Assembly (NCBI GenBank): GCA_016882195.1
Contig: VGLU01000001.1
Span: 38,001 to 102,000, forward strand
DNA length: 64,000 nucleotides
Source of the DNA: Thermoproteota archaeon
Lineage (GTDB): Archaea > Thermoproteota > Methanomethylicia > Methanomethylicales > Methanomethylicaceae
Direction of reading: 5' to 3'
Below are positions 1 to 64,000 of this stretch, piece by piece (position 1 is the first letter of the stretch; every line of letters begins with the position of its first letter). A program made the position numbers and the translations under genes. The notes under the pieces were generated by a model. The model was not told where the DNA came from. It made no database searches and saw only the letters and a program-made list of their open reading frames with translations.

Positions 1-933
1 GCATTATCCTCGCCCAGCGATCTGGAGACCGATTACATAAGGATCATCAACTCACCTAGGGACTTCTTGCTGCCGAGCAGGGAGCCCCTCTTCAGGTATA
101 GAAGCACCGCAACCGTGACCTCGTACGGTCTAAAGATCAGGTTCCCCACGGTGGAGGGACCATGCCCGGTCACCATCGTGCCCGAGTACACCCCTCCCAA
201 GGTGAAGATCGCGTTCTTTGGCATCCACCCGTGCATGGCCAACTCCATAAGGTACCTCGATAAGGTGATGCTCAGCGAGCCCGCCGACCCCTACTACAAG
301 GCCAGGAGGGAGGACATGTTTGTCGCGGTATTGGAGTGCGAGGAGGGGGACCAATACTGCCTCTGCAAGACCGTTGAGAGCTACAAGGTTCCGGAAGGTT
401 ACGCAGACCTGATGATCAGGAGGGGCGGGGACGGTTTCCTGGTAAGGTCAAGATCAAAGCGCGGGGATGAGCTCCTAGCCTCGTTAAAGAGGGGTGAAGT
501 GGCAGGCAAACCCAAGGATCTCGTCCCGAGGCTGAAGGAGGAGTACGCCTTCGATCGAACCGATGAGGCGGGCATAGACGAGAGGGACGCCTCCGAGTAC
601 GTGGGCGCCTGCACACTCTGCGCCTCCTGCACGGTTACATGCCCCACCTGCTACTGCTCGGACATCGAGGACAAGTTCAGCCTAATGGATCCCTCAAATG
701 TGGAGAGGTCGAGGGTGCGTATGTCCTGCCAGAGGAGGTGCTACAGCATGATCGCCGGCGGAACCACCTTCCTGAATACGAAGGAGGCGAGGTTCAAGTG
801 GCGGCTGAAGCACAAATTCCCGTTCTCTGAGAGGGCGTACCAGCTGGTGGGATGCGTGGGCTGCGGCAACTGCATCGCCTTCTGCCCGGCCAGGATAGAC
901 TTCAGGAAGTTCCTCGGGAGGAGGGTTGCCTGA
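1..933 (+). CDS. hydB: Sulfhydrogenase-type [NiFe] hydrogenase beta subunit (HydB-like, 4Fe-4S), 5' end outside window
   Basis: Frame stays open to base 1 upstream of the 67..933 ORF; CTLCASCTVTCPTC and CVGCGNCIAFCPARID cluster motifs; followed by hydG-, hydD- and hydA-like genes. Confidence 0.85.
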   Translation, partial: ALSSPSDLETDYIRIINSPRDFLLPSREPLFRYRSTATVTSYGLKIRFPTVEGPCPVTIVPEYTPPKVKIAFFGIHPCMANSIRYLDKVMLSEPADPYYKARREDMFVAVLECEEGDQYCLCKTVESYKVPEGYADLMIRRGGDGFLVRSRSKRGDELLASLKRGEVAGKPKDLVPRLKEEYAFDRTDEAGIDERDASEYVGACTLCASCTVTCPTCYCSDIEDKFSLMDPSNVERSRVRMSCQRRCYSMIAGGTTFLNTKEARFKWRLKHKFPFSERAYQLVGCVGCGNCIAFCPARIDFRKFLGRRVA

Positions 934-1751
934 CGTCCAAGGAACCCAACCCCTACCTACCGAGGCCTGCCAGCGTCAACTCGGTCAAGAATGAGAGCTT
1001 GGAGACAAAAACCCTGAGGCTGACGCTCATCAACTGGAGGGCCGATTTCCTTCCAGGCCAGTTCGTCCAGCTTCTGCTCCCTGGTGTTGGAGAGGCCCCC
1101 TTCTGCATAACCTCCTCCCCAAGCGACCCGAAGCACATCGAACTGACGATCCTGAGGAGGGGGCTCGTGACGACCGCTTCTCAGTACATCAGACCCGGAG
1201 ACGCCGTTGGGATCAGGGGACCGCTAGGCAGACCTTTCCCCCTGGATCGTTTTCACGGGAGGGACGTACTGCTGGTTGCCACGGGCATAGGCATAGCCGC
1301 CCTAAGGTCGCTCATACTCTACATACTGGAGAACAGGAAGAAGTTCAAGGAGGTGACGCTACTCTACGGTGCCAGATTTCCAGAGGACCTCGTCTACCGC
1401 GACGAGATCAAATCATGGGCAGAGCATGTCAAGGTGATGGTCACCCTGAGCAAGGCAACCGAACAGTGGTCCGGTCTGAGGGGGAGGGTCACAGATCACC
1501 TCAAGGAAGTTTCCCTGCACAAGGACTTAGTAGCCGTGGTCTGCGGCTCACCGGCGGTGATGGAGAGCATCACCAACGAGCTGATCAAGTACGGGTTGAG
1601 CAGTGAGAACATCTACGTCTCTCTGGAGAGGCACATGAAGTGCGGTATAGGAAAGTGCGCCAGGTGCCTCATCCCAGGCGGTCTGCTGGTATGCAAGGAC
1701 GGTCCGGTGTTCAGCGCCAGCGAGATCAGCATTAAGGCCATTGGTGAGTGA
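930..1751 (+). CDS. hydG: Sulfhydrogenase gamma subunit, FAD/NAD(P)-binding and 2Fe-2S (HydG-like); start codon uncertain
   Basis: Ferredoxin-NADP reductase fold motifs (GQFVQLLLPG, PFCITSSP, VATGIGIAALRSL, CGSPAVM) and C-terminal CGIGKCARCLIPG...CKDGPVF. Confidence 0.85.
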   Translation: MTSKEPNPYLPRPASVNSVKNESLETKTLRLTLINWRADFLPGQFVQLLLPGVGEAPFCITSSPSDPKHIELTILRRGLVTTASQYIRPGDAVGIRGPLGRPFPLDRFHGRDVLLVATGIGIAALRSLILYILENRKKFKEVTLLYGARFPEDLVYRDEIKSWAEHVKVMVTLSKATEQWSGLRGRVTDHLKEVSLHKDLVAVVCGSPAVMESITNELIKYGLSSENIYVSLERHMKCGIGKCARCLIPGGLLVCKDGPVFSASEISIKAIGE

Positions 1752-1752
1752 G

Positions 1753-2496
1753 ATGAAACTGGCATTCTACTCGCTGACTTCATGCGAGGGTTGCCTGACA
1801 ACCCTCATAACAAAGCTCGGCCCCGACCTAGAGGGCTTGTGGAACAACTTTGACATAGACTACTTCAAGCTGGTGAGGGAGCCCGTGGGCGGTAGCAGGA
1901 TACCCAAGGCAGACATAGCATTTGTGGAGGGGGCGGTGGTGACGAACCTCGACAGAGAGCAGCTCCTTGAGATAAGAAAGAACTCCCGCTTTGTGGTTGC
2001 CCTCGGCACCTGCGCCTCAAGTGGAAACATCGCCTACACGGCCTCGAGGGGGGTGGACCTGAAGGGCAGGCGCCTGAGGGACGTTGAGATCTCGGAGGCG
2101 GAGCCCATCTCCTCTGTGATCACCGTGGACTATGAACTGAGCGGATGTCCGGTCAGCGCCGAGGAGTTCACCGATGCCTTATTGAGACTCGTGAACAGCA
2201 TCGAGCCCGTCCAGCCGGACTTCAGCGTCTGTTACGAGTGCAAGATGAAGGGGAACGACTGCCTCTTGGAGAAGAGGAGGGTCTGCCTGGGACCCCTTGC
2301 CATGGGGGGTTGCGGAGCCGCCTGCACGTCCGTGGGGGCTCCCTGCTTCAGCTGCCGTGGACCGGCCGCCGAGGCGGATCTTGATGCATACCTCAAGACC
2401 ATCGAGAAGAAGGGCGTCGACAGGCAGAGGGCATTGATGCTGCTACACATGTTTACGGGGAAGAAGGTTAAGGAGGTTCTGAAGAATGAGCAGTAA
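1753..2496 (+). CDS. hydD: [NiFe] hydrogenase small subunit (HydD-like)
   Basis: TSCEGCLTTL N-terminal motif, LGTCASSG, ELSGCPVSAEE, C-terminal Cys-rich GGCGAACTSVGAPCFSCRG. Confidence 0.88.
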   Translation: MKLAFYSLTSCEGCLTTLITKLGPDLEGLWNNFDIDYFKLVREPVGGSRIPKADIAFVEGAVVTNLDREQLLEIRKNSRFVVALGTCASSGNIAYTASRGVDLKGRRLRDVEISEAEPISSVITVDYELSGCPVSAEEFTDALLRLVNSIEPVQPDFSVCYECKMKGNDCLLEKRRVCLGPLAMGGCGAACTSVGAPCFSCRGPAAEADLDAYLKTIEKKGVDRQRALMLLHMFTGKKVKEVLKNEQ

Positions 2497-3796
2497 AGAG
2501 ATAATTATCGATACCAGCGAGCTCAGGTTTATCGAGGGGCACGGCCGTCTCACGGTGAAGATCTCCGGAAAGGATGTCGTGGCGGAGTTCCATAACCTTG
2601 AGGGGCCACGTTTTCTGACCAAGTACCTGAGGGGTAAGCCTGCGGAGATGGCTCCAAGGGTGGCCTCGAGGATCTGCGGCCTCTGCTACACGGTACATTC
2701 CATCAGCGCCGCGGAGGCGGTGGAGAGAGCCCTGGGCATCAAAGTGTCGAAGGAGGTCAGAGATCTGAGGAACGTACTTTACCTAGCAAACAACCTCAGG
2801 AGCCATATGATGCATCTCCTCTACCTCTCCATTCCAGCAATAGAGGGACTGATCAGCGTTCTGAGGATGAGGGACAAGAATGTCTTCAGGGTTGGATCTC
2901 GGATCCTAACCAAGGCCACGGAGCTGATTGAGATATGGGGAGGGAGATCGGTCCACGTGCCCAACGTCGTTGTCGGCGGATTCGGTGCGCCGATAAGGAG
3001 GAAGGAGCTTCTAAAATCTGTGAAGGATCTGGCAGGACTCCTAGAGGATGCCCAAGGCTTCGTCAGATACGCCATGGACCTTGAGCTTCCGGATCTGGAG
3101 AGGTACCGAGTCCTAGCAGCATCGAAGAAGCCCGGCACCTACCCCATATATTCGGAGGATGCCGCCATTGCGCTCTCCGACGGCTCGATCATGAATGGTC
3201 AGGAGTATTACGAGGGACTTGAGGAGGTGACGAAGGAGTACTCCACCTCGAAGCACGTCTACTTCAAGGACACGGAGATCACGGTGGGAGCCCTGTCCAG
3301 GATGATGCTGAACAGGAGGTACCTCAGCTTTGGGGCGAGAACTCTGGTGGAGGAGGTGGAGTGGAGGATAAATCCTTTCTTGGTGGTGAAGGCGCAGGCC
3401 GTAGAGGTCATACACTACATGGAGGAGCTGATCAGGCTAGGAGGCGAGCTCGCGGATGTCATAATGGAGACGGAAAATCCTGCGGTCTGCAGCGTCGTGG
3501 ATCTTGAGACGGCAGAGGGCGCCTATGGTGGAAGTAAAGGGAGGGGAGTATTCATCGCAGAGGCTCCACGGGGCATGCTCTGCCACTCCTGCGAGGTGGA
3601 GGACGGTCTTATAAAGGAGTACAGGGTTTACACGCCCACCGCGGTCAACTCAATGAGCATAGAGAGGGACGCCGTGGAGCTCGTCAAGAGGTTCAGACCG
3701 ATAGGCATGGAGAAGCTAAAGTTCATACTGGAGGACCTCGTCAGGAGCTACGACCCCTGCCTCTCCTGCGCGGTGAGCCTCGACGTTTATGGGTGA
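2486..3796 (+). CDS. hydA: [NiFe] hydrogenase large subunit (HydA-like, group 3)
   Basis: RICGLCYTVH and C-terminal DPCLSCAV NiFe-binding CxxC motifs; adjacent to the small subunit. Confidence 0.9.
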   Translation: MSSKEIIIDTSELRFIEGHGRLTVKISGKDVVAEFHNLEGPRFLTKYLRGKPAEMAPRVASRICGLCYTVHSISAAEAVERALGIKVSKEVRDLRNVLYLANNLRSHMMHLLYLSIPAIEGLISVLRMRDKNVFRVGSRILTKATELIEIWGGRSVHVPNVVVGGFGAPIRRKELLKSVKDLAGLLEDAQGFVRYAMDLELPDLERYRVLAASKKPGTYPIYSEDAAIALSDGSIMNGQEYYEGLEEVTKEYSTSKHVYFKDTEITVGALSRMMLNRRYLSFGARTLVEEVEWRINPFLVVKAQAVEVIHYMEELIRLGGELADVIMETENPAVCSVVDLETAEGAYGGSKGRGVFIAEAPRGMLCHSCEVEDGLIKEYRVYTPTAVNSMSIERDAVELVKRFRPIGMEKLKFILEDLVRSYDPCLSCAVSLDVYG

Positions 3797-3808
3797 CAGG
3801 ATCGTGCG

Positions 3809-4144
3809 GTGAAAAGAATGAAGATCAGGAAGATAAGCGGGCAGCAACTGAAGGGCATGCTGGCGGGGGAGGACCGGTTCGTTGCCGTATTCACCGCCAG
3901 TTGGTGCAGCTTCTGCAGGGTGCTGAGGAGGGAGGTCGAGGCTGCTACGCTGGACTTCACGGTCGTCGAGGTCGACATCTCCGACGAGGGCGACAGCAGC
4001 TGGGAGGAGTTCGAGATAAGCACCGTGCCCACGGCTCTTTTATTCGAGGATGGTAAGGAGGCCGCGAGGAGACCCCCCTCGATCGACGGGCTTAGGCTCA
4101 AAGACCTCAGGGAACTCGGCGGTAGGCGATCCGGATCGCCATGA
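3809..4144 (+). CDS. Thioredoxin-like protein (WCSFC active site)
   Basis: FVAVFTASWCSFCRVLRREVE ... VVEVDISDEGDSSWEEFEISTVPTALLFEDGKE thioredoxin fold with cis-Pro (TVPT). Confidence 0.8.
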   Translation: MKRMKIRKISGQQLKGMLAGEDRFVAVFTASWCSFCRVLRREVEAATLDFTVVEVDISDEGDSSWEEFEISTVPTALLFEDGKEAARRPPSIDGLRLKDLRELGGRRSGSP

Positions 4145-5243
4145 GAGTTATCAATATCGAGAAGGCGCCAACGAGGCCGAGGATAAGGTAGGGGAAGGAG
4201 GGCGCTATGGTGAACCCCAGGTATCCCATTGTGAGGGGGCCAATCAGTTGGCCTAGGCCTATGGACGACTCAAAGAGACCCGCGTAGAGCCCCTTGGCGG
4301 CCTTGTTTAGCATGTATACCAAAGAGTATGCGTAGAGAAAACCCAACGAGAGACCCAAGAAGGCCACGGAGACGGCGAAGCCATAGATGGACGGCATGGC
4401 CCAAGACGCAAACATGGCCAAGGACAGGAAGAGCATGCCCGCGGGAAGCATCTTCTCCTTCACGAGCTGGACAAGCCTATAGTAGAAGAGGAAGACGGCG
4501 GTCCTCATGATCCCTGCGAGGCCCACCAAGTACCCGATGAATGAGGGGGAGATCCCGTTCATGCTTGCGTACGCTGGGAACAGGAAGAAGAAGGAGAGAA
4601 CCGTGAAGCCCCACAGTATCATGGTATACAGGATGATGGGCATGCCCATATTGGAAGTCATTTCCGTTACCTGATCCTCTTTATGGCTTACGCCAGCACC
4701 CCTGACATAGAAGAGGACGATTATGCTGAGTGCCATGAGGAGGGCGGTGCATACGAAGGCGTACACGATGTCGGTGAATGAGACCAAGATGCCCATAAGG
4801 AAGGGCCCGACCATGTAGCCGGCACTCCATGAGACGCTGTACAGCCCGACGGCCGCCGATCTGGACCTCCCCGGGGCGTTGTCCCCAACGAAGGCCTCCG
4901 CGGAGGGCCATATGAGCGAGAAGGAGGTCCCTTCGAGGATCCTGAGCACTGCCAGCTGCGAAAGCCCCGATGAGACCGCGTAGGAGAGGGATGCCGCCAG
5001 ATAGATGCCCAGACCGCCGATTATGACGAGCTTCCTCCCCACCCTGTCGGAGAGCTTTCCGAAGATAGCGGGCGCGAAGACATAGGGCAGGGCGACCAGT
5101 GCACCCAAGATGCCAAGCTCCCACTCATTGGCTGAGAACGTGAGGCCTGCAAAGAGGGGGACCGCGGGCGTCATAATTCCAAAGCCGGTGGATAGCAGGA
5201 AGATGGCGAGGTAGAACATGTACATGGGTGTTCTGCGGATCAA
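4107..5243 (-). CDS. MFS transporter
   Basis: 12-TM hydrophobic pattern and GKLSDRVGRKLVI loop 2-3 signature. Confidence 0.85.
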   Translation of the reverse strand: MIRRTPMYMFYLAIFLLSTGFGIMTPAVPLFAGLTFSANEWELGILGALVALPYVFAPAIFGKLSDRVGRKLVIIGGLGIYLAASLSYAVSSGLSQLAVLRILEGTSFSLIWPSAEAFVGDNAPGRSRSAAVGLYSVSWSAGYMVGPFLMGILVSFTDIVYAFVCTALLMALSIIVLFYVRGAGVSHKEDQVTEMTSNMGMPIILYTMILWGFTVLSFFFLFPAYASMNGISPSFIGYLVGLAGIMRTAVFLFYYRLVQLVKEKMLPAGMLFLSLAMFASWAMPSIYGFAVSVAFLGLSLGFLYAYSLVYMLNKAAKGLYAGLFESSIGLGQLIGPLTMGYLGFTIAPSFPYLILGLVGAFSILITLMAIRIAYRRVP

Positions 5244-5333
5244 ACTCTCTATCCCCCAATGTTGATTAGCCTGGCTGGAACTCCTTTACTCCACCTCGGA
5301 GGGAGATAAAAAACTTCCCATCGCCACATCTCC

Positions 5334-6518
5334 TCATGTCCTCACCGACTTGCCACGAGCCAGAGAGGCAAACAGACCGATGACGCAGAGTACCGAGAAT
5401 ATTAGGAAGGCAGCCCTTAATCCGGCGATAAAAGGTTCGCTGTTGGCGGGCGACAGCACTACGGTTCCAACAAATATCGATAGCACGACCATGGCAATTG
5501 CCATGCTGACCACCTGCCCAAGGAGTCGCATAGTTGATACCATCGCCGAGGCTATACCGAAAACGTTCCTCTCCACCGAACCCATTATTGCGTTGGTGTT
5601 GGGAGAGCTGAAGAGGGCGAAGCCTACACCCATTACCATCAGAACGGCTATGATTAGCAAGATATCGGTCCCTCTATCTATGAGGATGAAGGCAACAAGA
5701 CCGGCAGCGTTTATCCCTATGCCCAAGGAGGCCACCAGTCTGGGCGCTATCCTGTCCGAGAGCCACCCTGCAGCGGGGGAGAGGAGGACCTGAACCACCG
5801 GCTGGGCGACCAGAATCGTTCCGGCAATCTGAGCGTCCAGCCCCTTGACGAGCTGAAGGTACAGGCTCAGAAAGAACGAGATGGCGTAGGTTGCGCTGTA
5901 GTTTATCAGCGCCGCCAGGTTGGAGAAGGCGAATACGCGATTGTACCTGAAGAGCCTGAGATCGAGCACGGGTGACGGTACTCTCAACTCCCAAGCTATG
6001 AATAGCGAGAGGCAGAGAAGACCCCCCAACAGCGCCAGAAGGGTCTGCAGCGGCAAGCCAGCCACCGTCGTACCTCCGCCCGAGTTCGAGAAGGAGAGGG
6101 ACCCCCATATAATCGAGGTGAGCGCTACTCCATAGAGTATGGAGCCGGCGAGGTCGAACTTCGATCCAGAAGCGTCCGCCCACTCGTCCTTGAGCCAGTA
6201 GAACGTGAGGAGGGCGGCGATCAGACCTAAAGGCACGCTCACTAGGAATATGCTCCTCCAGCCGAAGTTCTGAGTAAGGACCCCGCCCAGGAAGGGACCC
6301 AAGGCAATCCCCGTGTACACCGTCGCCACGTTTATCCCCAAGGCCCTCCCCCTCTCCCCCGGCGGGAAGACCGAGGTGAGGATGGCAACAGAGGTGCCGA
6401 ATATCATTGAGCCCCCAAAGCCCTGAACCACCCTAGATATGAGCAGAGATGCCACCGAGTTGGAGAGCGATACAGCAAAGGACGCAGCAGTGAATATCAG
6501 CAGACCTGCGAGGAAGAC
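5334..6518 (-). pseudogene. DHA2/EmrB-type MFS transporter, N-terminally truncated
   Basis: Open frame VFLAGLLIFTAASFAVSLSNSVASLLISRVVQGFGGSMIFGTS... matches TM3 onward of 14-TM MFS; TM1-2 and the D-R-GR-R loop are missing and a stop lies in frame at 6558-6560. Confidence 0.65.
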
Positions 6519-6778
6519 GCTCGAGGCTAGAAATATATATTGACATACTGGCGTGCATTAGGAGAGGCGTGCAAAGCCCGACCAACATAATGTATAAGGC
6601 AAACCTTTCTTGGGAACCCCTGCAGGAGCACCTCCGTTCACTGCTTGAACAGAATCTCATTGTGCGTGAAGCTGTGGGGGCGAGGGAGAGGTATCGGATT
6701 ACCGAACGCGGGGTCAGCGTTCTAACCTACTTCGGAAAGGTGAAGGACGAGTTGCCGCCCCTCAAAATCTCAGTCTGA
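6515..6778 (+). CDS. Archaeal winged-helix protein, lacks a canonical start codon (5' end lost)
   Basis: In-frame extension upstream of the 6569 ORF reads RRSRLEIYIDILACIRRGVQSPTNIMYKANLSWEPLQEHLRSLLEQNLIVRE...YRITERGVSVL; no ATG/GTG/TTG where the family N-terminus is expected. Confidence 0.65.
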   Translation, partial: RRSRLEIYIDILACIRRGVQSPTNIMYKANLSWEPLQEHLRSLLEQNLIVREAVGARERYRITERGVSVLTYFGKVKDELPPLKISV

Positions 6779-7111
6779 AATGTGCTCCGCAGGGACGTTC
6801 AGCTCCTCACTCAACCAGCCTTTCAGGTTCAGTATGTACCTGTAGACCGTAACACCGGCGACTGCAATCAGGATAATGTCCTTGTTCCGCATCTGGAAGG
6901 CGACCGCCTTCGCGCCCCTTCCCCTCATTTTAAAGTCAGTCCAGCTCTCGCACTCCACCACAGTGGCCTCAGGGGCCCTCCGCCTGATCTCCTGGATCGC
7001 TGCCCTGAGTTCCTCGATGGATCCGTCCAGGCTCTTCTCGTGCTCCTTCAAGGTGTTGATGATCAGGTCGAGTACCTCAGCCTTTCCCTCCCCCACCACC
7101 ATGTTACACAC
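6770..7111 (-). CDS. Hypothetical protein (113 aa)
   Basis: ORF with coding-like composition, tail-to-tail with the winged-helix gene. Confidence 0.5.
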   Translation of the reverse strand: MCNMVVGEGKAEVLDLIINTLKEHEKSLDGSIEELRAAIQEIRRRAPEATVVECESWTDFKMRGRGAKAVAFQMRNKDIILIAVAGVTVYRYILNLKGWLSEELNVPAEHISD

Positions 7112-7290
7112 CTCAAAATAAATTCGTTAACTCCTAACAGGTAATGACTAACTAATATAAATAACTGCCTAACCACTAATATGGTTTTATAATATATATT
7201 CTACCTTCACGGGTCTTTACTTCTTATAGGCTGATCTAGGCAGGATGAAAATTACAGAAGAAGACTGTAGGTCAGTCCCTTAAATATTTA

Positions 7291-7686
7291 ATGGTCTGCA
7301 TTATCCACGGCCTCATCGCCACATCGCTGTTTTCCATGCCGGGCGGGCTCGCCGCCGATCAGCCGGAGTTCGATGTAACCGTGGCTGACGGCGTGGCCGA
7401 CGGGAACGCCGTGTTTATTCAAGATCCCGCATGGCCCCTGCAGCAGATAGGGGCGGACGTGGCCATATCCAGGAACGTCACAGGCCAGAGCGTACGCATA
7501 GCCATCATTGACACGGGCATAGACTACAGCCACCCTGACCTGATGCACGCCTATGTAGGCGGGTACGACTTTGTCAACAGTGACGATGATCCCTACGACG
7601 ACCACGGCCACGGGACATTCGTGGCGGGCGTCATCGCCGGAACCATCGACGGGAGGAGAGGCAGCCCATGGCGGTTTAGAATATGA
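7291..7686 (+). pseudogene. Subtilisin-like serine protease fragment (S8)
   Basis: VRIAIIDTGIDYSHPDL (catalytic Asp) and DDHGHGTFVAGVIAG (catalytic His), then the frame diverges and stops before the GTSMAAP Ser region. Confidence 0.7.
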
Positions 7687-7760
7687 TGGCGGTTGACTGC
7701 ATATACGTTCTTATGTTCAATAGCTGCGCACTTACACTCAAGAGAACCGTTGAAGACATG

Positions 7761-8543
7761 TTAGAAGGCGGAATCGCAGCGTACCCCCCGCCTTTTGCAT
7801 GTGTCCTCGAGCGTTCTAAAGGTCCTTTCCAAGGTGCCTCGTCTTATGGAGAGGATATCGTTCACTGATAGGATCCTTCCGATCCTTGTCAGCATCATGG
7901 GCTTGATGTTGAGGCGGTCGTACAGGATCCTGCTCCTCGTCCTCTGGGCCAGACCGGTTATGGACTCGATCTCCTCTGGGGAGTCGTTAAAGCCAGGGAT
8001 TACCGGACCGTAGAATATCCATGTCCTTACCCCCTTAGAGGAAGCCTCCTCCAACGCATGAACCCTCTCCTCGGGTGGCGGAGCCCCTGGCTCAAAGCAC
8101 CTGCGGAACGCATCGTCCATGGAGGTTATTGTCATGCCGACCTCGAAATTGTCCCCCTTCATTATGTCCAGATCCCTCAGAACGAGTGGCGACTTCGTCT
8201 GCACCGAGACCGGGAACTCCGCATCCTTAAGCATGGAGAGGGCCTCCCGCGTTATCCCCAAGGACCGCTCAACGGGCTGGTACGGGTCGGTCACTGTGCT
8301 CACGCCAACGGCGCCGGGGCGTAGCCTCTTCAGATCAGCGCGAAGGTGATCAAGGACGCCCTCCTTAACAAGTACTTCGCCCCCCCACTCAGATGAGGAG
8401 ACGCGCCCCTTGAGCACGTCCGGGACGTAACAGTAGAGGCAGCCGTGCTGACAACCCACATAGGGGTTAAACGCGTACATCAGCCCGGGAAGCGCGCTCC
8501 TCGAGAGCGCCGATTTGCAGGGTATCGCCTTTACCTCGATCAT
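7761..8543 (-). CDS. Radical SAM protein, SplB/photolyase-like (COG1533 type)
   Basis: YAFNPYVGCQHGCLYCYVP CxxxCxxC motif; STVTDPYQPVE. Confidence 0.85.
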   Translation of the reverse strand: MIEVKAIPCKSALSRSALPGLMYAFNPYVGCQHGCLYCYVPDVLKGRVSSSEWGGEVLVKEGVLDHLRADLKRLRPGAVGVSTVTDPYQPVERSLGITREALSMLKDAEFPVSVQTKSPLVLRDLDIMKGDNFEVGMTITSMDDAFRRCFEPGAPPPEERVHALEEASSKGVRTWIFYGPVIPGFNDSPEEIESITGLAQRTRSRILYDRLNIKPMMLTRIGRILSVNDILSIRRGTLERTFRTLEDTCKRRGVRCDSAF

Positions 8544-9850
8544 GTAAGGTCGCTTCTCCTGAAGTAGTCGTCGATCCTCCTCTGAAGGATCGTGTCCCTG
8601 AGCAGGGCGCTCTCCTCAACCCACCTCGAAGGTGGGACCACCAAGAAGTCCTTCAGATACATAAGGCAGGATCTCAGATCCTCGAAGATCCTCGGGGTGC
8701 CCTTGAACATAGACCTCACGTTCTCCCTCACGAACCACACCCCTAAAGGCAGCGGGAATTCCGGCATTATCTCCCTGACGACCAGGACGGTGGCCTGCCT
8801 CTTCAGCCTCTTCAGGTGCTCCGCGACCCCCAGGCGGGTGGAGAAGTAGCAACCACCGATATCAGGGTAAGTCTTCCTGCCGTAGTACCCCTCATCGTCA
8901 CCGATCACGGCTGCGTCCTCGCCTCTCAAGTTCCAGAAGGTCCCCGGGAACCAGGCCTCCATCCACTCGAAGGACCACTTTCTGGGCATGAGGATGGCGG
9001 CGAAGGTGTTGTGCTGGTAGGAGTGGGCGTAGACCATGTACTTGTCAACGGTCTCGAACGCCTTGATCTCGTCGATCAGCCTCTTGGAGAGAAGGCTGTC
9101 CACCGCCGTTATGCCCCACCTCGTCGGCACCATCTTCCTATTCCTTGAGAGTCCGAAGACTCCCATGCTGAAGGCCTTCTGCAGGCGGGAGACCTGTAGC
9201 CCCGATCTGTAGAGGTCGTCTACGGCCTCCGCCGCCCTGAGGTCAACATCGTAGTACGCCTTCTCGATCCTGTGATCCACCCTTATGGACGATACATCGA
9301 AGCTCTTGAGGGGGGCAGATGGCCCGAAGGGCTGCGAGTTATCGTCAAAGGAGACTCTGTCTGTGGGTTTTTTGAGGAACTCTACCTCGGTGTCGGCCGG
9401 TGAAGACCCCATGGACAACTCCTGCAGGGACTCCACGACCCTGCCGCCCCTCCTGACGGAGTCTATGGGAAGCCTTGTAGTCCCCCTCACCAGGGAGTAC
9501 CTGTAGTTGACGATGGTCTCCACCGGCTTGCCGAACCAAGCCTCTGGGATGTCCATTACCTCCGTGTCCCCGATGAACGGTGGAACCATCGGACCCGCAA
9601 AGACATAGGGGTACCCGAACCTTCCCACAAAGACGGAGGGCGGGGAGGAGCCCACGAACTCCTTCGTATTTATTACGTTGAGGTTCTTGATGTAAGCCCT
9701 TGCCTTGAGCTCTATCGGGCAGATAGACTTGCCGCAGAGACGCCTCCCTCCCCTGCACATTATGCAGAGGGTTGTGTGCTTGGACCTGACCCTGACATCT
9801 GCCCCTGAGGACAGCTCCCTGGACAGGAAAGAGGAGTACCAGCGATCCAT
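8540..9850 (-). CDS. nreA: Nre family archaeal DNA repair protein
   Basis: N-terminal Zn motif CIMCRGGRRLCGKSICPIE, FVGRFGYPYVFAGPMVPP; C-terminal QRRIDDYF PIP box. Confidence 0.85.
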   Translation of the reverse strand: MDRWYSSFLSRELSSGADVRVRSKHTTLCIMCRGGRRLCGKSICPIELKARAYIKNLNVINTKEFVGSSPPSVFVGRFGYPYVFAGPMVPPFIGDTEVMDIPEAWFGKPVETIVNYRYSLVRGTTRLPIDSVRRGGRVVESLQELSMGSSPADTEVEFLKKPTDRVSFDDNSQPFGPSAPLKSFDVSSIRVDHRIEKAYYDVDLRAAEAVDDLYRSGLQVSRLQKAFSMGVFGLSRNRKMVPTRWGITAVDSLLSKRLIDEIKAFETVDKYMVYAHSYQHNTFAAILMPRKWSFEWMEAWFPGTFWNLRGEDAAVIGDDEGYYGRKTYPDIGGCYFSTRLGVAEHLKRLKRQATVLVVREIMPEFPLPLGVWFVRENVRSMFKGTPRIFEDLRSCLMYLKDFLVVPPSRWVEESALLRDTILQRRIDDYFRRSDLT

Positions 9851-10050
9851 CTCAGAACACTGACCCTATGAAACCTGAACCTCAATAAAATAGTAACACT
9901 TTCGGAATAAAACCGCTTTGAAGACCATCAAAAACAACATGGTCGAAGGGGCTTAATTCTGGCGGAAAAATAATTTCGCCCGGGACTCTAAAAATGCTTT
10001 TTATTCATTGTAAGGCATACAAATTGCAGAGTAACGTGTGGTGCTAGTCG

Positions 10051-10923
10051 GTGAACGTAGAACTCCTTGCGTTCGACAGCATGGGCGTCAGATCCATGTG
10101 CACTTTCGTAGAGACGGATGACGTGAAGATAACAATTGATCCAGGGATATCCCTCGCGCCGATGAGGTACGGACTGCCGCCCCACAGGCTTGAGTTGGAT
10201 AGGCTCAAGGAGCTCGCAAAGGTCATAACTGACCGGGCAAAAAAATCCGATCTGGTAGTCATAACACACTACCACTACGATCACCACGACCTCGGCGACG
10301 CCATCCCCTTTGAGGTTTATGAGGGCAAGACCGTACTCCTGAAGGATCCAGAGCACAACATTAACAAGAGTCAGGGGGACTTCAGGGCGCCCCTGTTTCT
10401 AGGAATTATCAGGGAGAGGGCGAAGGAGATTGAGGCGGCTGACGGGAGGATTTTCACCTTTGGCGGGACACGTCTGGAGTTCTCCAAGGCGGTCTTCCAC
10501 GGGTCCAGCAGCCTCCTGGGCTATGTCATCGAGGTGATGGTCGAGTCTGATGGAAAGAGGGTCATTCATACCTCGGACGTTCAGGGTCCGATCTACGAGG
10601 ACCAGACGGAGTTCCCGTTGAGAACAAAGCCGGATCTGGTGATTGCGGACGGGCCGATGACGTACATGCTGGGTTACAGGTACTCTCATGAGAACCTAGA
10701 GGCGGCTCTTAACAACATAAGGCGCCTATTGAAGAACGGTTTGAAGGAGCTGGTGCTGGACCACCACTTTATGCGGCATCTGAACTACCAGCAGTACCTG
10801 AAGGGGGTTGAGGAGGAGTTCCCTGAGGCGCGGGTATTGACCGCCGCAGAGTACATGGGCGAGGAGAACAACCTCTTGGAGGCAAAGAGGAGAGAGCTGT
10901 ACAGCTCTGAAGGCAGGAGATAA
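10051..10923 (+). CDS. UPF0282-type metallo-beta-lactamase-fold hydrolase
   Basis: VVITHYHYDHHD metal-binding motif, GSSSLLGYVIEV, HTSDVQGP, DHHFMRH. Confidence 0.8.
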   Translation: MNVELLAFDSMGVRSMCTFVETDDVKITIDPGISLAPMRYGLPPHRLELDRLKELAKVITDRAKKSDLVVITHYHYDHHDLGDAIPFEVYEGKTVLLKDPEHNINKSQGDFRAPLFLGIIRERAKEIEAADGRIFTFGGTRLEFSKAVFHGSSSLLGYVIEVMVESDGKRVIHTSDVQGPIYEDQTEFPLRTKPDLVIADGPMTYMLGYRYSHENLEAALNNIRRLLKNGLKELVLDHHFMRHLNYQQYLKGVEEEFPEARVLTAAEYMGEENNLLEAKRRELYSSEGRR

Positions 10924-10975
10924 GTCAGTAAGGAAAGGATAAATAAAAAAGGGAACTGCCTCGTAGAGAGGCGGA

Positions 10976-11473
10976 CTAGGGGCCGCTCTTCTTGGTCATC
11001 AGCACTGCGCCCTTTATTATATTCAGGATCGACGGTAGCATCAAGAGCAGCATTATCGTGGTGAGATCTACGGCAACGCCCGCAGAGGTCCCCATTAACA
11101 GGCTCGCCGGCAGAGTTATGGTTATCGTCCCGCCGTGGAAGAGCAGGTAGAGGTATGCGATGAAGCTGAGACCCGTCAGTAGGAGGATCGGTCCGTATGC
11201 CTTCGAGCCCCTCAGCAGGCACTCCAAGAAAACTAGGACCGTCAGTAGGAGCCCGATCATTGGAAGCGATGGATTAACTAGGCTCGAGAGTAGGGGGTTC
11301 AGAATAGAAGGGTCAGGTAGGGCCTGAGCGGGTACAAATTGACCCAGCAGGCTCAGGAAGTTTGCAGGGAGGTAGTAGAGGAGGAGGAAGGTGATGCCCG
11401 CTGCTATGATACCGATGATGACCCTCAGCGCGAGGGACGATGCCTTCAGTTCAAGGTCGAGGATTTTAGGCAT
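10976..11473 (-). CDS. Membrane protein, unknown function
   Basis: Several hydrophobic segments; overlaps the start of its operon partner downstream. Confidence 0.5.
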   Translation of the reverse strand: MPKILDLELKASSLALRVIIGIIAAGITFLLLYYLPANFLSLLGQFVPAQALPDPSILNPLLSSLVNPSLPMIGLLLTVLVFLECLLRGSKAYGPILLLTGLSFIAYLYLLFHGGTITITLPASLLMGTSAGVAVDLTTIMLLLMLPSILNIIKGAVLMTKKSGP

Positions 11474-12629
11474 GCAGGGTCACCTCTTCAATAAAGGAGC
11501 CGTAGGCTGTCTGGAAGTTGAGCCGGAGTATGTACGAGGTCTGACCGACCGCCTCATTCTTCATGTAGCCGGTGAGGTTGTCTGAGAGAGTGGTGCCAGG
11601 AGAGACGTTCAGCATATATGAGTCCCCTGTCCCAGCCTCGGTTCCATTGATCAGCAGGATCGTGCTAGTTAGGGCACCTTGTACCGGGAGGAAGGCGGAG
11701 TTGTCCTTAAAGCTGAACGGCAGCGTCACTCGGGCGTGGGTTGCATTGTGGGCGGTCGTCTGCAGGTTGCCAACGGTCAGATCCTTTATGGGAGCGCCCC
11801 ATTCAAAGGTGAGGGGGTATGGGAGGGTGAGGGCGCCCATGCCAAAGGACGGTAACTCGATGAGGGCATTGAAGTTCAGTGTCGTGTCGTTAAGCAGGAG
11901 AGACTCTGTCAGCGTCGTGGGCATCACGAAGTAGATCTGAAGGTTGCCTGAGAAGTGGGAGTTTGTCGGAGCGTTGATGTCTATCTTTCCTGATCCTACC
12001 TGCTGCCCATTGGCATCCAACACCCTTACGGAGCCTTGCCCTGAGACGGGGAAGTATGGCGAGTCGTTGTCGAAGGAGACGGGGATCATTGTGAGAAGGT
12101 GCGTCGAGTTATAGGTGATGAAGGTCGGGGAGCCCATCTGGAGGTTCTTGAAGGGCGCGCCCCAGTAGAAATTCCCTGAGGCTGAGGCTGTGAGGCTAAC
12201 CATGGGCGGGATAGCCCCTCCAAGGGAGGCGTTGACGGTCAGACTCTGGCTATTAGTCATCAGGCCCTGTAATACCTCTGGGGTTATCTGTGCAGTGTCT
12301 ATCGTGATCGTTAGCACGAATGTGCTGGTCGAGCCGGCAGGGATCGTGAGGGGGCCGCCAGATCCCTCAACGAACGTGGTGCCGTTGCTGTCCTTGAGGG
12401 ATAGCCTCGCATTGAGATCGGCGAAGGCGAGATAACCGCGGTTGCCGATCGTCACCGGGATATCGATCCTAGCGACGGTACCTGTCATATTTGGGGAGAA
12501 CTGCCCAATGGAGACGTAAGGCGCTGACTGGGCAATGGTCATGGCTACTGCGGCGACGGCGCCGATTGCTATGATGATTGTAATGATGATCAAGACGTTT
12601 AGGCTCTTTACGATCGTTGAAGTCTTCAT
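11466..12629 (-). CDS. Membrane-anchored extracytoplasmic protein with two repeated LEA/WHy-like domains
   Basis: N-terminal TM helix; repeated blocks F(Y/E)WGAP(F/I)K(N/D)L...P(V/F)SF(D/K)D(N)S(P/A)(Y/F)(F/L)PV. Confidence 0.6.
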   Translation of the reverse strand: MKTSTIVKSLNVLIIITIIIAIGAVAAVAMTIAQSAPYVSIGQFSPNMTGTVARIDIPVTIGNRGYLAFADLNARLSLKDSNGTTFVEGSGGPLTIPAGSTSTFVLTITIDTAQITPEVLQGLMTNSQSLTVNASLGGAIPPMVSLTASASGNFYWGAPFKNLQMGSPTFITYNSTHLLTMIPVSFDNDSPYFPVSGQGSVRVLDANGQQVGSGKIDINAPTNSHFSGNLQIYFVMPTTLTESLLLNDTTLNFNALIELPSFGMGALTLPYPLTFEWGAPIKDLTVGNLQTTAHNATHARVTLPFSFKDNSAFLPVQGALTSTILLINGTEAGTGDSYMLNVSPGTTLSDNLTGYMKNEAVGQTSYILRLNFQTAYGSFIEEVTLHA

Positions 12630-12803
12630 GCGATCACCGTTGGATTAGGGTTCATCCTTTGTTACAAATAAGAGTTATTGCATTGAATCGCCTTGACGCA
12701 GCTGTGAATAGCTGAAGGCGGTGCCGTAAATGTTGCAGTCTGAAGACGTATGGAAAAATCAAAGCGACCCCCTCACCAAAGGAATAGGAGGGGGATCTAT
12801 AGA

Positions 12804-12950
12804 CTAAGACCGTGCGTACTTCTCTGGGTTGGACTCGAACTCCCTCTTGCAGCCGGGGGCGCAAAAGTAGTAGGTCTTTCCCTTGTAGAGGGACTTGTAT
12901 TTGGCGGTCTTCTCGTCCACCTGCATCTTGCAGATAGGATCTATTGCCAT
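12804..12950 (-). CDS. YHS domain mini-protein (48 aa), absent from the ORF track
   Basis: Reverse-strand translation [48 protein letters not shown]. Confidence 0.88.
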
Positions 12951-13035
12951 TAATCAGCACCAAATAATGTTGGCATTTTTCAGGATATAAGTATTCATTC
13001 CCTGCGAACAACGGAAGCCAAGTTTGATCGTCCAG

Positions 13036-13851
13036 TCACGTGACATCGACCACCGAAGATATGCGGTTAACAGACCTCTCGAAAAACTTGGGGTCTTGGA
13101 TCGAGATCTCGATCGCTTTGTTCGGACAGGCACTGACGCAGCGGCCGCACCCCCTGCACTCCTCGCTGTGGGTTGCCCGGCCGTCCACAACGCGGATGGC
13201 ATCCACGAAGCATACGCCCTTGGCGCAGGTCCCGCACCCGACGCACCGATCGGTGACCTTCACGTTGACGCCCGGCATCTTCGTGACCTTGGAGCTGATG
13301 CGGGGCGATAGTTGTGGGAGCATCTTCCAGAGGCAACAACACGAACAGCAGTTGCATATGGAGAGGAGCCTGTTCCCCGGGCTGATGTCCAGCCAAGATG
13401 CGTCAAGCTTGTTCCTCCCGATGAGGTGCACCAGCCCTGCCTCTTGGCATCGCCTGACGTGGTCCAGCGCCCCCTTCTTCGTTACGAGCCGCCCAAGGCG
13501 TGGGTCGATCTTCAGTGTCGCCTCCCCAAGGAACAGGCAACCGAGATCGATCGGGTGGTTCTTGCACTTGGATGAGGCACGGCAGATGCACCAGTTCATG
13601 ATCCAGTGGTAGTTGGCCCTCTCTATGAAGTGCTCCACCACCTGAGAGGGGAGCACGGTCTCAACGGGCATATCAAATGATCTGTTCACGTCAATCACCC
13701 GATCTTGGGGCAGGTAGATCATATTATCGCTCTCGAAGAGCGCACTATCTATGATGTTACCGATTACGGGTAGCTGGGTCATCTTTGCTATGAGGAACCT
13801 CTGGGGGAAGGCCTTCATTATGAGCTTGATGTACCACATCGGTCTTGCCAT
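13036..13851 (-). CDS. 4Fe-4S ferredoxin-domain protein with Cys-rich N-terminal domain
   Basis: [33 protein letters not shown], plus [24 protein letters not shown] and CNCCSCCC. Confidence 0.75.
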
Positions 13852-13906
13852 GGAACCACCGACCACAGTAGAACGTTTAATTATTCCGTCATATTTAGGG
13901 TCTCTC

Positions 13907-16249
13907 ATGCGAAGGAGGGCCACCGTCAGTATCGAGGGCATGCACTGCGCCACCTGTGCTACCACCATAGAGAAGTCCCTCAAGTCGGTGGAGGGCGTCG
14001 AAAGGGCAGACGTGAGCCTCGCCTCCAACAGCGCCGTCATAGAGTACGACCCTTCGAAGCTGGACTTCAAGGTCATAGCGAAGGCGGTGGAGGACGCCGG
14101 CTACAGGGTGGCAACCGAGAGGGCAGTAATTCAGGTGGACGACATAAGGTGCGCCTCCTGCATCAGCAAGATCGAGAAGGAGCTTCTAAAGCTGGACGGC
14201 GTGGTCTCGGCAAGCGCCAACCTGGCAACCAAGATGGTGGTCGTGGAGTACGACCCCAAAACCGTCGGCGTAGGCAGGCTGAAGGCGACCATAAAGGATC
14301 TTGGCTACACCCCGGTACTGAGGGAGGAGGCCGTAAAGGGGAAGCCCAAGTCCAGGTTCGACTTCGTCTTCAGCCTCGTTTTGTCGGTGCCAACGTTGCT
14401 GCTCAGCATGTTTGGAATGGGAATACCCAACATAGCACTCATACTCTTCCTCATGGCCACCCCGGTCCAGGCGGTGGGGGGCAGGAGCTTCTACATGGGC
14501 TCGTACAAGTCGCTCAGGCACGGATCGCCCGACATGAACGTTCTGATAGCGCTGGGGACGTCGGCGGCCTACCTCTACTCCTTGTTTAACACGTTCTTTG
14601 CCGTGGGCGACGTCTACTACGAGGTCGCCGCCCTGCTGATAACATTCGTTTTATTGGGCAGATACCTTGAGGACATCGCGAAGTCAAAGGCATCGGCGGC
14701 GATAAGGAAGCTCATGGAGCTCCAGCCGAAGGCCGCCACGGTGATAAGGGGCGAACAGGAGGTACAGATGCCGGTCGACGATATAGCGGTGGGGGACACG
14801 ATACTGGTCAAGCCCGGTGAGGTCGTACCCATAGACGGGAAAGTCGCCTCCGGGAGGAGTTCGGTGGACGAGTCCATGGTCACGGGCGAGAGCATACCTG
14901 TTGACAAGGCGGAGGGGGACGAGGCGATAGGCGGCACCGTCAACCAGAACGGGATGCTAAGGGTTGTCGCCACCAAGGTTGGAAAGGACACCTTCTTATC
15001 GCAGATCGTAAGGTTCGTGGAGGAGGCGCAGGCGAGGAAGGCGCCGATCCAGAGGTTTGCGGACAGGGTCGCCGCGCGCTTCGTTCCTACCATAATAATT
15101 ATCGCCGTGGTCACCTTCGCCGTCTGGATGCTACTTGGGAAGCCCTTCAACTTCTCCATGATAATGGCGGTATCGGTCCTCGTCATCGCCTGTCCCTGCG
15201 CCCTCGGGCTTGCCACTCCGACGGCGATAATGGTGGGGCTCGGAAAGGGCGCCGAACTCGGAATTCTTATCAAGGGAGGGGAGGTCCTCGAGAACGTTAG
15301 GAGGCTAACGACCGTCGTCTTCGACAAGACCGGCACGCTCACCATAGGGAAACCGAGGGTAGTGGACGTCGCGAACCTGAGCGGCATCGGGGAGGATGAG
15401 ATAATCAAGATCGCGGCGTCCCTCGAAAGGGGCTCGGAGCACCCGCTGGCGAGGGCAGTCCTCGAGAAGACTGAGGGCATGCAGCTTTACGAGCTGGAGG
15501 ACTTCGAGTCATTCCCAGGAGAGGGTGTGAGGGGGAAGGTCAAGGGCAAGACCGCACTCCTCGGGAACAGGAAAATCTTAAAGAGGTTCGACCTCAGCCT
15601 CGGCAGGTTCGAGGATAGGCTGCGCGTGATGGAGGAGGAGGGCAAGACCTCCTCGATCCTCTTCTACGGGGGCAAGGTCGCTGGAATAATTGGAATGACG
15701 GACACGCCCAAGCCCCACGCGGAGGATGCCATAAGGGAGTTGAAGAGGACTGGGCTCGAGGTGATCATGCTTACGGGCGACAACGAGAGGGTCGCCAAGG
15801 CGGTGTCCAAGACCCTCGGCATAGAGAGATTCATTGCTGGCGTCCCACCGAACGAGAAGGCCAACGAGATAGCCAGTCTGCAGTCGGAGGGGAAGGTGGT
15901 GGCCATGGTGGGGGACGGCATAAACGACGCGCCGGCACTTACTCAGGCGGACGTTGGGATCGCAATAGGCAGCGGTACGGAGATAGCCAAGGAGGCGGGA
16001 GGGATAATCCTCACGAAGGGAGACCTGACGGGGGTGGTATCCGCGATAGACCTCAGCAGGAAGACCGTGAGGAAGATCAGGGAGAACATGTTCTGGGCGC
16101 TGATCTACAACTCAGCGGGCATACCCATAGCCGCTGGGATCCTCTACCCAGCCCTCGTCCTGAGGCCGGAGATAGCCGCGCTGGCGATGGCGCTCAGCTC
16201 GGTCTCTGTTGTCTCTAACTCCCTGCTACTTAAGAGGTACAAACGGTAG
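13907..16249 (+). CDS. copA: Cu+-transporting P-type ATPase
   Basis: Two HMA domains (GMHCATC, DIRCASC), [29 protein letters not shown]. Confidence 0.93.
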
Positions 16250-16306
16250 CATTATGCTTCAAAAACTAGGAAAGATTTTTCAACACCTTTAAATTGAATA
16301 AGAGCG

Positions 16307-16651
16307 ATGCTTATGACCACCGTGTTCACCGTGGATTCAGGAAGATGTGGACATAAGACCCGGATCGTGGCGGAGCTTGGGCAGGGGGGCATGATAAAGC
16401 TCGATATCGCCTCCACATGCACCAACATCAAGAGATTCGGAGAGAGGTTCAAGGAGATCAGCATAAGGGACCTGGCGAAGCCAATTCTTGTGAACCCGGC
16501 TTATATTGCGGCGAGCGGCACGGTCGGTCCCGAGTGCATGGTTCCACCCGCTGTTATTAACACGAGCTGGACCGAGGCTGGGATGATAGCCAGAAGCCTG
16601 CTGAAGCAGTATCCCACGCAGGTCTTGAGATATGAGGGCGACCAGAGGTAG
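16307..16651 (+). CDS. Conserved small Cys-containing protein (DUF6951-like)
   Basis: CGHKTRIVAELGQGGMIKLDIASTCTNIKRF...VGPECMVPPAV. Confidence 0.55.
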   Translation: MLMTTVFTVDSGRCGHKTRIVAELGQGGMIKLDIASTCTNIKRFGERFKEISIRDLAKPILVNPAYIAASGTVGPECMVPPAVINTSWTEAGMIARSLLKQYPTQVLRYEGDQR

Positions 16652-16654
16652 CGC

Positions 16655-17884
16655 CTAATCGGAACGGCATAGTCTCATAATTATCTCGGCATAGACCTTG
16701 GCTGCCTTCGACATATAGTCTATTCGAACATACTCATTTGGCGCGTGAGTAAGATTCTCCTCGCATGGTGAGAATCCTACGGTTGGAATCCCGAGGACGC
16801 CCATGGAATAGCCCCCGTCCGTTGCAAAATCCCATCGCTGTATTTTGGGAGGCTTAGAGAGAATTGCCTCTGCGGACTCTGCCACCATCCTGACCAATGG
16901 ATGGTGCGCATCGATCGCGTAGGCGGGCATGTACTTCTGCCCCTTGAATTTTACCCCTGTGTATGTCGTCTCCTCCTCCTCGCAGACCCTGACCTCTGCG
17001 TCTGCGTTGTTGGCTTTGAGACCTCCCCTGATCTTGGATGATATCGTCTCTAAGGTCTCGGTCGGCAGGAACCTGTAGTCCAGCCACATCCGGCAGTACT
17101 CGGGAACCACATTGTGTGCCCCTGGCGAGCAGGTGATATCGGTCAGCGCTAGAGAGCTCCTGCCTAACAGTGGGTGTGCCTCCTCGCTCTCCAGTTCCTT
17201 AGACGACCTCTCAACCGAGGAGATGACGGGAGCCGCCTTGTAGATGGCGTTCTCGCCCCTCCACGGTGCGCTTGCGTGGCAAGACCTTCCCTTAGTGGTG
17301 ATCTCAAGCTCGGTCCTTCCCCTGTGCCCAACCGCGACGTTGAGGCTCGTGGCCTCCCCTGATACAATGTAATCTGGTCGCGTCTCCTTTAACGTCGAGT
17401 CGAGGAGGATCCTCATTCCTATACTGTAGGTGAGCTCCTCCATTATCACCGCCGTGAACAGAACATCACTCCTGATTCCACCACATGCCTTAACCGCTTC
17501 CATAGCGAGGATCATAGGAGCCCAGGCGCCCTTCGTGTCGGCGGCCCCCCTACCGTAGATCTTGCCGTCTTCCACCGTGCCCTTGAATGGATCGTGCGTC
17601 CATAACTCCGGAGCACCAGCAGGGACGTGGTCTAGGTGCACGTTGAAGGCAAGCCTCCTCCCTCTGCTAGCACCACCCTTCCCCCTCAACACCCCTATTA
17701 CGTTTCCCACAGGATCGACCTGTACATCCAGCCCTGCTGTTTTTAGCTCCTCGGCAAGAACCTTTGCCACATCACCCTCAGATCCGCTCAGGCTGGGAGT
17801 CCTTATGAAGCGGACTGTGGATTTCACCAAGCGGTCCCTTTCAGAATCGATATGCTCGAAGACCTTCCCTCTGACGGACATCAT
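16655..17884 (-). CDS. M20 family metallopeptidase (ArgE/DapE-like)
   Basis: FNVHLDHVPAG, GRGAADTKGAW, MEELTYSIG, CHASAPWRGENA, TDGGY. Confidence 0.88.
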   Translation of the reverse strand: MMSVRGKVFEHIDSERDRLVKSTVRFIRTPSLSGSEGDVAKVLAEELKTAGLDVQVDPVGNVIGVLRGKGGASRGRRLAFNVHLDHVPAGAPELWTHDPFKGTVEDGKIYGRGAADTKGAWAPMILAMEAVKACGGIRSDVLFTAVIMEELTYSIGMRILLDSTLKETRPDYIVSGEATSLNVAVGHRGRTELEITTKGRSCHASAPWRGENAIYKAAPVISSVERSSKELESEEAHPLLGRSSLALTDITCSPGAHNVVPEYCRMWLDYRFLPTETLETISSKIRGGLKANNADAEVRVCEEEETTYTGVKFKGQKYMPAYAIDAHHPLVRMVAESAEAILSKPPKIQRWDFATDGGYSMGVLGIPTVGFSPCEENLTHAPNEYVRIDYMSKAAKVYAEIIMRLCRSD

Positions 17885-17901
17885 GCCACTCCCTCAGAAG
17901 A

Positions 17902-19326
17902 TTATATTTTGTCGACTCTTTGCTTATACCTCTGCCACCGGTAGTAGGCCGCCAGAGCGGACACAGCCCTCTCAGGTATGGGGTATGTCGGCACGGAACG
18001 CTCGTCTAGCTTCCGCATTGCCTCCTCACACTGCGGACCCCCGACGAAGCTGGTGACAACGGTCTTGTCGCAGGGCTGGGACTCGCAGACATCAGCAATG
18101 GACTTGGCTATGGCAACCGGGTCGGTTATGGCGGTCTGGCAGTAAAGGACTATTATGGAGCCGATCCTCTGGTCCTTCATGGCAAGCCCCACCGACCCGA
18201 AGTAGCTGTCCTCGTAGGCCTGCCCCGTGAGGTCAACGGGGTTCCTGGAGTTCCCGAAGACGGGCATGAAGTTCTTGAACCCTGCCTGGAGATCGTCAGG
18301 TAGAGGCCATATGGTGATGCCGGACTCCTCGCACGCGTCGGTGGTCATTACCCCGACACCGCCTCCGTTCGTGATTATCAGGCAGTTCTCGTTGGACGGT
18401 GGGGGTTGCATCGTCATGAGCTTGGCCCAGTCGAAGGCCTGCACGAAGTCGAAGGCCCTCAATGCCCCGCTTTGCTTGAAGGCAGCCTCATAAATTTGAT
18501 CTGAGCCGGCGAGCGATCCTGTATGGGAGGCGGCAGCAGATGCGCCCTTCTCTGTTCTTCCGGACTTTAGAACCACGACCGGCTTCTTGATGGTTATCCT
18601 TTTGAGTGAGTCTATTAGGCGCCTCCCGTCCTTCGCGCCCTCAATGTACATCAAAACAGCCTTTGTCCTATCGTCGTCCTCAAAGTAGTCCAGCATGTCC
18701 GCCTCCTCGATGTCCGCCTTGTTCCCCATGCTGACGACGGCGGAGACGCCTATGTGATACAGGTTGGTCCAGCCCATCATGGCTACTCCGAGGGCGCCGC
18801 TCTGAGTGACGAAGGCTATGCTCCCCGGGAAGACGCGGGAGAGCCCGAAGGTAGCATTCATCCTCGACGGTGCGTAGTAGAGCCCGAATACGTTTGGACC
18901 GAGCATCCGCATACCGTACTTCCTAGCGGCAGAGAGGACCCTATCCTCCAGATCGGTGTTGCCCACCTCTTTAAAGCCCGAGCTTATTACTATTAGCGAC
19001 CTTACGCCCTTCTGCCCGCACTCCTCTACGACATCAGGGACGTAGACCGCAGGCACCGCTATAACGGCGAGGTCCACCTCCCCCGGTATGAGCCTCACGG
19101 AGGTGTAGGACCTCAGTCCCATGACATCCGCGCCCTCTGGATTTACGGGGTAGAGCCCCCCCTCGTAGCCGCCTGCGAGGATGTTGCTGACGAGCTCGTA
19201 CCCGATCTTCTTTGGGTTCTTAGAGGCGCCTATCACGGCAACGCTCTTCGGGCAGAACATCTTGTCGAGCTCGCTCATGGTGAAACATCTCCCTTTGGGG
19301 GCGATTGTGATATTTAACAGATACAC
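17902..19326 (-). CDS. Acetate-CoA ligase (ADP-forming) alpha subunit / CoA-binding protein
   Basis: MFCPKSVAVIGASKNPKKIGYELVSNIL, FVTQSGALG, SHTGSLAGSDQIYEAAFKQSG. Confidence 0.88.
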   Translation of the reverse strand: MYLLNITIAPKGRCFTMSELDKMFCPKSVAVIGASKNPKKIGYELVSNILAGGYEGGLYPVNPEGADVMGLRSYTSVRLIPGEVDLAVIAVPAVYVPDVVEECGQKGVRSLIVISSGFKEVGNTDLEDRVLSAARKYGMRMLGPNVFGLYYAPSRMNATFGLSRVFPGSIAFVTQSGALGVAMMGWTNLYHIGVSAVVSMGNKADIEEADMLDYFEDDDRTKAVLMYIEGAKDGRRLIDSLKRITIKKPVVVLKSGRTEKGASAAASHTGSLAGSDQIYEAAFKQSGALRAFDFVQAFDWAKLMTMQPPPSNENCLIITNGGGVGVMTTDACEESGITIWPLPDDLQAGFKNFMPVFGNSRNPVDLTGQAYEDSYFGSVGLAMKDQRIGSIIVLYCQTAITDPVAIAKSIADVCESQPCDKTVVTSFVGGPQCEEAMRKLDERSVPTYPIPERAVSALAAYYRWQRYKQRVDKI

Positions 19327-19373
19327 TTAGCGAGACATTATAATATATTACTGTGGTGTGCGATTAACGAGCG

Positions 19374-20396
19374 GTGGAGGAGGGAGGTAATCTGATGGCC
19401 GAGCTCTTCGAGATCCCTGACGGTACTCCACTCATGGGTGCCGTGACCTTCGGCTTGATTGACAGGGGGACCAACGTGATACAGGTCAGACCGTCCACGT
19501 CATGCCCGCTCAACTGCATCTTCTGCTCCACCGATGCCGGACCCTATAGCCAGAGAAGGAGGGCGGAGTACGTTGTGAGGCTGGATCATATGATGGAATG
19601 GTTCAGGGAGCTTGTCAAGGTAAAGGGGAGCGGTGTGGAGGCGCATATAGATACAGTGGGCGACCCCTTCACCTATCCCCAGCTCGTGGAGCTTGTACAG
19701 GAGATAAAAAAGTTGGAAGAGGTAAGGATCGTCTCAATGCAGACCCACGGGCATCTAATGAACGAAAGGATCCTCGGCGAGTTGGCTGAGGCGGGGCTAT
19801 CGCGGATCAATCTGTCGGTTGATGCCCTCGATCCGTGGCTGGCGAAAAGGCTCGCGGGGACGGAGGGGTACGACGTCGAGAGGGTGGTGGCGAATGCCAG
19901 GTATGCCCTCGAGAATACCTCTGTAGACGTTTTGTTGGCACCGGTTTGGGTCCACCCGCTGAACGACTCGGAGCTGGAGGGACTGATTGCCTTGGCGAAG
20001 GATATGGACGCTGGGAGGAGGAGCCCCCCGCTCGGGATCCAGAAGTGCGAGTACCACAGGTTCGGCAGGAGGACGAAGGAGATGAGGCATGTATCCTGGT
20101 ACACCTTCTATGGGAAGATGAGGGAGCTTGAGAAGAAGACAGGGATGAAGCTGGTGATCAGGGCATCGGACTTTGGCATAAGGCCTGCGAGGACGGTGGA
20201 GGCGCCGTTTAGGGTTGGGGAGAGGCTGATGGTGAGGATCGTGGGACCGGGCTGGCTCAACGGCGAGAGCCTTGCAACGACGAGGGACTTGAGGTGGGCA
20301 GTTACCGTTGTGGGGGAAGAGCTGCCAGCCGGTGAGGAGGTTAGGGTTCGCCTTCTGAGGACAAAGGACAGCATACTAGTGGGCAGGCCTTCCTGA
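19374..20396 (+). CDS. Radical SAM protein
   Basis: STSCPLNCIFCSTDAGP CxxxCxxC motif; probable start near 19395. Confidence 0.85.
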   Translation: MEEGGNLMAELFEIPDGTPLMGAVTFGLIDRGTNVIQVRPSTSCPLNCIFCSTDAGPYSQRRRAEYVVRLDHMMEWFRELVKVKGSGVEAHIDTVGDPFTYPQLVELVQEIKKLEEVRIVSMQTHGHLMNERILGELAEAGLSRINLSVDALDPWLAKRLAGTEGYDVERVVANARYALENTSVDVLLAPVWVHPLNDSELEGLIALAKDMDAGRRSPPLGIQKCEYHRFGRRTKEMRHVSWYTFYGKMRELEKKTGMKLVIRASDFGIRPARTVEAPFRVGERLMVRIVGPGWLNGESLATTRDLRWAVTVVGEELPAGEEVRVRLLRTKDSILVGRPS

Positions 20397-20446
20397 TAGG
20401 AATGCCCTGAAAAGATATATTTAGACAATATGGTAGAGAGGAAAAT

Positions 20447-20815
20447 ATGCCAAGAGTAATCCATTTTGAGATATGTGTGGATGATCCGGATAGGGCGATA
20501 AAGTTCTACGAAAAAGTGTTTGGCTGGAAGATCGGCAAATGGGGCGGTCCACTAGACTACTGGTTGATCGAGGCTGGTAAAGGCGAGGAGCCGGGCATAG
20601 ACGGCGCGCTTATGAAGCGCATGGACCCTCGCGCCACCACCATCAACACAATCAGCGTGCCCTCGGTGGGCGAGTTCATCAAAAAGATTGAGAAAGCCGG
20701 AGGCAAGAGGATAACCAAAAAAGAAGCCATCCCAGGCGTCGGATACTTCGCCTACTGCCAAGACACGGAAGGAAACACCTTCGGGATTATGGAAAGCGAC
20801 AAGTTAGCCAAATGA
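20447..20815 (+). CDS. VOC family (glyoxalase-like) protein
   Basis: HFEICVDDPDRAIKFYEKVFGWKI; DTEGNTFGIME. Confidence 0.85.
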   Translation: MPRVIHFEICVDDPDRAIKFYEKVFGWKIGKWGGPLDYWLIEAGKGEEPGIDGALMKRMDPRATTINTISVPSVGEFIKKIEKAGGKRITKKEAIPGVGYFAYCQDTEGNTFGIMESDKLAK

Positions 20816-20935
20816 GCCGCGGTATCCATTAGCGTGAGGCAACCCCTCGGGTAGGGTAGCTGTAGTAATTCCGGTCACCCACTTCAAAGTATTAATGCCC
20901 AGCCAAGAACAAAACGGCATCATTATTAATAGGAA

Positions 20936-21835
20936 ATGGCTTTTTTTGACGCTGTGGTTCGGATGGATCTCAAGATGGAGTCGAGGAGGAGCGCGGTGGC
21001 AGGTCTGCTTCTCTCGACGTTGTTCTGGGGGGCATCCTTCCCCATCATAAAGGCGGCGCTGGGGGAGATAGACCCGTTCTTCTTCATCTCCATCAGGTTC
21101 GTCCTGGCTGCCCTTATCGTCGTCGGCTTTCTAGTAGCGTTCAGGAAGTCCATCGTCAGGCTACTCAATAACAGGATACTGTGGATAGTGGGGATAACGA
21201 ACGCCGCCGGGTTCGTCATGGAGTTCTACGGTCTAACTATGACGACGGCCTCCAAGGCCTCGTTGCTCGTGAACGTCAATGTCGTATTCATGGCAATATT
21301 CAGCTACCTCCTGCTGAAGGAGAGGATAAACGGCAGGGCTAAAGTAGGCATACTCGTAGGACTCATGGGCGTCTTTCTAACCACCACAGGCGGAGACTTA
21401 ACGGTCCTGTGGAGCGGTTCCGCGGTTGGCGACCTGATAATATTCCTTGGCGGGATAATCTGGGCATACTCAAACATCTACAACAAGAGGGCGGTGACCG
21501 AACTCTCCCTATCGCCCATGGACGTCACCGAGTCCATGACCCTGACGAGCGCCATCGTGCTGGTACCTATCCTGCTCGTATCGCCCATGAGTTTTCAGGT
21601 TACGCCCTTCTCGGTTTCAGCCCTCCTGTACGTGACGGTGATTTGCACCATCTTCGGATTCTTCCTCTTCTACAAGGCGCTCAAGACGCTCACAGTGGTA
21701 AACACTGGAATCGTGATGCTCTTCGAGATAGTCGTTGCCATAGTTACCGCGAGCATATTTCTGGGAGAGACCATACCTCCTCTTGGCGCCGTTGGTGGAG
21801 TTCTCATAGGGATAGGCATAGTGCTGGTTTCATAA
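20936..21835 (+). CDS. EamA/DMT-superfamily permease
   Basis: About 10 TM helices, two EamA repeats. Confidence 0.8.
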   Translation: MAFFDAVVRMDLKMESRRSAVAGLLLSTLFWGASFPIIKAALGEIDPFFFISIRFVLAALIVVGFLVAFRKSIVRLLNNRILWIVGITNAAGFVMEFYGLTMTTASKASLLVNVNVVFMAIFSYLLLKERINGRAKVGILVGLMGVFLTTTGGDLTVLWSGSAVGDLIIFLGGIIWAYSNIYNKRAVTELSLSPMDVTESMTLTSAIVLVPILLVSPMSFQVTPFSVSALLYVTVICTIFGFFLFYKALKTLTVVNTGIVMLFEIVVAIVTASIFLGETIPPLGAVGGVLIGIGIVLVS

Positions 21836-21879
21836 AGGCTGGAATCAGTCCATTTAGAATAAGGGAGATCACTTGCCTT

Positions 21880-22197
21880 TTATTCCCTTCTCACGACCAC
21901 TAACGTGCAACGAGTGGCAATGCCCGCAATCACGCCCAGCGCAGCCAGCCACGGGAGCAGTAACGTCCCTACGACCGCCACGGTCGCCGGTAGCTCGAGC
22001 AGGACCTTGCCGGCCTCGTCCTTCACGATGATCCTCGTGACGTTCCCCTCGTGTATCAGCTCCTCAACCTTCTTTATGAGGTCGTCAGCCGCGACGGAGA
22101 ACTCCTCGGTCACGGTCTTGCCGAGCTTGGCTCCGCAGGAGTGGCAGTACAGCGCGTCCGCGGCAACGCTGGTTCCGCACTTCGGGCAGTAAGGCAT
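21880..22197 (-). CDS. Zinc-ribbon and DUF4342-like membrane protein
   Basis: MPYCPKCGTSVAADALYCHSCGAKL followed by a DUF4342-like domain and a hydrophobic C-terminus. Confidence 0.7.
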   Translation of the reverse strand: MPYCPKCGTSVAADALYCHSCGAKLGKTVTEEFSVAADDLIKKVEELIHEGNVTRIIVKDEAGKVLLELPATVAVVGTLLLPWLAALGVIAGIATRCTLVVVRRE

Positions 22198-22255
22198 TAT
22201 TATGCACCTCTGACACGATCTGAAAAAACCGCTTATAAGGTTTTATTCAGCAGCA

Positions 22256-22648
22256 TCAGTCCACAGCCATCACGGAGAACTTGAGCTGCTTGACGTGCCG
22301 GTTCGCCTTTAAGCCATCGATCAAGTCCTTGAGGCGCTTGGACGAACCCTTGACGACCATGACCTCAAGGCAACTCCTCTCGGTGAGGTGGGAGTGCAGG
22401 TACTGAGTGACGATGTCGCCGAACTCGTGCTGTAGCTGCAGATCCTCGTTCTTGCCCGTCTTCTCGTGAAGCACGGTAATTGTGGCGATGATGTCGCCCT
22501 TTAGCCTCTCAAGCTCCCTGTACTCCATAATGTACTTGTGCACTGCCTGCCGCACCACCTCGGACCGGCTTGCATACCGCTCTCCGCCCAGAATGGTGTC
22601 CAGCTCGCGCAGCAGTTCATCCGGTATAGATAGGCTCACCACGACCAT
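22256..22648 (-). CDS. nikR: Nickel-responsive regulator NikR
   Basis: RHH N-terminus (SIPDELLRELD...YASRSEVVRQAVHKYI) plus C-terminal ACT-like domain with HSHLTERSCLEVMVVKG. Confidence 0.88.
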   Translation of the reverse strand: MVVVSLSIPDELLRELDTILGGERYASRSEVVRQAVHKYIMEYRELERLKGDIIATITVLHEKTGKNEDLQLQHEFGDIVTQYLHSHLTERSCLEVMVVKGSSKRLKDLIDGLKANRHVKQLKFSVMAVD

Positions 22649-23509
22649 CTAGATCACCTTTGCTGATTTTTCGTTATTCGCCCTGCCCTCTATCAGGGAG
22701 AGGAGATCCTGCCGCATAAGTGGTCTGCTCCCGTCGCCGAGCACCCCGTCCTTCACCAGCATTTTGTACATCCCCACCACCTCGGGGGGCTTCAGCCCCG
22801 CCTCTTGGAGTAGCCCTTCATCGTAGAAGAGATCCCTTGGCGTGCCCTCAGCCAGCACAACACCCTTCTTGAGGATGTAGACCCTGTCAGATATCCTAGA
22901 GGCGAGATCCATGTCATGGGTGGAGATTACAACGCTCAGCCCAAGCTCGTCCCTTAGCTTAAGAAGAAGTTTCTCGACCTTCTCGGCGTTGACCGGGTCC
23001 AAATCCGATGTTGGCTCGTCCACCGCGACGATCTTGGGCTTCATGGCGATCACGCCGGCTATGGCAACCAGCCTCTTCTCGCCGCCGCTCAGGTAGTGGG
23101 GGATCTTGGTCTTCTCCGCGAAGCCCACCAAGTCGAGGGCCCACTCAGCCGCCTTCTTAGCCTCGGCGGGAGGCATTCCGGTATTTATCGGTCCGAACAT
23201 GACATCATCCATAACAGTGGGGGCGAAGAGCTGGCTGTCGGCGTCCTGGAAGACAAGACCAACAGACCTCCTGAGCTTCTCCGGGTTCTTCTTGTCAATG
23301 CGCTCGCCTTCCAACATAATTTCTCCTTCAGACGGGATCAGTATGCCGTTCAGGTGCTCCAGCAAGGTGGACTTGCCAGAACCGTTTGGACCACATACGC
23401 CCACTATCTCCTTCGGGAATACCTTGAAACAGAGGTCGTGTATGCCCACCGTGCCGTCGGAGTAGGTGTGGGAGAGGCAGTCTAGGTGCAATAAAGGTTC
23501 GGAACTCAT
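22649..23509 (-). CDS. cbiO: ECF nickel/cobalt transporter ATPase
   Basis: GPNGSGKSTL, LSGGEKR, VDEPTSDLDP. Confidence 0.88.
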   Translation of the reverse strand: MSSEPLLHLDCLSHTYSDGTVGIHDLCFKVFPKEIVGVCGPNGSGKSTLLEHLNGILIPSEGEIMLEGERIDKKNPEKLRRSVGLVFQDADSQLFAPTVMDDVMFGPINTGMPPAEAKKAAEWALDLVGFAEKTKIPHYLSGGEKRLVAIAGVIAMKPKIVAVDEPTSDLDPVNAEKVEKLLLKLRDELGLSVVISTHDMDLASRISDRVYILKKGVVLAEGTPRDLFYDEGLLQEAGLKPPEVVGMYKMLVKDGVLGDGSRPLMRQDLLSLIEGRANNEKSAKVI

Positions 23510-24315
23510 GGGATTATCCCCTGATACACGTAAGCTACAACAACAATCAGTACAGAAATCACCAACATGGCCCACCCCAGCGCAGATGGACTCCTAAGCC
23601 TCTCGTACGACCTGAGCTCCCCCGAGAAGCCCCTCGCCTCCATCGCCTTCCCGATCCTCTCGGCCTTGTCGAACGAGTAGACGACCCCGACCGCGAATAT
23701 CTTGGCGTAGAGTGAGCCCGCAGAGGTTATCCCCCTCCGCAGGCTTCCACCCCTTGCCCAAGCCGCCAGTAGAGCGGTCTCAAGCACCTCGAAGACGACG
23801 AAGACGAAGCGGAAGGTCAGCAGAAAGATTACATCGAAGGGCCTAGGGAATATCCTGTCTGCGAGGCCGGAGATCTCAGAGTACCTCGTGGACATGATTA
23901 ATGTGAGAGAGTAGTTCACCACCGCTAGGCCCCTGAGCAGGAGCTTCACCACGAGGAGTACGCCCATGTCAGTAATGGTGAATACGCCAGGAACGGCGAT
24001 GATAGGTCTTCCGGGCTGCGAGAAGATGAACAGGATGGAGATCGTCAGTATGAACAATACAGGAAACAGCGACCAGCCGAGCAGCTTCCTTAGCGGAAAC
24101 TTCCCCGAGATGTAGATCAACAAAGAGAGAACGTAGAGCGCTAACAGCAGAAGGGTGCTCTGTATTATCGTCGCCGCCACCACGAAGAGGAAGAGACCCA
24201 TCAACTTGACCCACGGACTCGCCCTGTTCAGCAGTCCCCCTCTCTCCGAGTAGTAGAGGATCGTTGCCAAGTTCGGGACATGCCCCCTCTCAAGACTCTT
24301 CAATTTTACTACCAC
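23506..24315 (-). CDS. cbiQ: ECF nickel/cobalt transporter T component
   Basis: CbiQ-like membrane protein with C-terminal AWARGGSLRRG and MEARGFSGELRSY motifs. Confidence 0.82.
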   Translation of the reverse strand: MVVKLKSLERGHVPNLATILYYSERGGLLNRASPWVKLMGLFLFVVAATIIQSTLLLLALYVLSLLIYISGKFPLRKLLGWSLFPVLFILTISILFIFSQPGRPIIAVPGVFTITDMGVLLVVKLLLRGLAVVNYSLTLIMSTRYSEISGLADRIFPRPFDVIFLLTFRFVFVVFEVLETALLAAWARGGSLRRGITSAGSLYAKIFAVGVVYSFDKAERIGKAMEARGFSGELRSYERLRSPSALGWAMLVISVLIVVVAYVYQGIIP

Positions 24316-24949
24316 CCAAGAGTTCAGGTTTTACCTTTGCCAGGAAGGCAACCAGAAACCCGGTAACTATCGACTCAACAACCGCCGCGACCTCGTTTAT
24401 TAGTGCCAGAAGGAGGAGGTTCTGCAGCTCCTCTACTCCTTCCACGCCCTGTATGCCGGAAACGGTTATTGCGCCGACCATCAGCGCGTTTGAGACCGTC
24501 AGGGCGATCAGCGTCGCGACAAGCGCGGCTATGAAGGGGAGGACCCTGCGCCTGCGGAATAGAAACACAAAGATCGAGAAGGCAACAACGATCTCTACCA
24601 TGTTTATCAGGAAGTTGAGCCCGATGGGACCCCAGCCACCGTGACCTACAGCCGAGGAGAGTATGTTAATGATGACAGCGGATACCGAGCCGATGATGGG
24701 CCCGACCAGAATTCCCAGCATTGGCGTGAAGTTGAGGTGGAGCCCTCCCAATACCGGAACCTCCACCTGAAAGATCACGAAGGCGAGGGCGGTGGCTACG
24801 CCTGCGACCGAGAGCGTCTTGACCTCAATGGACTTACCAGTCCTCCTGAAGTAGAAGGCGACAATCCCAAGCAGGGCGAGCGAGATTAACCAGTAGAATG
24901 CCACCCACGTGATGGGCAGAACACCGTCGGGCAGGTGAATGTGGGCCAT
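24290..24949 (-). CDS. cbiM: ECF nickel/cobalt transporter S component
   Basis: N-terminal MAHIHLPDGVLP metal-site motif, multi-TM. Confidence 0.85.
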   Translation of the reverse strand: MAHIHLPDGVLPITWVAFYWLISLALLGIVAFYFRRTGKSIEVKTLSVAGVATALAFVIFQVEVPVLGGLHLNFTPMLGILVGPIIGSVSAVIINILSSAVGHGGWGPIGLNFLINMVEIVVAFSIFVFLFRRRRVLPFIAALVATLIALTVSNALMVGAITVSGIQGVEGVEELQNLLLLALINEVAAVVESIVTGFLVAFLAKVKPELLGGSKIEES

Positions 24950-24982
24950 TGCGAGTCCCTTAATATGATCTGGCTAAGTATG

Positions 24983-25012
24983 TTTATTAATTTTTCTGAT
25001 ATTTTTAATAAA
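24983..25012. promoter_or_regulatory. Dyad TTTATTAA-N14-TTAATAAA upstream of cbiM (candidate NikR operator)
   Basis: Perfect 8-bp inverted repeat, 22 bp centre to centre, in the cbiM promoter region. Confidence 0.4.
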
Positions 25013-25016
25013 TAGA

Positions 25017-25496
25017 TCAGCGCCTTACGACGAGCACATTGCAAGGGGCGTTCTTAACGACATAATCGGCGACGCTACCGAGAAGTGCGCGCTTGAGACC
25101 GGTGAGACCCCTTGAGCCGATGACTATCAGCGAGACGCCTTCTCTTTCGGCCTCTGTTACAAGGCCTCCGTCTACAGTATTCCAAACCGGAATGATCTCA
25201 GATTCTACGGCTTTGACGCCGGCTTTCTTTGCTATTTCTTCATACCCCTTCAGGATAGGCTCCATTTTTTCGGTGACCTCCTTTGGCACCTTCGGGGAGT
25301 ATTCTGGGAAGCTTGTCAATATGTGGGGGTATCCTGGAACGCCTGGTGTTGATGGCATTGCAGGAGAGGCGTGTATGGCAACTATTAGCAGACGCGCATC
25401 ATGCCGCTTCGCCATATCGGTGGCGACCTTGAAGGCAGCCTCGGCGTGCTTCGAGCCGTCCACGCCAACCATTATGGTTTCTGTTGGTTTTTCCAT
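25017..25496 (-). CDS. Universal stress protein (UspA)
   Basis: IMVGVDGSKHAEAAFKVA ... VIGSRGLTGLKRALLGSVADYVVKNAPCNVLVVR. Confidence 0.93.
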   Translation of the reverse strand: MEKPTETIMVGVDGSKHAEAAFKVATDMAKRHDARLLIVAIHASPAMPSTPGVPGYPHILTSFPEYSPKVPKEVTEKMEPILKGYEEIAKKAGVKAVESEIIPVWNTVDGGLVTEAEREGVSLIVIGSRGLTGLKRALLGSVADYVVKNAPCNVLVVRR

Positions 25497-25652
25497 AGTG
25501 GACCGTGAATTACTACATTTGAAAAACTTTTAAGCATTTATTGTTTACCCGCACTAAGACTTTGTCAAGACATCTTTGCGAGGTTCATTAGATCTCAATT
25601 CTAAAGACGTTCTGTACTTTTATATCCCTAACACGCCTAATATTGAGTAAAA

Positions 25653-26246
25653 GTGGTGGAAGCGATATCACCCACCAAAGGCAAAGCCCTTCTTGTAGTT
25701 ACGTTAGTAGTCTTTGTCGTAGTTGCAGTCTTCTTCGCGTTGGGATACCTTCTGACCATCGCCATCGGAATACCATCCAGCCTTGGTTTTGCGCCTCCTA
25801 TCCGCTTGATTGGTGGACTAGTTCTTGCCCTCGGTTTTCTATTTTATGGCTGGTTGTTCAGGTATAGGAATCCAGTCGACATACTAGTTTCCACGTATGT
25901 AACCATCTCGAAGGTAGGAAGAAGAGAGCCTCTGGAAAAGCCCTCAGGCAGAAAAGAGTCGCTCGTGGTTCAGGGACCGTACCGATACGTCAGACATCCG
26001 TTGTACTTTGGAAATGTATTACTGCTCATTGGCTGGTGGCTACTTCTGGATTACACCTTTCTCCTATTTTCAGCAGTACTTCTGCTACTGTGGTTCAATT
26101 TTGTGGTGGCCAATTTTGAGGAGAAGGAGCTCAGAGCCATGTTCGGAGAGCAGTATGAGCAGTATTCGAGGGAGGTTCCCAAGATCATCCCTTTTACCAA
26201 GCGCCGTAAGAGAGGAGATGAGACTCAATCGGGCGAGCGAAGATGA
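25653..26246 (+). CDS. Isoprenylcysteine carboxyl methyltransferase / PEMT-family membrane protein
   Basis: VVQGPYRYVRHPLYFGNVLLLIGW ... NFEEKELRAMFGEQYEQYSREVPKIIP. Confidence 0.8.
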   Translation: MVEAISPTKGKALLVVTLVVFVVVAVFFALGYLLTIAIGIPSSLGFAPPIRLIGGLVLALGFLFYGWLFRYRNPVDILVSTYVTISKVGRREPLEKPSGRKESLVVQGPYRYVRHPLYFGNVLLLIGWWLLLDYTFLLFSAVLLLLWFNFVVANFEEKELRAMFGEQYEQYSREVPKIIPFTKRRKRGDETQSGERR

Positions 26247-26558
26247 AGGGAGGTAACAAAGTTCAGTGAAGATAACCCATGCCCGGAATGTTATGGATGG
26301 TGGCTTTCATATTCCACCTGCGACCATGAAAAGTACGTCTGCAAGACCTGTGGACGACCCCAGTGCGTCTTGCATTGGCGATACCCTATGCAGAGCAGGG
26401 AGGAGGCGATACACTTTTTGAAGAGCGCCGAGGTGCAGACCGGCAAGAGATGCTTCGTGGGGAAGGCGAAGGTTCCAACCGGAGGGGTGAAGTGGAAGAT
26501 ATTCACCTCCGAGGAGGATTACGAGAGTTACGTGAAGTTCAAGAAACACAAACGATAA
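26247..26558 (+). CDS. Small zinc-finger-like protein, start codon unclear
   Basis: In-frame extension of the 26370 ORF: NPCPECYGWWLSYSTCDHEKYVCKTCGRPQCVLHWRYPMQSREEAIHFL... Confidence 0.55.
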   Translation, partial: REVTKFSEDNPCPECYGWWLSYSTCDHEKYVCKTCGRPQCVLHWRYPMQSREEAIHFLKSAEVQTGKRCFVGKAKVPTGGVKWKIFTSEEDYESYVKFKKHKR

Positions 26559-26602
26559 TTTAAGTCGAGTTGAAAGAGATAAGGCAGTAATTTGGGATTG
26601 TA

Positions 26603-27323
26603 TTGTGCGAAGGGTGGCTATACGTTGGTAGCATTGAAGGCAAGTTTAGCCGTTTGAGGTCGTTCCTGTTCGGCTCAAAACGCAGATCCTTGTTCGGCGT
26701 TTGGCTGATCCTCGTTGTTCTGCCTCTGCTCGTGCAGATCATTGCAGGTGGTGTCAATAACCGCGTGACCAACATCTCAGTCTTTCTTTGTGCGTTCAGC
26801 ACTCTTCTGTTCTGGAGCTTCCGAGCACCCCTCACCTCATTTGTCAGCAGATGGGGAGCGCTGGTGCGATCTGGGGCGAGTTCCTGTTCTGGTCTGTTGA
26901 GAGGGTCTTGGATTACCGGTGTTGCCGCAAACCCCAATCTCGCGATCGACCTTCTGGCTACAATGCCTTGGTACGTGCTTATGATCGCCCTGCTCTGGAG
27001 GGTACAGACCACCTACAGGTACACCTCCTCGAGCTGTTGCTCCTCGGGGGCATCTACGAACTGGGCGCGGACGGCATTTTCGGCGCCGTGCTTCACGGAT
27101 GGCCTCCTTGGAAACTTTGCCACTGGTCGTGTTAATCATACCTCACTTCGTTATGATTTATTCGTTCATGATATTGTCAGGCAGTTACATGCTCAGGACA
27201 GAGGTGCAGAAGAGGGTGCGGAAGGAGCCTAAGGGCAACATTCGTAGACTCGTCTTCGGATTACTCCCATTGCTAGGGCTAATCCCCTATATTGTTCTTT
27301 TTGTCCTGATCTTTTCGCACTAA
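26603..27323 (+). pseudogene. Multi-frameshifted integral membrane protein
   Basis: Coherent membrane-protein sequence is recovered only by switching frames (see findings). Confidence 0.65.
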
Positions 27324-27381
27324 TCCACTGGCAAGTTTAATAATCGCGGGGCAAGAGATAGGAGGCGATGGTGTCAGGGAT

Positions 27382-28170
27382 ATGACCCGCAAGTTGGACT
27401 TCAAGGCGTTTATCCTCGATCTGGACGGCAACATCTACAGGGGAGACAGACCGGTGGAGGGAGCCGCGGGCGTTATCGACGCCTTAAGGAAGAAAGGGAA
27501 GAAGGTCCTTTTCCTGACCAACAACTCCACCAGAACCCCGCAGGAGTACACGGAGAAGCTGAGGGGGATGGGAATAGAGACATCTCCGGAGGAGATCCTT
27601 ACGTCCTCCATCGCCACCGCCATCTACATGCGAAACTTGGAGCGCGGTGGGGTCTACGTGGTGGGCGAGGCGGCGCTGAAGTCGGCAATCGCCGGGGAGG
27701 GCTTCACCCTGCTGGACGAGGAAGGTGCGAGGAGGGCAAAGTACGTCGTCTGCGGGCTCGACTCTGGGGTCACCTACAGGAAGCTGGCAGCGGCGTGCCT
27801 CGCGATTCAGGGCGGCGCCAAGTTCATAGCCGCGAACACCGATCGGAACCTCCCAGTGGAGGGCGGCTACCTGCCGGGAGCAGGTGCCATAGTAGGCGCC
27901 ATAGTAACGGCAACTGGTGCGAAGCCAATCATAGTGGGGAAGCCGTCCAAGAACATAATGGGCATAGCCCTCAAGAGGCTGGGCGTGGGCAGGGGGGAGG
28001 TTGCAATGGTGGGGGACTGCTTGGACATAGACGTTGCGGCGGGGAGGAACGCGGGCGTCTATACCATCCTCGTGCTCACGGGGGTCACCTGCAGGTCGGA
28101 TCTGAGGGGGAGGAGCGTTTTGCCTGACCTTACCCTAGAGAGCGTCGCGGACCTGATAGAATTGATCTGA
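27382..28170 (+). CDS. HAD-IIA phosphatase (NagD/phosphoglycolate phosphatase-like)
   Basis: FILDLDGNIYRGD, LTNNSTRTP, GKPSKNIM, MVGDCLDIDV. Confidence 0.88.
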   Translation: MTRKLDFKAFILDLDGNIYRGDRPVEGAAGVIDALRKKGKKVLFLTNNSTRTPQEYTEKLRGMGIETSPEEILTSSIATAIYMRNLERGGVYVVGEAALKSAIAGEGFTLLDEEGARRAKYVVCGLDSGVTYRKLAAACLAIQGGAKFIAANTDRNLPVEGGYLPGAGAIVGAIVTATGAKPIIVGKPSKNIMGIALKRLGVGRGEVAMVGDCLDIDVAAGRNAGVYTILVLTGVTCRSDLRGRSVLPDLTLESVADLIELI

Positions 28171-28257
28171 GCCCCCTCTGCCTGTTCAGAAATTTTACAT
28201 GAACGATTAAAAAATGTTAATATATACTATGCGGAAATTTATCTACTGGTGTTTATC

Positions 28258-29187
28258 ATGGAGCTGGCCGAGGATCCCCTAACCAACAAGAAAGTAGAGG
28301 TCGTCAGGTACTCCAACCTGGGCGTCGGCGTTCTGAGGAGGGGGAAGATCAGGGACATCTACGACCTCGGTGAGGAGCTCCTGATATACCACACGGACAG
28401 GGTCTCAGCCTTCGACGTCGTTCTCCCGACACTGATCCCGAGGAAGGGCGAGTCCCTGCAGAAATTGTCGGTTTACTGGATGGAGAGGAGCAGGAGGGTC
28501 TTCCCGAACCATCTAATATCTGTCGAGGACAGCCGGACCATACGGGTCAGGAAGGCGAGGAGGGTCGACATCGAGTGGGTCGTTAGGAAGTACCTCTACG
28601 GTTCGCTCTGGAGGGCGTACAGCAAGGGGGAACGCAAGCTCTACGGGATAAAGTTCCCGGAGGGGCTGAGTATGGCGGAGGAACTTCCCGCCCCAGTAAT
28701 AACTCCCACAACAAAGGCGGACGTGGGCCACGACGAGGAGATCGCCAGAAAACTCGCTGTGGAGAGGGGCATAGTCGACAAGAGCACGTGGGACGAGCTG
28801 GAGGAAGCAACTTTAAAGCTGTACGAGTTCTACGAGGCGGAGGCGAGGCAGAGGGGTATAATCATACCCGATTTCAAGATCGAGTTCGGTTGGCACGGTA
28901 AAGAGTTGATACAGATAGATGAGCCCCCGACGCACGACTCTGCTAGGATGTGGGCGCGCAGGTACTACAGGCCAGGTGAGGTGCAGGAGAAGCACTGCCT
29001 TGACAAGGAATTCTTGAGGGAGTGTCTCAGGAGGCTCGATTTTGCTGGAGAGGGCGAGCCGCCGATATTACCCAGAGGGGTCGTCGGGGAGGTTGTCAAG
29101 CGTTGTGTGGGTGCATACAGGGTGCTCGCGGAGGGCGCCAGCGTTGAGGAGCTGAGGCTTGCCGGTGTAGACGATATTTTTAGATAA
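28258..29187 (+). CDS. purC: Phosphoribosylaminoimidazole-succinocarboxamide synthase
   Basis: RGKIRDIYDLGEELLIYHTDRVSAFDVVL; DEPPTHDSARMW. Confidence 0.92.
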   Translation: MELAEDPLTNKKVEVVRYSNLGVGVLRRGKIRDIYDLGEELLIYHTDRVSAFDVVLPTLIPRKGESLQKLSVYWMERSRRVFPNHLISVEDSRTIRVRKARRVDIEWVVRKYLYGSLWRAYSKGERKLYGIKFPEGLSMAEELPAPVITPTTKADVGHDEEIARKLAVERGIVDKSTWDELEEATLKLYEFYEAEARQRGIIIPDFKIEFGWHGKELIQIDEPPTHDSARMWARRYYRPGEVQEKHCLDKEFLRECLRRLDFAGEGEPPILPRGVVGEVVKRCVGAYRVLAEGASVEELRLAGVDDIFR

Positions 29188-29258
29188 ACGTATAAAAAAA
29201 CCTTAAAAAGCCCCCTATAAATATACATGTTTATAGTAACGGTCTGGGGGGCACTCTT

Positions 29259-30734
29259 ATGGTGGGGGAGAGGTGTGGGGTATTCGGAGCTAAATGCTTC
29301 GACGGCAGCGATGCCTTCGTAAACCTCTACTGGGGACTAGTGGCGCAGAACCACAGAGGACACGAGTCCTACGGGTTCCTCACACACTCCGAGGGGCTGA
29401 GGAGGTACGTGGACCTCGGCCTCGTCCCGAGGATAGAGAGGCAGGAGTTCCTCCGCTGGAACATACTCCTGCCGGGCAATGTCGGGATAGCCCACGTCAG
29501 GTATGGGACCTCCGGACACAGGGACGTTTACGCTCATCTGAAGGATGCACAGCCCATAGTCGTCTCCCGCGGGAAGGAGAAGCTGGGCTTGGCGTACAAC
29601 GGCAACCTGGTGAACATCGGGTGGCTGAAGGAGTTTGTAGCCAAGAGAAACGGTAGGCTCAAGACGACCTCTGATACCGAGCTCCTCAGCAGGTACCTCC
29701 TCGACAATTTGGACAGGGGCATAATAGATAGCGTAAAGTTATGCATGGAGGATGTGGAGGGTGCATTCTCCGTGGTGGGACTGAGGTCGAGCGGGGAGTT
29801 CTTTGCGTTCAGGGATCCGCTCGGGATGAGGCCGCTCTGCCTCGGACAGAGCAGGGACGGCAGCATCAAGGCGGTCTCCTCTGAAACTGTCGGGCTCGAC
29901 ATTAACGATTTCCAGGTCTTGAGCGAGGTGGAGCCGGGCGAGGCTCTGATCTTCACGAAGGACGGGATGGAGAGGCAGAGGCTCGTCAGGAACGGCGGGA
30001 GGGCATTCTGCGGCTTCGAGTTCTCCTACTTCGCGAGACCTGACTCGATGATCAACGGCAAGTACGTTTACAGGGTGAGGGAGGAGTTCGGCAGGAACCT
30101 AGGGCGGAGGTACCAGGACGTAGTCAGGGACTCTGACCTCATTATATCCATACCGGAGACGGCCGACGACGCGGCGTACGGGCTGCATGAGGAGACTGGT
30201 CTGAGGTGGGAGAGGACCCTGAGGAGGCACAGGTTCGTGACCCACAGGGCGTTCATACTGGAGGTCGACGAGAGGACCTCGACCATCGACAGGAAGATCA
30301 ACGTTCCGGATGGTGGTCTGAAGGGGAAGAGGGCCATAGTCGTCGAGGACAGCATCGTCAGGGGCGACACGACGAGGACGACAGTAAAGAAGCTGAGGGA
30401 GGCTGGCGCGGAGAAGGTCTACCTCTTCGTCACCTTCCCCAGGATAACGCATCCCTGCTTCTACGGGATAGATATGGCGACCTTCACGGAGCTCATCGGG
30501 TTCTACTTCAACGAAGAGGGGATAGCCAAGGAGATAGGAGCCGACGCGGTCTGCTACCAGCCCCTCGAGGACTTCGTTAAGGCGACCGGCATGCGTAAGG
30601 AGGACCTCTGCATGGCTTGCACCACCGGGAGCTATCCGACGGAGCTCGCGCAGAGGATAGCGGACAAGGTCAGGTCCACCGTCGACAAATCGGACAGGAG
30701 CAGGGTCTACGAACGACCGAACTTGGAGGTGTGA
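29259..30734 (+). CDS. purF: Amidophosphoribosyltransferase 1 (intact glutaminase)
   Basis: Cys nucleophile after a short propeptide (MVGER-CGVFG), HVRYGTSG, YNGNLVN, TSDTELL, VVEDSIVRGDTT; candidate 4Fe-4S Cys ligands (FCGFEF, HPCFYG, CMAC). Confidence 0.92.
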   Translation: MVGERCGVFGAKCFDGSDAFVNLYWGLVAQNHRGHESYGFLTHSEGLRRYVDLGLVPRIERQEFLRWNILLPGNVGIAHVRYGTSGHRDVYAHLKDAQPIVVSRGKEKLGLAYNGNLVNIGWLKEFVAKRNGRLKTTSDTELLSRYLLDNLDRGIIDSVKLCMEDVEGAFSVVGLRSSGEFFAFRDPLGMRPLCLGQSRDGSIKAVSSETVGLDINDFQVLSEVEPGEALIFTKDGMERQRLVRNGGRAFCGFEFSYFARPDSMINGKYVYRVREEFGRNLGRRYQDVVRDSDLIISIPETADDAAYGLHEETGLRWERTLRRHRFVTHRAFILEVDERTSTIDRKINVPDGGLKGKRAIVVEDSIVRGDTTRTTVKKLREAGAEKVYLFVTFPRITHPCFYGIDMATFTELIGFYFNEEGIAKEIGADAVCYQPLEDFVKATGMRKEDLCMACTTGSYPTELAQRIADKVRSTVDKSDRSRVYERPNLEV

Positions 30735-30736
30735 GG

Positions 30737-32047
30737 ATGGCAGGGATCTTGGGGATATACCTGTTCGACAACAGATGGAACGCTTACAACTTTGGGGTCT
30801 TCGGGCTCATGGCACTCCAGCACAGGGGTCAAGAAACGGCAGGCTTCGAACTCTTTGGTGACGATCGCAATAAGGTGGCGGGCAAGGGCCTGGTGGAGCA
30901 GGTATTGGCCTCGGCGAATACGAAGGGGCACATCTGCGTAGGAGCGGTCTCTCCGTATCCAGCAGAGGACGCCGAGATACAGCCGATCTCGCTGAACGGC
31001 AAGGTCTCCGCTGCTATAGACGGGAAAATACTGAAGGTGGACGGCTACCAGTGGAACGGCTCAATTTCATACGAGGAGAACCTTAGGAGGGCTTTTTCAG
31101 AGCAGGTAAAGGGCAGCAACGATCTTGACGGCCTGAAGGGCTTCTTCGGCAGGTGCAGGGGCGGCTTCTCCTACGTAGCGGTCAACGAGAATAGGGATAT
31201 GGTAGCAGGCAGGGGGGCTATGGGGGTGAAGCCCCTCGTCTTGGGCAAGATGGGGTTCGACGGAGGGATAGTCGCCTCGGAGAGCTGCGTCATGGACATC
31301 ATCGGGGAGAGGGTTCCCATCAGCCCAGCGGAGAACATCGAGCCAGGAGAGGTGAGGGTCTTCACGCCTCTCTCGGCACACTCGGAGCAGGGCGCCACAT
31401 CAAAGAGGAGGGCGTACTGTAGCTTCGAGTACGTTTACCTCGCTAGGCCGGACTCTTACATCAACGACGTTCCAGTGTACAGGGTCAGGAGGAGCATAGG
31501 GAAGAAGCTCGTGGAGGAGGGCTACGTGGACGCCGACGTTGTTATAGGCGTGCCCGAGACCGCGATACCGTTCGCCATGGCACACTCCAACGAGACCGGG
31601 ATACCAGTGGAGAAGGGCTTTGAGCTGACGGGGAGAAGGGTGAGGAGCGCCATGAAGCCGAACCAGTTCGAGAGGCTTAAGGGGGTCCAGCTGAAGCTCA
31701 ATGTGATAAGCGAGGCGGTTAAGGGTAAGAGGGTCGTCCTCATCGATGACAGCGTTGTGAGAGGGAATACGCTGGCAAACATAGTCTACCTGATGAAGGA
31801 GAAGGGGGCAAAGGAGATCCACGTCAGGATAGGCAGCCCACACATAGTGTCGCACTGCCCATTCGGGGTCGAGGTCCCGCCAGAGGACGAGCTGATCGGA
31901 AAGCACCTCCCTGAGGATAAGATAGCGGAGGTCGTGGGCGCGGACTCGTTCAAGTACCTCAGCATTGAAGGGCTAATCGAGGCCGTTGGCATGAGCAGGA
32001 GGGACCTCTGCCTTGGCTGTTTCAACGGCCATTACCCGGAGGTGTGA
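30737..32047 (+). CDS. purF: Amidophosphoribosyltransferase paralog 2, degenerate glutaminase site
   Basis: PurF-like throughout (LQHRGQETAGF, YLARPDSYI, LIDDSVVRGNT, CLGCFNGHYP) but starts MAGILGIYL without the catalytic Cys. Confidence 0.9.
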   Translation: MAGILGIYLFDNRWNAYNFGVFGLMALQHRGQETAGFELFGDDRNKVAGKGLVEQVLASANTKGHICVGAVSPYPAEDAEIQPISLNGKVSAAIDGKILKVDGYQWNGSISYEENLRRAFSEQVKGSNDLDGLKGFFGRCRGGFSYVAVNENRDMVAGRGAMGVKPLVLGKMGFDGGIVASESCVMDIIGERVPISPAENIEPGEVRVFTPLSAHSEQGATSKRRAYCSFEYVYLARPDSYINDVPVYRVRRSIGKKLVEEGYVDADVVIGVPETAIPFAMAHSNETGIPVEKGFELTGRRVRSAMKPNQFERLKGVQLKLNVISEAVKGKRVVLIDDSVVRGNTLANIVYLMKEKGAKEIHVRIGSPHIVSHCPFGVEVPPEDELIGKHLPEDKIAEVVGADSFKYLSIEGLIEAVGMSRRDLCLGCFNGHYPEV

Positions 32048-32051
32048 CGAA

Positions 32052-33530
32052 ATGAAAGTTCTCCTAGTCGGGGGAGCCGGCAGGGAGCACGCGATAGCGG
32101 CCGCCTTCGCGAGGAGCGGGCACGAGCCGAGGCTCTACTGCCTATCGGACCTGACGAACCCAGGCATAAAGGGGATCGTGAAGAAAAGCGGCGGGGAGTA
32201 CTACCTCGGAAACATAAACGACCCTGAGGGCGTGATAAAGGCCGCCAAGAAGTCCGGGGCAGATTTCGTCTTCGTCGGACCCGAGGAGCCGAACTTCCAC
32301 GGAGTGCCGGACAGGCTCGAGGATGGCGGAATACCCTGCATCGGGGCGAACAGGGCGGTCTCGGAGCTGGAGATGTCCAAGGCAAGCATGAGGGACCTCC
32401 AGTGGAAGTACAAGATTCCGGGGAGGCTCTGGTACAAGAAGTTCAAGACCTTCGAGGAGGCTGTTCCATACATCGAGGAGTATGCGGACAGCGTCGCGCT
32501 CAAGCCGGCGAGGCAGGCGGGGGGGAAGGGAGTAAAAGTGATAGAGGACTTCCAGGTCTACCTGCAGGAGGACAAGAGGAAGGTCAAGAAGGAGCACGCC
32601 GAGTCAATTGTCAGGGAGTACATGAAGGGCTACGACGATATCGACTACAAGCTGCTCATAGAGGAGAGGGTCTGGGGTCCGGAGTACACCGTCCACTGCT
32701 TCACGGATGGGAGTACGGTCGTGCCCATGCCTGCGGTTCAGGACAACAAGCACGCCTTCGACGGCGACCTGGGGCTGGAGACCGGTGGGATGGGCTCCAT
32801 ATCCTGTGGCATGAACCTCAGGTGGGGTGTGGATGACGGGAGGGCAATCCTCACGGACGAGGAGTACCTAAAGTCCGTGGAGATAGTCAGGATGATGATA
32901 GACGCGATACAGACGGAGACGGGCGAGAAGTACCACGGTGTGGTCGCTGGGCAGATGATGCTCACCTCGGTCTGGGGACCCACGGTCATAGAGATGTACT
33001 CGAGGCTGGGGGACCCGGAGGCGGGCAACGTGCTCTCGGTGCTGAAGAGTGACATAGTGGACATATGCGAGGCCATCATCGGCGAGAGGCTCAATACAAT
33101 CAAGGCGGAGTTCGAGGACAAGGCTGTCGTTGTTAAGGCTGTCTGCCCCGAGGGGTACCCCAACAGAAGGGACATTGCGAGCGGGCATCCGGTTAAGATC
33201 AAGGGGAACGGGGACGGAATCCTCTGGGCGTCGGCGGACATCAAGGATGAAAGGGTGTTCAGCGGTGGCTCAAGGGTCGTGGAGTGCCTCGGCGTTGGGG
33301 AGAGCGTACCGGAGGCGAGCAGGAGGGCTGAAAAACTTACGGAGAAGGTCTCGCTCGAGGACGGGTGGAAGCTCTTCCACAGAAGGGACATTGGGTCGGA
33401 GAAGTCCTTGGAGAGGAGGATAGCGCTGGCGAACATGGCGCGTGAGATCTACCAATACAGGGAGAGGAGGGGGCTCCTCGGAAAGAGGATGATATGGATA
33501 CCGGGTAAAGGGTTGGTGGAGGTCGGTTGA
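32052..33530 (+). CDS. purD: Phosphoribosylamine-glycine ligase
   Basis: MKVLLVGGAGREHAIA, VGPEEP, KPARQAGGKGV, LETGGMGS, RLGDPEAGNVL. Confidence 0.9.
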   Translation: MKVLLVGGAGREHAIAAAFARSGHEPRLYCLSDLTNPGIKGIVKKSGGEYYLGNINDPEGVIKAAKKSGADFVFVGPEEPNFHGVPDRLEDGGIPCIGANRAVSELEMSKASMRDLQWKYKIPGRLWYKKFKTFEEAVPYIEEYADSVALKPARQAGGKGVKVIEDFQVYLQEDKRKVKKEHAESIVREYMKGYDDIDYKLLIEERVWGPEYTVHCFTDGSTVVPMPAVQDNKHAFDGDLGLETGGMGSISCGMNLRWGVDDGRAILTDEEYLKSVEIVRMMIDAIQTETGEKYHGVVAGQMMLTSVWGPTVIEMYSRLGDPEAGNVLSVLKSDIVDICEAIIGERLNTIKAEFEDKAVVVKAVCPEGYPNRRDIASGHPVKIKGNGDGILWASADIKDERVFSGGSRVVECLGVGESVPEASRRAEKLTEKVSLEDGWKLFHRRDIGSEKSLERRIALANMAREIYQYRERRGLLGKRMIWIPGKGLVEVG

Positions 33531-33531
33531 T

Positions 33532-34908
33532 ATGGTCTATAAGATGACGGAGGAAGAGAGAAGGGATCTGTTGGATAAGATAGGATCCTACAAGAAGGAG
33601 TTCGAGGGGAGGCTAAGTCCACTCGACCCGCTCGACCCTGAGAGGCCGGCGGTCTTCATCTCCGTCGGTGGAGGGGAGCTGGGCGACCTGGCGGTCACGG
33701 CGGCGAAGGGGCAGTACGGCGGGGCGGGCGGCGGGGTGAGGACGGTCGCCTTTGATAGGTATAACGGGTTCCCTGCTCAGGACGCGGCCGACGCGTCCGA
33801 GGTCTTCGACATGAAGAACGGAGACCTTTTGGAGAGGTACATAAAGAAGTACGTGCCCGATCCCTCCAAGCCACATGCCATATACATGGAGGTTGAGATG
33901 ATCGACACCCACAGGGCATACAAGCTCGGGATGGACGAGGGCTACAAGGTGATGTCCACACCCTACGGCCCCTTGGTCTGCATGGACAGGCACGCCACCA
34001 AGCTGATGTTCGACAGGCTCAGGCTGGAGAGGGCAGACTGGGCATACGCCAACAACGACAAAGAGGTGCACAGGATTGCCAAGGACTTCGGTCTGCCCGT
34101 GATAGTGAAGCCCGTGATGACCTCCAGCGGCCACGGCACCTCCATAGTGAAGACCGGAAAGGAGCTTGAGGAGGCATACGCCCACGCCGTGGAGCACGCC
34201 AGGGGGGTGGGCGACGAGGTCGTCGTAGAGAGGTTCCTGCCGGGGCTGAAAACCATGGGCACCGAGATCACGCAGATAGTGGTGAGGCACTTCAATGAGC
34301 ACGGGAAGATCGTGAACTCCTTCGTTCCGCCCATAGAGCACAGGAGGCCCGGCGCGACCTACCACGAGAGCTGGTTGCCCTCCGCCATATCTGAGGGGGC
34401 GGCGGAGAGGTGCAAGGCGGACGCCGGGCGCATTGCCGACTTCATGGGAGGGATAGGGGTCTATGCGGTGGAGCAGTTCGTCCTTGGCGACGAGGTCTAC
34501 AACAACGAGGTGGCGAACAGGCCCCACGACACGGGCATGGTCACGAGGTGGATGCTGAACATGGATGAGGGGGCATTGCAACTCACGTCCACCCTGGGTC
34601 TGCAGATTAACCCGTTCCATCTGGAGATCGCAAGGCAGGATGTCTACGGGGTTGCCCACGTGGTCCTTGCGCCGTTGGAGATAAAGAAGGAGGTGAAGGT
34701 TCTGGGCTGGAACGCGAGCAAGCTGAACCACTTCCAGACCAAGGGCGTGAGGGGCGACTTCTGGTACTTCGGCAAGCCGACGGCGTACGCAGGAAGGAGG
34801 ATGGGTATGGCGGCGGCATTCCAGCCCGACCTTGAGAAGGCAAGGAGAAACGCGGAGATCATCGCCCACCTCGCCGAGGGGTGCATAGAGTACGGGGGGA
34901 GGGTCTGA
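33532..34908 (+). CDS. purT: Formate-dependent GAR transformylase, PurT-like (divergent)
   Basis: ATP-grasp; VGGGELG, VAFDRYNGFPAQDAADAS, KPVMTSSGHGTS, NRPHDTGMVT. Confidence 0.8.
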   Translation: MVYKMTEEERRDLLDKIGSYKKEFEGRLSPLDPLDPERPAVFISVGGGELGDLAVTAAKGQYGGAGGGVRTVAFDRYNGFPAQDAADASEVFDMKNGDLLERYIKKYVPDPSKPHAIYMEVEMIDTHRAYKLGMDEGYKVMSTPYGPLVCMDRHATKLMFDRLRLERADWAYANNDKEVHRIAKDFGLPVIVKPVMTSSGHGTSIVKTGKELEEAYAHAVEHARGVGDEVVVERFLPGLKTMGTEITQIVVRHFNEHGKIVNSFVPPIEHRRPGATYHESWLPSAISEGAAERCKADAGRIADFMGGIGVYAVEQFVLGDEVYNNEVANRPHDTGMVTRWMLNMDEGALQLTSTLGLQINPFHLEIARQDVYGVAHVVLAPLEIKKEVKVLGWNASKLNHFQTKGVRGDFWYFGKPTAYAGRRMGMAAAFQPDLEKARRNAEIIAHLAEGCIEYGGRV

Positions 34909-35342
34909 TGCCAAAGGTGGCTGTGGTCATAGGGAGCAGGTCGGACGCCAAGGCGGGCAATGAGGTCGTGGGTGTGCTCAAGGAGTACGGCGTGGAGTGC
35001 GACTACAGGGTCATCTCAGCGCACAGGAGTCCGGATGAGCTGGACTCGTTCGTGAAGACTACCGACGCAGAGGTCTTCATAGCCGTTGCAGGTCTCTCGG
35101 CGGCGTTACCAGGCGTTATAGCCTCGAAGACGGTCAGACCGGTCATAGGAGTCCCCATGAACGTGAAGCTTGAGGGCTTGGACGCCTTTCTGTCCATGGC
35201 ACAGATGCCGCCAGGGGTTCCTGTTGCCACCGTTGGCGTTGACAACTCGAAGAACGCCGCCCTTCTCGCCGTTGAGATATTGGCGATGAAGTACCCCGAG
35301 CTGAGGGGGAGGCTTGAGGAGGGCAGGAGGAGACGGAGATGA
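34908..35342 (+). CDS. purE: N5-CAIR mutase / AIR carboxylase
   Basis: VIGSRSDAK...YRVISAHRSPDEL; GLSAALPGVIAS; GVPMNVKLEGLDAFLSMAQMPPGVPVATVG. Confidence 0.92.
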   Translation: MPKVAVVIGSRSDAKAGNEVVGVLKEYGVECDYRVISAHRSPDELDSFVKTTDAEVFIAVAGLSAALPGVIASKTVRPVIGVPMNVKLEGLDAFLSMAQMPPGVPVATVGVDNSKNAALLAVEILAMKYPELRGRLEEGRRRRR

Positions 35343-35611
35343 AGGTAAAGGTCGAGGTGAGGCTGAAGCCAGGACACTTCGATCCAGAGGGCGACATCAC
35401 CGCAAAGTCCCTCAGGGACTTGGGCTTCCGCGTGAAAGGCGTGGAGGTCAGCAAGGTCTACACCTTGGATCTGGAGGCGAGGGACGCGGAGGATGGCGTG
35501 AGGCTCACAAAGGACATGTGCAGGAAGCTTCTGGCCAACCCGACCAAGGACAACTTTTCGGTAGAGGTGCTCCCGGGTGAAGAGCGGACTGTTGAGAAGG
35601 GCAAGCGATAA
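35339..35611 (+). CDS. purS: FGAM synthase subunit PurS
   Basis: MKVKVEVRLKPGHFDPEGDITAKSLRDLGF; between purE and purL. Confidence 0.88.
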   Translation: MKVKVEVRLKPGHFDPEGDITAKSLRDLGFRVKGVEVSKVYTLDLEARDAEDGVRLTKDMCRKLLANPTKDNFSVEVLPGEERTVEKGKR

Positions 35612-37928
35612 GCTCAGCCTGTTCACCGTGAACCTCTCTGCTACCGATGATAAGGATCTGGTCGAGATCAGCAAGTCCATGGGCCTCAGCCTCAGCTTGG
35701 ACGAGATGAGGTATCTTAAAGGTTACTTCAAGACACCTCCAACCGACGTGGAGTTGCAGAGCCTCGGTCAGACATGGTCGGAGCACTGCATCCACAAGAC
35801 CTTCAAGGGCGATATCAGGACGGAGAATAGGGTCGTCAGGGGACTGCTGAAGAACTACATAGCCAGGGCGACGAGGGATCTGAAGAAGCCATGGTGCATC
35901 TCCGTCTTCGAGGACAACGCTGGCATCGTGGACTTTGACGACGGATACGTGGTGGCTGCCAAGGTGGAGACTCACAACCACCCCTCGGCTGTGGAGCCCT
36001 TCGGCGGTGCCGCAACCGGCGTGGGGGGCGTCATAAGAGACATCCTCGGAGTATGGGGCGAGCCCGTTGCCAACACGGATGTGCTCTGCTTCGGACCCCT
36101 CGATATTCGCCATGAGGAGCTACCGCTAGGCGTGAGGCACCCCAAGTACATCTACAAGGGTGTGGTGGCGGGGGTGGGCGCCTACGGCAACAACATGGGG
36201 ATCCCCACCGTGTCAGGAGGGATACTCTTCGATAAAGGTTACACGGGCAACGTGATAGTCTACTGCGGCTGCATCGGGGTGCTTCCCAAGGATCTATACA
36301 TCAAAAACACTAGGGAGGGCGATTACGCGGTGATGGCTGGCGGAAAGACGGGGAGGGACGGGATCCACGGGGTGACCTTCGCCTCAGCAGATCTCCCGGA
36401 GGGCTCTGAGGAGCTGAGGTCGGCCGTGCAGATACCTAACCCGGTGGTGGAGGAGAGGCTGAAAAGGGCCATCCTGAGGATAAGGGACGGGAGGCTCGCC
36501 TCAGGCGTGACCGACCTGGGCGGGGGCGGGATATCCTGCGCCGCCGGCGAGATGGCCCACAGGTCGGGCTTGGGTCTGGACGTGAACCTTGACGTGGTCC
36601 ACCTCAAGGAGGCGAACCTGGCACCGTGGGAGATCTGGGTCTCCGAGTCGCAGGAGAGGATGCTAGTCTCGGTGCCCGAGGGTAACGTCGAGAAGGTCCT
36701 TGAGATATTCAAGGAGGAGGACATAGAGGCGTGCGTCCTCGGGAGGTTCAACAGGAGCGGAAGGATCAAGGTCACGTTGCACGGCGAGGTGGTCTGCAAT
36801 CTGGACCTCGACTTTCTGTACAGCCCGCCCAAGGTCACTAGGAAGGCTGCGCAGGTGATAATCCCTTCAGCTAGGTACAGGCTGGATGAGCCGAGGGATC
36901 TGGCAGAGGAGCTGCTCACCCTCTTAGCAGACCCCAACGTTAGGAGCCGGGAGGACGTCATAAGGACCTATGACCATGAGGTGAGGGGCTGCACGGCGAT
37001 AAAGCCGCTGCAGGGCGAGGAGGGCGGGCCCAACGACGCGGCAGTGATAAAGCCCCTGAAGGACTCGTGGATGGGGCTCGTGATCTCCTGCGGCATAAAT
37101 CCCTTCTACCCCGACCCCTACTGGATGGCGGCGGCCTCCATAGAGGAGGCGGTGAGGAACAACGCCTCGGTGGGCGGGAGGAGGGTGGCGATCCTGGACA
37201 ACTTCGTCTGGGGGAATCCCGAGCGCGAGGAGAGGATGGGCTCACTGTTAAGGGCGGTGGAGGCCTGCTACGACCTCTCAACAGCGCTGGACGTGCCCTT
37301 CATATCGGGCAAGGACAGCCTCTACAACGAGTCCCCGCTGGGACCGGTCAGGCCGACGCTCCTGATCACCGGCGTGGGTATAATCCCGGACCTTAGGAGG
37401 GCAATCACTCTGGACCTCAAGAGGGAGGGCAACCCGATTTACCTCATCGGGCTTACTAAGGACGAAACCGGCGGATCTGCGTATTTCAGGTCGAAGGGAA
37501 TCGCGGGAGGTGCTTGTCCCAAAATTGACGCAAAGGTCTCCAAGAGGACGATTGATACGCTCATCAATGCCATGGACGGGGGCATGGTCATGGCGTGCCA
37601 CGATCTCTCCGAGGGAGGGCTCGGGGTCGCGGCGGCGGAGATGGTTATAGCCTCGGATGGACTCGGTCTCGCCATCGACCTGAGGCGGGCACCTTCAGCG
37701 GTAGGGAGGAGCGACATTATTCTCTTCTCAGAGTCTGCCTCGAGGTTCTTGGTGGAGGTCGAGAGAGGTCACGCCAAGGGCTTTGAGAATCTGTTCAAGG
37801 GGCTACCCCACAGAGAGGTCGGAGAAGTGGAGGGTGGGAGGGGGGCAGGGCTCAGACTGCATGACCTGAAGGGCAGGGAGTTGGTGCTGGGTTCCTCTGA
37901 GATGAGGAGGGCGTGGAGGGGCTATTGA
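35577..37928 (+). CDS. purL: FGAM synthase subunit PurL (start approximate)
   Basis: LQSLGQTWSEHCIHKTF, KVETHNHPSAVEPFGGAATGVGGVIRD, DLGGGGISCA, HDLSEGGLGVAAAEM. Confidence 0.93.
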   Translation: MKSGLLRRASDKLSLFTVNLSATDDKDLVEISKSMGLSLSLDEMRYLKGYFKTPPTDVELQSLGQTWSEHCIHKTFKGDIRTENRVVRGLLKNYIARATRDLKKPWCISVFEDNAGIVDFDDGYVVAAKVETHNHPSAVEPFGGAATGVGGVIRDILGVWGEPVANTDVLCFGPLDIRHEELPLGVRHPKYIYKGVVAGVGAYGNNMGIPTVSGGILFDKGYTGNVIVYCGCIGVLPKDLYIKNTREGDYAVMAGGKTGRDGIHGVTFASADLPEGSEELRSAVQIPNPVVEERLKRAILRIRDGRLASGVTDLGGGGISCAAGEMAHRSGLGLDVNLDVVHLKEANLAPWEIWVSESQERMLVSVPEGNVEKVLEIFKEEDIEACVLGRFNRSGRIKVTLHGEVVCNLDLDFLYSPPKVTRKAAQVIIPSARYRLDEPRDLAEELLTLLADPNVRSREDVIRTYDHEVRGCTAIKPLQGEEGGPNDAAVIKPLKDSWMGLVISCGINPFYPDPYWMAAASIEEAVRNNASVGGRRVAILDNFVWGNPEREERMGSLLRAVEACYDLSTALDVPFISGKDSLYNESPLGPVRPTLLITGVGIIPDLRRAITLDLKREGNPIYLIGLTKDETGGSAYFRSKGIAGGACPKIDAKVSKRTIDTLINAMDGGMVMACHDLSEGGLGVAAAEMVIASDGLGLAIDLRRAPSAVGRSDIILFSESASRFLVEVERGHAKGFENLFKGLPHREVGEVEGGRGAGLRLHDLKGRELVLGSSEMRRAWRGY

Positions 37929-38719
37929 TGAGGCTGGAGAAGGCGAGGGCGTGCGTCCTGAGGGTCGGCGGCACGAACTGCGACCTGGAGGTGAAGGTCG
38001 CCCTCGAGGAGCTAGGACTGCAGACAGAGATACTGCACATGAACCAGCTGAAGAAGAGAAGGTTGTCGGATTACCACATGCTCGTCTTCCCTGGCGGCTT
38101 CTCGTATGGCGACTACGTCAGGGCAGGCGCGATATGGGGGAGGCAGGTCATTACAAAGTTCAGGCGCGACCTTGAGGCCTTCGTGAACGAGGAAAAGCTC
38201 GTGATGGGCATCTGCAATGGGTTCCAGGTGCTGGTGGAGGCTGGGCTGCTGCCGGGCAATGGGGTATCTGGCGTTCCCACAGCCACCCTAGCAAACAACT
38301 CCTCCGCCAAGTACGAGTGCAGGTGGATCCGCCTCAGGGTGGATGGGAAGAGGACGCCCTTCACCAAGATCATGAAGGTCGGCGAGGTGGTCAGGATACC
38401 CATCGGTCACGGCGAGGGGAGGTTCCTGCTCCCGTCCGAGGGCGCCCTCAAGGAACTGATAAAGGAGGGGCAGGTGGTGTTCAGGTACGCCCTTCCGGAC
38501 GGCAAACCAGCGGAGGGCGCATACCCGCACAACCCCAACGGCGCGGTCTACGACATCGCGGGGATCTGCAACAAGAAAGGAAACGTGATGGGGATGATGC
38601 CCCACCCTGAGAGGGCCTTCTTTGGCTGGCAGACACCGGTTTGGGGGGCGGAGCCGCCGGAGCACGGAGACGGCAGGAAGATCTTCGAGGGAGCCGTCGA
38701 GTACCTGAAGAGGTACTGA
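37928..38719 (+). CDS. purQ: FGAM synthase subunit PurQ (glutaminase)
   Basis: VLRVGGTNCDLE, FPGGFSYGDYVRAGAI, MGICNGFQVLVEAGLLPG, MMPHPERA. Confidence 0.93.
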   Translation: MRLEKARACVLRVGGTNCDLEVKVALEELGLQTEILHMNQLKKRRLSDYHMLVFPGGFSYGDYVRAGAIWGRQVITKFRRDLEAFVNEEKLVMGICNGFQVLVEAGLLPGNGVSGVPTATLANNSSAKYECRWIRLRVDGKRTPFTKIMKVGEVVRIPIGHGEGRFLLPSEGALKELIKEGQVVFRYALPDGKPAEGAYPHNPNGAVYDIAGICNKKGNVMGMMPHPERAFFGWQTPVWGAEPPEHGDGRKIFEGAVEYLKRY

Positions 38720-38812
38720 AAAATTCAACGCAGGTATCCAGAGTATGACCATTGAGTACGCCAAAATTATATTAGTAAGGCATATTAAAGATAAGTAAGG
38801 AGGAAATAGGAT

Positions 38813-39067
38813 TTGGGAGAAGTAACAGTTACGAGTAAGGGACAAATCACCATACCTGCGGATATAAGAAGGAGGCTGAGTATTGTGGAGGGCACGAAAC
38901 TGATGGTGATCCAGGAGGGAGGGGCCGTAAAAATAATCCCCATCGTGGAGCTCTCCAAATTGGCTGGGGTAGATAAGGAACTCTTCAAGGGAAGGGACGT
39001 GGGTAAGGAGCTCGAGGAGGAGAGGAGAGAGGATTTCCTTGCAGAGGAACGCAGGCTCAGAGACTAG
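38813..39067 (+). CDS. AbrB/SpoVT-type antitoxin (VapB-like)
   Basis: GEVTVTSKGQITIPADIRRRLSIVEGTKLMV; overlaps the PIN gene; TTG start. Confidence 0.8.
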   Translation: MGEVTVTSKGQITIPADIRRRLSIVEGTKLMVIQEGGAVKIIPIVELSKLAGVDKELFKGRDVGKELEEERREDFLAEERRLRD

Positions 39068-39479
39068 GATCATCCTCGATACCAAACCCATTATCAAGCT
39101 GTTCGCCGAGCAGGAGGGCTGGGCCCATGTCAGGCGGATCCTACAGATGGCCGAGGGCGGAGCGATCAAGGCTGGGATCAGCGTCGTTACGCTCTCAGAG
39201 GTTTACTATAAGTACCTTCAGAGGTGGCCCAGGGTTGCGGAGGCGAGGATGGAGCAGCTCCGTTATTCCCCTTATCTCAGGAAGATCGGGGTGGACGAAG
39301 AGGTTGCGGTGAAGGCTGGTGAGCTTAAGGGTAGGTACGCACTGCCGCTCGCCGACGCGATAATAGCCTCTAGTGCGCATTTAAATGGTGCTATCGTCAT
39401 CAGCGACGATCCTGAGTTCAAGAAGGTCGAAGAGATTCGGGTCCTAAGCGAGACCGAGTTCTGCAAGAGTCGCGCCTGA
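39039..39479 (+). CDS. PIN domain toxin (VapC-like)
   Basis: RIILDTKPIIKLFAEQEGW ... LPLADAIIASSAHLNGAIVISDDPEF. Confidence 0.8.
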   Translation: MQRNAGSETRIILDTKPIIKLFAEQEGWAHVRRILQMAEGGAIKAGISVVTLSEVYYKYLQRWPRVAEARMEQLRYSPYLRKIGVDEEVAVKAGELKGRYALPLADAIIASSAHLNGAIVISDDPEFKKVEEIRVLSETEFCKSRA

Positions 39480-39535
39480 GTAAGTTTTTCAGAAATATTA
39501 TTACAGACTGCCGTAAAGGAGATTGTGGTGGTACC

Positions 39536-40294
39536 TTGGAGGTAAAGGTCGGCACCTGCGGCTGGAGCGTGAAGGGAGGCAAGGACGCCTACTGCAGAAC
39601 CTTCCGGACCGTAGAGCTTCAGGACACCTTCTATCGGCTCCCAAAGCCGGAGACGGTCGAGCGCTGGCGGGCAAACGCTCCGGAGGGCTTCGAGTTCATC
39701 GTGAAGGCTTGGCAGGCACTGACGCATCCCACCGAGAGCCCGACGTGGAGGAGGGTCGGCGGACCGCCAAGATGGGGGAGGGCGGATGGCTTCGGGCACC
39801 TAAGGCCCACGGAGGAGAACTTCAAGGCCTGGGATGAAGTCCTGGGCATATGCCAAGCTCTGAAGAGTAGGATCGTCATTATTCAGACACCACCCAGCTT
39901 CGGCTACTCTGAGGAGAACGTCGCAAATGTAAGAGGGTTCATCCCGTTGGTCGAGAGAAAAGGGCTGCTCTTGGGGTGGGAGCCCCGGGGAAGCTGGAGC
40001 CAGCATCCAGAGACGGTGGCATCCCTCTGCCAGGAACTCTCCCTCGTTCATGTGGTGGATCCATTCAGGCGCCTCCCCTCCACCGAGACCAACACGGTTT
40101 ACTTCCGGCTGCACGGCATCGGCAAAGGCGAGACCAACTACAGCTACCGCTACACGAATGGGGATCTGAAAAATCTTCTATCCATAGTCGAAAACCAAGG
40201 CGCGAGGGAGGTCTACGTCATGTTCAACAACGTTACCATGGCAGAGGACGCCCTCAAATTCAAGAATTTTGTGCGATCTGCCCATGGTTTATAA
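39536..40294 (+). CDS. DUF72 protein
   Basis: VKVGTCGWSVKGGKDAYCRTFRTVELQDTFYRLPKPETVERW; FRLHGIG. Confidence 0.85.
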   Translation: MEVKVGTCGWSVKGGKDAYCRTFRTVELQDTFYRLPKPETVERWRANAPEGFEFIVKAWQALTHPTESPTWRRVGGPPRWGRADGFGHLRPTEENFKAWDEVLGICQALKSRIVIIQTPPSFGYSEENVANVRGFIPLVERKGLLLGWEPRGSWSQHPETVASLCQELSLVHVVDPFRRLPSTETNTVYFRLHGIGKGETNYSYRYTNGDLKNLLSIVENQGAREVYVMFNNVTMAEDALKFKNFVRSAHGL

Positions 40295-40324
40295 ACCCGA
40301 TGGCATAATTTGATCTGATAGTCT

Positions 40325-40864
40325 ATGGCAACCGCCCTCCTCATAATCGACATGCTCAACGACTTCGTCTCCGGCAGGATGAAGTGCGAGGGAGCCAAGG
40401 TCATACTCCCAAACATCCGCCTCCTCCTAGATCACGCTAGGAGAAAGCGCATGCCGGTAGTCCACGTCTGCGACTCCCACTACCCGGGCGTGGATGCCGA
40501 GCTGAAGCTTTGGGGTCCACATGCCATCGTGGGCACAAAGGGTGCAGAGGTCATCGAGGAGCTCAAACCTATCAAGGGCGAGTACGTTATCAGAAAGAGG
40601 AGGTACAGCGGATTCTTCGAGACGGACCTCGACCTTTTACTGCGCGAACTAAAGGTAAACAGATTGATTCTCACCGGCATTGACACCTCCATCTGCGTGA
40701 GGCATACCGCGGCGGACGCCTTCTTCAGGGGCTACTCCATAACGGTTCCTAGAGACGCCGTAGCCACGTGGGATCCGGCGGACAACGAGCCGACGATAAA
40801 GTACCTCAAGGAGATATACGGGGCAGAGACGCTAACCACAGAAGAGCTGGCATCCAAGCTTTGA
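40325..40864 (+). CDS. Isochorismatase-family cysteine hydrolase
   Basis: ALLIIDMLNDFVSG, KRRYSGFFETDLD, LTGIDTSICVRHTAADAFFRGYSITVPRDA. Confidence 0.9.
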   Translation: MATALLIIDMLNDFVSGRMKCEGAKVILPNIRLLLDHARRKRMPVVHVCDSHYPGVDAELKLWGPHAIVGTKGAEVIEELKPIKGEYVIRKRRYSGFFETDLDLLLRELKVNRLILTGIDTSICVRHTAADAFFRGYSITVPRDAVATWDPADNEPTIKYLKEIYGAETLTTEELASKL

Positions 40865-40951
40865 ATCAATATGCCACCTCCAAAAACTCTGGGTTTGAAA
40901 TCGATTGTCGACAATTCGATGAAAAAAGCGGGAAGATGAATAAAGGCCCGG

Positions 40952-41581
40952 TTACCGGTAGTCAGTTCTTCTCCCGGTGACAAGGTATATGGTCTCTTGG
41001 GATATGTAGCAGGCGTGGTCCGCCATCCTCTCAACGATCCTTGCCGTAATTCCGTTAAAGAGGATGCAGTTCCCGCTGGCCTTTTGGACCGCGTACTTCC
41101 TAAGGATCATCCTGTACCCTTCGTCGATGGACTCGTCGCTCTTTATTAGGTTCGTAGCCGCTTTCTGGTCCTTCTCAAAGTATGCCTTCAGGCTCTGGCG
41201 CACCATCTCCCGGGCGTTTTTCAACAGTTCGCAGACCTCCTTAACCTCGCAGTTCTTGACATTGACCTCCTCTAGAACCTCTGTAATGTTTCGTAGGTAA
41301 CGGCAGACCCTCGACAAATCGTAGGATACCTTCATAGCGACGGTAAGCGCCCTCAGATCGCTGGCGAACGGCTGGTGCCTTATCAGCGATCCCACGCACA
41401 TCTCCACGATCAGTTCCTCCCTTATCTGTGCTTCTCTGCATAGCTCTGTGGCTACAGGCTTCAAGCCGCTGCTCCTGTTCTTCAGGGCGTCTTGGACCTG
41501 CTCCCCAATGCTCTCTACGATCTCCTGCATCTCCATTATCTCGGCATTTATCTTGGTAAGGTATTCTGGTTCTTTCAGCAT
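40952..41581 (-). CDS. phoU: Phosphate uptake regulator PhoU
   Basis: Helical-bundle PhoU sequence downstream of pstB; VERMADHACYISQETIYLVTG. Confidence 0.88.
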   Translation of the reverse strand: MLKEPEYLTKINAEIMEMQEIVESIGEQVQDALKNRSSGLKPVATELCREAQIREELIVEMCVGSLIRHQPFASDLRALTVAMKVSYDLSRVCRYLRNITEVLEEVNVKNCEVKEVCELLKNAREMVRQSLKAYFEKDQKAATNLIKSDESIDEGYRMILRKYAVQKASGNCILFNGITARIVERMADHACYISQETIYLVTGRRTDYR

Positions 41582-42349
41582 CTATCCAAACCTCCCTGTG
41601 ATGTACCTCTCAGTTAGCGGGTTCTTAGGGTGTTCAAATATGTTCCTAGTTTCATCAAACTCTACAAGCTCGCCCAAATAGAAGAAGGCGGTCATGTCAG
41701 ATATCCTTGCCGCCTGGGACACGTTGTGCGTAATAATTACGACTGAGATCTCATTCTTGAGTTTCTTGACGAGTTCCTCCAGCTTGGCTGTCGATGCGGG
41801 ATCAAGGGCAGAGGTGGGCTCGTCCATAAGAATTACCTCGGGGTTCATCGCGAGAGCCCTGGCGATGCAAAGGCGCTGCTGCTGACCTCCGGACAAGCTC
41901 GCCCCGGACTTCTTGAGTTCGTCCTTGATCTCCTCCCAAAGCCCCACCGATTTGAGGCGCTCCTCCGCAATTTCTGCAAGCTCCTTCTTGCTGTGTGTGC
42001 CGACCAGTTTTAGCCCCGCCACCACATTATCTGCCACGGACATGTTGGGAAAGGGGTTGGGCTTCTGGAAGACCATGCCGATCTTCCGGCGCACGTCCAT
42101 AACGTCCATACCACCATAGACATCGACCCCGTCTAGGAGGGCCTTGCCGGAGGCCTTGGCGCCAGGAATAAGCTCGTGCATGCGATTTATGCACCTAACG
42201 AAGGTCGACTTGCCGCAGCCCGACGGCCCTATCACCGCAACCACCTCTTTGTCGGGTATCTTCACGTTGACGTTCTTCAAGGCGTGCTTCTCGCAGAACC
42301 AAGCGTTCAGGTTCTGGATGTCAAGCTTGGTGCTGTTGGACAACGTCAA
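41582..42349 (-). CDS. pstB: Phosphate ABC transporter ATPase
   Basis: GPSGCGKSTFVRCINRMHELIPGAK, LSGGQQQRLCIARALA, DEPTSALDP. Confidence 0.94.
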   Translation of the reverse strand: MTLSNSTKLDIQNLNAWFCEKHALKNVNVKIPDKEVVAVIGPSGCGKSTFVRCINRMHELIPGAKASGKALLDGVDVYGGMDVMDVRRKIGMVFQKPNPFPNMSVADNVVAGLKLVGTHSKKELAEIAEERLKSVGLWEEIKDELKKSGASLSGGQQQRLCIARALAMNPEVILMDEPTSALDPASTAKLEELVKKLKNEISVVIITHNVSQAARISDMTAFFYLGELVEFDETRNIFEHPKNPLTERYITGRFG

Positions 42350-43191
42350 ACACCCGCCTTGTACTTGGGTTTAGCGAAGCGCCTAACTATTACATTTATC
42401 GATACTACAATAATCACAAGAAGCAGTGACGCGCCCCACGCCTTGATCACCCAGTTCTGGAAGCCGCTCATGGCGTAGTTGTATATCAGGACCTGGAGGC
42501 TCGCCATGGGCTGGTCTATGCCGATGGGCCAGTAAAAGCTAAAGAGCGAGGTGAAGAGCAGTGGCGCAGTCTCGCCGCTTATCCTAGCAAACGCAAGTAA
42601 GCATCCCGTGAGGATACCGCCCTTGGCTATGCTAAAGACTATCTTCGTGGTGCGGACCCACTTTGGCACGCCCAAGGCGATGGCCGCCTCACGTATGTCG
42701 TTTGAGACTATCTTCATGGACTCCTCGGTGGCCTTGGCTATAAGGGGAATCATCATGAGCCCTAAGGCGAAGGCGGCGGCGATGGCGGTGTAGTGCCTGA
42801 CCGTGAGCACGATCAGCGAGTATGCAAATATCCCAAAGATTATGGACGGCACGCCGGATAGGGACTCGATCACGGTTCTCACTGCGGAGCCGAGCCTGCT
42901 CGTTCGGTCGTACTCTGAGAGGTACATGCCCGTCAGGATTCCCACAGGTATCCCGAACAGGGAGGCCATGGCGTTGATTATTAGTGTTCCTAGAATTGCA
43001 TTGCCAATGCCGCCACCCGACTCGCCGAAGGGCGCCGGGAGCGCCGTGAGGAATTCGAGGTTTATGGCAGATACCCCGTTGTAGACAACCTCACCTATGA
43101 TCCACAGGAGGGGAACGACCGCGAGCACGGTAAGCAGGAGGCATATGTACTTTATCAGGCGTTCCCTCCCCCTTCTGGACAATATGTCCAC
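42346..43191 (-). CDS. pstA: Phosphate ABC transporter permease PstA (GTG start)
   Basis: Binding-protein-dependent permease; EAAIALGVPKWVRTTKIVFSIAKGGILTG. Confidence 0.9.
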   Translation of the reverse strand: MDILSRRGRERLIKYICLLLTVLAVVPLLWIIGEVVYNGVSAINLEFLTALPAPFGESGGGIGNAILGTLIINAMASLFGIPVGILTGMYLSEYDRTSRLGSAVRTVIESLSGVPSIIFGIFAYSLIVLTVRHYTAIAAAFALGLMMIPLIAKATEESMKIVSNDIREAAIALGVPKWVRTTKIVFSIAKGGILTGCLLAFARISGETAPLLFTSLFSFYWPIGIDQPMASLQVLIYNYAMSGFQNWVIKAWGASLLLVIIVVSINVIVRRFAKPKYKAGV

Positions 43192-44138
43192 TAGTAGTAC
43201 CCCCTCTTGATCGTTCTGTTGATTATTAATCTGGCGACGGTGTTGATCAAGAGCGTGATTACCAGTAGTATAAGCGCCAGCTCTATAAGCGAGGCTATGT
43301 GCAGTGTGCTTGTCGCCTCGTAGAGCTCGCTGGCTATCTTGCTTGTGATTGTCGTCGCTGGCGCGAAAAGTGAGGATGTTTCGAAGGGCCAAAGGTAGCT
43401 GTTGCCAATGACCATGGTAACGGCCATGGTCTCGCCCAGCGCGCGCCCCAGCCCCAGAATTATGGCTGAGAAGATCCCGAGGCGGGCAAAGGGTATTCCC
43501 ACGTGCCGGACCGTCTCCCACTTCGTGGCGCCCAGCGATATGAGACCCTCCCTCAGTGAAGGGGGTGTGCCTCCGAGCAGCTCAATGCTCAGGGAGGAGA
43601 TGATGGGAATAACCATAATCGTGAGAATCATGGACGCCAGAAATATGCTGAGACCGTAAGCAGGTCCAGCGAAGATCGGGATGAAACCGATCGCTCCGAC
43701 TATGGGCTGCTGCACATAGATTTTGATAAGGGGGGAGATCACCCAGAGCCCCCAAATTCCATAAATTACGCTGGGGATTGCCGCCAGAAGATCAATGAAT
43801 AGTGAAAGAACGGATTTGATCCTTGAGGGGGCATACTCCGTAAAGTAGATCGCTACCCCCAAGCTAATTGGTATAGCGAAAAGCGTTGCGATGACGGCGG
43901 AGAATAGGGTTCCAGCAATGGCTGGGACCGCCCCGAATATTCCAGCCGCGGAGTTCCAGACCGTACCCGTTAAGGTGCTTAACCCGTTTATGGAAATAGA
44001 GGGAAACGACCTATCAATAAGCATGTAAAACAGCGTAATAAATAACAACACCACAAAGGCGGATACGCCTATAAGAAGGTACTTAAATACAGAGTCTTGG
44101 AGATTAAAAAACCGGGAGTTCCTGCGTGGCATAGACAA
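43191..44138 (-). CDS. pstC: Phosphate ABC transporter permease PstC
   Basis: Permease motif LREGLISLGATKWETVRHVGIPFARLGI. Confidence 0.9.
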   Translation of the reverse strand: MSMPRRNSRFFNLQDSVFKYLLIGVSAFVVLLFITLFYMLIDRSFPSISINGLSTLTGTVWNSAAGIFGAVPAIAGTLFSAVIATLFAIPISLGVAIYFTEYAPSRIKSVLSLFIDLLAAIPSVIYGIWGLWVISPLIKIYVQQPIVGAIGFIPIFAGPAYGLSIFLASMILTIMVIPIISSLSIELLGGTPPSLREGLISLGATKWETVRHVGIPFARLGIFSAIILGLGRALGETMAVTMVIGNSYLWPFETSSLFAPATTITSKIASELYEATSTLHIASLIELALILLVITLLINTVARLIINRTIKRGYY

Positions 44139-44153
44139 CTCTCAGATCCTACC

Positions 44154-45239
44154 TTAAATTAGGCTCATCCCTTGGTAAGTTATCTGGTGCAGGATACCTT
44201 CTCCCAATGTTACTATCTCAGCGGGCAGCTTCGGATACAGCAGTGCTTCGGAGTAGTTCTGACCGTCGTGTACGGCCCACCACAGGAAATTGACCACTGC
44301 GGTCGCCTTGGCCTGATCCATGTAGGACAGATCCTTGTACACCAGTACGTACGTGAAGGTTGAGATGGGATAGACGTTGTCTCCTGGCAGATTGGCTATC
44401 GATGCTCTCATGTCTTTAGCCAGCAACGGAGCGCCAGCCCTGGCCGCATTTCCAATCGTCTCTAGCGATGGCACAACGAACTGACCGTCGTGATTCTTTA
44501 CGGTGGCATATGGGATCGAGTTATTGTACGCATACCAGAACTCAAGGTATCCTATAGAGTACGGCGTCTGCAACAGTGTACTTGCAACACCGGCGTTTCC
44601 CGGGGCACCTATGCCCGCCGGCCAGTTCACTGTGGTGCCCTGGCCTAGCGTCCAAGTCGTGCTGGCAGTCCTAAGATAGCCTGTGAAGGCAAATGTGGTG
44701 CCGCTTGAGTCGGAGCGCCTCACTAAGACGATGTCCTGGTTTGGTAGGTTGAAGTCTGGGTTCATGGCAGTAATTGTAGGGTCGTTCCACTTCGTGATGT
44801 TGGCTTGGAAGATCTTTGCGATGGTGTCTGCGTCGAGCTTAAGTCCGCTCGCTACTCCTGGTACATTATAGGAAACTACAACACCGCCTGCGGTTTCTGG
44901 CAGATGAAGTACCGGACCAGAATAGTTTGCAATTTGTGCGTCGGTGAGGTAGGCGTCGGAACATGCAAAGTCGAAGGTCTTTGACTTTAGGTTATTCTGA
45001 CCTCCTCCGCTACCGATTGACTGGTAGGATATCTGGATGTTCGGGTGTAGCTTGTTGTACTCAGAGGTCCACTTTGTCATGAGCGGGTACGGGAACGAGG
45101 CGCCGCCGGCTGTGAGGGTGACTGGCTGTTCTGGCGGGGGCGTAAGGAAGTAATAGCCTATTGCGACGGCTGCGACAATTAGGATAATGATGCCAATTAT
45201 GAGAACCGTTGATACGCCTTTTCCATTAATCTTATGCAC
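44154..45239 (-). CDS. pstS: Phosphate-binding protein PstS
   Basis: LTAGGASFPYPLMTKWTSEYNKLHPNIQISYQSIGSGGGQ; VRRSDSSGTTFAFTGYL. Confidence 0.93.
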   Translation of the reverse strand: MHKINGKGVSTVLIIGIIILIVAAVAIGYYFLTPPPEQPVTLTAGGASFPYPLMTKWTSEYNKLHPNIQISYQSIGSGGGQNNLKSKTFDFACSDAYLTDAQIANYSGPVLHLPETAGGVVVSYNVPGVASGLKLDADTIAKIFQANITKWNDPTITAMNPDFNLPNQDIVLVRRSDSSGTTFAFTGYLRTASTTWTLGQGTTVNWPAGIGAPGNAGVASTLLQTPYSIGYLEFWYAYNNSIPYATVKNHDGQFVVPSLETIGNAARAGAPLLAKDMRASIANLPGDNVYPISTFTYVLVYKDLSYMDQAKATAVVNFLWWAVHDGQNYSEALLYPKLPAEIVTLGEGILHQITYQGMSLI

Positions 45240-45275
45240 GAAATCTCACCATTTCTGCTCAACGGTGAAAATAAA

Positions 45276-45325
45276 TATATACTATTCCTAAATAGTATAT
45301 ATACTATAAGAGGAGATATATACTA
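45276..45325. promoter_or_regulatory. TATATACTA motif cluster between pstS and the AbrB-PhoU regulator
   Basis: TATATACTA at 45276-45284, 45298-45306, 45317-45325; inverted copy TAGTATATA at 45293-45301; perfect 14-bp palindrome TAGTATATATACTA at 45293-45306. Confidence 0.65.
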
Positions 45326-45351
45326 GAAAGTAGAAACTTCGGGGGAAAATC

Positions 45352-46365
45352 ATGGGAATCAGGAGGGTTCAGAAGGTCGGGAGGTCGACTTACACGGTCT
45401 CTCTGCCACACGATTGGGTCGAGGCAAAAAAGCTGACGCCGAAGACTGAGGTCGATATTCGGGCTTTGCCAGACGGGAGCCTCAGAGTCTCAACGCTCGA
45501 GTCGATGAAGGGCGAGACGAGGACGAGGGAGATCGTGATAGGATCCAAGGAGTCGGACGCGGGGTTCCTGATAAGGAGGGCGCTGGCGGCGTACATATCG
45601 AACTTTGACGTCATAAAGCTCGACCTCTCGGGTGTGAACTTGGAGGCTGGCGGGAGGGAGAGGATAAGGAGGATGATAAAGAACAAGATGGCCGGCGGGG
45701 AGATAATCGAGGAGTCCGTTAACCAGTTAACTGTCCAGATACTGCTGAGGCCCTACGAGTTCCCGCTGGACAAACTGCTCCTAAGGATGGCGACGATGAC
45801 GCATGACATGATGACAGACATAGGCAAGGCCGTCGACAAGAAGGACAAGAACATCCTCAAGGACGTTATGGACAGGGACGAGGACGTGGACAAGTTGTAC
45901 TTCATGGGGAGTAGGTGGCTCACTGGTATGATAAGCGACCAGAGCGCGCTTCAGGACTTCGGCCTCAAGGAGGCAAAGAACTGCCTAGAATACAGGCTCG
46001 TATTCAGGCATATCGAGAGGGTGGCGGACCATGTGAACAGGATAGCCAGCAAATTCTTCGAGGTGATAGACGAGATAGACGAAGGTCTGAGCGGGGCGCT
46101 GGCAGGAGCCTTGAAAGGGTCCGGAGGCGTCTTTATCAGGGCTGTCAACTGCCTTCAGAGTGGCAGCCTGCAGGAGGCAAACAAGGCGATACATGATGCC
46201 AGAAAGGTGATAAGCACTGCGGAGGAGCTGATGGACAGGGTCGTGAACAGTAAGCTTCCGGCCCGATTGGTAGGACCGATGATTATCGTAATTGACAGCA
46301 TAAAGAGAATCGCCGAATACGGGATTGGGATCTCTGAGATCGCATTTAACCTACACTCTCAATGA
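45352..46365 (+). CDS. AbrB-PhoU fusion transcriptional regulator
   Basis: MGIRRVQKVGRSTYTVSLPHDWVEAKKLTPKTEVDIRALPDGSL (AbrB) followed by PhoU helical repeats. Confidence 0.88.
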   Translation: MGIRRVQKVGRSTYTVSLPHDWVEAKKLTPKTEVDIRALPDGSLRVSTLESMKGETRTREIVIGSKESDAGFLIRRALAAYISNFDVIKLDLSGVNLEAGGRERIRRMIKNKMAGGEIIEESVNQLTVQILLRPYEFPLDKLLLRMATMTHDMMTDIGKAVDKKDKNILKDVMDRDEDVDKLYFMGSRWLTGMISDQSALQDFGLKEAKNCLEYRLVFRHIERVADHVNRIASKFFEVIDEIDEGLSGALAGALKGSGGVFIRAVNCLQSGSLQEANKAIHDARKVISTAEELMDRVVNSKLPARLVGPMIIVIDSIKRIAEYGIGISEIAFNLHSQ

Positions 46366-46418
46366 GGTTGTGCTGATAACTGAAAATAGTGATAAACAAA
46401 AAGGGAAGCTGAAGTAGC

Positions 46419-47045
46419 TCAAATGGACTTGACCACCGTTTCCAGCCCCTTCTTTCTCCGCCTTGGAGTAGGCATCTGCTTTGGGTATCCAAATGCGAGT
46501 ACAGCGGCAAGCCTCATCTCATCCTTCTTGGCATCAAAGAACTCATAGAACTCCTTTTCAATGAGCAACGGGACGCCGAACCAACACCCGCTTATCCCCA
46601 GGCCCCACGCCGCAAGCAGCATGTTTTCAATCGCTGCGGCCGCGCTCTGCTGACCCCATAGCTCCTCGACATCGCTCTTTGTGTAAAACCTCTGCCTCAG
46701 GTCAACGAATACGGCGACGTAAAATGGGGCCCTGTACCGACCCTTCTCCACGCTCTTCATCCAGTTATCCATCTGTTCCTTCGACAGAGGCGTCTTGAGC
46801 ATCTCTGTATAGTAAGCCTTCTGGGCTTCTACGAGTAGCCGCAGGAGTTTTTCCCGTTTCTCGGCAGATTCAACGCAGAGAAATAGCCACTGTTCGTTCC
46901 CTCCTGCGGTTGGTGCTCTGATGCCGGCCTGCAGGATCCTTTGTTTCTCTTCATCGCCCAGAGGAGTATCCTTGAACTCCCTCACCATAGCCCTTGTGTT
47001 GATCGCCTCAAAAAGTTCTGCCATAGGCTCCACCAGATGTACCAA
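46419..47045 (-). CDS. Nitroreductase-family protein
   Basis: AINTRAMVREFKDTPLGDEEKQRILQAGIRAPTAGGNEQWLFL ... AWGLGISGCWFGVPLL. Confidence 0.88.
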   Translation of the reverse strand: MVHLVEPMAELFEAINTRAMVREFKDTPLGDEEKQRILQAGIRAPTAGGNEQWLFLCVESAEKREKLLRLLVEAQKAYYTEMLKTPLSKEQMDNWMKSVEKGRYRAPFYVAVFVDLRQRFYTKSDVEELWGQQSAAAAIENMLLAAWGLGISGCWFGVPLLIEKEFYEFFDAKKDEMRLAAVLAFGYPKQMPTPRRRKKGLETVVKSI

Positions 47046-47315
47046 TATTAGGGTTGTTATATTATTAGAGATTACGTTTGGTCTTTGTTAAAACAATTCT
47101 TTCGTGATCCCCTCTGATGCAGTTTTCGTAGATAGTATAATTTACCTAGAGTGGTAAATCATCAAACTAAATGGAATCTGCTAAAAGATGCATAATGACA
47201 TTCTAAGCAGAGCCCCCTTCTATAAGCGCAGGGACCGCGGTCTGGCTTGGACCTACATCATCGTGGTGAAATCCTCGCAAATCCCTTTTTTAAACTCCGA
47301 ACCCATCCGAATGCT

Positions 47316-47445
47316 GTGATGTCCTCTCCACGACATAGCTAAAGCCGGGAGCTTCCCGCTTCAATGCGCAGGCTTGCCATCCCCCTTAAGGATGGCAGAG
47401 GCCCTTGCTCCATGGGCGTTTTTTCTTCACCCCCGTCCGGGGGCA
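47316..47445. mobile_element. IS200/IS605-end-like structured remnant
   Basis: GTGATGTCCTCTCCACG followed by hairpins CGGGA-GCT-TCCCG (47346-47358), GCCATCC/GGATGGC (47376-47396), CCCCC/GGGGG (47430-47443); no intact transposase. Confidence 0.4.
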
Positions 47446-47537
47446 TCGGGGTCGTTTTGATGATACTGATAGGGACAATATCTCTCCAGTCGAAGCATTT
47501 AATGGTAAAGGTGCCCCTTCTTACATGTCCTGTTTTT

Positions 47538-48839
47538 TTAAATCAATACAAGTAAAGCATATGCTATAAAAAAGTTAATTGCCAATGTTATTAGTGTAAA
47601 TTTGATGGTGACTGAGTGGAATGCTTTTGAAGTTACTTTGACGCCTGCCTTCTCAAGGAGTGTCCAACAAACATACAGCGCGGGAGCAGCCACGATTGTG
47701 GCATTGCTCGCCAGCGTAGAAGATATCGCAACAGTCCAGAAGTACGGATAGACATTGAAACCAGGTATTGTCGTGAGATCACCCAGCATCTTATACATTA
47801 TTAAACAATACGCATCATGTTCAACTATGGTAGACAAAGACGCAGAGATCAAGTAGAGCACTGGTACGCCCACTATAAGGTTTGATAAGAATGGGAATAT
47901 GGCGTCTGCAAACATTTTTATAAGCCCGACTTTTTCAAGACTTCCAACCAAAATGAATAGGAAGGCGTAAAAGAATACAGCGCGCCACTCGACTTCGCCC
48001 AAAATTTGTTGGAAAGTCGGGCCATTTAATCCGCCTTTTTTATTCAATATTTCAACGCAAAGTATTAATGCAATAGCCCCTGAGAAAGTTATCGAACCTA
48101 ATGGAACTCCAAGATTTTGCCTAAAGATCATTAGTATTATCGTCCCTACGAAAAACACAAGGGCTATTTTTAGAAGTCGCGGGTTCCGCCCCGCAATTCC
48201 GTTACCAATGAGAGCCTTTAGATCGATATGCTGGCTTTCGCATTTATAGAACCTAGTAGTGTACAGATAGATAACTATCAGGAAAGTTATTATGAGAATG
48301 GGAAAGGCAGAGGGTTTTCCTCTGAAAACTATAAAGTCCATAAATTCAAAATGAGCAATTGAATGTAAAAACTGAGGAGTTATATCACCCAATAACAAAG
48401 CGGTGCCCATGAGATTTGCTGCGAGCCCGGTTAATATTGTGGGCACAAACGGATCTTGTTTCAAAGTTTTGCAGATAGTGATCATGATAGGGCAGAATAG
48501 TAGGACCACAAGTACGTTATCAACAAACATCGTGACCATGCCAGCGAAAAAAATCAGGGCAAAAACTAATGCCCTAAAGGACTTTACCCTCTTTATTAAT
48601 ACGGAAATGAGTCCTTCAGGCCTACTGGCTTTTATCAAATATATGCTTATTATCCATAGCCCTATGAGTATCGCGAGGATATTCCAGTCAACAAACTGAA
48701 AAGCTTCAACAGGAGATATTATACCTATTATTATCATAACAATAACGCCAAAACCACCTATAATGCTCGGCTCAATTGGGCTCCAAATCATCAGGACTAT
48801 CGTTACAAGAAATATTGCAAGCGTAATCCATTCTAGCAT
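47538..48839 (-). CDS. SLC13/ArsB/NhaD-type ion permease
   Basis: About 11 TM segments; VTMFVDNVLVVLLFCPIMITICKTL, TGLAANLMGTALLLGDITPQ; AT-rich. Confidence 0.8.
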   Translation of the reverse strand: MLEWITLAIFLVTIVLMIWSPIEPSIIGGFGVIVMIIIGIISPVEAFQFVDWNILAILIGLWIISIYLIKASRPEGLISVLIKRVKSFRALVFALIFFAGMVTMFVDNVLVVLLFCPIMITICKTLKQDPFVPTILTGLAANLMGTALLLGDITPQFLHSIAHFEFMDFIVFRGKPSAFPILIITFLIVIYLYTTRFYKCESQHIDLKALIGNGIAGRNPRLLKIALVFFVGTIILMIFRQNLGVPLGSITFSGAIALILCVEILNKKGGLNGPTFQQILGEVEWRAVFFYAFLFILVGSLEKVGLIKMFADAIFPFLSNLIVGVPVLYLISASLSTIVEHDAYCLIMYKMLGDLTTIPGFNVYPYFWTVAISSTLASNATIVAAPALYVCWTLLEKAGVKVTSKAFHSVTIKFTLITLAINFFIAYALLVLI

Positions 48840-49234
48840 TTCGCGTCACTCAGAGCTGATTACCAACTGTATTGATTTTTTTCAGTAGTTCGTATATTTA
48901 TGCTTAACTATTTTTGAGTTTATAATAAAAATAGTTAATAAATATAAGAAAATTATTCAAACTTATTTGTTTCATTGCACTAGGATGTAATCATGCCTTC
49001 CTAGAGAAATAAAACCATTTTCTAGAATCCAATCAGCTCTTTTTTACGTCAAAGAAAAGAAGGCTGTTTTTATTGGCCCCCCGTTCAGGTAGAGCGGCTC
49101 AGACGAAATCATCAGAAATAATGAGAACTGACAATTTAAGCATCGCTATTGAGAAATACTGGAAGGGGTTCAATTGGTTCTTAAATTGTATAGAATGAAG
49201 TTGGTCCGTTTCCCATCCTTTTATTCGGTTGCAA

Positions 49235-50407
49235 TTAAGCCGAGCGGCACATGAAACTCTCGACCCTGTTCATGGCCACCTCCAGATTCTTCATTGATGT
49301 CGCGTAGCAGAGCCTGAGGTGGTGCACGCCGTACCTGCCGAACGCCGAGCCCGGGACGACGACCACCTTCTCCTCGACGAGCAGCTTCTCCGAGAACGCG
49401 CTATCGTCCTTCCCGTCTATCCGGGGGAAGATGTAGAACGCGCCTTGGGGCTTCGCCACGGTAAATGCCTTTATTTTTTTCAGCTTCCTGTAGATGTAGT
49501 CCCTTCTCGACTCGTACTCTGACCTCATCCTCTCCGTGGCCTCTCTGCTCCTAGGGTCCTGTAACGCCTTTGCCGCAGCGTACTGACCAAAGGATACCGG
49601 GCAGGTCGCGAGGAACATCTGGAACTTCGTCATCCTTGCCACCGTCGCTTCGTCCGCCACGGCGTAGCCGAGCCTCCAACCGGTCATGGCATAGGTCTTG
49701 GAGAAGCTGTTGACTATTATGGTTCTGTCGGACATTCCGTTCAGCGAGGCTATGCTGACGTGCTTCGCACCGTCGTAGACAAGCTTCTCATAGACCTCGT
49801 CGGTGATCACCTTCAGGTCGTTCTCCACGGCGACCTCGGCTATCGCCCCCAAGTCTTTTTTGGTGAGGACGGCGCCGGTCGGGTTGTTGGGTGAATTTAT
49901 AATTATGCAACGGGTCTTCTTGGTAACTGCCTTTCGAAGGTCCTCCGCATCGACCCTGAACCCGTTCTCGAGGCGGGTTTCAACCTCCACCGCCCTCCCA
50001 CCCACCAGCGTGACGGCCGCTCCGTACGTCACGAAGTATGGCGAAGGTAGAAGGACCTCGTCGCCGGGGTTCAGGAAAGTTGATAAAACGAGAAGGAAGG
50101 CCTGGTTCCCGCCTATCGTCACTATGATGTTTTTGTCGGGGTCTGCCTCTATGCCGTTCTCCTTCTTCAGCTTGACGGCGATGGCGTCCCTAAGCATCTT
50201 GAGACCATTATTCGGGGTGTAGTGGGTCATTCCCTTGTCCAGTCCCTCCTTGGCGTACTCCTTTATGTGCTGGGGAGTGTCGAAGTCAGGCTCCCCGATG
50301 CCGAGGGAGACCACGTCCTTGTACCTCCCGGCAAGCTCGAAGAGCCGCCTGATCCCCGACTCCGGAATTCTGTCAAGCCTATCGGGTATAGCCATTAAGA
50401 CCACCAA
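49235..50407 (-). CDS. Class I/II PLP aminotransferase
   Basis: SLGIGEPDFDTPQHIKEYAKEGL, NSPNNPTGAVL, SFSKTYAMTGWRLGY. Confidence 0.92.
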   Translation of the reverse strand: MVVLMAIPDRLDRIPESGIRRLFELAGRYKDVVSLGIGEPDFDTPQHIKEYAKEGLDKGMTHYTPNNGLKMLRDAIAVKLKKENGIEADPDKNIIVTIGGNQAFLLVLSTFLNPGDEVLLPSPYFVTYGAAVTLVGGRAVEVETRLENGFRVDAEDLRKAVTKKTRCIIINSPNNPTGAVLTKKDLGAIAEVAVENDLKVITDEVYEKLVYDGAKHVSIASLNGMSDRTIIVNSFSKTYAMTGWRLGYAVADEATVARMTKFQMFLATCPVSFGQYAAAKALQDPRSREATERMRSEYESRRDYIYRKLKKIKAFTVAKPQGAFYIFPRIDGKDDSAFSEKLLVEEKVVVVPGSAFGRYGVHHLRLCYATSMKNLEVAMNRVESFMCRSA

Positions 50408-50465
50408 AACCAGAGAAATGTTGATGGAAGAAGCTTAAAAAAGATTCCCCGTATCCACAGCGGGC

Positions 50466-51620
50466 TTAGTACTCAAACTTTCCAAAGCCAGACTTTATCA
50501 TGACGGCGTTTCCTGAAGCGGATCTCTCGCACCTGCCGATGACCTGCGCGCCGACACCGAACTTTTTCGAGATCTTCAGTATGGACTCTTCATCGCCCTT
50601 CTCTACAACGACCTCGAAGCCGACGCCCATGTTGAAGTCTTGGTACATCTCCCGCCAGTCCGCCTTGCTCTCCCGCTTTATAAGATTGAATATTGGGTCA
50701 GGCTCCGGGAGAGAGTCCTTAACGTGCCGTATCTTCCGGCCGAGGCGCTTGCACTTCGTCAGACCTCCACCGGTGTTATGGACCATTGCCTTCACGCTGA
50801 CCCTCTTCAGAATGTTCAAGGCTATGGGGAGGTAGATCCTTGTGGGAGAGAGCAGTGCCTCACCCAACATGGTTCCCAGCTCTGGGAATTGCGAGTCGAC
50901 CTTGAAGCGCCCGTAGTAGCCTTTTACTTCCTTGCAACCTATCTCGGGGTACTTCTTGAGATACTCCCTAGTCAGGAGGCTGTGCCTCGCAAGCGTGATC
51001 CCGTTGCACATCAGGCCGCTGTTCTCGCCCTTTTCATACGAGCACCTTCCTCCGCTTCTCAGTCCCACGATCACGTCACCGGGCGCGATTTCATTGCCAG
51101 TTATTACCTTTTGCAACGAGACCTCGCCGTAGACCGTGCCGGAGACGTCGAAGGTTCTGATTATGTCCGGCAGGTCGGCAGTCTCGCCGCCGCTGAAGAG
51201 AACTTCGATTCCTAACGCCCTTAGCATGGCGAACGTCTTGGAAAAGCCCCTCGCCAGCCCGCCGAGAAGGTCCTCCTTCTTCACCATGAGAGCGTTTAAG
51301 GCGACGTAGTCGGAGAAGGCTATCGGCCTCCCGCCTACGCAGACTACGTCGTCGACGTTCATGGCGATCACATCCACGGCCAGGGGCTCGAACCATCTAG
51401 GCTCGCCGGTCTCCCTGTAGCAGATGTAGGAGACTATGGGCTTGCTGCCCGCGCCGTCCTCGTGAAGGATTATGCCCCTCTCAGGATCCGTGGGATGCTT
51501 AACGACGGAGCAGAACGAGGCCGGGAACAGGTCGTCGGTGATGGACCTAAGGGCCTCGATCCCCTTCTTGCTTATGTCGACGCCTAGGGAACGGTACCTT
51601 GAGGACGTGGAACCCACCAT
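50466..51620 (-). CDS. purM: AIR synthetase (divergent archaeal PurM)
   Basis: YRSLGVDISKKGIEAL, LHEDGAGSKPIVSY, VDVIAMNVDDVVCVGGRPIAFSDYVALNAL, FSGGETADLPDII, MVHNTGGGLTK. Confidence 0.8.
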   Translation of the reverse strand: MVGSTSSRYRSLGVDISKKGIEALRSITDDLFPASFCSVVKHPTDPERGIILHEDGAGSKPIVSYICYRETGEPRWFEPLAVDVIAMNVDDVVCVGGRPIAFSDYVALNALMVKKEDLLGGLARGFSKTFAMLRALGIEVLFSGGETADLPDIIRTFDVSGTVYGEVSLQKVITGNEIAPGDVIVGLRSGGRCSYEKGENSGLMCNGITLARHSLLTREYLKKYPEIGCKEVKGYYGRFKVDSQFPELGTMLGEALLSPTRIYLPIALNILKRVSVKAMVHNTGGGLTKCKRLGRKIRHVKDSLPEPDPIFNLIKRESKADWREMYQDFNMGVGFEVVVEKGDEESILKISKKFGVGAQVIGRCERSASGNAVMIKSGFGKFEY

Positions 51621-51704
51621 GTTTTGAAATGAGGTTGTTCCGAATTCATAAAGGTTGCCTTTTCAGTTTTGATGAAAGACCCACATATGATGAAGGATTC
51701 ACAC

Positions 51705-51745
51705 GTGACGTCCTCTCCACGGTTAAAGCCGTGGGTTTTCTGGGC
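51705..51745. mobile_element. Short IS200/IS605-end-like hairpin remnant
   Basis: GTGACGTCCTCTCCACGGTTAAAGCCGTGGG: 16/17 match to the 47316-47332 motif and a CCACGG/CCGTGG hairpin. Confidence 0.4.
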
Positions 51746-51822
51746 ACCCCCCTTTATAATACGCAGAGTATGAGCATTAAACGTAAAACATTTATTTATC
51801 GATAGTCATAAGTAAAGCGGTA

Positions 51823-52041
51823 GTGATATCGATGTCCACTGTGACGGTTTCATCCAAATTCCAGATAGTGATTCCAGACAAGGTCAGGAAGAGGTTGGGA
51901 ATTATGCCAAAGCAGAAGCTACTCCTGCTTGAGAAGGACGGTACCTTGCACCTCGTCCCCCTGAAGCCAATAAAGGAGACGAGGGGGTTTGTCAAAGGCC
52001 TTGACACGCGTGATCTGAGGGAAGAGGGCGACCGGTTTTGA
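51823..52041 (+). CDS. AbrB/SpoVT-type antitoxin (VapB-like)
   Basis: STVTVSSKFQIVIPDKVRKRLGIMPKQKLLLLEKDGTLHLVP. Confidence 0.82.
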   Translation: MISMSTVTVSSKFQIVIPDKVRKRLGIMPKQKLLLLEKDGTLHLVPLKPIKETRGFVKGLDTRDLREEGDRF

Positions 52042-52412
52042 TCCTCCTCGACTCCTATGGATGGATAGAGTACTTCACGGATGGCCCCCGGGCAAAGAAG
52101 TATGAGAAGTACGTCGAGGCGATCAACGAGGACAACACCGTAATCCCGACGATCGTAGTTTACGAGGTCTACCGGAAGGTAAAGGCTAGCGCGGGTGAGG
52201 AGGGTGCCATAGAGGCGTACGCCCAGCTCAGGAGGGCAAGGATAGTGGAACTGGATGAACGTATCGCCCTCAGGGCCGCAGACGTAAGCCTGGCGCTCAA
52301 CCTTGGGATGGCGGATGCCGTAGTTTACGCCACCGCCCAGACTTTCGATGCGAAGGTAGTAACGAGTGACGTTCACTTCAAGGGCATGAAGGGCGTGGAG
52401 TTCATAGAATGA
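52038..52412 (+). CDS. PIN domain toxin (VapC-like)
   Basis: ILLDSYGWIEYFTDGPRAKKYEKYV ... LNLGMADAVVYATAQTFDAKVVTSDVHFKGMKGVEFIE. Confidence 0.88.
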   Translation: MILLDSYGWIEYFTDGPRAKKYEKYVEAINEDNTVIPTIVVYEVYRKVKASAGEEGAIEAYAQLRRARIVELDERIALRAADVSLALNLGMADAVVYATAQTFDAKVVTSDVHFKGMKGVEFIE

Positions 52413-52445
52413 AACGCAAGTTCCTTTAGAGCAAGATTTGCCCTT

Positions 52446-53024
52446 TTATCTTAGGTAGAGTAGCACCTGTACCCACGTCAATAGGATGGTCAGCAGAGCC
52501 CCCGCTACCACCTGCTTTAGGTCATGCGCTCCGAGCTTGAGCCGCGCCCATCCCACAGGAAGTAGGAGTATGAAGAGGGGGAGCATTATCGCCCCCATCT
52601 GGAGGGTTAGAAAGGTTGCTGGACCGGATATGCCGACAGCGTGGATGCTGATCTTCCACACCAGGCTTATCACCGTCATCACGAGCGTGTTGACGAAGTA
52701 ACATGCCATCAGAGCGACGAGACTTGGGGGAGCGTTGAAGACCGTTAGAACGAGTGCTCCCAGCAGATAGCTGGCGATGGTACCCATAAACGGTTTTGTT
52801 CTTGTCCTCCTCTCGGAGGCGTACATGTCGTGGATGATGCCCATTCTCAGCATGAGGAAGATAATGGTCATCGGGAGGATAGACCCGAAGAGAGTGGAGA
52901 CGATAAAAAAGAACAACGATGAGGGAGGATTCAGGAAGAATATTAGGACCGCAAAGGCGTACATAGTAACGAGGGGGGCGTTGAAAACCAACGATATTGC
53001 CTCAGCGAGCTTTCGCGTGTCCAC
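52446..53024 (-). CDS. PAP2-like membrane phosphatase (divergent)
   Basis: YASERRTRTKP, WKISIHAVGISGP and WARLKLGAHDLKQVVAGA fit the three PAP2 motifs; 5-6 TM. Confidence 0.6.
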   Translation of the reverse strand: MDTRKLAEAISLVFNAPLVTMYAFAVLIFFLNPPSSLFFFIVSTLFGSILPMTIIFLMLRMGIIHDMYASERRTRTKPFMGTIASYLLGALVLTVFNAPPSLVALMACYFVNTLVMTVISLVWKISIHAVGISGPATFLTLQMGAIMLPLFILLLPVGWARLKLGAHDLKQVVAGALLTILLTWVQVLLYLR

Positions 53025-53149
53025 CAGACCATCCCTCTCCTTGGCATACGTTGGATCAGTATCCTCTTCCTAACGGCTATGTAAATCTTGCTGAGATCTC
53101 TAAGAAACTTTTATAGTTATGGAGCTACGATAATCACCTGTGAACTCGG

Positions 53150-53464
53150 ATGAGCGAGGAGCTTAAGCGCTACGTCGAAGAGGCACTCTACAAGTGGATA
53201 ATGAAGCAGATAGAGGAGGGCAACTTCAAGGCAAACCTGAGGATCGAGATAGACCACCCCATAGAAGTCAAGGGAATGAAGGGCAGGATCGTCGGCGAGA
53301 TCATGCTCTCAGAGAAGGAACCAGTTGTTGAGAAGGTCCCGTCCTACGCCGTCGACCCCGCTAAGAAGGAGGAGGTCAAGAAGAAGGAAGGGGCAGCGGA
53401 AGGGCAAGGGGAGGAGATGAGCCTACAGGACGTGGAGAAGCTCCTGCGGCAGTTGGGGGTTTAG
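53150..53464 (+). CDS. Hypothetical protein (104 aa)
   Basis: Coding-like ORF, charged low-complexity C-terminus. Confidence 0.6.
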   Translation: MSEELKRYVEEALYKWIMKQIEEGNFKANLRIEIDHPIEVKGMKGRIVGEIMLSEKEPVVEKVPSYAVDPAKKEEVKKKEGAAEGQGEEMSLQDVEKLLRQLGV

Positions 53465-53491
53465 CGAACTTTTTATTACATTAAAGGCAGA

Positions 53492-54763
53492 CTATGTGAA
53501 AACGAAGCCTCTCGGTTGCCGTTCGAATGGTCTCCGGCGCCTGAACTCCCTGTCTTCGCGTTCCCGGAACGGACCTCTCCTATCTCCGTATTCCCGGAAT
53601 TGCCCTCTCCTGTCGCTGTGCTCCCGGAACTCATCTCTCCTGAACGGAAGCATCCTTATGTCATCAGCGGAGCAGTCAATCTCCTGGATATCGAAGGAGA
53701 AGGTATTCACTATCCTGCTGAACAAGTCGAAGTCCTCCCTGGTAAGCAGAACGATGGCCTTCCCAGACTGCCCTGCCCTCGCTGTCCTCCCGATCCTGTT
53801 CACATAATCCTCCGCGTTCATGGGTACGCTGTAGTTGAAGATGTGGGTCACGTCCTTGAAGTCCAGCCCCCTTGCAGCCACGTCGGTTGCTACGAGAACC
53901 CTTGTGGATCCCCTGTGGAACTCCTCCACTATGTGCTCCCTCCTCTCCTGCGAGAGGCCGCCGTGGAGGGACTTGGCATTTATGCCGTTCTGTTGCAGGT
54001 TTCTGGCTACGATGTCTGTGTCCCTCCTGGAGTTGCAGAAGACCATCGCGAGTTTGGGCGCTTCCTTGCGCAGCAAGTGAACGAGCATCGAGAACTTGAT
54101 CCTTCGATCCACGTCGCAGTAGTACTGTTTTAGGTAGTCCTCCTTCACCTTCGTGTCTGTGACGACCTCCCTAGGGTTCTTGGTGAACCGGTCCCTGATG
54201 GACTTGAGCTCGTAGGGCATGGTTGCGCTGAAGAGCAATGTCTGCCTCTCCCTTGGGAGGCTCCTCTCAATGGTCTCTATGTCCTCGATGAAACCCATGT
54301 CGATCATCCTGTCCGCTTCGTCCAGGACGAAAATCTTCACGTTATTTAGTTTCAAGGTCCCCCGCCTCATATGATCCATGATCCTGCCGGGGGTTCCCAC
54401 CACGATCTCCGAACTCCTTAGCCCGGATATCTGGGGCCCCATGGACGCACCACCGTAGACGCACTCTATTCTGAGCCCCTTGGCGCGGGAGAATTTCTTG
54501 AGCTCTCCAGCGTTCTGCAGCGCCAGCTCCCTAGTTGGTGCGAGGATGAGCCCTTGGACTGGCGTGCCTCGGGTAACCTTCTCTACGAGCGGTATCCCGA
54601 ACGCCGCGGTTTTACCAGAGCCTGTCTCGGACTGACCGATGACGTCGTATCCCTCTTTAATGAGCGGTATAGTCTCGTACTGGATTCGTGTGGGTTCATT
54701 GAACCCGATCTCGTTTAGAGAGGCCAGTACCTCCCTCTCAATATTCAAATCTTCAAACGTCAT
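53492..54763 (-). CDS. DEAD-box RNA helicase
   Basis: GQSETGSGKTAAFG, PTRELALQ, VLDEADRMID, FSATM, HGGLSQERRE, ATDVAARGLD, NRIGRTARAG. Confidence 0.95.
   Translation of the reverse strand: MTFEDLNIEREVLASLNEIGFNEPTRIQYETIPLIKEGYDVIGQSETGSGKTAAFGIPLVEKVTRGTPVQGLILAPTRELALQNAGELKKFSRAKGLRIECVYGGASMGPQISGLRSSEIVVGTPGRIMDHMRRGTLKLNNVKIFVLDEADRMIDMGFIEDIETIERSLPRERQTLLFSATMPYELKSIRDRFTKNPREVVTDTKVKEDYLKQYYCDVDRRIKFSMLVHLLRKEAPKLAMVFCNSRRDTDIVARNLQQNGINAKSLHGGLSQERREHIVEEFHRGSTRVLVATDVAARGLDFKDVTHIFNYSVPMNAEDYVNRIGRTARAGQSGKAIVLLTREDFDLFSRIVNTFSFDIQEIDCSADDIRMLPFRRDEFREHSDRRGQFREYGDRRGPFREREDREFRRRRPFERQPRGFVFT
53551..53640 (-). repeat. Three tandem 30-bp repeats in the helicase C-terminus
   Basis: tgtcttcgcgttcccggaacggacctctcc / tatctccgtattcccggaattgccctctcc / tgtcgctgtgctcccggaactcatctctcc. 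Confidence 0.8.
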
Positions 54764-55013
54764 AATACATCATCTCTTTTTTATTTTGTTTATTGTTGTT
54801 TTTGTTGCCAAAGTCACAAAAGCAATAGAATTAGCGCGATAGGCTAACGCTATTTGTCAAGGCCTTGCACTTTAGACCCGTTTCAAGTAATAAAACAGGT
54901 ATTTAAACCTTCGCTGTCCCCCTCTGCCATTTTTTATCGTGGTGCATCAAAGGGCGGAGGGATCCGCCTGAAAGGAATATATTGAACTGAGGGGATTATA
55001 CCTTCAGGTATTT

Positions 55014-55646
55014 TTGGAGGGATTGGTTTTGGAGAGGAAGGTATACACTCTACCAGCCTTGGCGTACCCGTACAACGCGCTCACGCCGCATATATCCGAG
55101 GGGCAGCTGAAGATACACCACACCAAGCACCACCAGGCTTACGTGGACAATGTTAACAACATTAACAAGAAGTTTGACGACGCCACAAAGAGTGGAGCCG
55201 ATGTCGACATCAAGGCTCTGCTAAAAGAACTCGCCTTTAACCTCGGCGGGCACTCGCTGCACTCATACTTCTGGGAGGACATGGCTCCCCCAAGCAAGGG
55301 AGGGGGCAAGCCGGGCGGAAAGCTTGCGGACCAGGTCAACAGGGACTTCGGGGGCCTGGACAGGTTCAAGAAGCTGTTCTCGCAGACCGCCACGAGCGTG
55401 GAGGGATCGGGCTGGGCCTCGCTGATATACTGCGGGGAGCTGGACAGGCTGATGCTTCAGCAGATAGAGAAGCACAACGTCAACTATGCCCCGGACTTCA
55501 CAGCTGTGATGGTCCTGGACGTGTGGGAACACGCCTACTACATCGACTACAAGAACCTGAGGGCGAAGTTCGTCGAGGCGTTCTGGAATGTGGTCAACTG
55601 GGACGGAATAGGCAAGTGGTTCGAGGAGATAAAAGGGTGGTATTAG
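55014..55646 (+). CDS. sod: Superoxide dismutase, Fe/Mn family
   Basis: LPALAYPYNALTPHISEGQLKIHHTKHHQAYVDNVN; DVWEHAYYIDYKN. Confidence 0.95.
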   Translation: MEGLVLERKVYTLPALAYPYNALTPHISEGQLKIHHTKHHQAYVDNVNNINKKFDDATKSGADVDIKALLKELAFNLGGHSLHSYFWEDMAPPSKGGGKPGGKLADQVNRDFGGLDRFKKLFSQTATSVEGSGWASLIYCGELDRLMLQQIEKHNVNYAPDFTAVMVLDVWEHAYYIDYKNLRAKFVEAFWNVVNWDGIGKWFEEIKGWY

Positions 55647-55737
55647 CCACCCACTTTCCCATTTTAAAATCGAATTTCGATTCTGGCTTTTCAAATGCAC
55701 AGCTCGTGATCCTGAGAAAAGGAGAGAAAGAAAATGG

Positions 55738-56202
55738 TTAGGATTTTTGCGTCGGAGCAGCGGCCTTCTTCTTTGCGGCCAGCTTCAGGATGCCCTGTAC
55801 TATGCCATTGATTATGGCCTCTGGCTTGGGGGCGCAACCCGGCACATATACGTCCACTGGTATGAGCAGATCTGGTGAGCCGAGTATTGCATAGTTGTCC
55901 GGATCCTCGTTATAGAAGAGGCTCCCTCCGCAGGCGCAGCCACCAATGGCCACCACCACCTTGGGCTCTGGAACCTGCTCGTAGACCCTCTTGACCATAG
56001 GTATGAACTGCTTGGGTACGCAACCTGTTGCGATGAGTATGTCCGCGTGCCTTGGGGATGCCACAAGCTGTATGCCGAACCTCTCTGGGTCCCATCTCGG
56101 GTCCAGGGCGGCGAGGGTCTCTATGTCGCATCCGTTACATCCGCCGCAGTGCAGGTGGTAGAGCCAAGGCGAGTAGATTCGAGCCTTATCCATTATCCCC
56201 AT
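55738..56202 (-). CDS. Group 4 [NiFe] hydrogenase small subunit (NuoB/EchC/HycG-like)
   Basis: HLHCGGCNGCDIETLAALDPRWDPERFGIQLVASPRHADILIATGCV ... GGCACGG ... VPGCAPKPEAI. Confidence 0.9.
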   Translation of the reverse strand: MGIMDKARIYSPWLYHLHCGGCNGCDIETLAALDPRWDPERFGIQLVASPRHADILIATGCVPKQFIPMVKRVYEQVPEPKVVVAIGGCACGGSLFYNEDPDNYAILGSPDLLIPVDVYVPGCAPKPEAIINGIVQGILKLAAKKKAAAPTQKS

Positions 56203-56795
56203 TACGGTCCCTCCAACCAGACATGCTTCTTGGTATGCGTGTCATATTTGTAGGCAAAAGCCCTCCTGCAGGACGGGCAGTAGTCCTGGACCTTCTTGAA
56301 GTCCGCGACCACCACATCCTTCACCAGGGGGTTTATCTTCTGCAACAGTAATTCATTGGCCTTGTCCACGTACTTCTTGGGATAGAAAGTATGACCGCAG
56401 TTCGCACATCGAAGCAGATCGAGGGTCGTGTCCACGTAGTTCGCCGGATCGTCCCTGCTGCCGGTGGCCACCTCGAACTTCTTGGACATCTTCAGCGCCT
56501 CCGTCGGGCACTCGTCCACACAGTGCTGGCAGAAGGTACAGCGAAAGAGGAATATCTGCACGAGCCTCTTCGCCTCTGACTCGTTGTCGAAGATCTTTGT
56601 TGCCATTCCGGTGCAGACCCTGGCGCACGCCTCGCAGCCTATGCACTTCTCCTCATCCCTCTCGGGCACCCCTCTAAGACCCTCGGGTATGGCGCTGTAC
56701 TTCTTGTTGGGGTCCACAGATGAGGGGTAGTTCAGGGTCATGGGGCTGCTGTAGTGAGCCAAGACTTCCTCCAATATTTTAATTCTAGCTGGCAT
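56202..56795 (-). CDS. 2x[4Fe-4S] subunit (NuoI/EchF/HycF-like) with C-terminal zinc-ribbon-like domain
   Basis: CIGCEACARVC, CTFCQHCVDECPTEAL; C-terminal CANC...CPSC. Confidence 0.88.
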   Translation of the reverse strand: MPARIKILEEVLAHYSSPMTLNYPSSVDPNKKYSAIPEGLRGVPERDEEKCIGCEACARVCTGMATKIFDNESEAKRLVQIFLFRCTFCQHCVDECPTEALKMSKKFEVATGSRDDPANYVDTTLDLLRCANCGHTFYPKKYVDKANELLLQKINPLVKDVVVADFKKVQDYCPSCRRAFAYKYDTHTKKHVWLEGP

Positions 56796-56799
56796 GTTT

Positions 56800-57792
56800 T
56801 CACACCACCCAATAGAACCTTAGTACTAGAACCATCATCGCGGTCAGGACGCCGAAGACCAGCACCCACCTTCCGTACCAGGACATGGCCTTGGCTATCT
56901 GGAATCGTGGGTGCAGAACCTGCATCACCGTTATGAAGAACAGGATGACTACGACGGCGATTATGTAGACGGGCAGCCATAGTATCGAGTTCAGCGTGGG
57001 CGCGAGAAAGAGTGCTATGAAGAGTGCCACCATGTCGTAAAAGAGGAACGCCTTTGCTAACTGGAAGAGCCCCAAGTATTTGCCACCGTACTCTGTGAAT
57101 GGACCGGCAACGATCTCGGCCTCAGCCTCCGCCATGTCAAGGGGCTTGATTGCAAGCTTGCCTATTATGACGAGGAAGAGAAGGACTGCTGCGAACGGGT
57201 TGAGGATCAGCATCGGCAAACCCGGTCTCGTGGCGATCTCCCACAGCGAGAGGGATCCTGCCACCAGCCCGACCGAGAAGAGGGCGACCACAAAGCCCAG
57301 TTCGTATATTAGGAATATCTCGATGTCTCTCCTTGCGCCGATTGCGCCCCAAGGCGAGCCGCTTGAGGCCGCGCCAAGAATGGTGAACATGACCGCACCG
57401 ATGAGCAGGTAGGAGGCGATGACCAGGCTCTCCTCCATCGTGGACAGTAGCGGGACGCCCGGGAACGGTATGAAGAATATGGCCAAGAAGGCGCAGATAA
57501 AGGCGAGGTAGGGTGATGCTATGAATATGGTCTTCCTAGAGATGTCAGGCACAGGCGTGTCCTTGCCGAAGAGCTTTAAGATGTCGTATAGCGGTTGCAG
57601 GATCCTTGAGGCGCCCAGGAGCGGCGCGAGATCCTTGTACATACTGACAACAGGTCCGACGCGCCACTGGAACCTCGCAGAGAGCTTCCTGAACAGGAAA
57701 ACGTAAAGAATACCAGCGAAGAGGGCCACGGGTATCATTATCAGCATCGTTACCGCAGTAAAGAGCATGTCCACCATCTTTAGGGCCTCCAT
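56800..57792 (-). CDS. Membrane subunit (NuoH/EchB/HycD-like)
   Basis: 8-9 TM; RVGPVVSMYKDLAPLLGASRILQPLYDILKLFGKD; DMAEAEAEIVAGPFTEYGGKYLG. Confidence 0.92.
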   Translation of the reverse strand: MEALKMVDMLFTAVTMLIMIPVALFAGILYVFLFRKLSARFQWRVGPVVSMYKDLAPLLGASRILQPLYDILKLFGKDTPVPDISRKTIFIASPYLAFICAFLAIFFIPFPGVPLLSTMEESLVIASYLLIGAVMFTILGAASSGSPWGAIGARRDIEIFLIYELGFVVALFSVGLVAGSLSLWEIATRPGLPMLILNPFAAVLLFLVIIGKLAIKPLDMAEAEAEIVAGPFTEYGGKYLGLFQLAKAFLFYDMVALFIALFLAPTLNSILWLPVYIIAVVVILFFITVMQVLHPRFQIAKAMSWYGRWVLVFGVLTAMMVLVLRFYWVV

Positions 57793-59543
57793 CTCTTCTG
57801 GCTCATTCTAACCAGTTCCTCCCACGAGAGCGTGTAGCTCTCCTCTGTCTTGTCGTTGATGACCTCGACCCTGTCGGTGCATGCCAGGCACTGGTCGGTG
57901 CTGCCCATGACGATGGGTACGTCTGCGAGGGCCGAGCCGATGAGCATCTGCGGGATGAGGGCGTTGTTGCGGTAGCTTGGGGTCCTGATGCGGACTGCCT
58001 GCGGAAGGTTGGATCCCTGGACGTTGTGCTTGCCCTCGGGCATCATGTAATCGGGGACATCGGTCCCGCCTGCCCTCATGTAGTAGAAGAGCTCGCCTCT
58101 GGGCGCCTCATTGAGACCGACTGCCTCGGAGCCGGGTTCTATTGTCTTGGGCTTGTCCCTTATCTCTCCCGCTGTCTTCTCCAAGTACGCTAGGCACTGG
58201 TCCACTATGCCAATGGATACGAAGGTCTCCTTGGCTCTCACGAGCGTTCGTCCGAGCATGTCGCAGTGGTCGTCAACCACTATGTCCCACGATATCTTGC
58301 TTGGGTCGTACATTGCGTGTGGCGGGTTGTCCCTCCTGGTGTCTATCTTCCAGTTGCTCGCCCTGGCAACCGGACCGACCGCGCCGCCGTCGAAGGCCTG
58401 GGCGAAGGTGAGCGGGCCGACGCCTACAACCCTTGCCTTGACAACCGGGTGATCGACAACTGCCGGTATAAGTTGTGTGAGCGCCTCCTTCAAGCCTGGA
58501 ATTGTCTGCCTTGCCTTCATGGCGAGTTCTTGTGATACGTCTCTGCTGACGCCGCCCAGCCTCCAGATGCCGTAGTTGACCCTGTTGCCAGTTATAGCCT
58601 CGATTATGTCCATGACGCGCTCCCTGAGGCCCCACGTGATCATGAAGCCTGTCTTCCATCCGATTAGGTCGGCGGCCACGCCGATCCACAGGATGTGGCT
58701 GTGGACCCTGTTTAGCTCGACCAGCAGCGTCCTTATGTACTGAGCCCTCTCCGGGATCTCAGCATCGTACAGGTTCTCCGCACAGGTCACGTAAGCCAGG
58801 CCGTGGGCCGCGCTGCAGATGCCGCAGACACGCTCGGAGACGAAGACTCCCTTGTTGTAGCCCCTCCGCTCGATGAGGCGGTGGATGCCCCTGTGGTGGT
58901 AGCCTGTCTTGATGTCGGCATCGACCACGTGCTCGCCCTCCACCCTGACGTAGACGGTCTGTCCCTCGATTACGCCCGGGTGGTATGGACCTATGGGTAG
59001 GAGTGATGACCTTGCGGTCTTGGGGTCGATGCCTACTGGCTTCCAATTCTCAGAAGTCGGCGAAACTCCCGTGGTGGCAGGCATGTAGAGGCTCGGGTCA
59101 CTCGGCAGACCAGTCTCTGGGTTCTTCGGCCACTCGTACGGCAGGAACTGGTGCCGCGGGTCTGGCATTCCCGCGACGTTTATGCCTAGGAACTCCTTGA
59201 TCTCCCTCTCAGCCCAAACCGCCTGCCATGTCACCTTACCCACAGAGGGGATGATCGGGTTATCCCTATCGACATGAGCCTCGAGAACGAGCACAAGGTT
59301 CTTCGCCTTGGAGAAGTCATAGACGTAGACGATGTCGAAGCCGAACTGCTCCCTGTCCACACCCGTCGCGTGGATCAGTCGGGCACCCAGCTTCTTCACG
59401 AACCTCTCGGCCAGCCTGTCGACATCCTCTGGCTTGACCATGACTAAAACCCTGTTCTCCCTCAGGGGTTTGAATTCCAGTCCTTCAGGAACTACCTCGG
59501 TCTTGAGCCATTCCATGATGGTTGGATCAGTAGATGTGGTCAA
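57780..59543 (-). CDS. Fused NuoC-NuoD-type group 4 [NiFe] hydrogenase large subunit (HycE-like)
   Basis: NuoC-like EREIKEFLGINVAGMPDPRHQFLPYEWP; NiFe ligands RVCGICSAAHG and QCLACTDR. Confidence 0.92.
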   Translation of the reverse strand: MTTSTDPTIMEWLKTEVVPEGLEFKPLRENRVLVMVKPEDVDRLAERFVKKLGARLIHATGVDREQFGFDIVYVYDFSKAKNLVLVLEAHVDRDNPIIPSVGKVTWQAVWAEREIKEFLGINVAGMPDPRHQFLPYEWPKNPETGLPSDPSLYMPATTGVSPTSENWKPVGIDPKTARSSLLPIGPYHPGVIEGQTVYVRVEGEHVVDADIKTGYHHRGIHRLIERRGYNKGVFVSERVCGICSAAHGLAYVTCAENLYDAEIPERAQYIRTLLVELNRVHSHILWIGVAADLIGWKTGFMITWGLRERVMDIIEAITGNRVNYGIWRLGGVSRDVSQELAMKARQTIPGLKEALTQLIPAVVDHPVVKARVVGVGPLTFAQAFDGGAVGPVARASNWKIDTRRDNPPHAMYDPSKISWDIVVDDHCDMLGRTLVRAKETFVSIGIVDQCLAYLEKTAGEIRDKPKTIEPGSEAVGLNEAPRGELFYYMRAGGTDVPDYMMPEGKHNVQGSNLPQAVRIRTPSYRNNALIPQMLIGSALADVPIVMGSTDQCLACTDRVEVINDKTEESYTLSWEELVRMSQKRWRP

Positions 59544-60467
59544 TTATTTTCCCCCCTCTACCTTTGAGATGAGCTTGCTGGGGGACGTAGTCCTGAAGAC
59601 GTCCATCCCAAACTCCTCTGGCTTGTAGCCGAACGCCAGCGCCAAGATCTCCGAGAGGTGGACTATCGGGACGTCAAAGCCCTGTGGGAGCTGACCGGTT
59701 GGGTCACCCTCATCCTCCAAGATCTTGATCCCCCTGTCGAACTGGTCGTAGCAGCCCGAGCATATTATCGCGATGGCATCGACGCCTAGGTCCTGCGCCA
59801 GCTTGAACTTCTTGAAGACATTGCGGTAGATGGATGTCTTGGGGTCCGCGAAGTATAGCAGGAGTCCGCAGCACATGGAGTCGTACGGTGTGTCGACTAG
59901 CTCCACGCCACACGCCTCCAGGATCTCGTCGAAGTACCTCGGCATGACATCGTTGCCAAGCTTCCTCGCGTGGCAGCCTATGTGCCTCATCATCCGAAGG
60001 TTGAGCGGCTTCTTTATGGACTTCCTGATCTTGTCGAGCCCGACATCCTCATACAGAACCTGAAGGAAGTGCTTGACTTGCACAGTCCCCTCGAGCCTCA
60101 TGTTCGCCTTGGCGAGGTGCTTGTTCACCATAGCCATCTTCTCGGGCTCGTCCAACAGCTCCTCAAGAGTCTCGTAGTGCGTTATCCAGCATCCGTTGCA
60201 CGAGTCCACTAGGGTTACGCCCTGCTTCTCTGCTAGCGCCAAGTTCTGCCCGGTGAGGGTCAGCCATGTGTCCGGATCGATCGCCTTCCAGACTCCGGGC
60301 CTGACGCAGCAGAGCGTCTCCTTCATATAGTCCCAGCTGAGACCCAGCTTCTCGGCGACCAAGAAGGTTGCCTTCTCGGCCCACGGCATCTTAGCCGGCA
60401 TGACGCAACCCAAGAAGTAACCGTACTTCTCGTTCGAGGCATTAGTCTTTGATTTTGAAGCGGTCAC
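59544..60467 (-). CDS. HdrB-like protein, two CCG domains
   Basis: FLGCVMP...LCCVRP...DSCNGC and RHIGCHARK...DSMCCGLL...ICSGCYDQF. Confidence 0.88.
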   Translation of the reverse strand: MTASKSKTNASNEKYGYFLGCVMPAKMPWAEKATFLVAEKLGLSWDYMKETLCCVRPGVWKAIDPDTWLTLTGQNLALAEKQGVTLVDSCNGCWITHYETLEELLDEPEKMAMVNKHLAKANMRLEGTVQVKHFLQVLYEDVGLDKIRKSIKKPLNLRMMRHIGCHARKLGNDVMPRYFDEILEACGVELVDTPYDSMCCGLLLYFADPKTSIYRNVFKKFKLAQDLGVDAIAIICSGCYDQFDRGIKILEDEGDPTGQLPQGFDVPIVHLSEILALAFGYKPEEFGMDVFRTTSPSKLISKVEGGK

Positions 60468-60482
60468 TCTGTTCCCTCCATA

Positions 60483-60842
60483 TCAATACTTGTAAACCCT
60501 CTTCTCCGGGTCAAAGGCGAGCTTCTTGCCTGTCCCCATGTCCTTCATAATCTCGCGCTTCTTCTCCGCCTGCTCCGTGAACTTGTGTGCCGTAGGCGGC
60601 ATCGGATCCAAGTTTGCGGCCTTCCGCGCCCCCGAGACGTCCTCTGTTATTGGGTAGACGAGCCCCTGCTCGAAGTCCCTCTTGAGGGAGGGCTTCGCCG
60701 CGTCCGGGGCCGTGGCGTTGAACGGCCTTCTCCATGGATGCTTCACCATCTCATCCTCGAGCCTGTGCTCAGTCACCTTCTTCGCAGAATCAAGAAGGCG
60801 GGTAAAACTTTTCATTGGCTTCTCTTGCTCCATCTCAGACAC
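60483..60842 (-). CDS. Cys-free charged protein in hydrogenase-Hdr operon (119 aa)
   Basis: Compact operon; overlaps the upstream ferredoxin gene by 8 bp. Confidence 0.7.
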   Translation of the reverse strand: MSEMEQEKPMKSFTRLLDSAKKVTEHRLEDEMVKHPWRRPFNATAPDAAKPSLKRDFEQGLVYPITEDVSGARKAANLDPMPPTAHKFTEQAEKKREIMKDMGTGKKLAFDPEKRVYKY

Positions 60843-61359
60843 CCCTCAACTTCTTTACGTAATCGAATGCCTCCCTTCTGGGGAGAAGTTGCAGCGCGTT
60901 TGTGCTGCACATCTTGACGCAGTTTGGATACTCCCCGTTGCAAAGGTCACACTTCACGTAGATCTTCTTGGTATTGTCCAGCCTTGGGACGGCTATCGGG
61001 CAGGTCTGGGCGCATATGCCGCACCCTATGCACTTCAGTGGGGAGATCCTCACTATGCCCAAGTGGTCCTTGTAGATCGCCTCCCTCGGGCAGGCAGCCA
61101 GGCACATGGGGTAAACGCAGTGGGAGCAGTTGGCGTTCACCCAGGACCCCGGCGTGGCGGGGTTATCGTTGACGTAAAGGAGAGCATAGTTGATGTCGAA
61201 GGTCTTGAAGTGGCTGTAGGCGCAGCCCACCATGCACTGCATGCACCCGGTGCAGAATTCTGGATTGTGGATAATTACGTTCTCCGTCACATTCTCGTTG
61301 GCTATAGGCACCAGCACTGGTGCACTCAGCCTCTTTGAAACTTTAACTTTTAGTGCCAT
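60835..61359 (-). CDS. Four-cluster polyferredoxin (HycB/CooF/DMSO reductase beta-like)
   Basis: CTGCMQCMVGC, CSHCVYPMCLAACP, CIGCGICAQTCP, CDLCNGEYPNCVKMC. Confidence 0.9.
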   Translation of the reverse strand: MALKVKVSKRLSAPVLVPIANENVTENVIIHNPEFCTGCMQCMVGCAYSHFKTFDINYALLYVNDNPATPGSWVNANCSHCVYPMCLAACPREAIYKDHLGIVRISPLKCIGCGICAQTCPIAVPRLDNTKKIYVKCDLCNGEYPNCVKMCSTNALQLLPRREAFDYVKKLRGV

Positions 61360-61368
61360 ACGGACCGC

Positions 61369-61821
61369 CTACTTTTGACCCTCTTTCTTGCCTCCCATAT
61401 CCACGAGATAGTAACCCACGCCCAATACGAAGGCGCCAAGCGCTATTAGGTTCACATACAACGGCACGGCCTTTATCAGGGATATGAGCTGCAAAGCCCA
61501 AAAGACGAGAACGCTGACGGCCAAAAGGGTGATGTGCATCCTTGGCATCTTCGGGCGGTAGACCTGTTCGTTGCTGATGTAAGGCTCCTTGGCGAGACCG
61601 CTGTAGTAGATCGACTCGGCCTTGATGTTTCTGGGGAATACCCCAGGGATAAAGCTCAAGAATAGAAGCGTGATAACGGCGACCAAGGTCAGCTCCACAA
61701 AGGCAAGGTTCATCACTGGGTGTGCGTAGAGGCTTGCATAGACGCTCCCCACGAGCCCTATGACGACCAGTGCCGAGGAGATAAGCAGAGAAATTCTCTC
61801 TGAAGAGGTGTAAGAAACCAT
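61369..61821 (-). CDS. Membrane protein (about 4 TM), first gene of the hydrogenase-Hdr operon
   Basis: Four hydrophobic segments in two pairs; compact operon. Confidence 0.7.
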   Translation of the reverse strand: MVSYTSSERISLLISSALVVIGLVGSVYASLYAHPVMNLAFVELTLVAVITLLFLSFIPGVFPRNIKAESIYYSGLAKEPYISNEQVYRPKMPRMHITLLAVSVLVFWALQLISLIKAVPLYVNLIALGAFVLGVGYYLVDMGGKKEGQK

Positions 61822-61884
61822 TATTTTTCCTCCTCTTTCAGTTGGCGCTTTTTCAGTATATAAAACATTTTACCATTCGCCACC

Positions 61885-61920
61885 TAATGGTATCCCTTGG
61901 CCTATGAGGAAATACCATTA
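61885..61920. promoter_or_regulatory. Perfect dyad TAATGGTAT-N18-ATACCATTA upstream of hydrogenase-Hdr operon
   Basis: 9-bp perfect inverted repeat read directly, 64 bp upstream of the first start codon. Confidence 0.55.
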
Positions 61921-62042
61921 CGTTTTAAATCGTGGAATTGGTCGAATATAAGGGTTACGACAAAGTAATATTTTAGTTACAAAAATGTACAAAGATGAAA
62001 GTAAAGAACAGTGTTATATTTTGTAATTTGTGGCCCTGCAGG

Positions 62043-62282
62043 CTACTCGGAGATTATATCCTCTTCGGTGGCGCGGCACTTGTTGAACTTCAGTACGTAC
62101 GTGCCCTTCTTCTTCCCTGGGGCTATCTCGCCCTCTTCCATGAGCCTCTTCACAACGCCCTCTGGATCCTTGAGGCCCGCCCTCTTCAGCTTCTGCATAA
62201 GGCCGTCCTTCGTCTCTATGTAGTTGCCCGTGGAGCAGAGGTAGGCGTATCCTTTATCATAATCCACTTTGTTCATTACCAT
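62043..62282 (-). CDS. Small hypothetical protein (79 aa)
   Basis: Coding-like ORF, MVMNKVDYDKGYAYLCSTGNYIETKDGLMQKLKRAGL. Confidence 0.6.
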   Translation of the reverse strand: MVMNKVDYDKGYAYLCSTGNYIETKDGLMQKLKRAGLKDPEGVVKRLMEEGEIAPGKKKGTYVLKFNKCRATEEDIISE

Positions 62283-62477
62283 ATCCCCTGATCTTTCAGG
62301 GAGAATATCCCATTGAATGCATATAAGCCTTTAACAAATACAGTCCCAGGCGGTCGGCCTCCGGCTCTTTGCCCGTCCGGTACGAATTGTGTACAAATAG
62401 ATAGAACTTATTACATTAGACCAAGAAGTGTATAAATAGACCAAAGACACCGTAGATAACTGCGTAATAACCAAAGT

Positions 62478-63029
62478 GTGGTGCGGAAATTGAGCGAATC
62501 TGCTGAATCGACGTTAAGGACGTTTAGACTGGATGCAGATGTCATAAAGGGACTTGAGGAAGAGGCGAAGAGGCAGGGTGCGACCGTAAACGGGCTCGCG
62601 TGCAGAGTGTTAAAGAATTACGTCAAGATTAGGGCAAAGCTGGAGCCCTTCGGCATAGTGTGTCTGGCTAAGAGCGACATCGTTGAGCTGATAAACAGCC
62701 TTGATGCGGATGCCCTTGCCAAGACGGCCTCAAAGATCGGAGGTTTGATCGCAAAGGAGATCATAATCCAGCTTTATGGAGAGCTCTCACCAGAGAACTT
62801 CAAGCAGTTTCTTGAGACCGTGATCTGCAGCTTTGGGGATTGGGCCGCTTACTCCGAGGATGTAAAAGAGGGCTACTACGAGATAAGGCTCGGCCACAAC
62901 ATGGGACAGAAGTGGTCGATATTCCTTCGAAACTACGTAGATGCCGCTTTGATGGTGATCACGGGCAAGAAGACGGAGTTCAAGTACGTCTCAAATTATA
63001 GCGTCATATTCAACCTTAAGATCCGCTAG
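62478..63029 (+). CDS. Ribbon-helix-helix-like regulator with C-terminal sensor-like domain
   Basis: RTFRLDADVIKGLEEEAKRQGATVNGLACRVLKNYV then an about 130-aa domain. Confidence 0.6.
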   Translation: MVRKLSESAESTLRTFRLDADVIKGLEEEAKRQGATVNGLACRVLKNYVKIRAKLEPFGIVCLAKSDIVELINSLDADALAKTASKIGGLIAKEIIIQLYGELSPENFKQFLETVICSFGDWAAYSEDVKEGYYEIRLGHNMGQKWSIFLRNYVDAALMVITGKKTEFKYVSNYSVIFNLKIR

Positions 63030-63146
63030 CGATGCCGTCATGGATCGCCAGAGGAGACAGCGGTCTTTAGTCCTTGCTGTGAATCGCTAGCCAGCCTAGC
63101 AAAGGGTTAAGAATAAGATGGAAATATCAAGTTTTGGAGGGTTGTT

Positions 63147-64000
63147 ATGCCCGTTTGCCCCATCGACACCGGAAGGTATGGCAGCCCGGAGATGAAGGCG
63201 TTATTTGAGGATGAGAGCAGGCTCCAGAAGCTCCTTGACGTGGAGGCAGCTCTGGCAGAGGCCCACGCCAGAGTCGGCGAGATACCCAAAGCGGCTGCCG
63301 ATGAGATCAAGAGGAGGGCGGTCGTAGGCGTCGTCACGCTGGAGAAGGTGAAGGAGAGGGAGAAGAAGACCCACCACGACATAATGGCGATGGTCGAGGT
63401 CCTTGCCGAGGAGTGCGGCGAGTACGGCAAGTACGTCCACTGGGGGGCTACGAGCTACGATATCGTGGATACCGCCTGGGCACTGACCATGAGGGGCGGC
63501 GTCTCCATACTGAAGAAGAGGGTGGGGGATCTGAGGGACGTCCTCTGCGATCTGGCCACGGAGAACAGGGACCTCGTGATGGTAGGGAGGACACATGGAC
63601 AGCACGCCACGCCCATAACGTTCGGCTTCAAGATGGCGGTGTACGCCGCCGAGGCCGGGAGGAACCTGGAGAGGCTGGGCGATCTGGAGAGGAGACTCAT
63701 CGTGGGAAAGATGAGCGGCGCCGTAGGGACCATGGCGAGCCAGGGCGAGGGGGCCCTCGACATAGAGCAACTGATTATGAAGGAGCTCAGGATAAGGCCG
63801 GCGGTGATCACGACCCAGATCGTCTGCCGGGACAGGATAGCGGAGTTCGTCTGCTGGGCGGCGGTCACGGCGTCGAGCCTGGACAGGATCTCGACGGAGA
63901 TAAGAAACCTGCAGAGGACCGAGATCCTGGAGGTGGCTGAGGGGTTCGAGGCGAAGTCACAGGTGGGGAGTAGCACGATGCCCCACAAGCAGAACCCTGT
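63147..64000 (+). CDS. purB: Adenylosuccinate lyase, 3' end outside window
   Basis: MPVCPIDTGRYGSPEMKALFEDESRLQKLLDVEAALAEAHA ... GRTHGQHATPITFG ... SSTMPHKQNP; not in the ORF track because there is no stop in the window. Confidence 0.92.
   Translation, partial: MPVCPIDTGRYGSPEMKALFEDESRLQKLLDVEAALAEAHARVGEIPKAAADEIKRRAVVGVVTLEKVKEREKKTHHDIMAMVEVLAEECGEYGKYVHWGATSYDIVDTAWALTMRGGVSILKKRVGDLRDVLCDLATENRDLVMVGRTHGQHATPITFGFKMAVYAAEAGRNLERLGDLERRLIVGKMSGAVGTMASQGEGALDIEQLIMKELRIRPAVITTQIVCRDRIAEFVCWAAVTASSLDRISTEIRNLQRTEILEVAEGFEAKSQVGSSTMPHKQNP

Follow-up and report, generated by a model that had tools for sequence, protein, structure and literature searches.

A glutaminase-dead PurF paralogue and the tailed PurD inherited with it in an archaeal purine operon

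The route by which phosphoribosylamine (PRA) passes from PurF to PurD is an old question, above all in hot-spring archaea, and it is a question because PRA is so short-lived, lasting only seconds at 37 °C. A purine operon in the 64,000-nucleotide stretch analysed here (the window, from contig VGLU01000001.1) bears on it in an unusual way: a complete PurF (PurF1) is followed by a second PurF homologue (PurF2) with a dismantled glutaminase site, which in turn is followed by purD. What does such a protein do between these two neighbours?

The operon reads purC-purF1-purF2-purD-purT-purE-purS-purL-purQ (Table 1), with two bases between the genes of PurF1 and PurF2, four between those of PurF2 and PurD, and a GGAGGTG motif ahead of both PurF2 and PurD. 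The true start of PurF2 is the ATG at 30737; the list of open reading frames gave a longer version from a TTG at 30617. The host genome is archaeal (1.45 Mb, 97% complete) and, since it carries the gene for methyl-coenzyme M reductase (mcrA), its owner is probably a methanogen; this gene, the size of the genome and the relatives point to Methanomethylicia (Verstraetearchaeota). In family f13, which belongs to another class (loci L116, L117, L118), PurC, PurF1, PurF2, PurD and PurL are 63 to 75% identical to the products of window positions 28249-37928, and PurF2 and PurD of other families within the same class as the window reach only about 50 to 58% identity to the window's; these f13 identities suggest that the operon was passed between lineages as one block. 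Two genomes of the window's family (G005, G010) and one of the same order (G022), each 90 to 92% complete, gave no PurF or PurD match; these mcrA-bearing archaea may depend on purines from outside. Elsewhere in the window, two adjoining membrane proteins on the minus strand (23506-24949) resemble, by eye, the Q and M components of an ECF transporter for cobalt or nickel.

Table 1. Positions in the window of the purine genes and of the PurF and PurD features discussed in the text
Feature	Position	Strand	Basis or remark
PurC	28249..29187	+	same operon as PurF1 and PurF2
PurF1, amidophosphoribosyltransferase, 491 aa	29259..30734	+	complete glutaminase and PRPP sites
Nucleophile Cys codon of PurF1 (residue 6, mature Cys1)	29274..29276	+	alignment to B. 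subtilis Cys1
Ribosome-binding site GGAGGTG for PurF2	30725..30731	+	within the end of purF1; sequence
PurF2 (PurF'), 436 aa	30737..32047	+	PurF homologue; glutaminase site lost, PRTase domain intact
Ala codon replacing that of the catalytic Cys, PurF2	30740..30742	+	homologue alignment
Stretch with the four Fe-S-type cysteines of PurF2 (C228, C374, C425, C428)	31418..32020	+	
PRPP flexible-loop region of PurF2, residues 300-322	31634..31702	+	strictly conserved among PurF2
PRPP loop of PurF2, LIDDSVVRGNT	31739..31771	+	DDS and loop Gly in 50/50 homologues
Ribosome-binding site GGAGGTG for PurD	32038..32044	+	within the end of purF2; sequence
PurD-A, GAR synthetase of the type accompanying PurF2, 492 aa	32052..33530	+	start ATG at 32052
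C-terminal stretch of PurD-A, residues 446-492	33387..33527	+	conserved tail RxxYxxRxxxGxxG..W.P
PurT, PurE, PurS, PurL, PurQ (remainder of operon)	33532..38719	+	

Active sites of the two PurF proteins

The alignment of PurF1 with B. subtilis PurF (1ao0; phmmer, E = 7e-79) spans the whole protein. As the first-pass annotation had proposed, its class II amidotransferase site is whole (Cys nucleophile behind a five-residue leader, HVRYGTSG, YNGN and SDTE), and so is its PRPP site (VVEDSIVRG plus the equivalents of R311 and K328); all four Fe-S cysteines are present too. The score of PurF1 on TIGR01134 (320.6 bits) lies under the 350-bit equivalog cut-off, a shortfall that is not decisive because 1 of 14 control genomes also falls short (13 pass). 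Among the PurF1 partners of PurF2, Cys1, R72, N102 and D127 were kept in 48/48 and the PRPP loop read DDS or EDS in all 48. The Glu in the PRPP loop of the window's PurF1 (D345E), which had been set against the Asp of PurF2, is real but amounts to no defect or reciprocal loss: the same residue occurs in 7 of 27 PurFs whose genomes lack PurF2, and a reciprocal PurF1 defect was ruled out on that ground. In the tree, the closest relatives of this PurF1 are PurFs acting alone in other families.

PurF2 matched B. subtilis PurF 1gph (E = 3e-71) but has lost Cys1 and the glutamine-binding residues. It begins MAGILG, with Ala for Cys1, has VGAVSPYPAE and AIDGK at the other glutaminase motifs, and has no SDTE, so that the dismantled site described at first reading stands in the alignment to 1gph. 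The loss is general: a usable Cys1 was found in 0/50 PurF2 homologues, nearly all of them have lost the HxRY Arg and the NGN Asn, and in 8/8 family groups PurF2 has a glutaminase domain 17 to 32 residues shorter than its PurF1 counterpart.

The PRTase side is retained. The PRPP loop (LIDDSVVRGNT) and the candidate Fe-S cysteines (YCSFEY, HCPFGV, CLGC) are both in place, again as first read, and the four cysteines align with C236, C382, C437 and C440 of B. subtilis; in the PurF2 clade the last three are found in 50/50 sequences and C236 in 48/50. In B. subtilis numbering, R245, D247, R311, K328 and G351, together with DDS, are likewise invariant in all 50, and in five of eight family groups PurF2 has the better conserved PRTase domain of the two proteins. 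The flexible loop differs, with xTGxxV replacing the KNRYVG of the typical form KNRYVGRTFI, and Thr or Ser replaces R350 in 18/50. An AlphaFold2 model of PurF2 (mean pLDDT 87) had a single low-confidence stretch, residues 298-320, which is the PRPP flexible loop, and gave TM-scores of 0.85 to 0.87 against PurF structures (Foldseek). The PRPP loop reads DDSxVTG or its Ser variant, not DDSVVRG, in 18/50 PurF2 (families f16, f22, f24, f27, f28 [G080] and f38).

Ancestry and selection

The 50 PurF2 sequences, all without Cys1, formed a single clade in the whole-protein tree (SH support 1.0), and PurF2 remained one clade when the PRTase domain alone was used (SH-aLRT 100). The clade covers about 19 families of the phylum, takes in Sulfolobus-like and Thermoproteus-like genomes, and stands apart from all PurF1 and from bacterial and euryarchaeal PurF. 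The two proteins of the window had been called tandem paralogs; they are adjacent, but they are only about 30% identical and their split is ancient, and a recent tandem duplication was ruled out by the separation of the PurF2 clade from all PurF1 in both trees. A scan of named genomes with a PurF2 profile returned no PurF2, its matches being overwhelmed by ordinary bacterial PurF; the bacterial loci thus collected were reused as outgroups and as alignment rows for structure prediction.

PurF2 is under strong purifying selection. Across seven close genome pairs its dN/dS was 0.007 to 0.084, lowest in the PRTase domain (at most 0.048), far from the values near 1 that the first-pass annotation had named as the mark of a decaying gene.

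A second kind of Cys-less PurF was met in family f56. In five of its genomes, G284 (L286), G298 (L287), G302 (L272), G296 (L273) and G292 (L274), the only PurF found (PurF-Q) has Gln or Lys for the catalytic Cys and has lost HxRY, NGN and other glutamine-site motifs, but its PRTase site is canonical; all five also have PurL and a PurD without the tail. Judged from these sequences, such organisms may make purines from ammonia only, and the case suggests by analogy that a Cys-less PurF can carry the PRA-forming step. One tree made PurF-Q the sister of PurF2 (SH 0.94), but with the PRTase domain alone PurF-Q fell outside the PurF2 clade, so its glutaminase site was probably lost separately.

Co-inheritance of PurF2 with a tailed PurD

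The PurD of the window scores 330 bits on TIGR00877 (cut-off 288) and belongs to a type, PurD-A, that runs about 35 residues past ordinary PurD with the pattern RxxYxxRxxxGxxG..W.P. The tail was found in 46/48 PurD-A, the exceptions being confined to f33, a family with dispersed genes and a short PurD tail; it was found in 0/28 PurD-B and is missing from every PurD examined in genomes free of PurF2. Six PurD-A found later were also tailed, and the PurDs of their PurF2-free relatives were tailless. The tail was modelled, with moderate confidence, as a helix (residues 450-472) and a short hairpin. PurD-A further has Glu243 (in the NTGGMG motif) and Tyr316 (in EFNAR), with Asn at both places in all 28 PurD-B; we presume that residue 316 may lie at the Mg-ATP site, as in ATP-grasp enzymes.

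The distribution of the two proteins was surveyed in 250 genomes, each at least 90% complete. A window-like PurD (E = 6e-93 or better) was present in 70 of the 71 genomes with two PurF matches, the exception (G007) having a fragmented assembly in which PurF2 sits at the end of a contig. In two genomes (G033, G039) PurF2 and PurD-A are present and a contig end truncates PurF1; G187 has one PurF but lacks PurD, and G108 gave no PurF match and only part of a PurD-A, where a contig begins. PurD-A occurred in 0/97 of the remaining one-PurF genomes, among which representatives of most families, not all, were read residue by residue; the best PurD match there was 9e-68 (G208) and the next 1e-38. Beside PurF2, PurD was about 40 to 75% identical to the window's, whereas in single-PurF genomes the PurD located by synteny was only about 25 to 36% identical, and the PurD-A of PurF2-bearing genomes formed one clade (support 0.96).

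The association also held as a prediction. In the class to which most single-PurF families belong, the presence of PurF2 was predicted beforehand from scattered PurD-A and confirmed in ten genomes, and three PurD-B genomes of the same families had no PurF2, as predicted (G271, with PurD at a contig edge, was left out of the tally). Within one genus (g130), four genomes (G281, G299, G301, G279) read PurF1-PurF2-PurD-A and a fifth (G283) reads PurF1-PurD-B, all at intact loci; the PurF1s are 81 to 83% identical with or without PurF2, and the PurDs 28 to 32%. PurF1 can therefore do without PurF2, and PurF2 and PurD-A appear and disappear as a pair. Over well-supported branches of the PurF1 tree, the type of PurD followed PurF2 in 7/7 independent pairs (p = 0.016). 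Mirror-tree correlations were highest for PurF2 with PurD (r = 0.81), against 0.79 for PurF1 with PurD and 0.76 for PurF1 with PurF2, differences too small to lean on.

Gene order gives a similar picture, with variation. PurF2 lies by PurD with PurF1 6 to 7 kb off in G080, and with PurF1 about 5 to 8 kb off in four of the five f16 genomes looked at; in G095 PurD is 3 kb from PurF2 and PurF1 about 960 kb off. In f27 it is PurF1 that adjoins PurF2, PurD being 2 to 3 kb away, and in f33 all three genes are dispersed. The coupling of PurF2 to PurD-A, as co-inheritance and usual adjacency, is thus well supported, and it is this constant companion that the earlier interpretation had missed. It is also worth noting that joint transfer of operon neighbours can give co-inheritance without contact between the products.

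Possible roles of PurF2 and known systems

The reading that we favour, and hold with about even confidence, is that PurF2 is an ancient PurF' paralogue, glutaminase-dead and PRPP-competent, which acts as a PRA synthase, or at least a PRPP-binding subunit, and works as a unit with PurD-A. Most likely its PRTase domain would convert PRPP to PRA with ammonia, whether free or released from PurF1, and would deliver the unstable product to PurD-A through a putative physical contact, the PurD-A tail being a candidate docking element. Catalysis by PurF2, with ammonia as the presumed nitrogen source, is not assured because the flexible loop is non-canonical and R350 is replaced in more than a third of the sequences. 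PurF1 alone, moreover, seems able to make PRA, and in f33 the three genes lie apart and the PurD tail is reduced; both points count against this explanation. A stricter form of it, possible but held only tentatively, makes PurF2 and PurD-A a dedicated complex in which PRA would be formed without glutamine hydrolysis and handed over directly, docked by the tail; if true, the pair would be the missing coupling factor of the first two purine steps in thermophilic archaea. Transfer of PRA from PurF to PurD is thought to use transient contact, and in Aquifex the coupling of the two enzymes was too weak in vitro, so that another protein or a small molecule is perhaps needed (PMC3261824).

Rather unlikely, though the strongest of the rivals, is a non-catalytic regulatory or scaffold role, the PRTase fold of PurF2 binding PRPP or purine nucleotides and controlling PurF1 or PurD-A. 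Pseudo-enzyme paralogues act so elsewhere; PurF1 is complete, PurF2 without PurF1 was seen in no genome except contig-edge cases, and a conserved PRPP loop next to an altered flexible loop and a lost R350 would suit such a role. The invariant K328, R311 and DDS, in the slowest-evolving domain, nevertheless exceed the needs of a nucleotide-binding shell. The second option of the first-pass annotation, an ammonia-dependent or regulatory PurF2, is compatible with these results.

We regard as improbable a PurF1-PurF2 hetero-oligomer in which PurF1 would hydrolyse glutamine and PurF2 make PRA. This division of labour was the obligate arrangement first suggested for the locus, and it finds some footing outside the window family: f16 and f27 PurF1 have a shortened flexible loop and no K328, PurF1 of the Sulfolobus-like f24 loses the KNRY residues of that loop, and PurF1 adjoins PurF2 in most paired genomes. 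Against it, PurF1 of the window family keeps its whole PRPP site, D345E also occurs in unpaired PurFs, the closest PurF1 relatives outside paired lineages work as sole PurF, and the g130 PurF1s are 81 to 83% identical in either setting; an obligate partnership is therefore unsupported.

More doubtful still is that PurF2 phosphoribosylates another acceptor or serves another pathway, with its place in the operon serving expression only. The altered flexible loop, the PurF2-typical residues P286, F287, T306 and Q326, and the Glu243 and Tyr316 of PurD-A, where every other PurD examined has Asn, would fit such a change of substrate; the strict link to PurD-A and purine operons, and a fold and PRPP site as in PurF, speak against it. 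That PurF2 is a decaying duplicate without function, as the lost glutaminase site might suggest, has a negligible chance, being contradicted by the low dN/dS and by PRTase residues invariant in 50 sequences and kept over about 19 families.

The favoured reading, a PurF' working with PurD-A, builds on an earlier description that the first-pass annotation had also missed. PurF' itself is already known: it was named in Crenarchaeota by Brown et al. in 2011, who suggested an ammonia-dependent enzyme, and in their account it has no Cys nucleophile (often Ala or Val), forms its own cluster, lies near purF and further purine genes and occurs once per genome beside a Cys-containing PurF; Cys1 mutants of E. 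coli PurF still use ammonia (PMC3261824). The PurF and PurD sections of that paper contain no PurD-A link, tail or selection data, and no later paper on PurF' was found in the literature searched. A PurF2 inherited with a tailed PurD offers a concrete candidate for the way in which PRA reaches PurD. Two points were not found described in the literature searched and appear new: PurF' occurs in methanogens of the window's class and in many families without cultured members, and, more importantly, it is coupled to a tailed PurD.

Set beside known systems, PurF2 shares its fold and PRPP loop with the PurF of B. subtilis (1gph, 1ao0) and E. coli (1ecf), and its four Fe-S cysteines are of the B. subtilis type; unlike these enzymes, it has no glutaminase site and its flexible loop has a sequence of its own. 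It resembles PurF-Q of f56 in being Cys-less, in the loss of HxRY and NGN and in the retained PRTase site, but PurF-Q is the only PurF found in its genomes and is accompanied by a tailless PurD. The neighbour of PurF2 is a GAR synthetase by its TIGR00877 score and differs from ordinary PurD in the extra C-terminal tail and in the N-to-E and N-to-Y changes. PurF2 resembles the crenarchaeal PurF' in the loss of Cys, the separate cluster and the place beside purF and purine genes (PMC3261824), whereas it is found here in a probable methanogen with mcrA and in many further families of the phylum.
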